Origin: Crambe crambe
Lineage: Eukaryota; Porifera; Demospongiae; Poecilosclerida; Crambeidae
NCBI GenBank assembly: GCA_963924555.1
Contig: OZ004587.1
Coordinates: 2,108,001-2,172,000, forward strand
Reading direction: 5' to 3'
Length of the DNA: 64,000 nt
The number at the start of each line of letters is the position of its first letter. Position 1 is the first letter of the stretch. The notes beneath the pieces were generated by a model, which worked only from the letters and a program-made list of their open reading frames with translations, searched no databases and had not been told where the DNA came from. The position numbers were made by a program, and so were the translations under genes. This document shows, piece by piece, positions 1 through 64,000 of this stretch.

Positions 1-1309
1 ACTCATTCACAAGATAGTATAGTCTAATCTGGAGTAGTGGCGACCCTTACCAACCAAGCACTTCGGTAAGGGTCGTGGAGTATCACGTGGGATGGAAAAA
101 GCTACATGACTCTACAGTACTAAAAAAGAGCCCGGGGATAATGACCTGTTCAAGGTAAATGCACAGCATAATAATCGGTGTAATAGATCATAGATTGTCC
201 CATACACACCTTTAATAAGGTTCTAGGGTCTTAGACTTTGATCATTGTACACTGTCTTGGACCTCCTCAATGGTCCCACTCAGATTCTAATTGATTGGCT
301 AAAAGCACATGCATTGCTGCTGGATTTCTCAGTAACAAGCTACCTATAACCTCTGAACCCCCTTATGTATGTTAGATGAATGCATGTGGAGGGTGAAACA
401 TTCAGAGGTTTTTGGTTCTTTATTGGATGCCATAACTAACCAATATCCTGTCCCATAAGCATCCATTAATACATCCATTAATACTCACATCTTACCAAAT
501 ATACCTTGTCATTCATCATATAAAAATCCATGGAAATTTAAATCTCCCATATACAATTCACATTATAAATCAATGTCTATTTCTCTATAGTTCCTGTCCT
601 TCAACCATAATGAGCCACTTAGTAATCGTACTTCCACTGCTTGGACCTGGTCATCAAAAAATCGAAGGTACAGTGAATCAACTACATCTCACTCTACTTA
701 AATAAAAGGTGATACATGGTTGGAACAAAAGCTAAGCTGTTACTAAAAATGAGCAAAAACAGGTCAAGATTTGCTTCCAATGGGTTGAGCATCTCATCCC
801 TACATGTTATGAAGACAATGATTTTAAGATTTGCAGTTCCCTAGGACTTACCACCACAAAGGGCAGTAAATTACTTATTTAACGGATTTCCCTGCCCTAT
901 TTTGACAGAATTGAAATAAATTTAAACTTGTATATTCTCAGTATACTGCTGTTCATCTTTGTATACTAGATCCCAGTATACTCCTGTTTCTCTGTATACT
1001 AGAACACATGACCATATAAACATGATGCATAGTATACTGAGGTAGTTTATATTTAAGTTTATTTCGTCCTGCCTGCCTATAAGAAAGGAGAAAAAATCCG
1101 TTAAACAAGTGATTTGTTTGGAACTGCCTAATAATGACAGTTGCTTCTGGTTTGACTGTTAACATTCACAATACTTTTAGTGGGAAATGTTTGAGGAGGT
1201 GGTTTTATAAAAATTAAATTTCTCCCCCATGAGAATTTCCTGCTATGCAGTAATTATTGTATTCATGGAAATTCTCTACCTGTTAACTTGTGTACATTAT
1301 GACTGTTAG

Positions 1310-1448
1310 GTTCTGGGAGAGGCAGGTGTCTTGATCACTACCCATGCCAAGAATGGAGAGATTGATGAGTTCAGCAAAGCAGTGGACAGTACAGCCAATT
1401 CAGTGTACCAACTGACAGAAGTCAGTCCTCAGGCTGCATGTGTACTTG
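1310..1448 (+). pseudogene. Talin-tail-like exon alpha, copy A
   Basis: The acceptor is GACTGTTAG and the donor GTGGGT, phase 0 to 1, open for 46 codons. The sequence (GEIDEFSKAVDSTANSVYQL, then TEVSPQAA) is amphipathic-helical and resembles a talin rod helix pair. Downstream exons in this copy are broken, so the locus is called a pseudogene although this exon is open. Confidence 0.55.
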
Positions 1449-1859
1449 GTGGGTATAGCCGACTCAAGTAATACTGCTACCACTCCATGACTTGTGGACT
1501 AGACACAGTTTGCCAGAGCCTAGATCACAGGTAAATCACATCACCCAGTACATATGTGCATGACTATAGTAGCTTCTTCATCATCATCATCTTCTTTAAG
1601 TTCCCTCATTTTTTTATAATAAAATTGTGCTAAATAATAGATTTTGCTCATCCTGCTTCTTATGCCACCCCTGAAGGTCTCATACTTAGTAGGAAGAGAG
1701 ACGTAAATGTGGATTCCATAATAATTCCTGCAAGGGTCCATCCAAATAATGGACCAGTTACAATATACGTACCTGCTATTGAATCCCTCCCCTTTAATAG
1801 GAAAGCCTTTTATATAGTGGCCCTGTCTCATGTGTTGTAACAATGTGTTTGTACTGTAG

Positions 1860-1927
1860 ATGGCTGGTGCAGCTGTGAAGAAACCAGCTCAGCAAGTGTA
1901 ACTGATGAAGATACTACTAAGATCAAG
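1860..1927 (+). pseudogene. Talin-tail exon beta, copy A1 (frameshifted)
   Basis: The exon has acceptor ACTGTAG and donor GTATGT. It begins MAGAAVKK, then a deletion puts TAA in frame after AQQV. It matches the exon that in talin encodes the A-V-K-K/R...Q-Q-A-F region followed by an acidic stretch (DEDTTKIK) near the C terminus. Confidence 0.6.
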
Positions 1928-2934
1928 GTATGTACATGAAACAATTAAACCTCCAAGAATTGAATACCTAGGATACTCTGCTTTTTGCAAAATTGGCTTA
2001 ACCTTTTTTCTGAATCTGAATCTCCAAAACAGGATGGGGATCAATTGGGTTCATTCACTTTTCATAAATCTACCTGTTAGATTTATCTACGGTCCAATTT
2101 GAGTCCGTTCAAAGTGTACACACTTCAAGGAATAACACCTTCAAAGAATGTATTGAAATATGTGAATAAAAAGTGCCTACTCAGCAATAATAGACCTTGT
2201 ACCCCCTGACTCTGCCCTTCCCAGGACATGCCTGATTCAACACCTTACACATGCTTCAGAACTTCAGAATAAACGCTTTTCATATCTTTCCAAAGATTTT
2301 GGCATTACATCATCATCTCTCAAGAGAGAGTAAATTATCGTTATCAGGCACACCTCATTCATAAACACACAATTATTAACTGTTAGTCGCTGGTTAATAT
2401 TCTTGTTGCTTCATCGTGCAATCTCACTGTTGGACACATACTGCTTGTTAACAGCAGTGGTGTGCTTTTATTATGTGAATAATTTCTTAGTTTGTTGATT
2501 GGCAGGTACCTAGGGACTAGGGTATGTAATTTGCTCATTCAGGAAATGATCTTATAGTAAATTAGCTTATACATAAAATTATGCTTTAAAAAATTTACTC
2601 CATTTATGGTGGGCATTATATTGAGATCAAGGTATGCACACATCAAAAAAACCTCTTAAAATTCTAGCTGCTGGAGAATATTCTACCCCCAGCCTTCAGG
2701 GTTTCAGGATGCATCCCCCCTCCCCCCATATCTGTGACTTCCTTACTATATCTGTTGGGCCACTCGTATGGTATCAAAGGTAATCTTTATATATAGACGG
2801 CAAATTTATTTTCTATTGATGACATTTGGTGCAGTTGTTGCTGACTGTTGCCTTAGATATCCTGGAATGGCATCTTAAACCATCCACATGCATCGGGTGG
2901 TCCTAATACACACTGGTAGGGTAACTGTGGGTAA

Positions 2935-3215
2935 TTGCTGGTATTTCACATATCCCAAGAGATACTACACATACTATGTGCCATTGTGGCATATACTTTG
3001 CATATCCTAGGATACTCCTTGGGATACTCCCCTTATACCCTCTGGCAGATTATCTATGGACCTGGGATATTTGCTCATTCCAGTATACTACTGGGATACT
3101 ACACATACATGCACTGCAACCTCTTTTCACTGACAGAGTATGTATGTAGAGACACCCGAGATACGTCCATTCCAGGACACTCCTAGGATACTATATATAC
3201 ACTGTGGTATATCTC
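2935..3215 (+). repeat. GGATACT minisatellite, copy A
   Basis: Imperfect tandem units of the kind CCTGGGATACT, often followed by ACACATAC or CTGGCAGAGTATCTATGG, produce open frames with LGYY/ILGYSLGYS repeats. These are repeat artefacts, not genes. The same units are at 5,325-5,425. Confidence 0.7.
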
Positions 3216-4323
3216 CACCACTGGTAGGATATACCTTGACCTGTCTGATTCAACACCTTACAAACAACTTCATTTTGAAATCTGTCCAAAAAATTTAGTA
3301 GGTTACTCCATTGACTCATCAGAGAGTTATCACTCATACGATCGTTATTAGGCACACCTCGCTTATAAACACAATTAGTTTGTCGCTGGTTAACTAATTT
3401 TCTTGTTGCTCTAGTTGTTCATTTAAACTCCCTTTGCTTATGCTCCTTAATTCTAGCTTATTTTTATTTATCTTCCCAGCCATTTGCTAAACTTACCTCA
3501 CTTGAAAGTGCATCCTTTGCAGCCTTACCATGAATAATGCCCACCTGGCCAAAATGAAACCTGCTAAGAGCAGTGGTTTGCTTTAATTATAAATGTGGAT
3601 TATGGACATGTAGTTGTTGATTGGACTATGAGACAGGTACCTGGGGACTGGGGTATGTAATGTATTAACTCATTCAGGAAGTGATCAAGTGAATGAACTG
3701 ATCACTATGTTATGCTTTAATAGTAGGCATTATAATAACAAAGATGATTATTTCATCACATCAGTGTAGGGGGAGTGAAGCTCATATTATGTGGTAACAA
3801 TGGTAATTCAGTATTTCTCGTTGTGGCATGGGACAGGTACCTGGGGACTGCATGGGGTATGTAATGTATTTGCTCATTCAGGAAGTGAACTGAGTACAAT
3901 GCTATGTTTTTTAATGGTAGGCATTATAATAATAAAGATGATTGTTTCAGTGTAGGGGGAGAAAGTGCCATGCACTTTCTAGATATTAATTATTGAGTTT
4001 TCCACTAACAAGTAGTACAAGTTAAGATGAAATCATTCTGTGCATATGTATGCTTTTGTTGGTGTTTGTACACCAATAATTTCCATCCTTAGTGAATGAG
4101 AGAGAGGCATGAGGTGTCCCATTAGCCACTACTCCAATACTTTATCAGAACTCCCCCAACTATCAACAGTGATAAAATGGCTGTAGCAATCAGCCAGTAA
4201 TGAGCTGCACACATCCACTGGTCCTTACTCTTAGCTTTCTTCCTGACCAATAATGGAATCTATGTAGTATGTAGTATGTCTGTCCTCTTGCCACAGGTGA
4301 AACAAATCATATCGTCCAGTGCA

Positions 4324-4831
4324 TACCTTAAGGTGGGTATTATTGGCGGCTACTAATTTTAGTGTTTTAAGGGGATACTGTATTTGGCGGGTATTATTTT
4401 TAGCTATTTTGAGCTTTTGTAATAACTATTTTTAAATGTAATTTCGTATGAAGTTGCTTCAAGAATACTAGGCACGAACAGTACAATGCATTATTGTGTC
4501 AGTAACTATCATTGGAGAGTTAGTTTTTGTAGATTGAACAAAAAGGATCTTCACTGGAAATAGAGATACTTCAATCTATCACACCTGTCACTCCTGCCTT
4601 TTTCCACCCTACTGCTGCCATTCTTGAGTCCATGAAATCAGAAAATATCTGAAACAGCTTCTGATGAATACAACAGCGATCTAGCTAGCTAGCTAACTCT
4701 GCAAGGACACTCAAACAGCTAGCAGTTTTTGTTCAATATTACTTCTAATTATATGAAATTTTATTATTAGCTTGTACTTATAATTAAATTTGCTATATTA
4801 ATAATTTGCCAATAATACCCACCTTAAGGTA
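4324..4831. mobile_element. MITE with TACCTTAAGG terminal inverted repeats, copy A
   Basis: The left end TACCTTAAGGTGGGTATTAT and the right end (reverse complement ATAATACCCACCTTAAGGTA) form ~24-bp inverted repeats. The ends begin with TA, as in Tc1/mariner-type insertions. There is no coding sequence. Confidence 0.75.
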
Positions 4832-5088
4832 CATCCACTGCTTTTCATACATAAGTATTATTAATTTGTTGTGGTTTGTTTGTTTTGATAGTGAAGAATG
4901 AGTTGTTATTACTAGTTGGTTGGCAGGAGATTACAGGTACATACTCGTAACACAATCCAGGAACTTATGAAATAATAGATTCATTCAAAGAGGTAGGCAC
5001 AACCTTACTATTGAATTCCCTCTCCATTAATACAAAAGTGCAGCCCTACCGCTATCCTATGTGTTTTAACAATGTGTTTATACTGTAG

Positions 5089-5157
5089 ATGACTGATGTA
5101 GCTGTGAAGAAGACCACTACCATCAATGTAATTGATGAAGATACTACTGAGATCAAG
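5089..5157 (+). pseudogene. Talin-tail exon beta, copy A2 (open, internally deleted)
   Basis: This 69-nt exon has intact splice sites (TACTGTAG; GTATAT) and reads openly MTDVAVKKTTTINVIDEDTT then EIK. About 21 nt of the middle of the canonical exon are missing in frame. Confidence 0.6.
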
Positions 5158-5515
5158 GTATATACGTATGTGTACATTAAACAAACCTCTTAAAATTCCA
5201 GCTGTTCAACTTGTGCTGAAGTATAGTCAACCTCCAACTTTCCTTAATCTAAGGGGACACCCCTCATCAAATTTATCAGTGGAGGTACTTACCCAATTAC
5301 CCTTTCATACATGTGGAATACTTTGCTCCTTGGATACTACACAGCATGTCCCCATGTTCCCTGCTGGCAGAGTATCTACGGTTACCAGGATACTCCTGGG
5401 ATACTACACATACACTGTGGTGTATTCCCACATAACCTCTGTATATGTGTTTATGATTGGGGATGGAGTTTTGACTGTCTCAATTCAAATGAGTGGATGG
5501 TTTTTGTGTGTGCAG

Positions 5516-5671
5516 GCTAAACTGGTTGCCAGTGCTAGGAGCAATCTGTGTGAAGCTGCCAATATGGAGTGGTGAACAGTATAATGGCTACCAAGACTGT
5601 GGCCTCTCCTCTACTGCTCAGCTGCTCAATGCCTATCAGGTGAAGGCTGATGGAGCAACAGGAGATTACAG
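5516..5671 (+). pseudogene. Talin-tail exon delta, copy A
   Basis: The acceptor is GTGTGCAG and the donor GTACAT. It starts AKLVASARSNLCEAAN, which matches the talin I/LWEQ motif around A-A-T-N-N-L-C-E-A-A-N. It then hits TGA, and the following STAQLLNAYQVKAD block (talin S-T-A-Q-L-L-V-A-C-K-V-K-A-D) is in another frame. It is broken by a frameshift and a stop. Confidence 0.7.
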
Positions 5672-6176
5672 GTACATACTCATAACATAATCTTGTACAG
5701 TACATGTATGTGAGTGATACTCATTTGATGACCCCTTACCAATCCATAGCCTTTATTTAATATTACAGTAGGACCTCACTCCTTGGGATTTTTAGTGTTT
5801 ATAACAGTGAAATGTTCGTATCTTTGAAGCTAATATTTTAATGAGGTTAGCTGAATAAAGTGAGGTAAATTGTGGGTGTGGGTGTGTGCACTGAAATCAC
5901 TGTTGGGTTAACTGGTCAGTTTGTAACTCTGAGGTTCTACTGTATAGCTTGCTGTTTCTAAGTCTGAAAATAAGTACAGTTGAGAAGTGTCCAGTAAAGT
6001 GGCCGCAGGAACTCCATGAAATAATTATATAGATTTACTTGAGCATTGAAAGTGATTACAAAAGGGTAGGCACAAAATCGCTATTGAATCTCCTCCCCTA
6101 AAATTCAAAAAGCCTATAGTCCTGCCCTGCCCCATGTCCCATGTGTTTTAACAATGTGTTTTTTTTTCTGGTGCAG

Positions 6177-6248
6177 CTGTGAAAAAGGCCACTGAGACAT
6201 TACTGAAAAACCTCTGCCAATGCAACTGACGATGATGCTACGATCAAG
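6177..6248 (+). pseudogene. Talin-tail exon beta, copy A3 (frameshifted)
   Basis: The acceptor TTTTCTGGTGCAG overlaps what is coding sequence in the other beta copies, so the 5' part was lost. AVKKATETLLKN is followed by a shift to a TGA. The donor GTATGC is intact. Confidence 0.55.
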
Positions 6249-6451
6249 GTATGCATACATTATACAAACTTCTTAAAATTAGAACTACTGACTCTAATAG
6301 TCCACCCCCAAACTTCCTTAATCAGAGGGAACACCCTCATTAAATCCATTCTGTTTTCTCAATGATCCTTTACCAATCAATAAGATCTCGGACTATGATG
6401 GAAAAGGTGACATAACCCTCGATTCAAACTTATCTTCTTATTATGGTTCAG

Positions 6452-6599
6452 GTGAATGGGTGTGTGATGGAGGATTTCCGAAACGAGCTGGAGATGCAGT
6501 AAAGGATGGCTAAAATGCAGCAAGAGCTGAAGAGCAGTTGTACAAGATCCTAAGGGAGAAAGCCAAGCAAGGAACTAAAACTTATTTGTGGGACTGCTA
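6452..6599 (+). pseudogene. Talin-tail terminal exon gamma, copy A (stop inside)
   Basis: The acceptor is TTATGGTTCAG. It starts VNGCVMEDFRNELEMQ and then has TAA where other copies read GAA. The remainder (AKMQQELK, later EKAKQ) continues in shifted frames to about 6599. This is the broken counterpart of 45800-45922. Confidence 0.65.
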
Positions 6600-7609
6600 G
6601 TAATAAATGTAGTGATGCTTTTTTTGATGTTTATTTTGTTTCGTTGGAGAAAATATTGATGATTTCCTCGTTGCAATCGTTAGCTGATAACTGTCTATAA
6701 TTAGCTATTATGTTATCTCTCAAAGAAATGAAAATGAAACCTTCCAAATACCACCAAAGGGTCTACTCTGCTGTCAATTCTCTGGCCAGCACTGCTCCCA
6801 TAGCAGCAACCACAGTCCACTCCATTTACCTGAAACAGTACAGGAAATCTGGACTCAGTCACAATCATTATAAGACCTTTAGAGCCAGTGAGTGGTTAGG
6901 TACCTCTACACCTCCAATGGACATAATGTAAAAGGAATGAAGATATCAACAGAGAAGCAGAAATAAACTCAAAAGCATGTTTTCTTCTTCCACTCTGTCC
7001 TTCTGTAATGAGACACACTGTCACACTGAGTGGACCTTCAAGTAGAAATAAGTTACTACTTGGTGGGTAGTAGCTATGCATAATGTCATGGGGTTGCAAT
7101 TATTGATGAGTAGTGGATCAGAGTTCATTTGCTAGCTCTCTCTGTGTGTTAATTCCCTGATTAACTTGTTTACAGAAAGTAATGGACACCCTTTGGGACA
7201 CATCCTTTTGTCCTTTGTAGTCTACTCTTTGATTGTCCTTTGTTGAGAGTCCTTGATCAGAGATTCCACAGGCACTAGTACTTAGATGTCCTAATGATGA
7301 TGATGTGGTTAGACTCGTGTATTAATTGACCTGTCAACTTCTCATGCATCCTCATCACAAATAGTTTTAGGACATCCTCATCACATGGTTGGAGTCTCTG
7401 CTGGCATAGCATAGTTGTCAACTGTCCCTTTTTTGGAGGGACAGTCCCAAAGCCTGTCCTTCCGAAAATGTTGGCATTCCTATTGTTGTCCCTATAACCA
7501 GATATAAATGGTGCACTAAATTGGATATTTTTTGGAGACTGTCAGTATTTCCAAAAAATCCCACTTTTCATGGATTAATGTCACTCCTTTTGATTTTGTG
7601 AGGTTGGGA

Positions 7610-8035
7610 ACTATGGGCTGGGCAGTATAAGTAGAGGGACTGCAGATTAGTGAGAGGTGCATCCTCACAGTTAAAATTAGAGGGACATACTCATCACAAT
7701 GACAGTACAAGTAGAGGGATTGTAGAATAATGAGAAGTGTGTCCTCACAGTTAGAGGGACATTCTAAGTTTTGGAACTGAGGTTATAGAATGTGCTACAA
7801 CTAATGACCAATAATTATGAGGAATAAAACTGAAGTTTGTTATAGATCAGTCTGCAGTCCCTCTACTAATATCCTTTTGTTGAGGAAGTCCCTCTAATTA
7901 AATTACCCAATGAGCTATAGTACAATTTGGAGATGATGCTGTTAGTGGAATTGAAACCTAATCATTTTGATTCTAATAATTAAGTAATTATTTTGTTACA
8001 TCAAATTGGGTGTTGATTAGAGGGACTTCCTCATC
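7610..8035. repeat. TTAGAGGGAC motif cluster, copy A
   Basis: The decamer TTAGAGGGAC or close variants recurs at irregular spacing on both strands (for example near 7632, 7676, 7710, 7751, 7858, 7885 and 8017), often followed by CTCAT. A thinner cluster is at 46,450-46,690. Confidence 0.55.
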
Positions 8036-8308
8036 AGGATAGTTTGAAGTCATGTGATAATTATGGTAATCTTTGATAGTGCAGTGTTGTCCAACAGTTA
8101 ATTTGTGATAAGATAATTATTATAATCTCAACATTCACAAGAATGAGTGGGAGGTACAAAGTAAACTAAAGGAAAGGAGTGAAAAATGAAATGGCATAAA
8201 TAAAAACAGTTGCATATATACAAATAAAATAAAACTGTGAAAGGTGAAGTAAAATTAGAATAGAATATCATGGAACATTATAAAGATAAAGAGTAGGAAA
8301 GTTATTGT

Positions 8309-9553
8309 TTATAAAGTACGCAAGTAATCCACCACCTCACTGTGACCGTTCGCTTGGGCCAGCTGGAGTGGTGTCTGGTTGGAAATGTTCTTGATGTTTG
8401 GGGGGCAACGGGCCTGTTCAACGAGATGTTGCACTATTGCGAGATGATTGTTATATGCTGCTAAATGGAGTGGAGTGTTTTTCCTCTTGTTTTGATACGT
8501 AACGATACAATCTTTGTTTTTAGTTAGATATTGCACGACAGAGAGATGTCCAAACTGAGCTGCCAGGTGCAGAGGTGTGGAATTATTATCGTCCAGAATA
8601 TTGGGGTCACAGCCATGCTTCTCAATGAGGTTCTTGACAAGGTGGAGGTGACCCTTTTGTGAAGCATGATGCAGTGGAGATCTTCCATACTCACCTGGAA
8701 GATGAGGACTGCACTGCATTACAGTGATGAAGTACTCCACCACATCACTGTGACCTTCAAGAGCTGCTAAATGCATTGGAGTTTGGTTATAGTTATCTCT
8801 TGTAGTTGGTTTACATTTCCTATCTGCTGTGAGATATTTGACTGTTTCCAAGTGACCATTCATTGCAGCGAGATGTAGGGGTGTGTCTTGATTCGTGTCT
8901 GTAGAAGCTGGGTCACACCCACACTCCACTATCAAGTACTTGACAGTGGACAGGTGACCCTTCTCAGCAGCCATAAAGAGAGGTCCTCTACCAGCCACAC
9001 CATAAGGAAGGTTGGGGTCACATCCACATTCCTCAATGAGGAACTTGATGATATTGGTGTGACCCTTATGAGCTGCCTCGATGATGGGAGGATTCTTGAA
9101 CTTGGTGGGAAATGTTAAAATGTCATTTATTGACACATGTTGCAGCATCGACTGTATCAAATGTTTGACGGTTTCTAAACTACCACTATAACAAGCCCAG
9201 TGTAAAGGTAAATAACCATCTTCATCCTGTTCAAGAGGGTTGGCTTTATGCTTGTCCATTAAATACTGCACGATAGAGAAGTCCCCTGCTTCGGCTGCAC
9301 TGTGGAGAGGTGTTTTACCATGCCAGCCATGGAGTGCATGGTTGTAGTGTAGATCCTCAGTAAGGTACTTGATCACCTCCAGCTTTCCAAATCTTGCTGC
9401 TGTATGTAGAGTTGTGTTATTATCACTGTTCTTTGTTAAAGGATCCAGTCCCTTTGCTATGAGACGTTTAACTTCTTCCAGGTTTCCTTCTTTGGCAGCA
9501 TCGTGTAGGTCTGAGTTGTGCTCTGTTGTGGTTTCTAATGAGACTGTCTTTTC
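8309..9553 (-). CDS. Terminal exon: 12 ankyrin repeats
   Basis: This 1,245-nt exon (residues about 2108-2521) runs from acceptor CACATAACAG, phase 0, to TAA at 8309-8311. Twelve ankyrin repeats can be counted by their TPLHLAA-type helix starts: DLHDAAKEG, TTLHTAARFG, TPLHSAAEAG, LPLHWACYSG, PPIIEAAHKG, GPLFMAAEKG, TPLHLAAMNG, TPMHLAALEG, SPLHHASQKG, TPLHLAAQFG, TPLHLAAYNN, TPLQLAQANG. Ankyrin repeats bind protein partners and would be the recognition arm of the large protein. The exon lies inside the segmental duplication. Its counterpart at 47500-47027 has lost seven repeats. This phase-0 acceptor is the only route found from exon 12714-12677 to a stop codon. Confidence 0.88.
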   Translation of the reverse strand, partial: EKTVSLETTTEHNSDLHDAAKEGNLEEVKRLIAKGLDPLTKNSDNNTTLHTAARFGKLEVIKYLTEDLHYNHALHGWHGKTPLHSAAEAGDFSIVQYLMDKHKANPLEQDEDGYLPLHWACYSGSLETVKHLIQSMLQHVSINDILTFPTKFKNPPIIEAAHKGHTNIIKFLIEECGCDPNLPYGVAGRGPLFMAAEKGHLSTVKYLIVECGCDPASTDTNQDTPLHLAAMNGHLETVKYLTADRKCKPTTRDNYNQTPMHLAALEGHSDVVEYFITVMQCSPHLPGEYGRSPLHHASQKGHLHLVKNLIEKHGCDPNILDDNNSTPLHLAAQFGHLSVVQYLTKNKDCIVTYQNKRKNTPLHLAAYNNHLAIVQHLVEQARCPPNIKNISNQTPLQLAQANGHSEVVDYLRTL

Positions 9554-10395
9554 CTGTTATGTGAGAGAAGAATTCAGTGTGAACTTAAATTTCATCGACT
9601 TATATCTCATACATGGGTGAGATCAAAGGGCCGCGGCTAGTCATGTTGCCCTATCGTCCATGGAAACAATGTTTAATCTCCATGGAGACAAGAATGCGTG
9701 GCCACTAAGTGTCAAGGTAAAGTTACTTTACTGTAGCTAGCCTAGTCTATACTCACCTTAGCTAGCTATAGCAGGATATAAAACAGGGTACCATGGGGTT
9801 ATGGATAATAACCCTCGCCCTAGGGCTGCGCATTGCACCCATGTTCTATTACATAGAAATCTAGAAGTTTTTGAATTCAATATCAAGTCACAATGAAGAA
9901 GTTTTATTCATCTGAATATGATCTGGAAGTTTATGGGTTGTGTCTCTATTTACAACATTGAGTTACATGAAGTACAACATTGCTTACAAGTAACTGTAAT
10001 TAGAGCTTGTAATGATTGTATGTAGCTAGTGCTACACACTTCTCCTGTGCATTAGACACAGAGATATAGCTGAAGTCAATGCTCATTATTAATACACATA
10101 CGCATGTAGTAGTTATAAACATTATAATAGGAAATTAATTTGTGCTTTTTAAGTGGTCACAGGTAACACAAAATTTTTGTTGGGTTTGAGGATATAGAAT
10201 AGGCATGACTGCTGGTCATATCACAATCTGATTGGTCAATTACCATGTGATATGAGCATGACTATAGTTGTATTAACGTACTATTATTGCTAGGAGATTT
10301 TCATAGATGAATTTCTAAAATAAAATGTTTGCTCTCTCCACCTAGTACCTGCTAGTTGAGAAAATTTTAAAACTGAAAGGAATGAAATGGAAGGG

Positions 10396-10950
10396 GGAGG
10401 GGAAGAAGGAGAGCCTGGTACACACTGATTGTAAATTTCATGTGCGACTTCTGCCGCATGGCACATTATCTGGTTATATAACGCACGATGATGCTTCGAT
10501 GTGCTACAATTAAAAAATTGATTATTAAGAGGGGAGTAACTACTGGCACAGCGCAGTTCTAGAATCACCAAGTTGGTTATACTGGTGTTCCATCACAAAA
10601 GGATAACACAGGCTCTTCCCAAAGCCAGTAGGTAGCCACATGAATACACTGCTTCCTTCGTAAATGGCTCTGATATACAGATGCTGCTCATCCTTCAAGG
10701 AGAGGTTGCTAAAACATAACCTTCCAAGTCTGTACTGGCTTCTTCAAAACTAGCACTGCTATGAACACTAGACACTGAATATTATATGCAGCCATTGTTA
10801 TGTTGACATTTGAATAATGACATCATTAATTTTGTATCATGTATTTGTACGTAGAATGAACTGAAGAATTATAGAAGATCAAGAATTCATAGATTTCTGT
10901 GAAAAACCCAGTAAGTGTGTACCAGGCTGTCTTTCTTCCCCTACCCTTTC
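10396..10950. mobile_element. Inverted-repeat element carrying a helicase fragment
   Basis: GGGGAAGAAGGAGAGCCTGG followed by TACACACTGATTG on the left is matched in reverse complement by the block at about 10,912-10,950. Between the arms is the RecQ-like exon fragment. A sequence like the right flank recurs at 52,040-52,085, so this is probably a dispersed element. Confidence 0.5.
10576..10708 (-). pseudogene. RecQ-like DNA helicase fragment (Walker A exon)
   Basis: The minus-strand frame reads LSLKDEQHLYIRAIYEGSSV, then FMWLPTGFGKSLCYPFVMEH. P-T-G-x-G-K-S-L-C-Y is the helicase motif I of RecQ-type superfamily 2 enzymes. An acceptor-like ATGTTTTAG precedes 10708. Following sequence has stops and no other helicase motif was found, so this is an isolated fragment within a transposon-like inverted repeat. 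Confidence 0.6.
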
Positions 10951-11981
10951 CGTGTACATGTGAGAGCCTGGGGACTAGTTCCGATGTAACAAGACATGTA
11001 GTGCAAACAACCTACTTCAGCTTGGTACGTATGTAGCTAGCTACGTATGGTCACAAAATGTTCAATGCGCAGGGTTATGTGTTCCTTGAACTCTAGTTAT
11101 TGATGAGTTCCTACCATGCCAATGATGGGGCAAATATTTTACATGAGCACCATTCATTTAGTTCAAAATAATTATTATAATTTTGTTATCAGCACTTGTT
11201 GCTAAACATATTCTTAAGTTACATTACACATCATACATAGTATTACCACATGGTGTACTATAACTGCATTACGTTAATTGGGAAATCATAAGGCAAGATT
11301 ATCATTGAGAATGAGGATATCTATGGTTTGAGAACAGACATGACTGCTGGTCATATGCTAATAGCTACTACCTAGTTATAGGGTGAATTACTGAATTATA
11401 GACTAAAACTAAGTCACATGTTGTCTATGTAAGCACGCATGTTTAATATGTAAGTGAACTATGTACAAGAGACTAACCATTTCTTGTTCAGCTACATGTT
11501 CATTCCCAGGGGAAACCCCTATATTACTAGGCAACAAATGTATTTACTAGCTCACTTCTCTGTGTAATATTGCAATAATTTATTAACACACAGTTATTGG
11601 CCATCGTCTCCATGCAATATGACCTCATATTGCACAACTATAGACCAATCAGGTGACAGTATGTAGTCATAATGAGCATGCCAATATTAATAAATCATTG
11701 CTAGGAAAATTCAAAGAGATTCATTGGTAAATTTCTAATATCACATTCCAGCTAGAATCAAGATAATATCTAACACATTGATTTTTTGGTTTCATATTGG
11801 AGAACTTGTTTATTTTAATCAAGCTAATAATGTGTAATAAGATAGTCATAAAAATGTTGATTATTCCACCACTGTCTATGCTCTTTCTAGAAGCTAGTTG
11901 GCTATAATCATGTTAAGAATTTTTTTAAAAAAGGAAAAAATGGTCAGTAGGAGACTTGAACCTTCAAGTAATCTATTGATT

Positions 11982-12006
11982 GGGGGGGGGGGGGGGGGGG
12001 GGGGGG
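11982..12006 (+). repeat. 25-base G run
   Basis: This is an uninterrupted G tract inside the intron before the ankyrin exon. On the transcribed minus strand of the large gene it is a C tract. Confidence 0.95.
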
Positions 12007-12676
12007 ACTCCTCATTACACAAATTTAGATACTAGCATTGAATATTGTAGCCTAGGAATGCTTTATCATCTAGACACCTGTACTATCATTGTTCATGCTC
12101 CTAATAAATGTTATCCATAATATGCTTTGAATTTTTGACCAAAACAGTGAAACTACCAGCCATCAGGGCATTAAACTAATTAATGACCAGTAAAGCAGAG
12201 CTTCATAACCACCTTAGTTAGGCTTGCTATTCTCAAGGGCTGTTTTTATAGTGTCAACTCTCAGAACTTTCAATGGGTTTCATTGTGGTTTTAAAAGAAT
12301 GCATTATTTGTATATATATTTTTCATTTCTTTAAACTTTACTAATAAATAGTGGTATCAAAAATGCTTGAAAAGTGTGAAGTGAAAATAAAAATTAATCA
12401 TTATTATTCATGATCACTAATTAGCAACATCCTGTAGAAACCCAACAAGACTGCTGAATGTTTGACAGTATAAAAGGGACTCATACATTAATTTAATAGC
12501 TAGCTCTGCTGAGACTAAGCTAGATAGCCATACTAACAATAATAATTGACAGGGTTTTTTTTTCAGAGTGAAAAATTTTCTGGAATTCATGCCTTGCAAG
12601 GACATTTTAAACTGTAAATAAACAATTCAGTACCCACTATTAAGCTAGCTATCCCTAAACAATGATTAATACTTAC

Positions 12677-12714
12677 AGGTGCTTTACTGAGCATCTTTGA
12701 TTCCTCTGCGTTTT
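12677..12714 (-). CDS. Short linker exon
   Basis: This 38-nt exon encodes ENAEESKMLSKAP with its shared first codon. The acceptor is CACATACAG and the donor GTAAGT, phase 1 to 0. The intron before it is 58 bp. It brings the frame to phase 0, exactly what the ankyrin exon at 9553 needs. Confidence 0.68.
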
Positions 12715-12772
12715 CTGTATGTGCAAGAAATGTTTCAATGTGCATAAGTTAACAGTTGAATGTGAAACATAC

Positions 12773-13043
12773 CAGTTTCTGGGGATGGAGGCAGAATCTC
12801 TATCATATGCCAATGGATCCAATGGGTCTTCCTTCCCAACCAAGCCCATTCAAACTGGGGAGGTTTTCCAAAGGCACTAGATTGCTTGAATATACCAGTA
12901 TCTCCCTTGATAATGGATATGTAGTCATTGATTGCTCGTACTTTCATCCCTGGCTTCAAGGTGGACTTGACATACTTCCCATAGTCACTATCATTGTTGT
13001 AGTCTTCACGTTTCTTGTATGGACTCATACTCCCTTTCCCCTT
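12773..13043 (-). CDS. Exon: SH3-like barrel domain
   Basis: This 271-nt exon (residues about 2005-2094) has acceptor AATTATGCAG and donor GTATGT, phase 0 to 1. After a Lys/Asp-rich start, the sequence has small-barrel features: LKPGMKVRAINDYISI, KGDTGIFKQS, then FEWAWLGRKTHWIHWHMIEI, with conserved Gly, Asp-Thr-Gly and several Trp. This resembles SH3-like or Mind-bomb/HERC2-type barrels that bind peptides. The family assignment is tentative. It lies after a 3.76-kb intron holding two long foldback repeats. Confidence 0.7.
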
Positions 13044-14846
13044 CTGCATAATTCATGTTAAAATAATAATGTGTAATGTAAGATGGTACCGTAAATTCGA
13101 TGATAGGGGATTATTATTTTGTACCACATGTAAACTTCCTCTTCACCTTCATCAGAGCAAATTGAAATATTCATAAATTTTATCACTGCATATATCTGAC
13201 CAGCATTGCTTTTATCAAAGATGAGCTAACTATAACTTGATAGGAATGCACAGAGAGAAGCATGTTATTAAATATGCAGGTTTGAAATGTGAAGATTACA
13301 CAATTTGTAATCAGAACATGAAAGGAAAATAGAAAATTAGAGCATGCCTAGAAACCACATAATGCTTCATGGACTATGTTCAAAACGATGTCAAGCAGAG
13401 CTCCATGCCAAGGCTCTGAGTCTTTGCAGAGACTGGACTATCATGGAGCTGCAAAGAAGCAATCAGTTACCAAGCCAAAGGATTTCTCCTCTGCCAATGA
13501 TCATCTGAAGGAGATTTTACATGAGCAAAATAAATTCATTTTCAAAGGAATTTGTAGTTATTGCACTACTTTATAGAGATGCTAGCAATCGAAATCTATC
13601 TGGAAAAAAAATACTGGATCCTGAAGAACTTATACAATAATTACAATAATAACTAGGGCAATGTGTAACATTTGACAGCGAGTGAGCAAGAAGCAAGTAT
13701 AGTATTCCTATGGCTTAGAGCTGATTGGCTCTAATTCATTTGTGCTTCAAATCTTTGCTGTTGAGTGATGTAAGTGGCAGGCAGTTGCATGCATATAAGG
13801 AACAAAGCAATGTAGAAATCAATCCAGTAATTACAATTGGAGCATGCGCATAAATGCACATACTATTTGACGACACTTACATATGTATGCACGTACATAA
13901 GCCTTGGTCATTTTGGAGTGTAGACCTATAGATATATCAGAGAGTACGATAGTACTCTCTAAGTAGGGATGGCATGGATCGCCTATGTAGCATTTTCTTT
14001 CATAATTCAAGAATACTTCCCTCCTACAGCACTGGCGTAGGAATGGGGGAGGGGGGGGGGGCACCCTTATGTTCAGCTATAGCTACCACAGCAGAAAATA
14101 TTTGTATTAGTGAACCAATAAAGAATAAATTACTTTGGAGTTTGATTTCTTCTAAAAACTGTACAGTCAGCAACTCCTAACTTGAAGACAGAACACCTTT
14201 AATATGCTAGGACTCAATTATGAAGAGCAGAAGACAAAGCAGTATCATTTTACAGTGACTTCTAAAATCACCGTTTTTATCTAGTCATTCATCATCATCA
14301 TCATCATCAAACAACATATTTCAGAAATGGTTCATTCAAATGCTATATACCACACTACTCAGAATTGACTGCGCTATAATCCTTTACCTTAACTCGACAA
14401 GTTCAAAAATAGCACGTCATTTTCCAACTTGCTAGCTTGCAGCCTACAACATTTCTATGCCCCACCCCCTTGGACCTTGACCTCACAACTGTCTAGCAAA
14501 TCTGTCATTAGCTTTCGTTGGTCTCTTGAGCGTAAACCCTAGGCACTAGTCTTGTTATAAATCAAGCCTTGATGCAACAGTATGTCAGGTACATATCAGT
14601 AAAGACCTTAAAAATTATATACAAATTAGGTCTATGGCTATCTTATTATAAACTGTATAGCTAGATAGCATTAGTCCTTCCAGATCAGAATTATTTCGGC
14701 TCATATGATATTATGATGAAACCTCCAATATTGAGCTACATAGCTACAATATATGAACTTTAAACTTGGATAGCAGGATCACAGCATCCAGTTGCCTATA
14801 ATAAACATTACATCAAAAAAGGTGATGAACAAGTAAAGGAAAAAAT

Positions 14847-15152
14847 ATTTATTTAGAATAAAAATAAAGAAAAGTAGAGATGGCTGTGTGCGGCTCAAAA
14901 AAGTTCAGCAACAAGAGAGTGAATTTCAGTCAAGTAACCCCTTACCCATCACCAATATTACCAAACTACAAGCTAACTATTCCTACTTCACTCCCTTTAT
15001 ATCTCATCTTGGCCTGTCTGGGAGTGAAGTAGCTCGTAGTTTGGTGATGGGTAAGGGGTTACTTGACGGAAGTTCACTCTCTTGTTGCTGAACTTTTTTG
15101 AACCACACACAGCCATCTTACTTTTCTTTTTTTTAAGAATAAATATTTTTCT
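14847..15152. mobile_element. Foldback (inverted-repeat) element
   Basis: The two arms (GATGGCTGTGTGCGGCTCAA on the left, its near-complement ending CACACACAGCCATC on the right) are each over 100 bp with a short centre, so single-stranded copies would form a long hairpin. The GATGGCTGTGTG end recurs near 48,178 and 54,258. Confidence 0.8.
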
Positions 15153-15666
15153 TTTATATATATAATATAGAACAACTTCAATGAGTCATGACCTGAGAGT
15201 CAGCTCGCTCGCTGAATTACTGGTGTAGAAACATAACTGAGTCTGAAAAAGTGATCCAAGACAGTACCAAAAGTGATGATGCTATGCACATTATTCATTA
15301 TCTTTCCCTGAAATATTATTAGGGGAACGCAAAGCATTGTGGCGAGCAAAACTTTAGCCAATGACATCACCATATCCCACCAGACAGAACTGGAGGAACA
15401 TACAAAGCATATGATGTAGTAGTGCCCCTCATTTGACTCCTGCTTTGTTACAAAAAGTGGCCAAGAAGATTACCATATGGCTTAAGGAATGGTGGAAGTA
15501 ACATCCATGGTATCTAGACTTAAAAATATTTCCATGATAGAAAGTGGTTAAATGTGAGTGAAATTTCTTTTTTACTCCCTCAGGGAAGCTAAGTTATGCT
15601 TTACTTAAATTATTTTGCATCTGTTTAGTCAGTTTGTATGCTAGCTACATTACACTCTCTAAATAC

Positions 15667-16056
15667 ATTATAAGAAAACAAGGGAAAAAACATTTCCGTG
15701 AAATGAAAAAAATGTAGGGATGACCATTGCTCAAAAAAGTAAGGAAACAAGGGTATGTATGGCCTTATGGGGGAACCATGAGGATGGAAGGATGGAATGA
15801 TGGAAATGGGATCAATCTTTGTTCTGTATATCCAGCCAACAATCCCTACATATACGTCAGGTAGCTTCAAATAATAGTGTGTATATGTAAGGATTGTTGG
15901 CTGGATATACAGAACAAAGATTGATCCCATTTCCATCCTTCCATCCTCATGGTTCCCCCATAAGGCCATACCTACCCTTGTTTCCTTACATTTTTGAGCA
16001 ATAGTCATCCCTACTTTTTTTTCATTTCACGGAGATGTTTTTTCCCTTACTTGTTC
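15667..16056. mobile_element. Long foldback element
   Basis: The arms are nearly 190 bp and almost perfectly complementary (left: GGGATGACCATTGCTCAAAA, GGATGGAAGGATGG, ATCCAGCCAACAATCC; right: the reverse complements) around a loop near 15,865. It yields a spurious 127-codon frame. Confidence 0.85.
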
Positions 16057-16800
16057 CTGGTCTTTTTTTCCTCTCTTTTATGGTTTTATGTATAGAGTTT
16101 ATTTTTCTATGTGTGTGCAGGGACAGATGAGAGAAGAATAGTTCTCCAATAGCATAGTAGCCCAATGATTATTTATCAGCGAGTCAAGGCTTGAAGTATT
16201 GAGCTATACTTGGAGGTTGAGGATGCAGATGAATCTTAAACAGATTGGTGAATCTGAAATCCCCGAGTTGATAGAGTGGTCTATGATCTAGTACTAGAGA
16301 GCTATAGCTGCTTAATTATCCATGGATATCAAATACATGTGCATGCGTATTATCGAAAAAATGGCTTCCAATAATTAAGTTAGTCAAGTACTCTGCTCCA
16401 TTGTGTCTCCATTTTCTTCCACACTTTAGAGGATCGACGAGTAAAAAAGATCGTAGTTGGTAAAATTTGGAGGGGATTCTTGCTGTTGCTTGAGTGGTTA
16501 ACGAGATATGGCTGCTTGCCGTATTTCTGAAACGGTAAGCTCCCTGGTCCTGAAACTTGGTCTGCACTTTATAGTAGGCTCTACTATGCTGTATAATCAT
16601 TCATAGTAGCTTTTGTTAAGTCTAAGTGGGGGAACTAGAACTTCACTTTTGTATTAGTCTATATGCGGTGCGTGCCGTTGTCTGCGGCATCCCTACATAG
16701 AGAGAGCTACCAATATAATTAAAACAAACCTGGAAATAAATCTAACAAGAAACAATTTCTTGTTAGTTTCAGTCACCGAATGAATTTTTTACTATCTCAC

Positions 16801-16853
16801 CTGTGAATCTTTAATCATAGGAGGAGGTGAAGATGTGTCAGCATTCTCATGAG
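16801..16853 (-). CDS. Short linker exon
   Basis: This is a 53-nt exon between acceptor TTCTTGCAG and donor GTGAGA, encoding an acidic/Pro-rich linker (AHENADTSSPPPMIKDSQ). Phase changes from 1 to 0 here, which matches the next recognised exon at 13043. It is too short to recognise alone and is supported by splice sites and phase. Confidence 0.7.
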
Positions 16854-16910
16854 CTGCAAGAACTATAAATGATGATGATAATAATAAATGAGAAAGAGAA
16901 AGTTATATAC

Positions 16911-17147
16911 CTTGATTCAAAACTTGATGTACTTGATTCCATTCAGGATTGGAAGTGTTCATAAACCACCACTCCACTACTTTCCTCAAGGCAACTTGAT
17001 TATCTCTTCGGGAAGACACATTGATGACATCTATGGCTGAACTAGGTACACCTAGTGAAGATGCCACCACAATCCACTTGTCAGATAACTGAATCAACAC
17101 ATTAGCAGCATTTGAGACCGTCAGGGGTTCTCGATACTTTTCACCAC
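16911..17147 (-). CDS. Exon: death domain 2
   Basis: This 237-nt exon (residues about 1908-1986) has acceptor TTCATTATAG and donor GTATAT, phase 1 to 1. It has a death-domain pattern: W-I-V-V-A-S-S-L-G-V (helix 1), S-A-I-D-V-I (helix 2), L-R-K-V-V-E-W-W-F (helix 4), P-E-W-N-Q-V-H-Q-V-L (helix 5). It closes the Roc/COR pair, so the two GTPase-like modules are bracketed by death domains. The 74-bp and 57-bp introns on either side are close to the minimum seen in this gene. Confidence 0.82.
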
Positions 17148-17221
17148 CTATAATGAAGAAAATCATATATTTTTATAATAGAGATTGAGGAAATTAAAAT
17201 TTATGACTAAGAACAATTTAC

Positions 17222-19165
17222 CTAGCCATTTCAATACGTCGGAACCTGGAGAAAAAACTTCATTTCTTTCACACTCCATTAATCTATAACCACTTTCTTT
17301 AAAGAAAGAACATGTGTGCTTTTCATCTGTTTTTCTACAATTGCAGTAGAATGAGATATTAGAATCAAAGTTATGGCCATTAATGAGTTTTATCTTCTCT
17401 AGGCATTGAAGAATGATGGAAGCAATCAGATGGTAATTTGCAGGCTTTTTCTTATTGTCTGATTTCACATAAACTTCAATATATGGTGATATGAATGAGA
17501 TGGTTACAACACAATCGAGTTCAGAGGCCCTAAATGTTGCACAATTTTTGTACAAGCATACAGGATTTCCAGACTGATCTTTAGCTATGATCCAAGACTG
17601 CTTCAAGAGACATGATACCATCATGGATAAGAACTGATTTCCAGCAGTGGGACACTTAATAATTGCAGGAACAAGTTTCAAATCAATGGCCTTACCACAT
17701 ATCTCTTGTTGTTCAGCTTCATTTAAAGGTTGGAGCAGGAAAGGTATGATGTACTTGGAATCACTACCAAAAGGAGCCAGTATCATCAACTCTTTGAATA
17801 ATAACAAGAAATCATTTTCAGATACAAACTCTGACCCGTTAGTATAAAATCCAAGCATGTACTGGAAGTCTTTTTTAGTGATGATCGATGACTGCCAGCC
17901 AATTGAAGGTTTGCTTGACTTCATTAGATTATACAAAGAAGAAAATATCTTTGAAAAAGTTGAAGCTCCTGAAAAAGCAATATTGGGTAGTATATCTTTG
18001 AAGTAAAGGATCATGTTGTGTTCTGTCAAATGTTCAAGTGCTGCTTCAACTGTTGGTCTGTCCATATTCAACTCTTTGCCTATTTTCATACAATGCTCTG
18101 AAACACTCACTACTCTCAAATTTGTGGACGTAATATATTCCCTCAATTTGAAGCCAAATGTGAACCATGAAAACGGAAATTTCTTTAAACTAGATGCTGA
18201 TATTGCACGTTCAATAACACTGGAACCAATAGAGTAGTCCAATTGTCGAGGAGATTTACATCCTAGACGGAATATATTGCATTGATCTCCAAGAGTTCGC
18301 CGGAGAAAAGTAATTTTAGATTGATTCTCTGTATTGACTCTGTCATAAGTGCCAATAACAAGCAAGTTAGAAATTAGATATTCCTTTTTTTGAAAGAGAT
18401 CCAACTCAATCTGTTGCAATTCTTTGGACAAATTGGTAACGAAAGCATGTAAAGTGACATTCTTGATAAATAGCTCAAGAATTTCGTGGAGCTTGATAAA
18501 GTCAGACCCACAATCGATGACATGGAGTAACTCCATTTCCCCTTTGTTTTCGTACTGTGACATGAATTGTATGGTGTCATTAAAGGATTGTTCAGGATCA
18601 AAACTCTTTTGAGTCACTTCTGATCCAGTCTTTGTTTCTTGTTCATTTTTTTGTGGCGAATTGAGATCTGGCAGATTTACAAGCTCAGAAGAAGTTGTCT
18701 GCTTTTCATCTGTAGGTGCATCATCTGTTATTTCAAGTGGATTTTGCGAAGACAGGGATGGTAGGGGTGATACTTCAGGTGAAGACCTTTGGGGTGATGA
18801 CCTGGTTGAAGATGTTTTTGGTAATGACTTTGGTGGAGACACTGGTAATGAGGTGGAAACTGGTAATGGTGAGTCCTCAGGCTCTGTCTTAGAGTCATCA
18901 GGTGACATTGTAAATGCTAAAATCTCATCATGGTAATTTGTTTCCATTTTCTTAAACATGGTAACACCTTGTTCAGATGCTCGAAAATACACTTCATGTT
19001 CAACAGTTGAGGTGGTTTTCAGAGTTGTTGGGACATGCTCTTGAAGAGCTATGTGTTTAGCACTTGTAACTCCAGAACCAGACAGTCCGAAAAAGAGGAC
19101 TGTTGCAACACTCAGATTAAGAGATCCACTCTTCAGTGCTGTGTCAAATACAGCAGCTGCTTCAT
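17222..19165 (-). CDS. Exon: degenerate Roc (pseudo-GTPase) with COR-like region
   Basis: This 1,944-nt exon (residues about 1260-1907) has acceptor TTTCCTCCTACAG and donor GTAAAT, phase 1 to 1. It repeats the layout of the preceding exon. The P-loop is GLSGSGVTS (about 1286-1294), where the invariant lysine is valine (codon GTT). A G3-like element is VIDCGSDF and the G4-like element is VIGTYDRV. A ~90-residue Ser/Pro/Thr-rich insertion (SPPKSLPKTSSTRSSP and neighbours) separates G1 from G3. The COR-like part includes EHNMILYFKDILPNIAF, FLLLFKELMILAPFG, KYIIPFLLQPL and a Cys-containing tail (FYCNCRK) matching the CKNKSC tail of the first copy. The parallel layout suggests tandem exon duplication followed by loss of GTP binding in the second copy. 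It is probably a structural partner for the active copy (inference). Confidence 0.82.
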
Positions 19166-19279
19166 CTGTAGGAGGAAAACAAGACAAATGAACAGTCATG
19201 GATTTTTTTAGTAGCTACGTAGCATACATTAAGAAAAGTAAGTACATAATAATTATTATGCATACACTTCAAAACTCAC

Positions 19280-21157
19280 CATGAGACTTTTTGGAAACTG
19301 TTTCATTTCTGAACCAAATCAGTTCTGACCTTTCAAGTTCATTTGACAGTCCATTACTGCATTCACAAATATCTGATTCCAAAGTTAGCTTCTTTATTGA
19401 GTAGAAATGTTTAGCAGTTGATGAGCAGCTTTTATTCTTGCAGGCTAAGGTTATATCAAATTCTCTCTTTTCCAACCAACGTGGAACTATTCGCTGGAGC
19501 TGAACATTTAATGTGGACAAAATATGATAGTAGATATCTTCACTCGAGTTAGCATTGTCATAAGAAACACAGTCGACTCGAATATGATGGGAGAATTCTG
19601 ATAATATCACACGCATGCAATCATTGATTATAAACTCAAACTGATTTCTGCAGGATTCAATGCACTCTTTGCTGTAATTGAGAGGAATCCTCCATCTTGT
19701 GTTGCCATAAGTAACTCCAGCCAATGCAGTTAACAGTCTGGTGAATACACCAGTGGCAATATATCCAGATTCTGGAATTATGTAGAGAGGAGATATGTCT
19801 CCATTTAACTGCTCCAATGCACTTCCATATTCCTCCTTTATGGGCAGTATTGAAGGAATGAAGTAGCAAATTTCTTCCCCAGGAAAATTCACTTTCATGC
19901 TCAGATGATGCTCTTCTAGGAATTCCATGAACCAGTGGTCGTCCAATTTAGTTGATTTCCTGTCAAGAAGGTAGCTGTAAAAGCTCATTGATACGATTCC
20001 TTTTATAGTCAGCTTGCTCCATTCAGCTTTCAGAGATCTTGGATCATAGCAAAAGAGAGTTCCAAGGACTTGCAGCAAGGCTTTGGGATCTATGACAACA
20101 AAGTTCCTCATCGTCCTTCTCTCTGACAGATGGTGCCACATGAACACACCTAGTTCATGGAAATATACAAGGGCAGCTTTAGGTTCGTCGACATGACATT
20201 TGTTCTTGCCAATGGAAATGGCTTCATCCAAGGGAATAATGCCAATATTGATATACTCAGTGTAACACAATCGTTGAAGTGCCAGTTTGAATGCTTGCCA
20301 CGAGCGAGGGATTTCAGATCTTGAATCCTTAGCACATGATGATATTGTGTTTCGAAGGGACTCGATTCCCGAATCACTTTTTTTGTCAAGTGTTTTACCA
20401 GACTTGGTGTTGTCCACTTCATGAATGTAAGACTCACCTTGTTCTAGTACAGTATAGAGTGACAAATCACTTCTGTACTTCTTTGCAAATTTCCCAATGG
20501 CTTCATCTAGAGCATCTTTCTTGTCTTGGAGTGAATTACCCTCAGAGAGAACTGCTTGATCTTTGCATGTCCCAACGACAACTGCTGCAGTTGAAAATCT
20601 CTGGGAATCTCGAGATTTAACTTGTGGTGGTAAGTTCTCCATTTTCTTCTCCACACTGGATGAGAAGGCTTGGACAAAAGATAAGTTGCGATACATGATG
20701 TCTTGATTGGTGAAAGGAGATAAAGCTGGTTCCAGGAAAGACTTGCATGGTCGGATTTCAGGCTTATTGTCGAACTTTTCTAAGTCGCTCAAACGGAACA
20801 CTATTCCATACATGCATTTTAGTCGTGCAAAGCAAGGCAGTAGATCTTGGAATATCGGTTGACCTCCAGTGTCCCACATGGTGAGAAAAACTTTACTTTG
20901 ACAGTCACTGGGTAGATCCAGTAATGGCCTGAAGGCACTTCCAGCAACAGCTGTCATTGATTCCCGATAGAGGAACTCAGGTTGCATGACTATTGTGGGA
21001 GTCTCATTGTCGTCTATTGGTTCGTCTTTGAGATGCTTTCGGAGACTTGTTTTTCCGACTCCAGTGTGGCCTATCAGTATTACATGAATTTGAACTTCAT
21101 CTTCTACAAGATCATTATCAGTAATCTTTACCAAGCCAATCCATGTCTTTTCTGTCT
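19280..21157 (-). CDS. Exon: Roc-type GTPase with COR-like C-terminal region (intact P-loop)
   Basis: This 1,878-nt exon (residues about 634-1259) has acceptor TTCATTATAG and donor GTGAGT, phase 1 to 1. The GTPase domain starts near residue 657. G1 is GHTGVGKTS (663-671), G3 is MWDTGGQ (ending 732) and the G4-like motif is GTCKD (about 828-832), as in Roc domains of Roco proteins. After a helical stretch, a COR-like region follows: a winged-helix-like part (AALVYFHELGVFMWH, FVVIDPKALLQVL), then FIPSILPI and GYIATGVFTRLL blocks, and a Cys-pair-containing end (CKNKSC). Roc-COR modules are GTP-regulated dimerisation switches. All the nucleotide-binding residues I can check are present, so this copy should bind GTP. 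No kinase domain or LRRs are present, unlike LRRK proteins. Confidence 0.85.
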
Positions 21158-21237
21158 CTATAATGAAAAATATTATACTTTTAGTTTATCAACACTAATC
21201 TTGTTCATAATAATTTTTTGAATTTCAGTTAACTTAC

Positions 21238-22854
21238 CCAGTAAGTGCTGAAGTTCATCTGTTAGAACTGAGTAGGAGGCTGGTCTTAATCGAGAGTCTT
21301 TGGATACCCATTTCTGTTCAAAAATGTTCTTCAGCAAATGATTTTCTGGAAGTTGAATATCGGTAGTGATATTACCACGTGAAAATATTGAAAGTATAAT
21401 CTCCTTCATCCATAGCAATTCGTCATGTGATAATGTTTCAGAATTCAATGATGACTGTTCACCAATGAATGACTGACCATAAACAGGGATGAGTTTTGCT
21501 TCCATTTCAGCAGCATTTTTGTGAATGAATATATGGTCCATCACTACCTTTACCTTTTGGTTGAGGTTTTCAAATCTGCTCATGCAACTTGAAATACTCG
21601 TCAGAAGTGATAACTGATTGACTTCCGATTCTCCATAATAATTGGAAGAGGAGGCAACTTCTTTCAAAGGCTCTAATTTCTCAACAATTACTGCTGGATA
21701 TTTCTTTTGTCCTTCCTCCTCTGTTGATGGGTAATACAATCCCTTGATTGATGGAACTTCTTTGTGATCTCGAATCAAGACCTCGAGGTATTTGATATAC
21801 CCTGTATCCACTGTGGATTCTTCGGTAAATTGGTCAGGATACACGAGAGCCATAAACTCTTTGCCTTGATGCTTGGCTGTTACCATCTTACTTTGTTTCT
21901 CATGTAAATGTGATTCTTTCACAGGTGAGTCTGGAGTCTCTAATATGACATCTGTTAGCATCCTCCAGTGCTTCAGCATCACCTCACGTTTCTCAAACTT
22001 GTAGGATTGGACACATTTGTCCTTGATGGCTTTTAGTTTCCTTGGAAAGAGGGGTATATTCTCTAAACGATGCAAGTCATCACAAGGTATTTGAAGGCAA
22101 ATCACTAGACTTCCTATTCCAACTTGATGTATTAATATATTAGCAGAATTCATATCTAAAAGTTTGCTTATAAAAAGCTGGAAGTCAGATATCTCACCAA
22201 TTTCATGATCAGGTGTATTGGAATCGATCACAAACAAAACGTTGCAGTGAGTATCGAGATTTGCAGAAAAGTTTGGACCACGTTCATGTACTCTACATTT
22301 TGCATATCTTTCAAATGCTTCAATGTAGTCTTGACCATTCTTTTTGTCTTGATCAGACCCAGTCCTTCCTATAATTTCTTTTATGAAGAAATTGAAATTC
22401 ATGTAAGATTGATGATCGAAAATTAGTTGCAAAAGCTCCTCTGTGTCTTTATTCTTTTTGATTTCATTCATTGTAGCTTTCTTGAAAGGAAATATGGCTG
22501 ATGCTCTAACAAGTTTTTTGAATTCTGTTTCACATTCTCTACTCAAGAAAGACTCCCTGAAGTCTTCAAATAGAGTGATGAATTTGGATTTAATTTTACT
22601 TGTTTCATCTCTCAACATTGCTAGATAGAGATTGTAATTACCACACACAGGCGGCCATTTGGGTGGTTTTGTACGTAGCACAACTGAATCTTCTTGTGAT
22701 AATTTTGTACTACTGTCTCTTTGAGTATGCAAAGAAGGTTCACATGGAGAGTCAGCAGTGGAGTGTTTCATAGTGCTACTATCAGGCTCATCCACAGAAC
22801 TCTTTTGATTTGTGTTAGCAGATGATATTTTGGAGTTTGGTCCAGATGATGTAG
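21238..22854 (-). CDS. Exon: Ser-rich linker, helical domain and alpha/beta region of unassigned type
   Basis: This 1,617-nt exon (residues about 95-633) runs from acceptor TTGATGTAG to donor GTAAGT, phase 1 to 1. The first ~65 residues are Ser/Thr-rich and probably flexible. A helical stretch follows (from KWPPVCGNYNLYLAML through the FNFFIKEII and YIEAFERYAKCRV motifs), with spacing like a death-fold or CARD-like bundle, but I cannot assign it to a family. Next is an alpha/beta region with hydrophobic strands (NVLFVIDSN, SLVICLQIP) followed by a FPRKLKAIKDKC helix, a pattern that recurs in sponge and cnidarian death-domain proteins. The last ~110 residues are helical and lead into the GTPase exon. 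There are no stops over 539 codons. Function is unknown; oligomerisation or an effector-linked role is a guess. Confidence 0.8.
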
Positions 22855-23638
22855 CTACATCAAGAAGAGAAAAAAGTTTGACACTTCCACCATGCAAGCA
22901 TTATTTTTCTCTAGAGAACTGGAATCAATGAAAAGGTTAGCTATCAAGTAAGTAGAGCAGTTTTGTGACAGTAACAGTTCAGAGAAAGGCTTGTTAACAG
23001 ATGAAAAAATAATGAAATGGGGGAAGGCTTTTTTAATGCCATCCATTATTAGCTACGTATAATGATATGTACTTATAGCTACAACAGTCTTCTATAGCTA
23101 GTGACCACCTAGTAATTTTAGTAATCCATATAAATTCGGCTTAATTATAATCATGAAATATGAATAAAAATAAAAAAACGATAAAACTTAAAGCATTGTC
23201 AAACAGCTTGATTGCTAGTATTTGACAAAGAGGTCGCATGCACCTCACCACATGCAACCATGGAATCAGCTTGTCAGACATTTTTCTTTTTCTGTAGATC
23301 TGGAGGTTTTAATTTTCAATTATTTTACATGGTATTCAATGGCATTATCAACGCCTTGTCTACACATGCACAGATTAGCTTAGTAATGTTTTTGGCAGGT
23401 GATAGGCAAGCTTAATTGAATTCTATACAGCAGTTCATCTTAGTTGTTTGTAGGTCTGGTAGGCTTCTAGGCCTAGAAATATTCCCAACATTGGGTACAT
23501 ACGTAGTATCAATGCACGAGTGTACAATAAGTATATATTGTCCCTCCCTACAGTTGGGCCAATACTACCAGCCTCGAACTAATTGCCCTATATTAATGTA
23601 TAGCTCTAAGCTGTAAATATGTGGCCACAAAAATATAC

Positions 23639-23917
23639 CTTTCTTGGAGCAGTACTTTTCCTGTATTTGTTTTGCTATTCCTGACTCATCAACAGAAGGA
23701 TCGTTAAGAACTGTTACCACAGATTTCCAGGATACTGGAACATTCGTATTCCCATCCAACCAATAGCTCACAGTTTCCGTCAAGCATCTGTAAGTGGAAG
23801 AGTAATTTTCTTCAAATGTTTTAAGTTTGCTTCCTTTGATGCCTAACTGGATGCCTATTCGAAACCACTTGATCTCCACTGCAGCTAGTTCACTTAGAAG
23901 AGTCTTTTCATCAATAT
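23639..23917 (-). CDS. Exon: death domain 1, first domain after the 2A site
   Basis: This is a 279-nt exon, phase 1 to 1, between a CATAG acceptor and a GTATAT donor. It encodes 93 residues, numbered 2-94 from the 2A proline. The pattern is that of a death domain: W-F-R-I-G-I-Q-L-G-I (helix 1), K-L-K-T-F-E, C-L-T-E-T-V-S-Y-W-L (helix 3-4), V-S-W-K-S-V-V-T-V-L (helix 5), then a final helix with I-A-K-Q-I. Death domains form helical-bundle oligomers with other death domains in apoptosis and NF-kB type signalling. Placing it directly after the skipping site means the released downstream protein would begin with Pro-Asp-Ile and a death domain at its extreme N terminus. Confidence 0.82.
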
Positions 23918-25270
23918 CTATGAAAACAAAGATTCCGTAATTAAAATACCTGTTAAACAGATCTATACTCTAGCCTCATACAGCTCTTTTGGAGCAGGAA
24001 GGGGAAGTGAACCTTATGTCACACTGAATAAGATGAATCTTCATTAACTCTTCATCATTTTATTTCTACAAGCATTAATCATTCTGTATGGACTAGTTGC
24101 AAAGCCATGGACTCCCACTAGGAATTTTGATTAGTAGATAGCTAAACCAAGTAACTAGTTGGGAAATTTTTAGCTAGTTACGATTTTTATTTATTTTTGT
24201 GTTGTTACAGCTTACTCTTTAATGTGCAGGGTTGATAATTGTTGAACATACTACAAAACTTTAACAATGAAATTTATGGTAATACCGTGTCATGAGTGCA
24301 GCTACTACATGATTTATTTCATTATATGAGAGCAGTATGGATACCAATGACATAATACTTGGGTTTACTCCAATTCACTGGAACTTGCTCATACTCAATT
24401 CATGCTGACAGATTCTAAACATTTGGAGCAAACAGGCTGTAGCTACATGCATATTAGTCCCAGTACTAACAAGTTTCAGAGATCAGAAGCACTAAGGCAG
24501 CTTTTAATTAAGTTTTTAACTAACTATGGTTATCTGAGGCATTGCTATCTTTAACTTTTATTTCGGCTACATTGGTATAAAATACATAGGATTCATAATA
24601 TCAGTACAAAACTCCATCCATCATGATTATATGGTACTCTATTTATATAAATCATAACACTCACGAATGAGTATCTTATGTCACCACAGACACAGAGCTC
24701 ACCTGTGGATGAGTAGGTAGCTAATGGTCGACAAACATAGAATATTGAGCATGCATGCACATAGGTGGAAAATCTTAAAGCCTTAGGCTCAATTTAAATA
24801 CTGAAGAATATCGTCTAGGCATTGTTAAGGCTGAAATTAAAGTGCTCTAATCACTACTGGCTGTGTAGTGGATGTAACAGATACACATTCAGATACACAT
24901 ACAAACACACACTATAACCCTTGTGCATAATCTGCTGAGGGTTAATAAGTCATGACCTAGAGTCAGCTTGATTGGTACGCTCACTCACTGAATTAAGATG
25001 GGGAGTACATGAAATAGCATTAAGAGTTTTAGTTGGTATATTATTACCACATAGGTGATATACAGTCTAGTACAATGCACATACTAGGATACAGTAGCTA
25101 TCAGGTTACAAAATCAGCCATGTGTGACCACCATCATCATGAATACTATTAACTATCATTTCCTGTGGGTATATTATTTGCCCACATGCTGTGTATATAT
25201 AATTCTAACTGACACTTGATTGCACATACACTTGCTTGAATATACACTGAATCTAAAGTAACATACTCAC
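23918..25270. other. Intron between the 2A exon and death domain 1
   Basis: It is 1.35 kb with no recognisable coding sequence. It is A+T-rich, with GAGTCATGACCTAGAGTCAGC-type repeat at about 24,948 that also occurs at 15,185 and 31,627. Confidence 0.6.
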
Positions 25271-25588
25271 CAGGACCAGGATTAGTTTCAACATCACCAC
25301 ACAATAACAACTTTAATGGCGCCAACACTTGAAGGTCAGAATAGTGGATAGTGAAAAGATCTCTTCTTCTTCGATACCATTTCCAGTCATCACTAAGAGG
25401 TATGGAAGCATTGTTGTATGCAGTAGTGCAGCCATATTGAAGCTTGCGATTGGTGAACATGGGACACGAGCAACAGGGGCCTTTATACAGGTGAGGTCCA
25501 AGTTTTCTTTCAGATTCAGTTATGGCAAACTTCCACCACAACAATACCAGCAGAAAGTTCAAAGCAAACAAGTATCTTGTGATATCAC
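25271..25588 (-). CDS. Exon: membrane segment, Cys-rich/basic region and 2A-like ribosome-skipping motif
   Basis: The acceptor is TTTTTTATAG before 25588 and the donor GTGAGT starts at 25270, so the exon is 318 nt with phase 1 at both ends. About ten residues in is a hydrophobic segment (LFALNFLLVLLWWKF), then a Cys-containing stretch (PCCSCPMF), a basic patch (WYRRRR) and the terminal motif LLLCGDVETNPGP. D-V/I-E-x-N-P-G-P is the 2A signature: the ribosome skips the Gly-Pro bond and releases two proteins from one frame. The motif occupies 25298-25272, and the exon ends one base after the final Pro codon. The next exon supplies AT to give Asp, continuing in frame into a death domain. No ATG lies upstream in this exon, so translation must enter from an upstream exon, or start at an internal ATG in PMFTN. 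2A-like motifs are also common in non-LTR retrotransposons, but no RT homology is seen here. Confidence 0.85.
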
Positions 25589-26126
25589 CTATAAAAAATG
25601 CAGAAAATTTAATTTCGCTTTTACTTCTACTCAAATAATAAAAAATGCATTATACTGATTTTACAGGCACTTAGAGTTTTATTCTTCCCACCTCAATACT
25701 AACTTCATGTACTTACTATCAAGCCATATCCTAATTCCAAGCCATTGTTCAGAAAACACAAATAGGCTAGAGTGATGGGATTTTCATTTCTCTATGCATA
25801 GCATATAAAATATTTCACGTGACAACCTTTATTCTTGCTGTTTTATTAGATGATCACAAAATCTTAAGCTTGCTCTCATTATTTATGGCTTTCATGTTGG
25901 TTTACTTGTTCCCAGTGACGATTGTTAACTTCTCTGCTTGGCTCTCTTTCTGCTTTCTCATGACTGTTGACTTGACTTTGTAGCTTCTGTTCTTGCTTTC
26001 TTTTGCTGCCTTTTCAGACAATCATAAAGTCTTGAGGTACCCTCTACTTTTGCTGATTGGTTTTCTTGCCTCCAGTACTTTTTCAGACAATTGTTAACTT
26101 TCACCAACTAACTGGCTGAGTTGTAA

Positions 26127-26190
26127 GTACTGCAGTCTCGTATGAAAACAATCCCTACATTCACAGGATTTTCATACGAGGCTGTAGTAC
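26127..26190. repeat. 64-bp palindrome
   Basis: GTACTGCAGTCTCGTATGAA and its near reverse complement ending TTCATACGAGGCTGTAGTAC form a hairpin of about 30 bp per arm, between the half SRCR exon and the 2A exon. Confidence 0.8.
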
Positions 26191-26527
26191 ATTATTATAA
26201 CCAGGCCAACCATTTTTTATGCTCATATAACAAGTAGCTAATAACAATTGTAGAATGAAGATAAGATATAGCGACGTACTATGTTAGATTTTTGCTGAAA
26301 AGTTGTTTCACTATTCAGATTTCCAATACTGTATGCAGCAAATGCTAATGTGAATTTCTATTTTTTTTTATTTCAAGCATATTATTATTAGCTATTGAAT
26401 TGTTTTTCAATGTCACAAAATCTCTTGGAAAAAAAATTGCTATAAACCAATAATTTACATGCACTACAATATGGACATATACATTTCCACATTTAGCTAG
26501 TTTTAGGTTGTCACTACTTAGTAGTAC

Positions 26528-26674
26528 CTGTAGATGACATTCCTAGTTGCTTGTAGACCACACTGGCATCAGTGTCACTCCACATCTGGTCACACACAGT
26601 TCCATTGAGACATATCTCCACACGACCCTCAGTACCAGTTCCATTTACAAGTCTGAAATCACATTCTGTACAAC
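26528..26674 (-). CDS. Exon: first half of an SRCR domain
   Basis: This 147-nt open exon has acceptor GACATTTAG and donor GTACTA, phase 1 to 1. The sequence CDFRLVNGTGTEGRVEICL, then NGTVCDQMWSDTDASVVYKQLG, matches the N-terminal half of a scavenger-receptor cysteine-rich domain, an extracellular ligand-binding fold usually encoded by two exons. Odd points: the WG of NGTWGTVCD is missing, the Cys of VVCRQLG is Tyr, and no second-half exon was found between here and the 2A exon. Its phase-1 donor fits the 2A exon at 25588, which would put half an SRCR before the membrane segment. It could also be a relic. Confidence 0.6.
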
Positions 26675-27387
26675 CTAAATGTCATCAAAGTTTAATTGGC
26701 AAGAATAATTTGCACATAATAATTATTATCTATTTCAAATAATCACCAAGAATGGACTTTAATACTTCAGATTTAAATATAGCTATTAAATTTAGGAAGT
26801 GATTTAATGCGACATCATAGCAACATAGCTACGTACCTGGTAACTATAATAGGACATACGTAATCGCTTACTTTCTTAGGATTAGGAACTGGCAAAGACT
26901 ATACTCAATGCTTGTCAAAATAGCCTAGCCATAATAAAGTACCTGAAACAACACTTTTCTAGCTGTAATGAATGGGCCAAAGGTATAATGGCTATCTTTG
27001 TAGAGATGCTTCATTTAGGTGCTTGAACACCACCAAGATACAAAGCTATGCTAAGTAGCTATATAGCTTTTTGAAAGGCATGCCAAAGACTTTGCTACAT
27101 AATTATTATGATTGTAGAAGAGAGTTCTGATGTGTCTACATTACTCACTCTAACATAGTTGACTATTACATTACTAACTCTAACATAGTTGACTATTACA
27201 TTACTTGATTAGCTCAAAGGGCCAGTGGATGTACTCAAATATATTCATATGGGAATGTACAATATTCATTTGGTAGTAGCTACTAGACTTTGTATATTAT
27301 ACTAGTTCTTGAATATGTTTGTATATACATAAACTCACACATTGAACTATAACTATAACAATAGGGTATGTTCATGTAACATATTCA

Positions 27388-27714
27388 ATTGGCAAGCGAA
27401 GCAGTTGGTGGAAGTCATTTATGCTTTAACGTCCGAGGCTAAGATAGTTATATATAAAGTGGTGATGGCAGCTGCATACACTGCTTACTGCAAGCACTTA
27501 GAAAGCCAAGCACCTACAATCCACTTAGATACCTAAGTCTAGCGCCTCTATGTAGAAAGTAATAAGCTCTAGCTGTTTGCTGCTAAGTGTCATGAGGATG
27601 TTTTATTTGTGGGGGTAAAGGTCAAACGAACATATGCACATGCGTATTAAATGTGACATGCGTATCGAAATCTCAATTTGCATGAATAGGGAGGAAGCTC
27701 GCTTCACTTGCCAA
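27388..27714. mobile_element. MITE with ATTGGCAAGCGAAGC ends
   Basis: The left end AATTGGCAAGCGAAGC pairs with the right end GCTTCACTTGCCAAT. A diverged relative with matching internal sequence (GAATCTCAATTTACATGAAT) is at 63,245-63,540. Confidence 0.65.
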
Positions 27715-29164
27715 TGATTATAACTGTGGAAAAAAGAATCACTCAGCAGGAAGCAAGGCAGGTCAACATGTTGGAAAAAAAACTTGGAAAGGGGGGGGAA
27801 GGTTGGATGAGGGTATCTTGATATTTAGGCTAGACTGTGGGAGACTGTGAAGTATCCAAGCTCTTAAATTAAAGCATAGTGGACATTTTAAATTTACTTT
27901 TTCATCTTCTGTTATGGTTGTTTGGTTTGTTTTCAAATTAGCTATTATTTCAGTTATTGTCTTCATTTATGTGTTGTTTTTTTTTATCATGGCATACCTA
28001 TAAGTTATTATAGTTGCTACACTTGATGGCAATAATTACATGTAATTGTAGTCCTAAACACAATTAAGAACAAAGTAATCACTGAGCAGGAAGCAAAGTA
28101 ATTCATGACATTTGTGCATAAATTGCACTGCATATTCTATTATACTTCAGTTATGATTTTTAAAATTTATTTCAGGCTAAGTTTGAAGAGGTGGACGGGA
28201 GACTGGGAAGCGTTGAAGCTCTCAAGTTAAAGCATAGTGCACATTTTCATCTTCCGTTATGGTTGTTTTTGTTTTTTTATATATATGCTCAGAAAATTTG
28301 TTAACAAAGTACTGTTAGAGGATAACCAGACCATGACTAAAATAATAAAAAAAAGTGGTCTTCTTACTAGTGTAAGCTGAATTTCACGCCATTATATTTA
28401 AATCTGAGCATATTCCACCAAAACAGGACATAATCGCTCACTTTCTTTACCAGCAAAGACTATAATAAGGTATAATGGCCATCTTTGTAGAGAGACTTCA
28501 TTTAGGTGCTCGAACACCACCAAGATACAAAGCTATGCTAAGTAGCTATTTTTGGGAGGCATGCCAAAGCATATTATGATAGTGGAAAAGAACTCCAGGG
28601 ATTCCAATTCCACTATAATAATAATTATTGTGAGCTCTGCTATGTTTCCATTACTCTTACACTACTCGACTACGTAGCTCAAGGGGCTGGTGGATGTACT
28701 CAAATCAATGAATTAATATAGTATTATGTTTTTTTTTTAATTTTGTTTGTTTATTTTTTCTATGCTTGGAAATTTTTTCAGCGATTTTTATTTTAAAGAC
28801 TTAGCTAGTTAATATAATATCTTTATTTTCATGTCCTTTTATCATGGTACGTATAATTGCTGATCTCCTAGTTACCATTTTTTATTATTTTTATTTTAGT
28901 CATGGTTTTTCATTCACTATTTCGTTCAGTACAATTAATTTTTGGAGCTAAAATTAAAAAAAATGTTATAACTATATTTACACATCCACCTTTTTCGGAT
29001 TATAAATTACATTGTTATTTCCTTAAAGTTACTATTATTAATGGCTACTAAATAATTTTAGCTAGTTCAAAGTTCAAACTGATATTATTCCTGCTTGAAA
29101 CAAGATAATACCTTGAATGGTGAAGGCATTATTAGCCTATATAGTATCAATAGTGTGTCTGAAA

Positions 29165-29395
29165 ATAATAGCTATTTCCTACCATTCTGAATTACCTGAT
29201 AAACTGATGAGAATTGCTTGATCTCTAACTAGGAGATATGTAATTCTGGTTTGGTGAGCAAAACATTCAAAATCCATTTTAAAGGTAATTCTATATACCG
29301 ACTTCATTCAATTACATATCCCCTAGTTAGAGATCAAGCAATTCTCACCAGTGTTTAATAACATTTATCAGGTAATTCAGAATGGTAGGAAACAG
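29165..29395. mobile_element. Foldback element with partial direct copy nearby
   Basis: TTTCCTACCATTCTGAATTA, then GAATTGCTTGATCTCTAACT, are mirrored in reverse complement on the right arm. The right arm and its flank (TATTGTTATTATTATTCATA) recur directly at 29,865-30,005. Confidence 0.75.
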
Positions 29396-31423
29396 TTGTT
29401 TACTATTATTGTTATTATTATTCATAGGATGCTACACAAAGTCTCATTCCCATTCCTATACTCTGTCAAATTATAATAAATTGCACTGCATATTTTTGGA
29501 CTGCAATTGCATACCAAGTAGAAAAATAAGTTTGTTCGGAACTGGCTATGTACAACATTTTTTTTGCTATCTACCTAGCCACCTTTTTTCGATTGTAATA
29601 TTTCATTAATCATTATTTTATTTTTATACCTTAAGGTTCTATTATTAATGGGTACCAAATTTAACTAATAATTATTTTAGCTGAGTTCAAATTTGTATAG
29701 CTGCTAAATTAATACCTTGAAATCACAAAAATTGAAAAATCACTAAATTTTGTACCCATAGCTTTTACTGTTAGTTCAGTATAATTATGTCTTGGTGAGC
29801 AAAGCATTCAAAAAGTATTTAAAGGAAATTCTATACCGACTTCTTTCAATGTGAATTATTGTATTTTACATATCTCCTAGTTAGAGATCAAGCAATTCTC
29901 ATCAGTTTATCAGGTAATTCAGAATGGTAGGAAATAGCTATTATTGTTATTATTATTCATAGCATGCTACACAAAGTCTCATTCCCATTCCTATACTCTC
30001 TATAATAACTACTTTGAAAAATGCAGATTTTAAGCTCTGTTTTTTTTGTTGTTTTTTTTAAACTCGGAATTCTTAGCTACTTCGTAGTTGCAGATAATTA
30101 TATTTGAACTATAGCTACTCTACAGCTAACTTTGATGTATAAGATATCTCCACTGCATTATAGCTAGCTACTACTGCTAGTGCAAAGAATTCCTTTATAA
30201 TTGATTTTAAAGGTAAAGGAGCAAAGCATCCTTTTAACCAGGCTTTTGTATGTGAGATTATAGTTGCTACACCAAATGAATTTTGATGGCAATAATTATA
30301 TGTAATTGTAGTCCTAAACACAGGAACAATATATCACTGAGCAAGAAGCAAGGTAAGAAACTTGCTTTCATGACATTTTGTTATGGGCTAGGGGCTAGGG
30401 CATCAACTATTAAGGGAGGATGTACGTACCACTATCCATATCTTCATTATACAACCCTCTATAAGCTTCTTTAGGTCTCAAAAGAGAGCTTTCTTTGAGA
30501 GCTTTACACCACCCCCATGGAAGATCAGTGGCTAAAAAAAAATTGTAAAATTACCACAGGCCTTTAATATTCTTATCATAGCTTCTATGGGTCTATAGCT
30601 GCGCACTTTGGGATTTCAAAGGGGGTATGGTTTCCAAAAAAACAAAAAACAAAAAAAAATTAAAAAAAAATTTTTTTGGGGTGCATCCTCCATTAAACTT
30701 CAATATATTTTGATTATTTCAAAGGCAACTGCATAACACAGAACAACTTTGCTCAGCACTGGCTATTTAAATCATTTGAACTGACAGAAATTTTTTTGCA
30801 TGTTGTTATAAGATTTAATAGCTACAGATCTAAAATTATTATGTCATTAGCTACTATGATTCTATCATCAATATTCAGAGTCCTTTATTAAAACATTTTA
30901 TAAGGTTTGCGTCATCATCACTGTTGCTGGCAGTTGATGTCAAGCTATGTATAGAGAAAAGAAAATGGTGCAACAGCAGCACAACTGAACTGTTAGTTCT
31001 TCGAGCAATGGATGAGAAATAGAAGATGGCATATAATATTGTTGGCTCTAGTGAGTACTAAGACGGCAATAATGAAACTCCAGAGTGCTTGTAAGAGCTC
31101 ACTTCCTTGGATTCATTCACAACTAGGATATGCTCATTATGGGTTGTTTATAGCTTTTGTCATTATTAGTTACTAGCTAGGGCAATGTGCAACATTAATA
31201 CTGACAGTGAGGGAGCAAGTATTCTTAAGGTAGGCAGCTGCATAATTATAATAAAAAGCTGTAATGCTTACCAGAAAGTAAGCCTAGCACCTACTATTAT
31301 CCAAAAGGCTGTAGAAATTGATCAAGGCAATTACAATTGGAGCATGCAACTCTGCCCTACTATTGCATGATGCACACACATGACACTATGTAAGCTTGGG
31401 GCATTTTGGATTGTAGACCTAAG

Positions 31424-31594
31424 CCCTGTTTACATGGGGGTTCTAACCCGGATTCGACCCGGATTTGCTTCGCGTGTGAACGGTACCAACCCGGATTCCA
31501 ATCCGGGTATATAGCCCAACCCATATCAATTAGGTGGATTGGAATCCGGATTGAATCTCAACCCGGGTTGGGCGCACGTGTAAATACAGCTCTA
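31424..31594. mobile_element. GC-rich MITE with internal AACCCGGATT repeats
   Basis: The ends AGCCCTGTTTACAT and GTAAATACAGCTCT are near-complementary. Inside are several copies of ACCCGGATT or its complement (TCCGGATT, CCGGGTTG). It is much richer in CpG than its surroundings. Confidence 0.65.
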
Positions 31595-32013
31595 GATACA
31601 TATATTTATATCTACAATTTCAACGAGTCATGACCTGAGAGTTCTGGCATTATGCTCACGATCAAAATCTTCGTGGTAAATCTTGATCTGGGAGCAAAAT
31701 ATACATGTATGCTAGGCATGAGGCACTTCTTGGTGCTCACTTGCTGAATAAATTTAAAATATCTACCTAGCCACCTTTTTTAGTCATTGTTTTCATTTTA
31801 TAGCTATTAGCTAAGAGTGTAATTATTCACTGTACTGCACCAATGGACTGGACGCTGAACTGAACCACTTGACTGACCTTTATTTATTTTCTGTATGTTC
31901 ATTCATGGTGAACAAAACATTCAAAGTGTATTTGAAAGTAATTCTACCAACCTCATTCATGAAATAATTAGTAATTTTCCACCCATTATATATAAATTAT
32001 AATTAATTCTCAC

Positions 32014-32234
32014 CATTGTTTAATAAATCCTGCATTTTGAGTTTGTATAAAAAGATGACAGTTATCAACAACCACCATGCAGTCAAAATGAAAGGGATGA
32101 ACCAGACATGGCGGGAAAGGACAGGGTAGCCTCTCTGCTTTGGTCTATGGCCATTGAAGCAATAATATGGCCTCAGGTACTGGACCCGTGACTTCCACAA
32201 CTGCACCAGTTCAGACCTGATCATCCTCTCACAC
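32014..32234 (-). CDS. Possible exon with a transmembrane segment
   Basis: This is a 221-nt stretch, open in one frame, between a good acceptor (ATCATTTTAG) and donor (GTGAGA). It encodes CERMIRSELVQLWKSRVQYL, a Pro/Arg-containing segment, and a long hydrophobic helix (WFIPFILTAWWLLITVIFLY) followed by KLKMQDLLNNG. Phase is 2 at the start and 1 at the end, so it could splice to either the half SRCR exon or the 2A exon downstream. I do not recognise the family, and linkage to the 2A gene is only a phase-based suggestion. Confidence 0.4.
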
Positions 32235-33894
32235 CTAAAATGATAAGCTCATCATTACCTTTCAAACAGGAATCAATTATAGCTAGTTGATTTAAAGTAG
32301 CTAAGGACTGGCACACATGCTAGGTTACCCATTGTCCTCACCAAAAATAAATAATGAGATTGCTGAGAGACAGTTAGCTATGCCGATAAATCTCATGATT
32401 CTCATCCTACTTTTTAATATTGAAGGTAAATGCTCAGCCATTCAAAAGTGGAAAGCCAAAAGCAATTATTTCTCTTCTTGCATCTGATTCACATGCAGTT
32501 ACATGTAGTTAGTTATGAATTATTATTCATAGCATGCTATACATATTGATATATAATTCATAGCATGTTACACAAAGTCTGATTCCTATTCCTATTATAC
32601 TCTTAATGCAGACTGTTTTTATTGATACCTAGCTATTAAACAGAGGTACTCCTGTTATTCAGATGCTGTTGGGTATTTTCTACTGCTGATGCATAAAACA
32701 GCTAAGGAAATTTTCTAATAGCTAATGGTTACAAATCTAGTGCAGCCTTTTTATAAGCTGTATTAGCTACTACTGCTAGTATGAAGATTTCCTTTATACA
32801 TTGACCATAGGCTTCAAAGCTTTCCTTCATCTGTTTTTATTCATCAGGTACTAGCTAGCTATATAGTGTTGAGATCATATCTCGAGATTTACACAACCTG
32901 ACCATAATTAGCTCTTGAAATTTTGCCAATGAAAATCTTGAGATATCAAATAGGCCTCAATAAATTATGCTGGCATTTTTTAAAAACCATTATGGATCCA
33001 CTGAAGGATTTTGAGCATTTTAGGTGTGTTGCAGCAGCATTTTTGGTGGAATTTGGATATCATTACACATTATAGCTAGCTAAACACGTAAACTTTGCAA
33101 CATAAAGAGCATAGGAGACTGAGATAGCTAAGATATGAACATTTCAATCACTACTAAGTCACAGAGACTGTTCATCGCAAGTTTTACTAATTGAACTGTA
33201 CAAGTGTGACAAACTTAAACTTTGTTCAAGTGATGTTGACATTTTGAAAGCTTTTCCTTTTCTCAGTGAAAACTTCCAACTTAGCTAGCTACCTTGCAAA
33301 AGTGGCTATATTGGACTTCCATAATGCTCCAATAGATAGCCTTTTTAAAACTAATTTTGTGCTGAAGTTTGGGCATTATAGGTAGAATCCAAAGCATTAT
33401 GGGCAGTGTGCATGAGAATTAGGGAATAGTATTATGGGGAGAATTTGGAGTATAATTTATTGAGCCAGCTGCTTGACTGAGTGTGCTGACCGCTTAAGCG
33501 TCTGTAGTTACAATCTATATTATAGTTAGTGTAGGATTTAGTGAGGACATGAGAGGGGGAAAATTAATAATACTATTGTGATCACTTCATACTATCATAC
33601 GTACCTTTGCTTTGGAGATCGAGTGGGGCGAGCCCCGCCCTCCTAAAATGACCACAAGTACTGGCGCTACTTGAACTAGCTAGTTACGCCGAGTACTCTT
33701 AGAATAGAAACTACTACTCTAGCACTAGTTTAGACACAATCTATCAGCAAACTGACTCCAACACTCACGCAAATCAAACTCATAAGAGAAAAAGCTCTCT
33801 CTTATTGCCGTGATGCAATTATGAGAACTACGCATGCGCAGTTAATTTAGAATTATTCAATTTGACCACAAAAATTAAATAAATGTTCACTAAC

Positions 33895-34080
33895 TCAATG
33901 TGTGCATAGGTGGAGTGATGAGATCTTCTCTGGTTTGACCTTTGACCTGTGGAAGGGAGTCGAGATGATCACCATAGTGACAAAAATAATTAAGTGCAAA
34001 AGTAGCTGAAGTACATGTAAAGTATAGGCTTGAACACTCTCCACCTTTAGATTACTGACTCTACTGATGACTGGAACCAT
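33895..34080 (-). CDS. Weak ORF with a hydrophobic helix
   Basis: The 61-codon frame starts with ATG at 34080 and contains LHVLQLLLHLIIFVTMVIIS, a signal-anchor-like helix. A possible splice site (CTTCCACAG then GTCAAAGG) lies near 33950, but its donor is poor. It could be a 5' exon of a minus-strand gene or chance. Confidence 0.15.
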   Translation of the reverse strand: MVPVISRVSNLKVESVQAYTLHVLQLLLHLIIFVTMVIISTPFHRSKVKPEKISSLHLCTH

Positions 34081-35015
34081 GAGGGTTAAGGGTCATAAGT
34101 GTAGCTGGTATCGGAATGTTGACAGAATCTAATTGGCTGTGACAATCAGTAACACAACTACGAAAGTTTAGAGCAGAAACCATGTGTTGTCCAACATCAT
34201 ACACCTGACACTCATAGCTACGCAGCTTCTTTGTCTTTAAAGTGACACATGATGGGGAAATGAAAACACAGGTAGTAATTGCTCTCTATCACATTATTAA
34301 TGCAAACCAAAGTACAGTGCAAGCAGACATTTATACTGTACATATGGTGGACCTCTTTTCTATTCACACCACTTTGACCATGGCCTCAGATACCAGATTT
34401 TAAATTCATTCCATTCAGTGTATGCAGCAAAGTGGGCATGTGCTTGCTCTGGTCAAGCACAGAATCTTCTGGTGTACTAGTTTGCCTACACAACAGTTCA
34501 TTAGGAGCCATGATATGATATGACGAGTGATGATCATTTTAATGTGTGAATTAGTAACCAGAGAGTTCAGGTCTGCCTCCCATGTAGCCACTGCACTTAA
34601 GCACCTACGTACCATCACAGTCCTATCCAATATAGGTCTGTGGTCCTACACAGCTATGATACATCCAGAAACAATGGGTTGAGAGAGACCATGACCTACC
34701 TGGCCATTGCACTCACTTATGTATTAATATTTGGAGTCAGTCAAAGTACTAGGATTCTCCCCAGTTAAACTGATCAGAGCAGGTCACATTAACTTAAAAT
34801 ACATTGTTTTAACCACATGAAAGAAAAATGGGCCCCATCAGAGTAGTGTTGCACTTCTCTAACACTGTTTGGGGAGAACTTGATGATGGATGTGGGAGAG
34901 GTAGTTGTGTTACCTCACACATTCACTGTCAAATAACAGTTAAATAAGGAAGTGACTCTATTTACAACTAATGAAGGTCATTATCACAATTGACAGATCT
35001 TGGTACAGCCTAGCC

Positions 35016-35028
35016 TTTTTTTTTTTTT

Positions 35029-35060
<32 letters not shown>

Positions 35061-35100
35061 GGGGGGGGAGGGGGGAGGGGTGGGAAAAAGAGACCCTTCG
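35016..35100 (+). repeat. T run followed by G-rich tract
   Basis: About 23 T are followed directly by 21 G and then by G-rich sequence with single A or T interruptions to about 35,085. Confidence 0.9.
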
Positions 35101-37397
35101 CATACCATCTGCAAAGATCGATTTAAAAAGGAGGGCCTGGGGCTGAGGCTAGACAATCATCAGTTTCAAGTGGTAAAATGTGAACTTTGACATTAAAATA
35201 ATAATGCTGGAGAGACTGAGAGATGGCCAGTGGCTGAGAACAAGGGGTCAAAGGAGAGAAGGGAGGAGTCACACAGACACTATTAGTAACCCATTGAGAT
35301 TGCAGAATATTTGAATGCATGTAGTCAAGATTAATTTTATTAAAAGGAGGGAGTGCTGAGATAGTAAACTATGCACTATGCTTTCCACTCCTACAAGTCA
35401 ACCACACAAGAGCTACGTCAGTTTCCTCAACACAGTACAAGTCTACCACTGTGAAGACCACACCCATCCTTCTACCCACATTGGATTTATTTTCCGAATT
35501 ATGGGGATTTAATGCAAAAGATTTTGAAGAAATTGAAAGTGGTGAATTTAAGGAAGTAGGTGATTTTGGGGGTGGTATTGTTTATGGTGTTGTTATTATA
35601 TGTCGATGAGTTTTATCTCTTTATAAGAGTTAGTCGTATCATCCACACAGTAGGTGAGATAAACCTGTTGGACACTATTGAGGATCATGTGACTTGGAGG
35701 AAAGGCTTATCAATACCCAATTATAACTTGCATCCATTCTATAGGTAACCTTCTGACATGGCACTCTTGCCACACCAGTAAACAACAGTCAAGTGATCAG
35801 TGTCAGATCAAAAACTGGTACAACCAGTTATAACACCAGCTGATTCACTAAGGTCAACATGATTGCTTCTCAAGTGGTTTGATTGTACTGCCTAATGCTC
35901 AAATGGTAAGTATTTGACTGATGACTACTTTATGCTCTGTTGTATGTTCAGAACATTTTCCACTGCTGGAGCACTTTAATATGGTGAATCTCTTAGCTAT
36001 CACTATACCTGCTATAGTTTACATTGCTGTTGACTGCTGCAAAGGACGTGGCCACTACATTGTCACTCATTCACAAGATAGTATAGTCTAATCTGGAGTA
36101 GTGGCGACCCTTACCAACCAAGCACTTCCGATGGTTTGGTAAGGGTCGTGGAGTATCACGTGGGATGGAAAAAACTACATGAGTACAGTACAGCTAGCTC
36201 TACAGTGCTAAAAAAGAGCCCGGGGATAATGACCTGTTCAAGGTAAATGCACAGCATAATAATCAGTGTAATAGATTAGATTGTCCCGTACACACCTTTA
36301 ATAAGGTTCTAGGGTCTTAGACTTTGATCATTGTACACTGTCTTGGACCTCCTCAGTGGTCCCACTCAGATTCTAATTGATTGGCTGAAAGCACATGCAT
36401 TGCTGCTGGATTTCTCAGTAACAAGCTACCTATAACCTTTGAACCCCCTTATGTATGTTAGATGAATTTATGTTGAGGGTGAAACATTCAGAGGTTTTTG
36501 GTTCTTTATTGGATGCCATAACTAACCAATATCCTGTCCCATAAGCATCCATTAATACATCCATTAATACTCACATCTTACCAAATATACCTTGTCATTC
36601 ATCATATAAAAATCCATGGAAATTTAAATCTCCCATATACAATTCACAACATTATAAATCAATGTCTATTTCTCTATAGTTCCTGTCCTTCAACCATAAT
36701 GAGCCACTTAGTAACCGTACTTCCACTGCTTGGACCTGGTCATCAAAAAATCGAAGGTACAGTGAATCAACTACATCTCACTCTACTTAAATAAAAGGTG
36801 ATACATGGTTGGAACAAAAGCTAAGCTGTTACTAAAAATGAGCAAAAACAGGTCAAGATTTGCTTCCAATGGGTTGAGCATCTCATCCCTACATGTTTTG
36901 AAGACAATGATTTTAAGATTTGCAGTTCCCTAGGACTTACCACCACAAAGGGCAGTAAATTACTTATTTAACGGATTTCCCTGCCCTATTTTGACAGAAT
37001 TGAAATAAATTTAAACTTGTATATTCTCAGTATACTGCTGTTCATCTTTGTATACTAGATCCCAGTATACTCCTGTTTCTCTGTATACTAGAACACATGA
37101 CCATATAAACATGATGCATAGTATACTGAGGTAGTTTATGTTTAAGTTTATTTTGTCCTGCCTGCCTATAAGAAGGAGAAAAAATCCGTTAAACAAGTGA
37201 TTTGTTTGGAACTGCCTAATAATGACAGTTGCTTCTGGTTTGACTGTTAACATTCACAATACATTTAGTGGGAAATGTTTGAGGAGGTGGTTTTATAAAA
37301 ATTAAATTTCTCCCCCATGAGAATTTCCTGCTATGCAGTAATTATTGTATTCATGGAAATTCTCTACCTGTTAACTTGTGTACATTATGACTGTTAG

Positions 37398-37536
37398 GTT
37401 CTGGGAGAGGCAGGTGTCTTGATCACTACCCATGCCAAGAATGGAGAGATTGATGAGTTCAGCAAAGCAGTGGACAGTACAGCCAATTCAGTGTACCAAC
37501 TGACAGAAGCCAGTCCTCAGGCTGCATGTGTACTTG
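37398..37536 (+). pseudogene. Talin-tail-like exon alpha, copy B
   Basis: It is near-identical to 1310-1448 (TEVSPQ reads TEASPQ here), with the same splice sites and an open frame of 46 codons. Confidence 0.55.
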
Positions 37537-37940
37537 GTGGGTATAGCCGACTCAAATAATACTGCTACCACTCCATGACTTGCAGACCACACACAGAGCC
37601 TAGATTACAGGTAAATCACATCACCCAGTACATATATGCATGACTATAGTAGCTTCTTCTTCATCATCATCATCTTCTTCTTCTTCTTCTTCTTTAAGTT
37701 TTGTTTAATAATAAAATTGTGCTAAATCATCCTGCTTCTTATGCCACCCCTGAAGGTCTCATACTTAGTATGAAGAGAGATGTAAATGTGGACTCCATAA
37801 TAATTCCTACAAGGGTCCATCCAAATAATGGACCAGTTACAATAATACGTACCTGCTATTGAATCCCTCCCCTTTAATAGGAAAAGCCTTTTATATAGTG
37901 CCCCTGTCCCATGTGTTTTAACAATGTGTTTGTACTGTAG

Positions 37941-38028
37941 ATGGCTGGTGCAGCTGTGAAGAAGACAACTGAAACCAGCTCAGCAAGCCTCTGCCAATGT
38001 AACTGATGAAGATACTACTAAAATCAAG
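37941..38028 (+). pseudogene. Talin-tail exon beta, copy B1 (frameshifted)
   Basis: This is the longest beta exon, 88 nt, with splice sites intact. It reads MAGAAVKKTTETSSAS, but a shift inside the exon leads to TGA before the DEDTTKIK block, which is present in another frame. Confidence 0.6.
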
Positions 38029-38083
38029 GTATGTATGTGTACATGAAACAATTAAACCTGCAGCTGTTTGAATACCTGCCCTT

Positions 38084-38111
38084 GGGGGGGGGGGGGGGGG
38101 GGGGGGGGGGG
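38084..38111 (+). repeat. 28-base G run present only in copy B
   Basis: In copy A the corresponding spot near 1,970 has no G run, so it was gained in copy B or lost from A. Confidence 0.85.
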
Positions 38112-39049
38112 TCGGACAAGCTTTTTGTAAAATTGGCTTAACCTTTTTTCTGAGTCTGAATCTCCAAAACAGGATGGGGATCAATTGGGTTCATTCCCTT
38201 TTCATAAATCTACTTATCTACGGTCCAATTTGAGTCCGTTCAAAGTGTACACACCTCAAGGAATAGCACCTTCAAAGAATTCTATATGTGAATAAAAAGT
38301 GCCTACTCAGCAATAATAGACCTTGTAGTAGGCTTGTACCCCCTGACTCTGCCTGATTCAACACCTTACACATGCTTCAGAACTTCAGAATAACGCTTTC
38401 ATATCTTTCCAAAGATTTTGGCATGTAGATTACATCATCATCTCTCAAGAGAGAGTAAATTATCGTTATTAGGCACACCTCATTCATAAACACTGTTAGT
38501 CGCTGGTTAATTGTCTTGTTGCTTCATCATGCAATCTCACTGTTGGACACATACTGCTTGTTAACAGCAGTGGTGTGCTTTTATTATGTGAATAATTTCT
38601 TAGTTTGTTGATTGGACTATGAGACAGGTACCTAGGGACTAGGGTATGTAATTTGCTCATTCAGGAAATGATCTTATAGTAAATTAGCTTATACATAAAA
38701 TTATGCTTTTAAAAAATTTACTCCATTTATGGTGGGCATTATATTGAGATCAAGGTATGCACACATCAAACAAACCTCTTAAAATTCTAGCTGCTGAAGA
38801 ATATTCTACCCCCAGCCTTCAGGGTTTCAGGATGCATCCCCCCATATCTGTGACTTCCTTACTATATCTGTTGGGCCACTCGTATGGTATCAAAGGTAAT
38901 CTTTATATATAGACGGCAAATTTATTTTCTATTGATGACATTTGGTGCAGTTGTTGCTGACTGTTGCCTTAGATATCCTGGAATGGCATCTTAAACCATC
39001 CACATGCATCGGGTGGTCCTAATACACACTGGTAGGGTAACTGTGGATA

Positions 39050-39330
39050 ATTGCTGGTATTTCACATATCCCAAGAGATACTACACATACTATGTGCCAT
39101 TGTGGCATATACTTTGCATATCCTAGGATACTCCTTGGGATACTCCCCTTATACCCTCTGGCAGATTATCTATGGACCTGGGATATTTGCTCATCCCAGT
39201 ATACTACTGGGATACTACACATACATACACTGCAACCTCTTTTCACTGACAGAGTACGTATGTAGAGGCACCCGAGATACGTCCATTCCAGGACACTCCT
39301 AGGATACTATACATACACTGTGGTATATCT
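39050..39330 (+). repeat. GGATACT minisatellite, copy B
   Basis: This is the duplicate of 2935-3215. Related short arrays lie at 43,050-43,140 and 44,200-44,300. Confidence 0.7.
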
Positions 39331-40426
39331 CCACCACTGGTAGGATATACCTTGACCTGTCTGATTCAATACCTTACACACAACTTCATTTTGAAATCTG
39401 TCCAAAGATTTTAGTAGGTTACTCCATTGACTCATCAGAGAGTTATCACTCATACGATCGTTATTAGGCACACCTTGCTTATAAACACAATTAGTTTGTC
39501 GCTGGTTAACTAATTTTCTTGTTGCTCTAGTTGTTCATTTGAACTCCCTTTGCTTATGCTCCTTAATTCTAGCTTATTTTTATTTATCTTCCCAGCCATT
39601 TGCTAAACTTACCTCACTTGAAAGTGCATCCTTTGCAGCCTTACCATGAATAATGCCCACCTGGCCAAAATGAAACCTGCTAAGAGCAGTGGTTTGCTAT
39701 GTGGATTATGGACATATAGTTGTTGATTGGACTATGAGACAGGTACCTGGGGACTGGGGTATGTAATGTATTAACTCATTCAGGAAGTGATCAAGTGAAT
39801 GAACTGATCACTATGTTATGCTTTAATAGTAGGCATTATAATAACAAAGATGATTATTTCATCACATCAGTGTAGGGGGAGTGAAGCTCATATTATGTGG
39901 TAACAATGGTAATTCAGTATTTCTCGTTGTGGCATGGGACAGGTACCTGGGGACTGGGGTATGTGATGTATTTGCTCATTCAGGAAGTGAACTGAGTACA
40001 ATGCTATGTTTTTTAATGGTAGGCATTATAATAATAAAGATGATTGTTTCAGTGTAGGGGGGAGAAAGTCCCATGCACTTTCTAGATATTAATTATTGAG
40101 TTTTCCAATAACAAGTAGTACAAGTTAAGATGAAATCATTCTGTGCATATGTATGCTTTTGTTGGTGTTTGTACAGCAATAATTTCCATCCTTAGTGAAT
40201 GAGAGAGAGGCATGAGGTGTCCCATTAGCCACTACTCCAATACTTTATCAGAACTCCCCCAACTATCAACAGTGACAAAATGGCTCTAGCAATCAGCCAG
40301 TAATGAGCTGCACACATCCACTGGTCCTTACTCTTAGCTTTCTTCCTGACCAATAATGGAATCTATGTAGTATGTAGTATGTAGTACCTCTTGCCACAGG
40401 TGAAACAAATCATATCGTCCAGTGCA

Positions 40427-40924
40427 TACCTTAAGGTGGGTATTATTGGCGGCTACTAATTTTAGCGTTCTAAGGGGATACTGTTATTATTTTTAGCTAT
40501 TTTGAGCTTTTGTAATAACTATTTTTAAATGTAATTTCGTATGAAGTTGCTTCAAGAATACTAGGCATGAACAGTACAATGCATTATTGTGTCAGTAACT
40601 ATCATTGGAGAGTTAGTTTTTGTAGATTGAACAAAAAGGATCTTCACTGGAAATAGAGATACTTCAATCTATCACACCTGTCACTCCTGCCTTTTTCCAC
40701 CCTACTGCTGCCATTCTTGAGTCCATGAAATCAGAAAATATCTGAAACAGCTTCTGATGAATACAACAGCGATCTAGCTAGCTAGCTAACTCCGCAAGGA
40801 CACTCAAACAGCTAGCAGTTTTTGTTCAATATTACTTCTAATTATACGAAATTTTATTATTAGCTTGTACTTATAATTATTATCGAATAAATTAATAATT
40901 TGCCAATAAGACCACCTTAAGGTA
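40427..40924. mobile_element. MITE with TACCTTAAGG terminal inverted repeats, copy B
   Basis: This is the counterpart of 4324-4831 in the second duplication copy, with a short internal deletion and a slightly damaged right end. Confidence 0.75.
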
Positions 40925-41181
40925 CATCCACTGCTTTTCATACATAAGTATTATTAATTTGTTGTGGTTTATTTATTTTGATAGTGGAGAATGAGTTGTT
41001 ATTACTAGTTGGTTGGCAGGAGATTACAGGTACATACTCGTAACACAATCCAGGAACTTATGGAATAATAGATTCATTCAAAGAGGTAGGCACAACCTTA
41101 CTATTGAATTCCCTCTCCATTAATACAAAAGTGCAGCCCTACCCCTATCCTATGTGTTTTAACAATGTGTTTATACTGTAG

Positions 41182-41250
41182 ATGACTGATGTAGCTGTGA
41201 AGAAGACCACTACCATCAATGTAATTGATGAAGATACTACTGAGATCAAG
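41182..41250 (+). pseudogene. Talin-tail exon beta, copy B2 (open)
   Basis: It has the same open, internally deleted form as 5089-5157 (VAVKKTTTINVIDEDTTEIK). It is followed within 220 bp by a terminal gamma exon, so beta-gamma could in principle be spliced. Confidence 0.6.
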
Positions 41251-41466
41251 GTATATATGTATGTGTACATTAAACAAACCTCTTAAAATTCCAGCTGTTC
41301 AACTTGTGCTGAAGTATAGTCAACCTCCAACTTTCCTTAATCCGAGGGGACACCCTCATTAAATTCATTCTGTTGTCTCAATTACCAATCAATGAGGTCT
41401 CAGACTATGATGGAGAAGGTGATGTAACCCTCGATTCAAACATATCTTCCCATTTCCATGGTTCAG

Positions 41467-41574
41467 GTGAAGGGGTGTGTGATGGAGGATTTCCGAAAGG
41501 AGCTGGAGTTGCAGGAAAGGATGGCTAAAATGCAGCGAGAGCTGGAACTGGCCAAGGAGCAGATACGTGAATAG
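41467..41574 (+). pseudogene. Talin-tail terminal exon gamma, copy B1
   Basis: The acceptor is CCATGGTTCAG and the frame is open: VKGCVMEDFRKELELQERMA, KMQRELELAKEQIRE, TAG. This is the dimerisation helix at the very C terminus of talin-type I/LWEQ proteins (compare E-L-E-E-A-R-K-K-L-A-x-I-R in animals). It ends a few residues earlier than the other open copy. Confidence 0.68.
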
Positions 41575-41603
41575 CTGCTTTTAAAAATTACTCCATTTAT
41601 GGT

Positions 41604-41634
41604 GGATTGAGGTTCTGCCCCCTCCCCCCTCCCC

Positions 41635-41668
<34 letters not shown>

Positions 41669-41690
41669 GTATAATCCTAAATGAAACCCT
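41604..41690 (+). repeat. Insertion with a 31-base C run in copy B
   Basis: The related sequence at 2,590-2,620 reads TACTCCATTTATGGTGGGCA without interruption. Here GGT is duplicated around an ~85-bp insert with C at 41,636-41,666. Confidence 0.75.
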
Positions 41691-41735
41691 GGTGGGCATT
41701 ATACTGTGGGTTTTAACAATGTGCTTATACTGTAG

Positions 41736-41799
41736 ATGGTTGGTGCAGCTGTGAAGAAGGTCACTGAGATATTAGTGAAAGCAGCTCAATACTGACAAG
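41736..41799 (+). pseudogene. Talin-tail exon beta, copy B3 (truncated)
   Basis: The acceptor ACTGTAG is intact. It reads MVGAAVKKVTEILVKAAQY, then TGA. The acidic 3' half is missing, and the exon ends at GTATAC. Confidence 0.55.
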
Positions 41800-42617
41800 G
41801 TATACGCACACATCAAACAAACCTCTTAAAATTCCAGCTGCTAAAGAATACTCTATCCTCAGCCTTCAGGGTTTCATGAATTGAATTGAGACATTTAGGG
41901 AATGATCCCCATATCTGTGACTCCTTCACTTTCTTACTCTATCTGTCAGACCACTTGTATGGTGTCTGTGCTGTATGTAGAAAGGTTTATTAGTATAAAG
42001 GCAAATGTATTTTCTATTGATGACATTTGCTGCAGTAGTTGCTGACTATTCCCAAGGACATGGCAATTGCTTTAGGATCGAGATCTGATAGGCACATGCC
42101 ACTCGTACTGCCACGGGCAAGAAAGTGTCCAGGACCCTACCTTGGACAAACTGAAGACGTCTGTTAATTAAGGTTGGTATGCATGCTTCTGATGTGATCC
42201 ACTATAATTATAATTATGGTGCTCTTTATCTGGAAAATAATTACAAATATTTTCGCCCTTAGCTAATATTTCTTCCCTGCTGCTAAAGGCAGTGAAGAAA
42301 GGGAGTTAGATCCCCATGGATTGATGCCATGGATTGATGATGCTCAGTTGGAGAGATATGACTTGATCCAGTGACCTCCTGTTTCTGCACTCTCCACCCC
42401 TGCAGATCTCACATGTAGTACAAAGGTATAAAAGATATGTAAATGTGGACTCCATAATTATACATCTTTTTCCTGGTCCATCCATGCAAGTGTGTAATGA
42501 CAATAATACCTGCTATTGAATCCCCTCCCCTTTAATAGGAAAAGCCTTTTATATAGTGGCCCTGTCCCACTCATGTCCAAGTTTGCCATCATAATCCTCC
42601 ATGTGTCTGTACTGTAG

Positions 42618-42698
42618 GTGGTGCAGCTGTGAAGAAGGCCACTGAGACATCAGTGAAAGCAACTCAACAAGTCTTTGCCAATGTAACTCTACTAAGAT
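42618..42698 (+). pseudogene. Talin-tail exon beta, copy B4 (3' end lost)
   Basis: The acceptor is ACTGTAG. The frame AVKKATETSVKATQQVFANV is the best-preserved version of the first half of this exon. It then diverges at LLR to a stop, with the donor destroyed where a GGATACT-type minisatellite begins. Confidence 0.6.
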
Positions 42699-42699
42699 A

Positions 42700-42920
42700 G
42701 TATATGCCACAGAGTATGTGTAGTATCCCACTGGGATGGGCAAACTATCCCAGGTATCCATAGATACTCTGCCAGTGGGTATATATATGGGGAGTATCCC
42801 AGTAGTATCCAAGGAGTATCCTGGAATGGGTAAAGTATATATCACAGAGTATGTGTAGTATCTCCTGGGATATGTGAAGTATCCCAGCAGTTATCCACAG
42901 ATACTCTACTAATGTGTACG
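42700..42920 (-). repeat. GGATACT minisatellite in reverse orientation
   Basis: The units read AGTATCCCAGTAGTATCC, i.e. the reverse complement of the arrays at 2,935 and 39,050. The array starts where the beta exon at 42618 loses its donor. Confidence 0.7.
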
Positions 42921-43227
42921 CATATGACCAATTGGCCACCTGGATGCACCAATACATTTGAAGAGGGATGTCCCCTCTGGACTATACACCAGCACAAGTT
43001 AAACAGCTGGAAATAAGTTTGTACACATACGTATTATACCCTGCTTTGCCCATTCCAGGATACTCCTGGGATACTCATACCCACTGGCAGAATATCTATG
43101 GATACCTGCCCATCCCAGTGGGATACTACACATGCGTACACTGCAGCACATGTATGTATCTTTAACTTTGCTGGAGATTTGACTTGAGGCCAACTGTTAT
43201 TATTTTCCCTCTCCTCTGTACATGTAG

Positions 43228-43326
43228 CATGCAGATGAAGGCAGATTCTTCAAGTGGTTAAGAATATTGCTAGGGAAGAGCAAGCTCAGCTGCAACCCCA
43301 AATCAGAGGATGGACTCATCTCAGCT
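43228..43326 (+). pseudogene. Talin-tail exon epsilon (upstream of delta)
   Basis: The acceptor is TACATGTAG and the donor GTGAGT, open for 33 codons, ending KLSCNPKSEDGLISA. In talin the W-S-E-G-L-I-S-A-A motif immediately precedes the A-A-T-N-N-L-C-E-A-A-N segment, just as this exon precedes delta at 43484. It was seen only once in the window. Confidence 0.6.
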
Positions 43327-43483
43327 GTGAGTAGATACAAGTATTGTTTATTGAATTAATTTGTTGTGGTTTGTTTGTTTTGATAGTGAAGAATGAGTTG
43401 TTATTACTAGTTGGTTGGCAGTTGTGACTATGTAAACTCTTATTATGCAATTGGTGTGATTAGGTATTGTTTCGTGTGTGCAG

Positions 43484-43637
43484 GCTAAGCTGGTTGCCAG
43501 TGTTATGTGAAGCTGCCAATGGAGTGGTGCAAGGTCAGGCTCAGGGATAGTGGCTATCAAGGCTGTTGCCTCTCCTCTACTGCTCAGCTGCTCAATGCCT
43601 ATCAGGTGAAGGCTGACGGAACAACAGGAGATTACAG
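43484..43637 (+). pseudogene. Talin-tail exon delta, copy B1
   Basis: The exon starts AKLVAS, then a deletion shifts the frame. CEAANGVVQGQAQG is readable in a second frame (talin C-E-A-A-N-x-x-V-Q-G) and STAQLLNAYQVKAD in a third. Splice sites are intact. It keeps more of the talin motif than the A copy but is not translatable as it stands. Confidence 0.68.
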
Positions 43638-43961
43638 GTACATACTCATAACAGAATTTTGTATAGTATACATGCGATATGCATGAGTTGTATAAGAGGA
43701 ATAATACATGTCTGATGACCCCTTACCAATTATAAAGAAAATTCTTTTTGGGGCATTTCAAGGTCTAAAAATGAGTAGAATTGATCAAAATTGCAGCAAG
43801 GAAATTGTCCAGTAAATTGGCCTCATATTTTTTCCAGAAACTTAATAATAGATTCATTCAAAGAGGTAGGCACAACCTTACTATTGAATTCCCTCTCCAT
43901 TAATACAAAAGTGCAGCCCTACCCCTATCCTATGTGTTTTAACAATGTGTTTATACTGTAG

Positions 43962-44030
43962 ATGACTGATGTAGCTGTGAAGAAGACCACTACCATCAAT
44001 GTAATTGATGGAGATACTACTGAGATCAAG
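43962..44030 (+). pseudogene. Talin-tail exon beta, copy B5 (open)
   Basis: It is the same open short form as 5089-5157, with one change in the acidic stretch (GDTTEIK for EDTTEIK). The flanks also match copy A from about 43,845 to 44,560. Confidence 0.6.
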
Positions 44031-44388
44031 GTATATACGTATGTGTATATTAAACAAACCTCTTAAAATTCCAGCTGTTCAACTTGTGCTGAAGTATAGT
44101 CAACCTCCAACTTTCCTTAATCTGAGGGGACACCCCTCATCAAATTTATCAGTGGAGGTACTTACCCAATTACCTTTTCATACATGTGGAATACTTTGCT
44201 CCTTGGATACTACACAGCATGTCCCCATGTTCCCTGCTGGCAGAGTATCTATGTTCACCAGGATACTCCTGGGATACTACACATACACTGTGGTGTATTC
44301 CCACATAACCTCTGTATATGTGTTTATGATTGGGGATGGAGTTTTGACTGTCTCAATTCAAATGAGTGAATGGTTTTTGTGTGTGCAG

Positions 44389-44544
44389 GCTAAACTGGTT
44401 GCCAGTGCTAGGAGCAATCTGTGTGAAGCTGCCAATATGGAGTGGTGAACAGTATAATGGCTACCAAGACTGTGACCTCTCCTCTACTGCTCAGCTGCTC
44501 AATGCCTATCAGGTGAAGGCTGATGGAACAATAGGAGATTACAG
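44389..44544 (+). pseudogene. Talin-tail exon delta, copy B2
   Basis: It is near-identical to 5516-5671, including the TGA after CEAANMEW and the shifted STAQLLNAYQVKAD block, so that damage predates the duplication or was spread by conversion. Confidence 0.65.
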
Positions 44545-44739
44545 GTACATACTCACAACACAATCTTGTACAGTACATATAATTATGTGACTGGTACTTG
44601 TTTGATGACCCCTTACCAATCCATAGATTTAGATTTACTTGTCATTGGAAGTTGTTGCAAAAGGGTAGGCACAACCTTGCTATTTGATCTCCTTCCCTTA
44701 AATTCAAAAAGCCTATAGTCCTGTCCCATGTCCCATGTG

Positions 44740-45508
44740 TTTGGCCTCGGCACCAAAGTGCCAAGGTGCAGTGCTGGAAGCGACTATGGTGGTACGTACG
44801 TTTCACGCGCACGAGCAATGATGCACGATGATGCGTGTCACGTGCATTAATTTAGCTCTAGCTAGCTAGACATACAGTACTAAAGACAAACAGACAGGCT
44901 CAGGCTCGCAGTCACTATGCGATAACTCTAGTGCTGATGCTTCTTGGCCGTCTTTGCCAACAATCAAGCCCATTATCACATGCAGAAAACTGACTAGTGA
45001 TCGTTTGAAGTGTCAAAGAGAGAGCCACGGTGAAGGAGAATCTCAGAACTAAGACTTTTGAGGCTTCCAAACAATGAGAGAATCCAGTACACATACAAGC
45101 TATGCTTGAGAATAACCATTAAACGGCAGTTCTAAATTGTTCAATAGCAAGAATACTGTGTAACTACAATATAAGCCATGTTGCTCAGTGCGCATTATTT
45201 GGAACTCTCCACAGAAAGAAAGCTGAGAGAAATATTTTGGCAACATTTTGTAGAAACATTTGACCCCACAAACCCCTGCATTTTTAATTATTTATGCCCA
45301 TGCAGCAAGTATTCAGCAATTCCAAACATAATCATCCTTGTAGGACTCTGGCTTCAAGCTGGTGATCCCTCAGTGTATCTTTATCGTCTCTTATATACCA
45401 CTGTCACGTCATATTCACTGTAAAGCATTTAAAATTAAAATGAAATAGCTAAATTTAGAAAGTTAAAAGTTGCACTGAAGTGCCTAGTCTTTTTAAAAGA
45501 CTAACTTG
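44740..45508 (+). other. Copy-B-specific insertion with an 81-codon frame
   Basis: Copy A passes directly from CCATGTGTTTTAACAATG to the beta exon (6,140-6,176), whereas copy B is interrupted for about 770 bp. The insert starts with a CpG-rich stretch (CACGCGCACGAGC) and holds a 45178-45423 plus-strand frame starting MLLSAHYLELSTERKLREIF that I do not recognise. No clear terminal repeats were seen. Confidence 0.55.
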
Positions 45509-45531
45509 TTAACATGTTTTTTCTGGTGCAG

Positions 45532-45602
45532 CTGTGAAGGTCACTGAGACATTAGTAAAAACCTTTACCAATGGAACTGACGATGATGCTACTATGATCA
45601 AG
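45532..45602 (+). pseudogene. Talin-tail exon beta, copy B6 (open)
   Basis: The acceptor is TTTTTCTGGTGCAG and the donor GTATGC. It is open: AVKVTETLVKTFTNGTDDDA then TMIK, phase 0 at the end. It is followed 200 bp later by the intact terminal exon 45800-45922, so this pair could encode a real C terminus. Confidence 0.6.
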
Positions 45603-45799
45603 GTATGCACACATTAGACAAACTTCTTAAAATTAGAACTACTGACTCTAATAGTCCACCCCCAAACTTCCTTAATCAGAGGGGACATACTCGTTCAATT
45701 CATTCTGTTGTCTCGATGACCCTTTACCAATCAATGAGGTCTCGGACTATGATGGAGAAGGTGACGTAACTCTTGATTCTTCCCATTTCCATGGTTCAG

Positions 45800-45922
45800 G
45801 TGAAGGGGTGTGTGATGGAGGATTTGCTGGAGGTGCAGGAAAGGATAGCTAAAATGCAGCGAGAGCTGGAACTGGCCAAGGAGCAGTTGTACAACATCCG
45901 AAAGGAGAGAGTCAAGCACTAA
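45800..45922 (+). CDS. Talin-type C-terminal exon gamma, intact copy
   Basis: This is a 123-nt open exon from acceptor CCATGGTTCAG to TAA: VKGCVMEDLLEVQERIAKMQ, RELELAKEQLYNIRKERVKH. The long amphipathic helix ending in L-x-x-I-R-K matches the dimerisation helix at the end of the talin I/LWEQ actin-binding module. It is the only gamma copy that is open to a natural-looking end, and it joins in phase 0 to the open beta exon at 45532-45602. Whether an expressed transcript uses it is unknown. Confidence 0.65.
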   Translation: MKGCVMEDLLEVQERIAKMQRELELAKEQLYNIRKERVKH

Positions 45923-47026
45923 GCCACACTCATCCCCTCAACATTATAGATTATCTTTATATTATTAATACATTTCTTTGTGGAACTGCTAGTAATAATT
46001 GTAGTGATGCTTTTTTGATGTTTGTTTTGTTTTGTTGGAGAAAGTATTGATGATTTCCTCATTGCAATCGTTAGCTGATAACTGTCTATAATTATTATGT
46101 TGTCTCTCAAAGAAATGAAAATGAAACCTTCCAAATGCCACCAAAGGGTCTACTCTGCTGTCAATTCTCTGGCCAGCACTGCTCCCATAGCTGCAACCAC
46201 AGTCCACTCCATTTACCCAAGAATGAACAATGGATGCTTCTCTAATCTCTACTGCTTTAATCTTCCACTGTGGTATTTAAATCTCTATGATAAAGTCTTT
46301 CTAATTACATTGTGATTAAGATGTTCCTCAATCAACACCCAATTATGATAATTATGACAAAATTTGTCACCAAATTAAAAATAATTATTGGAACCAAAAT
46401 GATTAGGTTTTAATTCCGCTTCAACATCATCTCCAAAACTATAAGGTATTTAATTAGAGGGACATCCTTAACATTAAAATGATATTGGTATACAGAGGGA
46501 CTGCAGTATGAACACAGCAGAGATTAGAGGGACTACTCATTGGGATTAAGTTATTTTCACAGTGGAGATCAGAGACATCCTCTTACATTAATTAATTAAT
46601 TTGCTGAATATCACAATAGTACAATTTCTTGTAAAGATTATTATTATATGCCACTTGAATGGATTATATTTTGAGTTTAGATTAGAAGGACTTCCTCATT
46701 AGGATATCAAGACAATTTCTGAGTAAGGTGATAATTATGATAGTCTTTGATAATGAAGCGCTGTCCAACAGTTAGTGCCAAAACTTTCAATTAACCACCA
46801 TTGATAAGAAAATTAATTATTAAAATATTTTGAATATTCACAAGCAAAATATTTAGAATGAGTGGGAGGTACAAAGTAAACTAAAGGAAAGGAGTGAAAA
46901 ATGAAATGGCATAAATAAAAACAGTTGCATATATACAAATAAAATAAAACTGTGAAAGGTGAAGTAAAATTAGAATAGAATATCATGGAACATTATAAAG
47001 ATAAAGAGTAGGAAAGTTATTGTTTA

Positions 47027-47500
47027 TCAAGTACGCAAGTAATCCGCCACCTCACTGTGACCCTTTGCTAGGGCCACCTGGAGTGGTGTCTGTTTAAAGT
47101 TATTTTTGATATTTGGGGGGCAATGGGCCTGTTCAACAAGATATTTGACAGTTTCTAAACTACCACCTACACAGGCACTGTGTAGAGGTAAATCACCATC
47201 TTCATCCTTGTCAAGGTGGTTGGCTTTATGGTTGTCCATTAAATATTGGACGATGGAAAGATGTCCATGTTCAGCTGCACAGTGTAAAGGTGTAGTTCCA
47301 TGCCTGCCTGGTACTGAAGGGTTGCAGTGTTGAACCTCAGTGAGGAGTTTAATCACCTCCAGCTTTCCATTGATAGCTGCTATGTGTATAGCAGTATCAT
47401 CGCGACTGTCCTTTGACAAGAGGTCAACTCCCCTTGCGATAAGACGTTGCACTTGTGTTAGGTTTCCTGTTTTGGCAGCATTGTGTAGGTCTTTCTTTTC
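47027..47500 (-). CDS. Orphan terminal ankyrin exon (5 repeats), paralogue of 9553-8309
   Basis: This 474-nt exon has acceptor CACATGACAG and phase 0, open for 157 codons to TGA. Five ankyrin repeats can be counted: DLHNAAKTG, TAIHIAAING, TPLHCAAEHG, LPLHSACVGG, TPLQVALAKG. It aligns with the first four repeats of the 12-repeat exon and then jumps (GSLETVKYLVEQAHCPPN) to the end of the eleventh and the twelfth, so about seven repeats were removed in frame. The other exons of the large gene have no copy nearby. A phase-0 donor that could feed it lies at 53683 (coiled-coil exon). It is either part of an unseen gene or a fresh relic. Confidence 0.6.
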   Translation of the reverse strand, partial: EKKDLHNAAKTGNLTQVQRLIARGVDLLSKDSRDDTAIHIAAINGKLEVIKLLTEVQHCNPSVPGRHGTTPLHCAAEHGHLSIVQYLMDNHKANHLDKDEDGDLPLHSACVGGSLETVKYLVEQAHCPPNIKNNFKQTPLQVALAKGHSEVADYLRT

Positions 47501-47736
47501 CTGTCATGTGAGAGAAGTAAATTCTCAATTCAATGTGAACCTCAATTTCATCACTCTTATTACGACTTATGACTTAAGGGTGGTGGTACATAGCAATGCA
47601 CGTGCTAACATTTAAATTTTAGTCTTTCTTACATAACTCCAAAATTACTATAGTTATGGACTTCAAATTGCACAGAGTTATAAGGTAGTATATTTCTAAT
47701 ACACACACTAAAAATGAAGAAAAAAGGTTAGTTCTT

Positions 47737-48062
47737 ACAGGTGCTATGAGTCGTTTTACTCTTTAGAGATAGAAAGCATTGCTTCTCACTGACCGCTGGA
47801 ATTAAGTGGCTGATTTTTGGCCTAGAGCTTCTTAGTAGCCCTCTCTACAAAATTATAGAAGGATTTGTTGGAATCTTCTTTACTTTTTGACTCCCCAAAA
47901 GTGAGTATTTAAGTTTCTGGACTAAATTGAGAAGCAAAATATATCAACAAACCCTTCTGTAATTTTGTAGAGAAACCAAAAATCAGCCAGTGAAGTTTGG
48001 TGGTTGGTGAGAAGTAATGCTTTTTAGTTTGAATTTGAAAACTGTTCATAGCACCTGTAGGA
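47737..48062. mobile_element. Foldback MITE
   Basis: TTACAGGTGCTATGAG on the left and CATAGCACCTGTAGG on the right are inverted. Inner parts also pair (CTCTACAAAATTATAGAAGG with its complement near 47,960). It lies just upstream of the orphan ankyrin exon. Confidence 0.7.
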
Positions 48063-48314
48063 TTTGACCTTGCTTCTTCTTTTTTACATGAAGTACAACA
48101 TTGTTTACAAGTAACTGTAATTAGAGCTTGTAATGATTGTATGTAGCTAGTGAATACCAATTATCAGACAAGTAGGGATGACTGTGTGTAAGGTTCAAAA
48201 ATTTATATGAATAGTGTAAGCCACCTACTATCGACTGGCAGGTATTATCGATCGTTGCAGCACCTATTATCAACTACTTAGTATATGGAAAGTCTACGTA
48301 GTAAACAAACATAA

Positions 48315-48720
48315 ATGGGGTCTAAGAAAATGGCCGCATTAAGAAATATATGGGAAAAACTTACAAGTTGTGGAGAGATAACAGAACTTCAACAGCAAGT
48401 ATTTATCAACTGCAATATGAAAAGTAAGTTACTAGCTCACATTACCCATCCCCATGGCCCCAGAAGATCTCTTACAAGCTATGAAAACTATCGACTTAAG
48501 TTGCTTATTTAGTGAGGACTGTAGGATAGATTATGACTGGACTCTGTATGAATATGAAACAAAGACCAATGAAGACTGTGTCCGAAAAGTATCACCTGAA
48601 TCCAACAGAAAGGAGAGCTTCTACAGCAGTTCCATTCCACTGTTAAATTGTGAAACAGTTTATGATAGAAAAGTTTCATTCATTTTTTGTTATGATGATA
48701 TATTTCATAGCATAAAATAG
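48315..48720 (+). CDS. Small two-exon-like unit inside a TIR element
   Basis: The first part starts ATG (MGSKKMAALRNIWEKLTSCG) and reaches a donor-like AAAA/GTAAGT at 48,424. A second open part follows CATGGCCCCAG at about 48,466 (EDLLQAMKTIDLSCLFSEDC) and runs to a stop at 48,720. The sister element at 52,220-52,560 has the same layout with several stops and deletions. The product is not recognised; it may be a captured host fragment or a remnant transposon gene. Confidence 0.35.
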
Positions 48721-48985
48721 TATAAAAGTATCTTTTTAAGGGCCCTAACATGTAGTGGAGCAAAACTGAAAGAAAGAATGGAAGGGACAATGATTATTAT
48801 GATTTTCAACGGGTAGTCAAAAATAGGTGTCGTTAGCTGATTAAGTTGATGTAGTAGATTCAGCATACAAAATTTCTATCCAATTGTGAGAAAAATAATT
48901 CATATGACGTTATAGAGGAGGAGATTATCTTTCCTATGGTTGTTATTTGAGACTTTGACGACCATCGGTGAGGGCGGGGCGAAGT

Positions 48986-49258
48986 TAGTCTCGCATAGCC
49001 GACCCTTTACCAATCACAAGGAAGGAAAAGGTCTGGTGACATGTAATACTTGGACTTGTGCACTTGCGGAAGTCTAATTATGATGATAAATGATAGCTCA
49101 CATTATTAACCACGTCCATGTGCATCTTCGCAGTCGCTAAAAATATGGAGCTACTTGCTTTAAGATGATGTCATCATGTTATATGTCATTACTAAAAGTA
49201 CAAATCCAAGTAAGTATTATGTGTCCGCGGTTGGTAAAAGGTCGGCTGCACCAGACTA
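48986..49258. mobile_element. Nested TIR element with 8-9 bp target duplication
   Basis: The ends TAGTCTCGCATAGCCGACC and (reverse complement) TAGTCTGGTGCAGCCGACC pair over ~26 bp. Flanking GGGCGAAGT is present on both sides. The sister element at 52,870 has the undivided site GGGGCAAAGTATGG. An 8-bp duplication is typical of hAT and P-type transposases. Confidence 0.75.
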
Positions 49259-50002
49259 GGGCGAAGTATGGTCAATAGTTGGCAGCTTACGCTAAGAGAG
49301 TTAAGTTATTCCTTCTAATTTCAATAACCACACTCCTTTAGAGTGCTCCGTTGGTTACCGCTGCTGTGTTGAACTGACCCATGCATTCTTCTTATGGGGA
49401 GTGATGTAGGAATAGTTGGATAATATGGACATGGTTGGAGTAGTAAGGGGGAACCTAACTCTCTTATTCAGCTACAAGACCACTTTGACTAATAATTGAC
49501 ATGGTTGGTTCTGGCAGTAATGCAGACTAATGATTAAGCCAACAATGTAATAAAATAGTGGATCAAGGTACTGCAATAGAAGTAAAGAGTGAACTCTGTA
49601 TCTCAGAAAATATAAGCTATGAGATTTCATTGGTGACTCGGTATTACTGAATACTAAGGATGTGTTATTGGATCTCACATATTTAGAAAAGAGCCTCTAC
49701 TTTCATGGATCAGCAATATGAAAAGAAATAACTTTCATGGTTGCATCAGAGGTGTGTTTGCCACTCACTTCAGTGCAGTACAGTTAGCTACTTCTTTATC
49801 TGTTTGTGTGAGCAGTGGTCATCCCTACATCTTATTATTTCACAAAAATGTTTTTCCCTCATTACTATGGAAATTTCCCCCCAAAAAATTTTGCTCTCTC
49901 CTTTTAGTTGGTGCCCAACTACCAAACTAGCTAGTTATCATGGTAGTGCTGCTGTTTGCTGTCCAGCTCTAGCTTGAGATGGTCCCCTACCCAAACACAC
50001 AG

Positions 50003-50855
50003 CAAGGGCGTAACTAGGATTTGAATAATGAGGAGGCAGAGATAAAAATTTTTGCCCGACCACGCCCACTCTGATCATAATGTTCGTTCACTAACACAGC
50101 TAGCAAGCAACTAAGAACTAACCTGTTACAGGCTTGGAAACTTACCGTGGCAGCCTCTATTCTAAATAAAGCTCATCGATATGTTAACATGTGCGATTTT
50201 TAGAACTAGAATTCAATAAGTGCTATAGGGTAGGTGTGGGTATTAGCTATGAGTCAGCTAAGTATTGTTGCTCTTTTCTTGGAAATGGACTATCTTAGGA
50301 TCCTGAAAATTGCTCCAGATATAAAATAGGTTATGTAGAACTAATTTGTGGAGAAAGTAATAAAAATATTGCATCTTGTAGATAGGAGTTATGATCTTAC
50401 ATAACATACTCAGGAAGGTAGTATGAGTCATAGGTATGAATTATGAGTCGCTGGCTTGATTTTTGTCTCTAAAAATTGATAATGTAGCTAAGATTTCTAC
50501 AAAATAAAAATTATAACCTTAGATTATTTTAAAATTCATTTTTTACTCCATCTTATGGCATCATTGCTTCCCTGTGCTTTTTTTATTCAGATTGGTTACG
50601 ATTATACCCATTTTTTAAAGTTCTCATTTGAGATTATGTTTATGCATGAATAAGGCATTTCTGGATGATTTTATTTGATCAAAAGACCAAAAAAATGATT
50701 AAGTTTTCATATCTAAAGTATCAACTCTTGTAGGTTCTTATCAAGTGGTGAACCCATAATAGGGACTGACTCATAATACCCACATCTACCCTAATTTAGT
50801 GCTAGCAAGCGAGGAGGCAGCGGCCTCCTCTGCCTCTATGGTAGTTACGCCCTTG
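50003..50855. mobile_element. MITE with CAAGGGCGTAACTA ends and CACAG duplication
   Basis: The left end CAAGGGCGTAACTA and right end TAGTTACGCCCTTG are perfect inverted repeats, flanked on both sides by CACAG (49,998-50,002 and 50,856-50,860). The GAGGAGGCAG blocks just inside also pair. Confidence 0.8.
50227..50792. mobile_element. Second inverted-repeat element nested inside 50,003-50,855
   Basis: AGGGTAGGTGTGGGTATTAG then CTATGAGTCAG on the left is matched by CTGACTCATAATACCCACAT then CTACCCT on the right. Confidence 0.7.
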
Positions 50856-50929
50856 CACAGGGTTGCTGTTTTCTTACTTTCTTTAGTCTGCTATTGAAGT
50901 GGCAAATGCAGCTGCCAAACTGAGAAAAA

Positions 50930-52140
50930 CCATATTACTAGGGCAATGTGCAACGTTGATTTTGAGAGCGAGTCAGTGAGCCAAGTAACCTATAGGCTAG
51001 CTGATAGGCTGGCTCCATGCTTTAGGATTAACTAAGATAGCAGAGACAGAGTCATGTAAGTGGTGGTACATAGAAATTGTTAGAAAGATGTAAATGTTTA
51101 CCACAAGCACTTAGCGCCTACAATCCACTTTGATAAGTCTAGAGCTATGAGAAAGACTGAAGCTTGATTATAATTAATTGAAGCCTGCACATTATGGGCA
51201 GGTACTAGTATTACACAATAGGTACCATACATATGCCTTTATCTAAATCATCTCCTACAGGGACGGAGTGACAAAAATGAAGTGGTCAGGTATTTATTGT
51301 GACCTTTGTGCCCGTCATAGCTAGGTCTCTTGGTACACTAAAATGCTTCTCGATACTCGCAGCAGCAAGCCATGTAGATATTGATAAACCATACCCATTC
51401 TATTACGTACTAGCCCAGGCCATAACACGGATGGTATAACGATAGTACACTGGAATTCCGGTGTATGTGCAAGCAGTATAATACCAGGCCCTATTTTCCC
51501 CCCTCCCCCCCCCAAAATGGGCCTGGGTACGAGGCTAATGTCATCAAATGCTCTTATTTTGTTACTAAATTTTTAGCTCCGTGCTTTGCGTGGGAGAGGC
51601 ACATCCCCCACTGTGGCCTAACGGCCACGCAATCGGCTTGTCTCCACTTAGTGGAACCCTCCTTATAAAAAGGCTACATACGAGTCTGTAGATATACAGG
51701 TGTTCTAAGTGCCAACAACTCGAATAATTTTGGTATCAATTTCTTGAACTCTAGACTAAGTCCAGTTGGCTAGATAAAGATTTGGCCTGAAAAAGCAACA
51801 CTCCTGAATTTCAATCACTTATAAGTGTTTTTTAGATTGAAATATCAAACAGCTAACAAGTGCCATAGCTTTCACTTATAGCTAGTGATTTCTTTGCAAA
51901 TTCTCTTCACCAGGCCTTTGCACATAACTGCAGTTTATGCCAATTATCGATTGAGGCATGGGTCCTTTAGCGATTGAGTTTATTATTATAGAGCATCTTT
52001 TTTGAAAGTAAGAAGTGCTATAGTCAAACTCTCTTTCTTCTCCTTCCCCTTCCATGTGTGTGAGAGAGTCTGGGGACAGGGCTATGTGTGCAAATGACTG
52101 CCTCATTAACTTATGATTCAATCAGAAGTCAAATGTGAAT
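50930..52140. other. Repeat ends without genes
   Basis: It contains a CTAGGGCAATGTGCAAC-type end at about 50,938 (family also at 13,652 and 31,178), a C-rich block at 51,496-51,515 next to GGGCCTGGGTACGAGGCTAA, which matches the ends of the element at 62,404, and a block at 52,021-52,085 similar to 10,930-10,990. Confidence 0.55.
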
Positions 52141-52144
52141 TTAG

Positions 52145-52910
52145 CATAAGTCTCCGATTATCGGCCAGCAACCGTAGCAGCACCTATTATCGACTACTTA
52201 GTATACGGAAAGTCTACTTTAGTAAACAAACGTAAATGGAATCTAAGAAAATGAAAATATATGGGAAAAATTTACAAGCTCTAGAGAGAAAACAGAACTT
52301 CAACAGCATGTACTTATCAACTGCAGTATGAAAGTAAGTTATTAGCTCATGTTACCCTCTGGATGATCGCTTAAAAGGTATGAAAGCTATTGACTTAAAG
52401 TTGAAGTTGGTGCTTGTTTAGTGAGGATTGTATGGATAGATTATGACTGGATTATTTAGGAATATGAGACTGTATCTGAAAAGTATCATCTGATTCCAAT
52501 AAAAAGGAGAGCTTCTGCAGCCGTTAAATTGTGAAGCAGTTTATCGTTCACTTTTTATAAAATTTGTTATGATGATGTATTTTATAGTATAACAGTATTT
52601 CTTTAAGGGCCCTAACATGTAGTGGAGCAAAACTGAAATAAAGAATGGAACGGACGATGATTTATATTATGATTTCCAACGGGTGGTCGAAAATAGGTGT
52701 CGGTGGTCAATCAATGATTTTTTAGTTGACGTAGTAGATACAGCATAGCAAAATTTCTATCCAATTGTGAGGAAAATAATTTATATGACATCATAGAGGA
52801 TGAATTGATCTTTCTTATAGTTGTTGTTCGAGACTTTGATGACCATCGGTGAGGGAGATATGGTTCGAGGGGCAAAGTATGGTCGATAATCGGGGGCTTA
52901 CACTATACAT
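52145..52910. mobile_element. Sister copy of the TIR element at 48,213
   Basis: It shares the gene-like region and both ends with 48,213-49,293 but lacks the nested insertion. The coding-like part carries stops and indels. Confidence 0.65.
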
Positions 52911-53090
52911 CCAGTAAAATTAGCTACTAAATCAGATTGTTAAAATTACATTTTAACTGATCATTGTGATTTTATGCACACATGCATAGTATGGAAATCT
53001 GCAAAATGTTGATATCCCATCTCTTTACCTAGATATCTGGTCACAGAATGATTTTTGGTTAATGATAATGTTTAAAGGTATCAGCGAAAT

Positions 53091-53232
53091 GTGATTGGTA
53101 TAGGTAATCACATGCTTTTGAGTGTAATTTGGGTATAATTGCATGAGGTACTGGCTAGGTAATTGCACGAGGTGAAGCAGAGTGCAATTTTAGACAGCAA
53201 TTATACCCAGATTGCCCTATCAATCACATGGT
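53091..53232. repeat. Palindromic element with GAGGTGAAGCAGAGTG loop
   Basis: ATGTGATTGGTATAGG and CCCTATCAATCACAT, then TTGGGTATAATTGC and GCAATTATACCCAGA, are mirror arms. The centre reads GAGGTGAAGCAGAGTG. Confidence 0.7.
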
Positions 53233-53682
53233 AAATCAGCCAGGCAGCTGCATGTAGGAAGCTGTTTATGTGAACCTTTAATGCTTGCTACAAAATACTT
53301 ACTTCAGCCTAGTGGTGGCCTACTAGGCCAACTATCCACTTAGATAATCCTAGCACCTACAATTCACCCTGAAAAAAAAAAAGCTGTAGAAATCAATCAA
53401 GCTTGCCTACAATCTTCAGAAATGTCGTTAAGGATTAATTTCACGTGAACTAATGAGGGTAAATGTACTAGTAAATAATTATGATTAAATTGGCAATTTC
53501 ACACAAATTTTAGACAAGCTACATTCAAAATGAATTTTCAAACCAACCAAATCTGCTTTGGATTAGAATTCTGAAAGTATAATTATAATAATAATCCCAA
53601 AACTTATCAGCGTGAAACTGCACCTTTTCTCCCTAACTCTTTTATTGAACACGGTAAGTATCAGTTTACTTAGTATACTTAC

Positions 53683-53823
53683 TTTTAACCTTTGAATGTT
53701 CTCTTTTTCTTTTCTCTGTTCTTCTTGATTCTTCTGTTCTTCTTCCAATTTTCTCTGTTCTTCTTCTTCCAATTTTCTCTGTTCTTCTTCTTCCGATTTT
53801 CTCTGTTCTTCTTCCAATTCTCT
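53683..53823 (-). CDS. Possible exon: Glu/Lys/Arg-rich coiled coil
   Basis: This 141-nt open stretch lies between acceptor CTTGCCAG and donor GTAAGT, phase 0 at both ends. It encodes repeats of EEEQRKLEE type (RELEEEQRKSEEEEQRKLEE and further), a charged coiled-coil or single alpha-helix segment built on a DNA-level tandem repeat. It would splice in phase with the ankyrin exon at 47500 on the same strand, but 6 kb of transposon sequence separates them. No other exon of such a gene was found. Confidence 0.35.
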
Positions 53824-54357
53824 CTGGCAAGGTGATAATCATAATAGTTCATCACTCAAAGTTAGTACCACAAATTTCACCTCTGTTCCCATAATTTCAA
53901 AATCATAATCAAAAAAGATTAATAGTAGCTTGTTCCAAAAATGTAACAGTGAGTGGTGAAGCAAATAGAAAAATTATTGATAGGTCAAATAAATAATTAT
54001 CTACACCTTGTCCTCTAAAAGGAAACTGCAGCAGATACATAGATTACTTAGAAAATCCAGTGTAATATCATCCCTAGCTACGTGAGTAAAAAAATTTCCT
54101 TGGGATTAAAATATATATGGGTTTGGCTATAGAGATAAAGGGTTCCAACCTTCTAGCTAAGTATAATAGTGTCTCTGACTCTATATACTATTGCCAGCTG
54201 GATATTTTCATGCCCTTCTGTTTGAAAATAGGTGATAAACGATTAAAGGAAGTAGTGATGGCTGTGTGTAAGGTTCATGAACAAGAGAGTTAAATAACAC
54301 ACTATTATCGGACATGTTAAGTTAAAGGTAAAGAATAAGGATTATCACTTTTGAGTA

Positions 54358-54482
54358 GTATGGTTAGCATGGTATTTGTGATTAATAGCATGAATAATGC
54401 AGGGCCAATAGCATAAGGTGAAGCCGAGTGCTATTTACTGCATTACAAGTGGTATTAATCCCATAGCTAACCATGCTATCAC
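54358..54482. repeat. Palindromic element with AAGGTGAAGCCGAGTG loop
   Basis: TGGTTAGCATGG and CTAACCATGCTA are the outer arms and AATGCAG/CTGCATT the inner ones. The loop is the same type as at 53,150. Confidence 0.65.
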
Positions 54483-54733
54483 ATGCTAGTAATAGTAGCT
54501 CCAAAGTTAATAAACAATAACTGTATCTCTGGAGGAATAATGCCATGACATAACTAGTTAGTTGGCGAGTGAAGCCCCACACTAATTGGTGAAAATGGAA
54601 GATCGAGATATTTATATGTATGTACACGTATGTTAATTAAAATGCCCATGCGCATGAAATAGCTACTAAGCAACGTTGGTCTAATAACTTTCATGCAATC
54701 ATTTTCGTTAAACTTGAAGTAGAAACGAGTATT

Positions 54734-55170
54734 ATGGAACCCAGAGAACCAGAAAAGAAGCGAAGGAGGGCCCCAGAACACCCTGATGAGCAAAGAAGAG
54801 CGAGACTTGATGAAAGAAATAAAAGGGACAGAGCTAGAAGAAAAACAGAGTCAGAGGAACAGAGAAAAACAAGACTAGCCAAAAGAAATGTGAGAGATAG
54901 AGCCAGGAGGAGGGCATGTACAGAGTCAGCAGGGGGAAAAAATAGCTTCTTCTTTCCTTGTCAGCTGCGCAATCACACTCCAATGTAGCCTTGCACCAGG
55001 CTCTCCAAGGCTGCAAGAGCAGAGCAAATGAGAGCCAGGAGGAAAGCAGAGTCAGCAGAACACAGAGCTGCCAGATTACAGCAAGTGAGGGCTCATAATA
55101 ATGAGAGACTAGCCTCTGAGTCTGCTGAGCAGAGAGATGCTTATTATTGTATTATTCTTGAGGCTATATA
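54734..55170 (+). pseudogene. Basic-repeat ORF, interrupted
   Basis: It starts with ATG: MEPREPEKKRRRAPEHPDEQ, followed by ~20-residue repeats of the form DEQRRARLDERNKRDRARR. The frame breaks at about 54,945, where some 70 bp do not fit the repeat, and repeat units resume in another frame at about 55,017 (AEQMRARRKAESAEHRAARL, then ASESAEQRDAY). Arg/Ala/Glu-rich repeats of this kind precede helicase-type transposon proteins in some invertebrates. That link is only a possibility, because no helicase follows. Confidence 0.45.
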
Positions 55171-56750
55171 ATCATAAGTGAGGGAGGAGTACATTGAAAT
55201 GACTATTGGCTGCTCGCTCGCCCAACTAATGCTATACAAGCATCTCTAGTAGTGTTCTTGTAGCTAGTTACTATTTTCTCTTAACTAATAGTTAGTGGTT
55301 GTTATTATGTGTACAAGTAACTAAGGCTACATCAATAATCATGTGACCTATTTATACGAGGGATCTGATTGGAATCAATAATAATTACAGCACATGCGCA
55401 TGGGATAAGTACGCTATTACACTTCATATTTCAGTCTACGCATGCTATTACAGATTAATTATTGAAATGGCTCTCTCTATTAATGAATGAACCATTTCTG
55501 AAAGTTGGCACTAGAAGATGAAGGACCAGCTGAAAAAGATGATTTTAGTGAAATTGGACGCATTTGGGTGCACTGAGAGTACTATAGTATTTTCTCTAAG
55601 TAGGGATGGCCCCATTGGATTATTTTCTTTCATACCACTCCTACTTTCAGCAATTCCTGACTTCCTTCAGTGTGCTAAGATTAAAGTATGAATAGCAGAA
55701 AACAAAGCAGTGTCATCTCACAGTGACTTCATAAACTGCAGCATCTAGATAATCAGTGCTCTAACAGTAAGTCTCAGTACGCTGATCTTTAAACTAAGTC
55801 AAGTTTTTAAGGATTATTGAATGTGTTTAGAATTATTGAACTCTTCTCTCTCTTTTATGAACTAACTAACTCACTGGAGTAAAGAGAGTTTATACTAAGT
55901 TTATGGCCATCCCTTGTGCTACCACACTCTGATTACGAGTAGAAGTCTCTTATAGAACACATCTAACAATAAAGAAAAGATTTCATTGGCTGACTGTACA
56001 TTTTTAAAGACCAGTGTAGTAAAAATAGTTACAAAAAAGAGCTTTGGGCTTATTAAGCTACAGATTTAATGTGCAAGAGCTACGTACCACTCTTTAAGAA
56101 GGTAGTTATATCCAGGCCAGAATGATTGTTATGGAGGACATGCATGGGTGCATTGTTTTTTGTTTTTTTTTTATACTCGATAAGGAATGAGTAGAGCTGA
56201 AACTTACCAGATTTTCTTTATACCTTGACCTACAAAATCAATAAAAATAAAAGGTAATAACATCTCTATAGAACACATTTTTCTAGTATTAAGTAATCAA
56301 GGGTCCCTTGAAAGGAGGACAGACTATCTGCAATGATTCAAATTCTGCATTCTATTATAATTTTCTCTGAGGTATACATAATTTATTGTTTAAGGTGTGA
56401 AGAAATTTCATATGTTGATTAATTTATTTTTTATAAAAGACTTGATGCCTCAGCACATAGTAGATTGATTAATACCGAAGACTGAAGATCTTATTTTGCA
56501 TGCATGTCATTTACATCATCATTGATCAATGACCCGCTATAGCAAGCTAAGTTATAGTTTTTATGGTGGTTAGTTTTATTGGCTCTCTTTCAGCTTTCTC
56601 ATGCAGCTACTTGTGATCGACTTCGTAGCTTCTGTTCTTGCATGCAATTAAGGCTTTCTTTAATCTTTCTTGCTGGGAGTTATTTTTTGTGTAATCACCT
56701 GTTGAACATGCTATCTGGGAACAGTTATCAGGCAGTGGTGGGATCATTCA
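55171..56750. other. No recognised gene
   Basis: A+T-rich sequence. The stretch at 55,590-55,720 resembles 13,960-14,250 (AAGTAGGGATGGC, GCAGAAAACAAAGCAGT), another dispersed repeat, and 56,580-56,640 resembles 25,945-26,000 (CTCTCTTTCTGCTTTCTCAT). Confidence 0.5.
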
Positions 56751-57924
56751 AAGGAGTCAAAATCCAAGAGAACTAGAGATGGATTCAGTGCATGTCTAAG
56801 ATGAGGGAGGAAAAGTCTACAATCGAAGCTCAGAGATCAGTACTGAGAGGATCAAGTCAGTGAGATGATGGGAGTTGGAGTCGTGGATCTGGTTCAGATG
56901 TCGATTGAAGATCACCAGAGACAGGAAAAGGTTAATCAGCGTGAGAGAAAGGAAGAGCAGTGTCGATAAGAGCAGGAGCATGAACTTATGTAGAGTCAGA
57001 CAGATGGAGGGACAGTTAGAAGCTATGTGAGAATGTCATTATATATGTATAATTATAGTGATTGTGAATGGAGTGGGGGCAAAGTTCATGACCAGCTAAA
57101 GTTGACTAAGCTAACAGAGAATGAAGACATCGAGGCAAGAGGATGATGGAAGCATATGATACTCGCTATGATGCGACAGAATCTAGTCAAGGAGGAGAGT
57201 TAGTTTGAAGGAGAAGCAGTGACGGTGTTGTGGACTCACTGTGGCATAAATTATGTCCATTGGTCAAAGTGAAGGTGGAAGTAGGATGAGGGTGTGTGCA
57301 GCAAAAGCAAAGTTCCATACTGTTGGGGACAGATGTAGATTTAGCAGAACTGAGTCAGTTACTCAGACCCGAAAGCAGTCCACACCCAAGGGATGGAGAG
57401 TCAGAGCAGAGGAGGTGGAGAGAGAAGAGGAATCTGGAGATAAGACAATTACAGTGGAAAAGTTTGGGTGAGGAGAGCACAACTGACAGTGTGAAGGAAA
57501 GTGTGGCTGAGTAGAAAGAGACTGCCATGGAGGTACCAGGAATGACATTTGCTGAGGATGTGTTTGAGCAGAGACCTAAGAGGGGACCAAGACTCTCCAG
57601 AAGGATGAAGAGGAAAAATAGACACAATCACAGGTTAGCGAGAGCCAAGGATCGGCGGGTGAAAGGCTGTTGTTCAGATTCTCAGGATTTGAGCAAGAGT
57701 AGAAGGAGATGCAAGAGACAGACAAGACACTTGAAGAAGCAAGAAGGAAATGGAGATACTGAGACATTAGCAGAGCCAGGAAGCTACTTCTGGAAGGAAG
57801 GGATCCTCTACTGGAGATGGTCACCAGCAAAATGAGATGGAGACAGCTAAGTTGACCACCAAAGACCAATCATTTCAATACCAGCAACAGGAGAATGATG
57901 AACCGTAGAGCCAGGAACCACGTA

Positions 57925-58095
57925 GTATGTGACTATGCAACAAGGTACCCTGAAGCCATAGCACTGAGGACCATAGATGCAGACACAATAGTAGAGGAGC
58001 TGATTGGGGAGTTTGCCAGAGTTGGGATACTGATCCTCACCGACCAAGGATCAAACTTCATGTCAACTCTATATTATATACTTACAGAACTTTAC
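57925..58095 (+). pseudogene. Integrase core fragment
   Basis: The rve-type integrase signature includes the D of V-C-D-Y-A-T-R-Y-P and the second D of L-T-D-Q-G-S-N-F. The part with the third catalytic residue is deleted. Confidence 0.7.
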
Positions 58096-59074
58096 TAGTC
58101 ACTCAATATTAAGAACATGACAACCCTGGTACAGAAGAATCTGTTGAAAGCACAAGCAAGATAAAAGTCATGGTATGACAAGAAACAAATTTAAAGGTTG
58201 GATTAGGTGTTAATATTGTTGCCTCCAAGCTACTAGTGTAGTGGCAAGGACCCTACTCCATCACAAAGGTCATTGGAAAGGTGAACTCTCAAGTGGAGAT
58301 GAGAGGGAGGAGAAACCGAAGAGAATCTTTTCATATCAATAATTATGCTGAAGAAGTGGCACACTAGCACTGCCTATCTGGCCTGGACCAAAGAGGAAGA
58401 GGGAGAAGATGCCTGGATGGAATTTATGTCCCCTCACTTTCAGGAGGTAGCATACTTGTCCAGTGGTGCAGATCCTCTTTTGGTCCAAAACGACTTTTCT
58501 CTATTTAGCAGTACTTGCCTTGGCTCTGCCAACTGCAGCACTTAAGCTGGAGGAGCAATATTCATCTGCATAATGGACCTTACAAAGGGCTACTGGCAGT
58601 CAACATAAGACACCTGTTTGAGTTCGCAAAGATGGCATTTTGTTTACAGGGAGCTCCAGCAACGATCAGCTCCTAGAAGGTCTGGGGAAATTCATAAGAG
58701 CATACATGGAATTCAGTGGAAGGTGGAAGGAGCACATTAACACCTTCAGACTACCTTCAAGAGGGTAAAGGAAGTAGGACTAACAGTCAAACTGCCTATG
58801 GAGCAATGCATGTATTTAGTATAAATTGTAGGAGGAGCAGGCAGAAAGGTATAGACCATAAGGAGGTTCCTAGCACCCAGGACGATGAAGGAGGTTCGAT
58901 TCTTTCTGGGACTCTCAGCTATGATAGTATGCATCAATAGCAAACCCCCTGACTGATCAGAATGCCAAACAACATGAACTGGACACCAGAGTGTGTCATG
59001 CATAGTGTTTGACAAGCTGCCATGCATAGTGTTTGACAAGCTGAAGGATCTGTTATGCTCTACTCCAGTTCTCC

Positions 59075-59263
59075 ATGCACCAGAGAAAGATTTATACACA
59101 GACACCTGATAGGGGAGTTGGTGCTGTTTTGAGCCAAGTGGATGAGAGCGGAAATGACCACCCGATTGCTTATTTCAGTCGCAAGTTACTTCCCCATGAA
59201 GAAATGAATGCTATGGTTAAGAAAGAATGTTTGGCCATAAAGTTGGCTTGGCCTTGCCGGTAG
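59075..59263 (+). pseudogene. RNase H fragment of a retrotransposon
   Basis: DRGVGAVLSQVDESGNDHPI and AYFSRKLLPHE match the RNase H region that follows Ty3/gypsy RT. It is open for about 60 codons but isolated. Confidence 0.7.
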
Positions 59264-59526
59264 ACCACTCTATATTGGTAGGGTTGGAGGAATAGGCTCC
59301 ATCGTGTTGTTGTTTTCCTTCAGTTGTTTTCAGTTGAGACACTATGCTCGGTGGTCCACAATAGATAGACTCGAAGGGCTGGAATGCTTGAAAATTAGGC
59401 AGTGAGGACTTAGCTAACAACATTGAGCATGTCAAATATCATCGATGATGATACTTTGGTCTCCAAGTTATATATAAATATATATATGAGTGCATAAAGG
59501 TAGTACTAATCATTCCCTGTGTTACC

Positions 59527-59672
59527 TATAACATCATTTATCACACTCGTCGTGGAATATGGCAAGTCATTTCACTCGTAGGCTGTATTTTCACTTGCCT
59601 TTGGCTTGTGAAAATACGGCTGCCTTACTCATGAAATAACTCGCCATATTCCACTCTGACTCGTGTTATATA
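59527..59672. repeat. Palindromic element with TTGCCTTTGGCTTGTG centre
   Basis: GTGGAATATGGCAAGTCATT and GAAATAACTCGCCATATTCC are mirror arms, as are GCTGTATTTTCAC and GTGAAAATACGGC. A near-complete hairpin of about 60 bp per arm. Confidence 0.8.
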
Positions 59673-60144
59673 TCACATTCCCTCAGGCTAGAAGTGCAAT
59701 TATGAATCATATCAGCACTGTACTGCAGGAAAATCATAACTCTTGGACTGCCAGGCTTTTTAATATCAGCCATAGATACTGTAATGAAGGAGTGCAACTA
59801 TGCTATGCAGTCGAACTGCTCACGTTTTATTTTAATTTCCAACCAGAAGTGGGTGGAGTCGAATAAAAGCCAAGATGGCGAAAAGTGCAACTTGTTATCT
59901 AACAAGCGTCCCCAGTAGCTTGGTTAGGCCTTATACGAGCTTATATGCTTGGGTTAAAAAGGGATGGGCTAATGGTTTGCAAAAAGCTATATAGTAAAAA
60001 GAGGTTTTAGAGCTGGACATGCCACTGGCTACTACTCTCTGTTTTATACTTTCTGCCTTACACTGTTCAACAGGTAAGCATGACAGATTCTTTGCAAATA
60101 GTGCAAAACAGAAATGTGCAACTGTTTATCTGTTGTTAGGCAAT

Positions 60145-60425
60145 TCATAATAAATTACTTGTTTAACAGATTTCCCTGCCCTATTTTGAAAGAATTGAAC
60201 TTGTATATCCTCAGTATACTGCTGTTTATTCTGCAATAATACTGCTGTTTATCTTTGTATACTAGAACACATGACCATACAAACTCCATCACAGTATGAT
60301 GCGTAGTATACTGAGATGCCGTGATGCATAGTATACTGAGATGCCATTACAGTATGGTGTACTTATAGTATATTGAGGTAAGTTTATTTCGTCCTGCCTG
60401 CCTATAAGAAAGGAGAAAAAAACAA
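60145..60425 (+). repeat. Third copy of the CAGTATACTG repeat block
   Basis: It matches 860-1,095 and 36,955-37,180 (ATTTCCCTGCCCTATTTTGA, AGTATACTGCTGTT, CGTCCTGCCTGCCTATAAGA), so this part of the segmental duplication is itself a dispersed repeat. Confidence 0.75.
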
Positions 60426-60439
60426 GTGATTTATCTGGA

Positions 60440-60690
60440 ACCTTACGTAGCTAAACGTATAACAGTTTCTATGTCACTTTGTGATTCACTGCCAATTTCA
60501 TCTGAACTCCCATCTGTTTCATAGTCACTTTCCTCTCTTTTAAATACATGAAGTAGATATTTATGAGTGAACTTTACTTGGCTGTCACTCGTCTCCAAAA
60601 TTACAGGCACCTCACTTGACCACTCTCCAGGACCATAGTACCAATGGATGCCACAGTAAGAAGGAGAAGTGCCTTTATTGCTGTAGGTCC
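60440..60690 (-). CDS. Unassigned coding-like stretch with acidic tail
   Basis: The minus-strand frame is open for about 75 codons to TAA, without a start: GTSPSYCGIHWYYGPGEWSS, then EVPVILETSDSQVKFTHKYL and an acidic SDYETDGSSDEIGSES end. Composition looks coding. The family is not recognised; it may belong with 60,828-61,085 upstream on the same strand. Confidence 0.3.
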
Positions 60691-60827
60691 TTAGCTATGT
60701 ACGTACAAAAGGGTGGATACTTTTGCTCTGGTAAGTTGATTTGGTGTTGTATAGATAGTGCATTTTCCCACAATTCAATCTCGGTTTGAGGTATGGTTGG
60801 TGATGTACTACTACTGGTGTGGTTGCC

Positions 60828-61085
60828 TCATAGTATTGACAAGTGTGCCCTATAGCATAACATGCACAGACAATCATTTTCTGTGTTATTTGTGTCAATT
60901 GTGTCAGTATGACTGAGGTGTTCTGCTATTGCAGGGTCTGGGCTATGGTGAAAGAAATGAGTTCTTTTTTTTTTTGGTTTAGCACCACAACTACTGCAAA
61001 GGAGGAGGTTTATTTCCATATAGACTAGTTGATAGTGGATAGGACACAAATAAACTCTCTCTGTACCTTCAGATGGTACTGTAAT
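60828..61085 (-). CDS. Unassigned Cys-rich coding-like stretch
   Basis: The minus-strand frame reads RVYLCPIHYQLVYMEINLLL, CSSCGAKPKKKRTHFFHHSP, then DCLCMLCYRAHLSIL. Paired CxxC and H/C spacing suggest a zinc-binding domain, possibly of a transposon-related protein. It was not identified further. Confidence 0.35.
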   Translation of the reverse strand: MTVPSEGTERVYLCPIHYQLVYMEINLLLCSSCGAKPKKKRTHFFHHSPDPAIAEHLSHTDTIDTNNTENDCLCMLCYRAHLSIL

Positions 61086-61552
61086 TTTAAGGCTAACTTT
61101 ATTCGTTGGCTGCTGGTTTTATGACTTTATCTGATTTAATGCTGCATGCTATAGTTACACTTGTATTCGATCAGTGATTGTAGTTCTTTTACCCATTTAG
61201 GAATGTATGTACCCTCGGTCAGATGCCAAGAACACTAGTTTTTTTAGCCATATGTGTGAAGTGACATCTAACAGGAGAATGGCTCCAGCTTCAGATCCCA
61301 AACTTGGAGAAAGAGTGTAAGCATGCTGACCGAATGTATAGTTCATTCGTTGCTTTACTTGGAAGAAATGTGCACAAATAGCCATGCATCATGACACAGC
61401 TCAGCTCCATAGTTAAGGGGAGTGGCTAAGTACCGGGAAATTAAATGTGAAAAACATGCGTTTTTTATTATGTGCACGGTTCAACTGTAGGAAGTGTAGC
61501 GGACAAATTCCTTCTTTTTTGGAATGCCAGGGCTGATCTATTCTTAGTAGGC

Positions 61553-61765
61553 CTACTCTAACTTTTGAAGTTTATCTTGTTCATAGATATTGTCTGGTGC
61601 TTGTTGATGGTGGGAGGAGCATGCAACACTGGGTCTAGCTTGTTTCACTAGCCCTGCCTGTATTTTTGTTTTTTCACTCTGAGCCAGTTGAGTGAAGTTG
61701 TATTTGCTAGGTGCCAGTCTAGTAGTGCAAGTCGTTTTAAGGATACTTGTCCTTTCACTCATCAC
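61553..61765 (-). CDS. Short unassigned minus-strand frame
   Basis: The 70-codon frame starts with ATG (MMSERTSILKTTCTTRLAPS) and ends in a stop at 61553. Composition is protein-like and it lies upstream of the Cys-rich stretch on the same strand. No homology is recognised. Confidence 0.2.
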   Translation of the reverse strand: MMSERTSILKTTCTTRLAPSKYNFTQLAQSEKTKIQAGLVKQARPSVACSSHHQQAPDNIYEQDKLQKLE

Positions 61766-62403
61766 TGTTGTTTGAAAATGCTAACTAGCGACTGTTCATG
61801 TTAGTAGTGAAAATATAATATATAGTTATTGCATGTTGCCTTGGAAATAATGAATAAACAGCACCCTTTGTCCTTGGGCTGTGTCCTTGGACTCGGGCAT
61901 TCATTGTAATTTCCTCGGCACCATGCAATAACTACATATGCATAGGGATGCCCCCACCCTCATATCAAACCTATCTCTACATTTACATCCATTGCCTATA
62001 GCTAAGCGATTGAAATGCAGGCGTAGCCGATATATGTTAAAGGACCTGGGTCGGTCATGCCAGACTATGAATTGTTGGTGAACATGCACTCTCAGCAAAA
62101 CACTTGTCAAACCACCATGCAACCACAATCATGCACCTGTAAATTCATGCACTGTTTCTAGAAGCAAAATATTAGTTGTATCATCTGGCTTTAGTTCAGT
62201 TTTGTATTGCTCTTGATTTATCATTCTTGAAAACTAACATGAATAGCAAGTGTTCCATAGTAGCACTACTTTTAGTTAGCAAAGTATAATACAATACAGT
62301 GGGATAAGTTCCGTTCGAATAAACATTGTGTATTGGCATTTGTGGTTGGCATGTCTTTCCGTAAACAATATCAATGATGAAAACTGATCAGTAGACATAT
62401 CCT

Positions 62404-63030
62404 CTTAGCCTTGTACCCAGGCCCGCTTTTTTCGTGGGGCAGTGGAAAAGCGAAGGGCCTGGTATAAGTTGCATGCGCATGCGCTCCATCCGGGATTCAT
62501 TATACTTTCGGGCACGTCTGTTACACAAATCATAATAAACATTACATCATCATAATTTTGAGAGCCGCTGAGTCAGCAGCTCTAGATAGAGATTGTTCTG
62601 TCGCTTTTGCTCTTTCTGCGCTAGATTCAACTCACCTCACTCTAAGAAACATTCTGTGCAAACTGTTTATGAAAGAAGTGATTTGTTTGTGTCACTACTA
62701 ACTGGTTAGACGAGAAGAGTCGCTCTGCTATCAAAGTATCATGTCTTACCTTTGTTTTTGACCATAAGCTTGGCTTGAGAGGGATAGTGCTGTTCTTGTT
62801 GTGTCTTAGTTTATTTCACTGATGTGGATAAGGTCTGGAGCCAGATCTAGCTAGCTAGCTAGCTTTAAGCTGATTGAATGCATGCGTGCTACATACGTTT
62901 TTATGATTGCATCATTCATCATGCACGATATTATTTCGTGTTTAATAAAGCGCATGCGCATGCAACTTATACCAGGCCCTTCGCTTTTCCACCACCCCAC
63001 GAATAAAGCGGGCCTGGGTATGAGGCTAAC
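62404..63030. mobile_element. TIR element with CCCAGGCCCGC ends
   Basis: The left TAGCCTTGTACCCAGGCCCG and the right end (reverse complement TAGCCTCATACCCAGGCCCG) pair for about 80 bp, including GTGGAAAAGCGAAGGGCCTG and TTGCATGCGCATGCGC. A truncated end is at 51,480-51,540. It produces opposite-strand spurious frames at the right end. Confidence 0.8.
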
Positions 63031-63244
63031 ATCCTCTCTTCTAACTGTAAGTGCAGCAGCGTGTTTGTACATTGAAATAGTCCATGAATACCATTACGGA
63101 ATATCTCTCACGGGTCATGGAAAAATTATTAGATTCGAACGGAATGTGAATCCACTGTAACTCCAGTCTAGTTTAAATGACTTATGACCTTTGACCTGCC
63201 ATCTCTGGCTAGCTTAGAAACTAGGGTACATTCGTGTGACATAC

Positions 63245-63540
63245 TCAATTGGTCGAGCAGAGTAATTCATGAAACTACGAACTCACTTATCCTTCAACTT
63301 TGTAACCTCTTAAGCTATGCATGAAGTGGTGATTCCAACTATGGCAGCTGTTACCACAAGCCAAGGCTATAATCCACTTAGACAACCCAAGCCTCTATGA
63401 CGAAATGTAGTTAAGCTCTATGGGCATGCTTAATTTGTGGGGCCAAAGGTCAATGACAATGTATGTGCATGTGCATTGAATGTGATGTACATATTGGAAT
63501 CTCAATTTACATGAATAGGGGCTCGCTACACTCACCAATA
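63245..63540. mobile_element. Relative of the 27,388-27,714 MITE
   Basis: It shares CTCAATTGG-type and CTCACCAATAATTAT ends and several internal blocks (CAGCTG, AATCCACTTAGA, AATCTCAATTTACATGAATA) with the copy at 27 kb. Confidence 0.6.
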
Positions 63541-63654
63541 ATTATCAGTAGCAGGTATGGTAGTATGTATACTGAAAATAAATGCATTTGGTGTTGCCTA
63601 TTATTAATAATATCGTACGATTATTGTTATTTACCTTACACCAATGATGATACT

Positions 63655-63695
63655 GAAAGTGACAATGACGATGATGATGATGATGAAAAATATAG
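63655..63695 (+). repeat. GAT microsatellite
   Basis: GACGATGATGATGATGATGA gives a poly-Asp frame that is not a gene. The surrounding 63,550-64,000 has no recognised feature. Confidence 0.8.
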
Positions 63696-64000
63696 AAAGA
63701 CCAACAGCCAAACCAACATTAGCTACATTAAAAATAATATTATAGTTTATTATAGCAGATATAGAACCAGATATGGGATATTTTATCTGGAGTTGTAAAG
63801 TCATAGATAGAGTCTCCTAACTGACCGGTGAAAATATTCCTATAATTATATTCTGCATTAATAATGGAATTTTATCTTTTGCTAGCTCAATGAATTAGGT
63901 TGTGGTAGAAGCAGCATTCCTACCTTTACTATAGTTTCACTTTGGCTATCATTGCTAGCTCTACAGCTACAGCTATTATGAATGCATGAAGGGAGATGAG

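Follow-up and report, generated by a model that had tools for sequence, protein, structure and literature searches.

Can one gene of an animal-type genome make two separate proteins from a single message by letting the ribosome skip a peptide bond? This question is raised by an exon on the minus strand of the 64,000-nucleotide stretch of DNA analyzed here (hereafter, the window), which ends on a 2A-like motif, CGDVETNPGP. A preliminary description of this DNA reported that the next exon adds an Asp in frame, and proposed that one mRNA yields a membrane peptide and a separate protein starting with Pro and a death domain. We have examined the gene model of the window, the copies of the motif and its exon in the same genome, the domains that follow the motif, and the known systems to which this arrangement can be compared.

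The motif exon and the gene model of the window

The decapeptide CGDVETNPGP is encoded by the minus-strand codons 25301-25272 (TGT GGT GAT GTT GAA ACT AAT CCT GGT CCT). Base 25271, a G, is the last base of the motif exon and is followed by GTGAGTAT, a GTGAGT donor in phase 1. The acceptor, TTGTTTTCATAG / TTTTCATAG, lies immediately before 23917, and the split codon G/AT reads Asp. The motif and its in-frame Asp had thus been read correctly to the base. The octapeptide DVETNPGP conforms to the StopGo/2A core (D/G/C/N)(V/I)ExNPGP (65 copies were aligned). The sequence ahead of it is of the permissive type, L-rich and ending in A/S/C-G (APLKLLLCG in the window, LILAG in paralogues), as judged by eye against section 10 of PMC12846837; according to that paper, one element with an L-rich context of this class is active in translation assays.

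When the six exons of the model (Table 1) are spliced in silico, an unbroken frame of 1,483 residues without a stop runs through the motif into the downstream protein, with the octapeptide starting at residue 218 and the motif ending at residue 225. All five junctions are in phase 1, each of the five later exons has a length divisible by three, and the introns are about 0.9-5.3 kb long. Two exons upstream of the motif exon were absent from the earlier reading. One of them, exon 1, has an ATG start, codes MIRSELVQLWKSRVQYLRPYYC...HVWFIPFILTAWWLLITVIFLYKLK and carries another transmembrane helix.

Table 1. Exons of the window gene model and the position of the motif
Feature	Position in window	Strand	Details
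Exon 1, counted from its ATG: transmembrane helix 1 behind a basic N-terminal tail	32014..32224	-	tail net +7; phase-1 end before GTGAGAAT
First half of an SRCR domain, between the two helices	26528..26674	-	147 nt, symmetric 1-1; Pfam SRCR 27.7 bits, cut-off 26.1
Transmembrane helix 2, Cys-containing tail, 2A/StopGo motif at the 3' end	25271..25588	-	318 nt, phase 1-1
Core octapeptide DVETNPGP	25272..25295	-	predicted skip between Gly and the last Pro codon
Death-domain exon (predicted fold)	23639..23917	-	279 nt, phase 1-1; post-skip product would start Pro-Asp-Ile-Asp
Linker exon	21238..22854	-	539 codons; no Pfam match
Exon with a Roc/Ras-type GTPase domain	19280..21157	-	Pfam Roc 39.4 bits, cut-off 27

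The gene probably continues past the Roc exon, since a further exon fits at 19165. Pfam scans of the window ORFs detected Roc and ankyrin and no NACHT, and the Roc exon has no Pfam match to COR. ROCO/death-domain GTPases carry a death domain and a Roc GTPase in one protein, and the window gene model resembles them in this respect. It differs from them in the 2A leader upstream and in the lack of a Pfam COR match in the window exon. An ankyrin exon (8309-9556) lies further on than the Roc part, and between the two there is a Cul7-type domain exon (12735-13052, 63.9 bits), which may belong to the same gene as the Roc part. The window also contains two nearly identical plus-strand ORFs of 147 aa (5132-5575 and 44005-44448), perhaps an interspersed repeat.

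The nature of the first product depends on what lies upstream of the motif exon. Exon 1 has 70 matches in the genome, some of them partial homologues. Such a homologue is found upstream, on the same strand and within 20 kb, for 66 of 67 motif exons (median distance 1.55 kb, largest 15.9 kb); on the wrong side the corresponding count is 8 of 67, and on the opposite strand it is 0. Three copies of exon 1 have no motif exon among the motif exons listed. Because this paired exon supplies a start codon and another helix, the predicted product ahead of the skip would be a two-helix membrane protein (224 residues with the half-SRCR exon) rather than a mere peptide, its second helix and a tail of about 80 residues preceding the motif. 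The earlier proposal therefore needs revision as to its first product. It is supported in so far as the motif is canonical, in frame and constrained, with phase-compatible splice sites to the exon of the predicted death domain.

The leader has two hydropathy peaks, and its charges (+7 in the N-tail, -6 in the loop, +3 in the C-tail) suggest that both ends are cytosolic and that the SRCR half-domain is outside or in the lumen. The motif would thereby be placed in the cytosol. This is consistent with passages of PMC2978324 in which some upstream parts inhibit 2A when they are translocated into the ER, and a fused product can arise. Structure prediction of the leader exon gave a mean pLDDT of 61.9 and was confident only for helix 2 (residues 2-29), most of the tail being poorly predicted. 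The half-SRCR exon stands alone between the two transmembrane exons, with no second half of the SRCR domain seen. It recurs at about the same place in all six close paralogue loci (L009-L014), and it is possibly a cassette exon.

Copies of the leader and constraint on the core

The degenerate pattern D[VI]ExNPGP has 208 matches in the 143-Mb assembly and the reversed pattern has none, which shows that the motif is not a product of chance. A search of the same genome with the 106-residue motif exon returned 111 matches (E up to 10), 65 of them with E ≤1.8e-16. We examined 69 loci, namely the window and L009-L076; 67 of these belong to the leader family of the window, the remaining two being L027 and L028. 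NPGP is followed by GGT in 67 of the 69 loci and by the strict GGTRAG in 59 of 68, L028 being left out of the latter count. The motif is thus not a lone case: one genome holds 208 motifs, and 67 copies of the leader exon were examined in it.

Sixty-five copies were aligned, after L027, L028, L037 and L075 had been dropped as belonging to another family, interrupted or short. Among the 64 distinct copies, pS and pN of the core are 0.240 and 0.007, giving a pN/pS of 0.029, compared with 0.47 for the median 8-codon block and 0.52-0.65 for four other parts of the exon. Thirteen DNA spellings of the core encode only three peptide versions (DVET, DIET or DVEI before NPGP). The codons vary and the residues hardly do: the core is under strong constraint at the protein level. 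In one further copy (L037, C11:2665908-2666790), the leader exon matches only up to residue 99, and the CGDVETNPGP core lies about 500 bases further on. With dozens of related genes carrying this leader, it has the look of a conserved and regularly used device for obtaining two proteins from one message and not of a freak motif.

Other leader types are also present. At 12 further motif sites (L077-L088) the upstream sequence differs by eye from the window leader, and the L-rich (A/S/C)GDVExNPGP is of the same kind; only L088 among them was matched by the leader search, with an E value of 1.1. As different upstream sequences carry the same context and core, the skipping device seems to have been used, or to have spread, more than once. 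In L028, long, seemingly extracellular open frames are followed after about 450 bp by the motif exon, and this in turn by a death-type exon.

Relatives of the leader were also found among public proteins. The leader-exon profile identified 80 proteins among the 7,998 best candidates scored, and 78 of the 80 carry the core (P0013 and P0025 lack it); this is a biased count, as the candidates were chosen by shared five-residue words, a choice that favors proteins retaining the motif. For 19 of the 80, a copy from this genome matches with at least 80% identity over 60 residues or more, and a few others seem close to such a copy. Of the remainder, P0032 and P0034 reach no full-length match above 48% anywhere in the genome and must therefore come from another one. 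Relatives from elsewhere, as aligned below, share 23-37% identity with the motif exon of the window. We aligned 30 rows, consisting of 24 hand-chosen proteins of the 80, all motif-bearing, and six exons of this genome; seven rows are from this genome, P0018 being a copy from it (100% to L076), and 23 are from elsewhere. Column identity averages 28% in these motif-bearing rows, and no column is invariant except those of the motif residues G, D, E, T, N, P, G and P. One short public protein, P0079, has two 2A motifs in 86 residues. A predicted full-length protein of about 790-2,500 residues with the leader was not found among 356 candidates (none with E ≤10). Another search for such a protein gave 12 proteins, which all have SRCR in their precomputed domains and were taken as SRCR matches.

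Domains downstream of the motif

A death-domain fold is predicted for the exon that follows the motif in the window. Its AlphaFold2 model has a pLDDT of 94.8 and five helices of at least four residues. The 12 best Foldseek matches to this model are death domains or contain one, FADD and TNFR1 among them, with TMq of 0.61-0.76; the best E value is 0.056, and none falls below 0.05. FADD was also matched by profile, with an E value of 0.0022. The Pfam scan of this exon alone gave no death-domain match, and Pfam Death was above cut-off in three (L010, L015 and L024) of the six aligned exons scanned.

Relatives of this exon were sought in 20 fetched 10-kb loci. The motif is followed by one in 8 of these loci and preceded by one in L020; 12 of the 20 gave no relative downstream within the stretch. 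The paralogue loci also show other downstream domains: L026 has a NACHT exon, L027 ankyrin repeats and L015 a Roc-type gene.

A second death-type exon was also sought. With a query that was a family-specific typed blend, and using its best 150 matches, such an exon was found within 3 kb downstream of at least 42 of the 200 motif sites listed, upstream of one and antisense at none. Shifted positions (3-50 kb) gave a mean of 7.2 and a maximum of 14. Twenty-two of the 42 sites form one tandem cluster on C9 and five belong to the leader family of the window; the window site itself is not among them. The Pfam Death model behaved differently: its best 150 matches, compared with 200 of the 208 motif sites within 12 kb, fell five times downstream and five times upstream (shifted mean 1.2, maximum 6). 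As the two counts are equal, that test gave no support, and the link between motif and death domain rests on the family-specific query. For the best 103 Pfam NACHT matches, with the same 200 of 208 sites and the same distance, there were six downstream and one upstream (shifted mean 1.1, maximum 4).

The cluster on C9 (C9:306738-572049) comprises 23 motif sites, of which 21 use the Ser codon TCT (DVESNPGP), and at 22 of the 23 a death-type exon follows within 0.3-0.85 kb. It is probably a second receptor-plus-effector arrangement, the upstream frames appearing extracellular in L028, the one locus read. At C5:9012949-9049693, a Pfam Death match starts 132-136 bases from the motif start in four of five sites.

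Proposed working, rival readings and significance

We propose that one spliced mRNA is translated, by predicted ribosome skipping, into two proteins, a small one in the membrane and a death-domain/Roc GTPase made separately from it, a reading that we consider quite probable. The first product would consist of a cytosolic N-terminus, helix 1, a short loop that may include the half-SRCR, helix 2 and a cytosolic tail. At the end of this tail, the L-rich segment and DVETNPG would stall the ribosome, and the Gly-Pro bond would not be made. The membrane protein would then be released, and translation would resume from Pro to give the separate effector. Efficient skipping is expected, which would leave both proteins free, the second starting with proline; any small share that escapes skipping would be an effector tethered to the membrane. 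Because the motif is at the end of an exon, the leader may act as a portable phase-1 exon set placed before several signaling domains (death fold, Roc, NACHT, ankyrin). In addition, the 1-1 phase of all later exons would allow splicing to omit the motif exon, in which case helix 1 would tether the effector. We infer splicing in vivo, skipping, topology and biological role alike from the sequence.

The arrangement is not without precedent. The nearest known case is that of the 2A signals of sea-urchin NLRs, and the precedent invoked in the preliminary description is real. Passages of PMC4981915 describe 26-residue N-terminal 2A-like signals in 14 of 87 NLR entries of Strongylocentrotus purpuratus, which give cytosolic and secreted forms of a reporter. 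As far as those passages go, both systems place the motif ahead of a death-domain, immune-type host protein, with a membrane-targeting sequence upstream and many paralogues. In the sea urchin, however, the signal is short and the unskipped form is secreted, whereas the leader of the window gene spans several exons and is predicted to have both its ends in the cytosol, its motif coming at an exon end, after two helices. Since this leader is longer, with two helices and a predicted cytosolic end, its unskipped form would be tethered, not secreted. The sea-urchin combination of NACHT and LRR downstream was not found among the window ORFs scanned, although the L026 paralogue has a NACHT exon. The present family also differs in its 67 examined copies, the additional leader types and the range of downstream domains (Roc in the window, NACHT in L026, ankyrin in L027).

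It is conceivable, although unlikely, that the leader serves only to target the membrane, as in the sea urchin, with 2A setting the ratio of tethered to free effector and the released leader having no role of its own. The NLR signals in the passages of PMC4981915 partition the downstream product in this way, and in both cases the motif is N-terminal to a death domain. On the other hand, a leader of two or three exons with two helices is longer than a mere targeting signal needs, and its pN/pS outside the core still suggests some constraint.

Much less probable is an inert motif in a gene that makes one fused, membrane-anchored death-domain protein. Such a reading could draw on the dependence of 2A activity on context, with ER translocation of the upstream part leading to a fused product (passages of PMC2978324). 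It conflicts with selection on exactly the StopGo residues, where codon changes are silent, and with the invariance of these residues in the diverged relatives aligned. To our knowledge, there is no reason for a fusion protein to keep NPGP.

Slightly less probable again is that the leader and death-domain exons are separate neighboring genes that are not spliced together. The length of the window introns and the 12 fetched loci without a downstream death-domain relative, together with the one upstream, would fit this. The GGT that follows NPGP almost throughout, the agreement of frames and phases at all five window junctions, and the position of the second death-type exon, which is usually downstream of the motif sites and on their strand, speak against it.

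An L-rich context occurs in the 2A-like motifs of non-LTR retrotransposons and viruses as well. That such an element was inserted in the gene is the least probable reading of all, for although its motif class is known there (cited in PMC4981915 and PMC11512398, as seen in their passages), the motif here belongs to a gene family that occurs in clusters and has downstream exons coding death, NACHT or ankyrin domains, Pfam found no reverse transcriptase or endonuclease, and no other retroelement protein, in six window ORFs, and no leader relative was found in phages or viral contigs. An old origin of the motif from a non-LTR retrotransposon or virus is possible.

Within the titles and opening abstracts found, no 2A in a sponge gene was named; outside that scope lies Rao et al. 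2025 (Cell Reports 44, 115822), which reportedly surveys the 2A sequences of eukaryotes and viruses. NPGP is absent from the passages of PMC12909245 on Dysidea NLRs.

Returning to the production of a membrane protein and an effector from one mRNA, we tentatively extend it to the whole genome, at somewhat less than even chances. Skipping would then be a genome-wide device, with about 200 sites and several leader types, in which each mRNA gives, in a fixed ratio, a partner that is secreted or in the membrane and a separate intracellular effector of the death-fold, NACHT, Roc or ankyrin type. The two would be functional partners (receptor or anchor plus effector), and incomplete skipping would give the tethered form. 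The core D(V/I)ExNPGP and the L-rich hexapeptide ending in (A/S/C)G are shared with the viral L-rich StopGo/2A elements treated in the passages of PMC12846837. Unlike those, the motifs described here belong to an intron-bearing gene family of an animal-type genome and are under selection there. The same passages describe StopGo use in cellular genes as only rare. If they are working, some 200 sites in a single animal-type genome, one family of which is under selection and tied to intracellular signaling domains, would overturn this view, and would bear on the proposals in that source to target StopGo as a virus-only process. If the proposed reading is true, the family would offer a natural animal system for studying regulated skipping, and a route by which one immune-type gene supplies a cytosolic effector along with its membrane partner.
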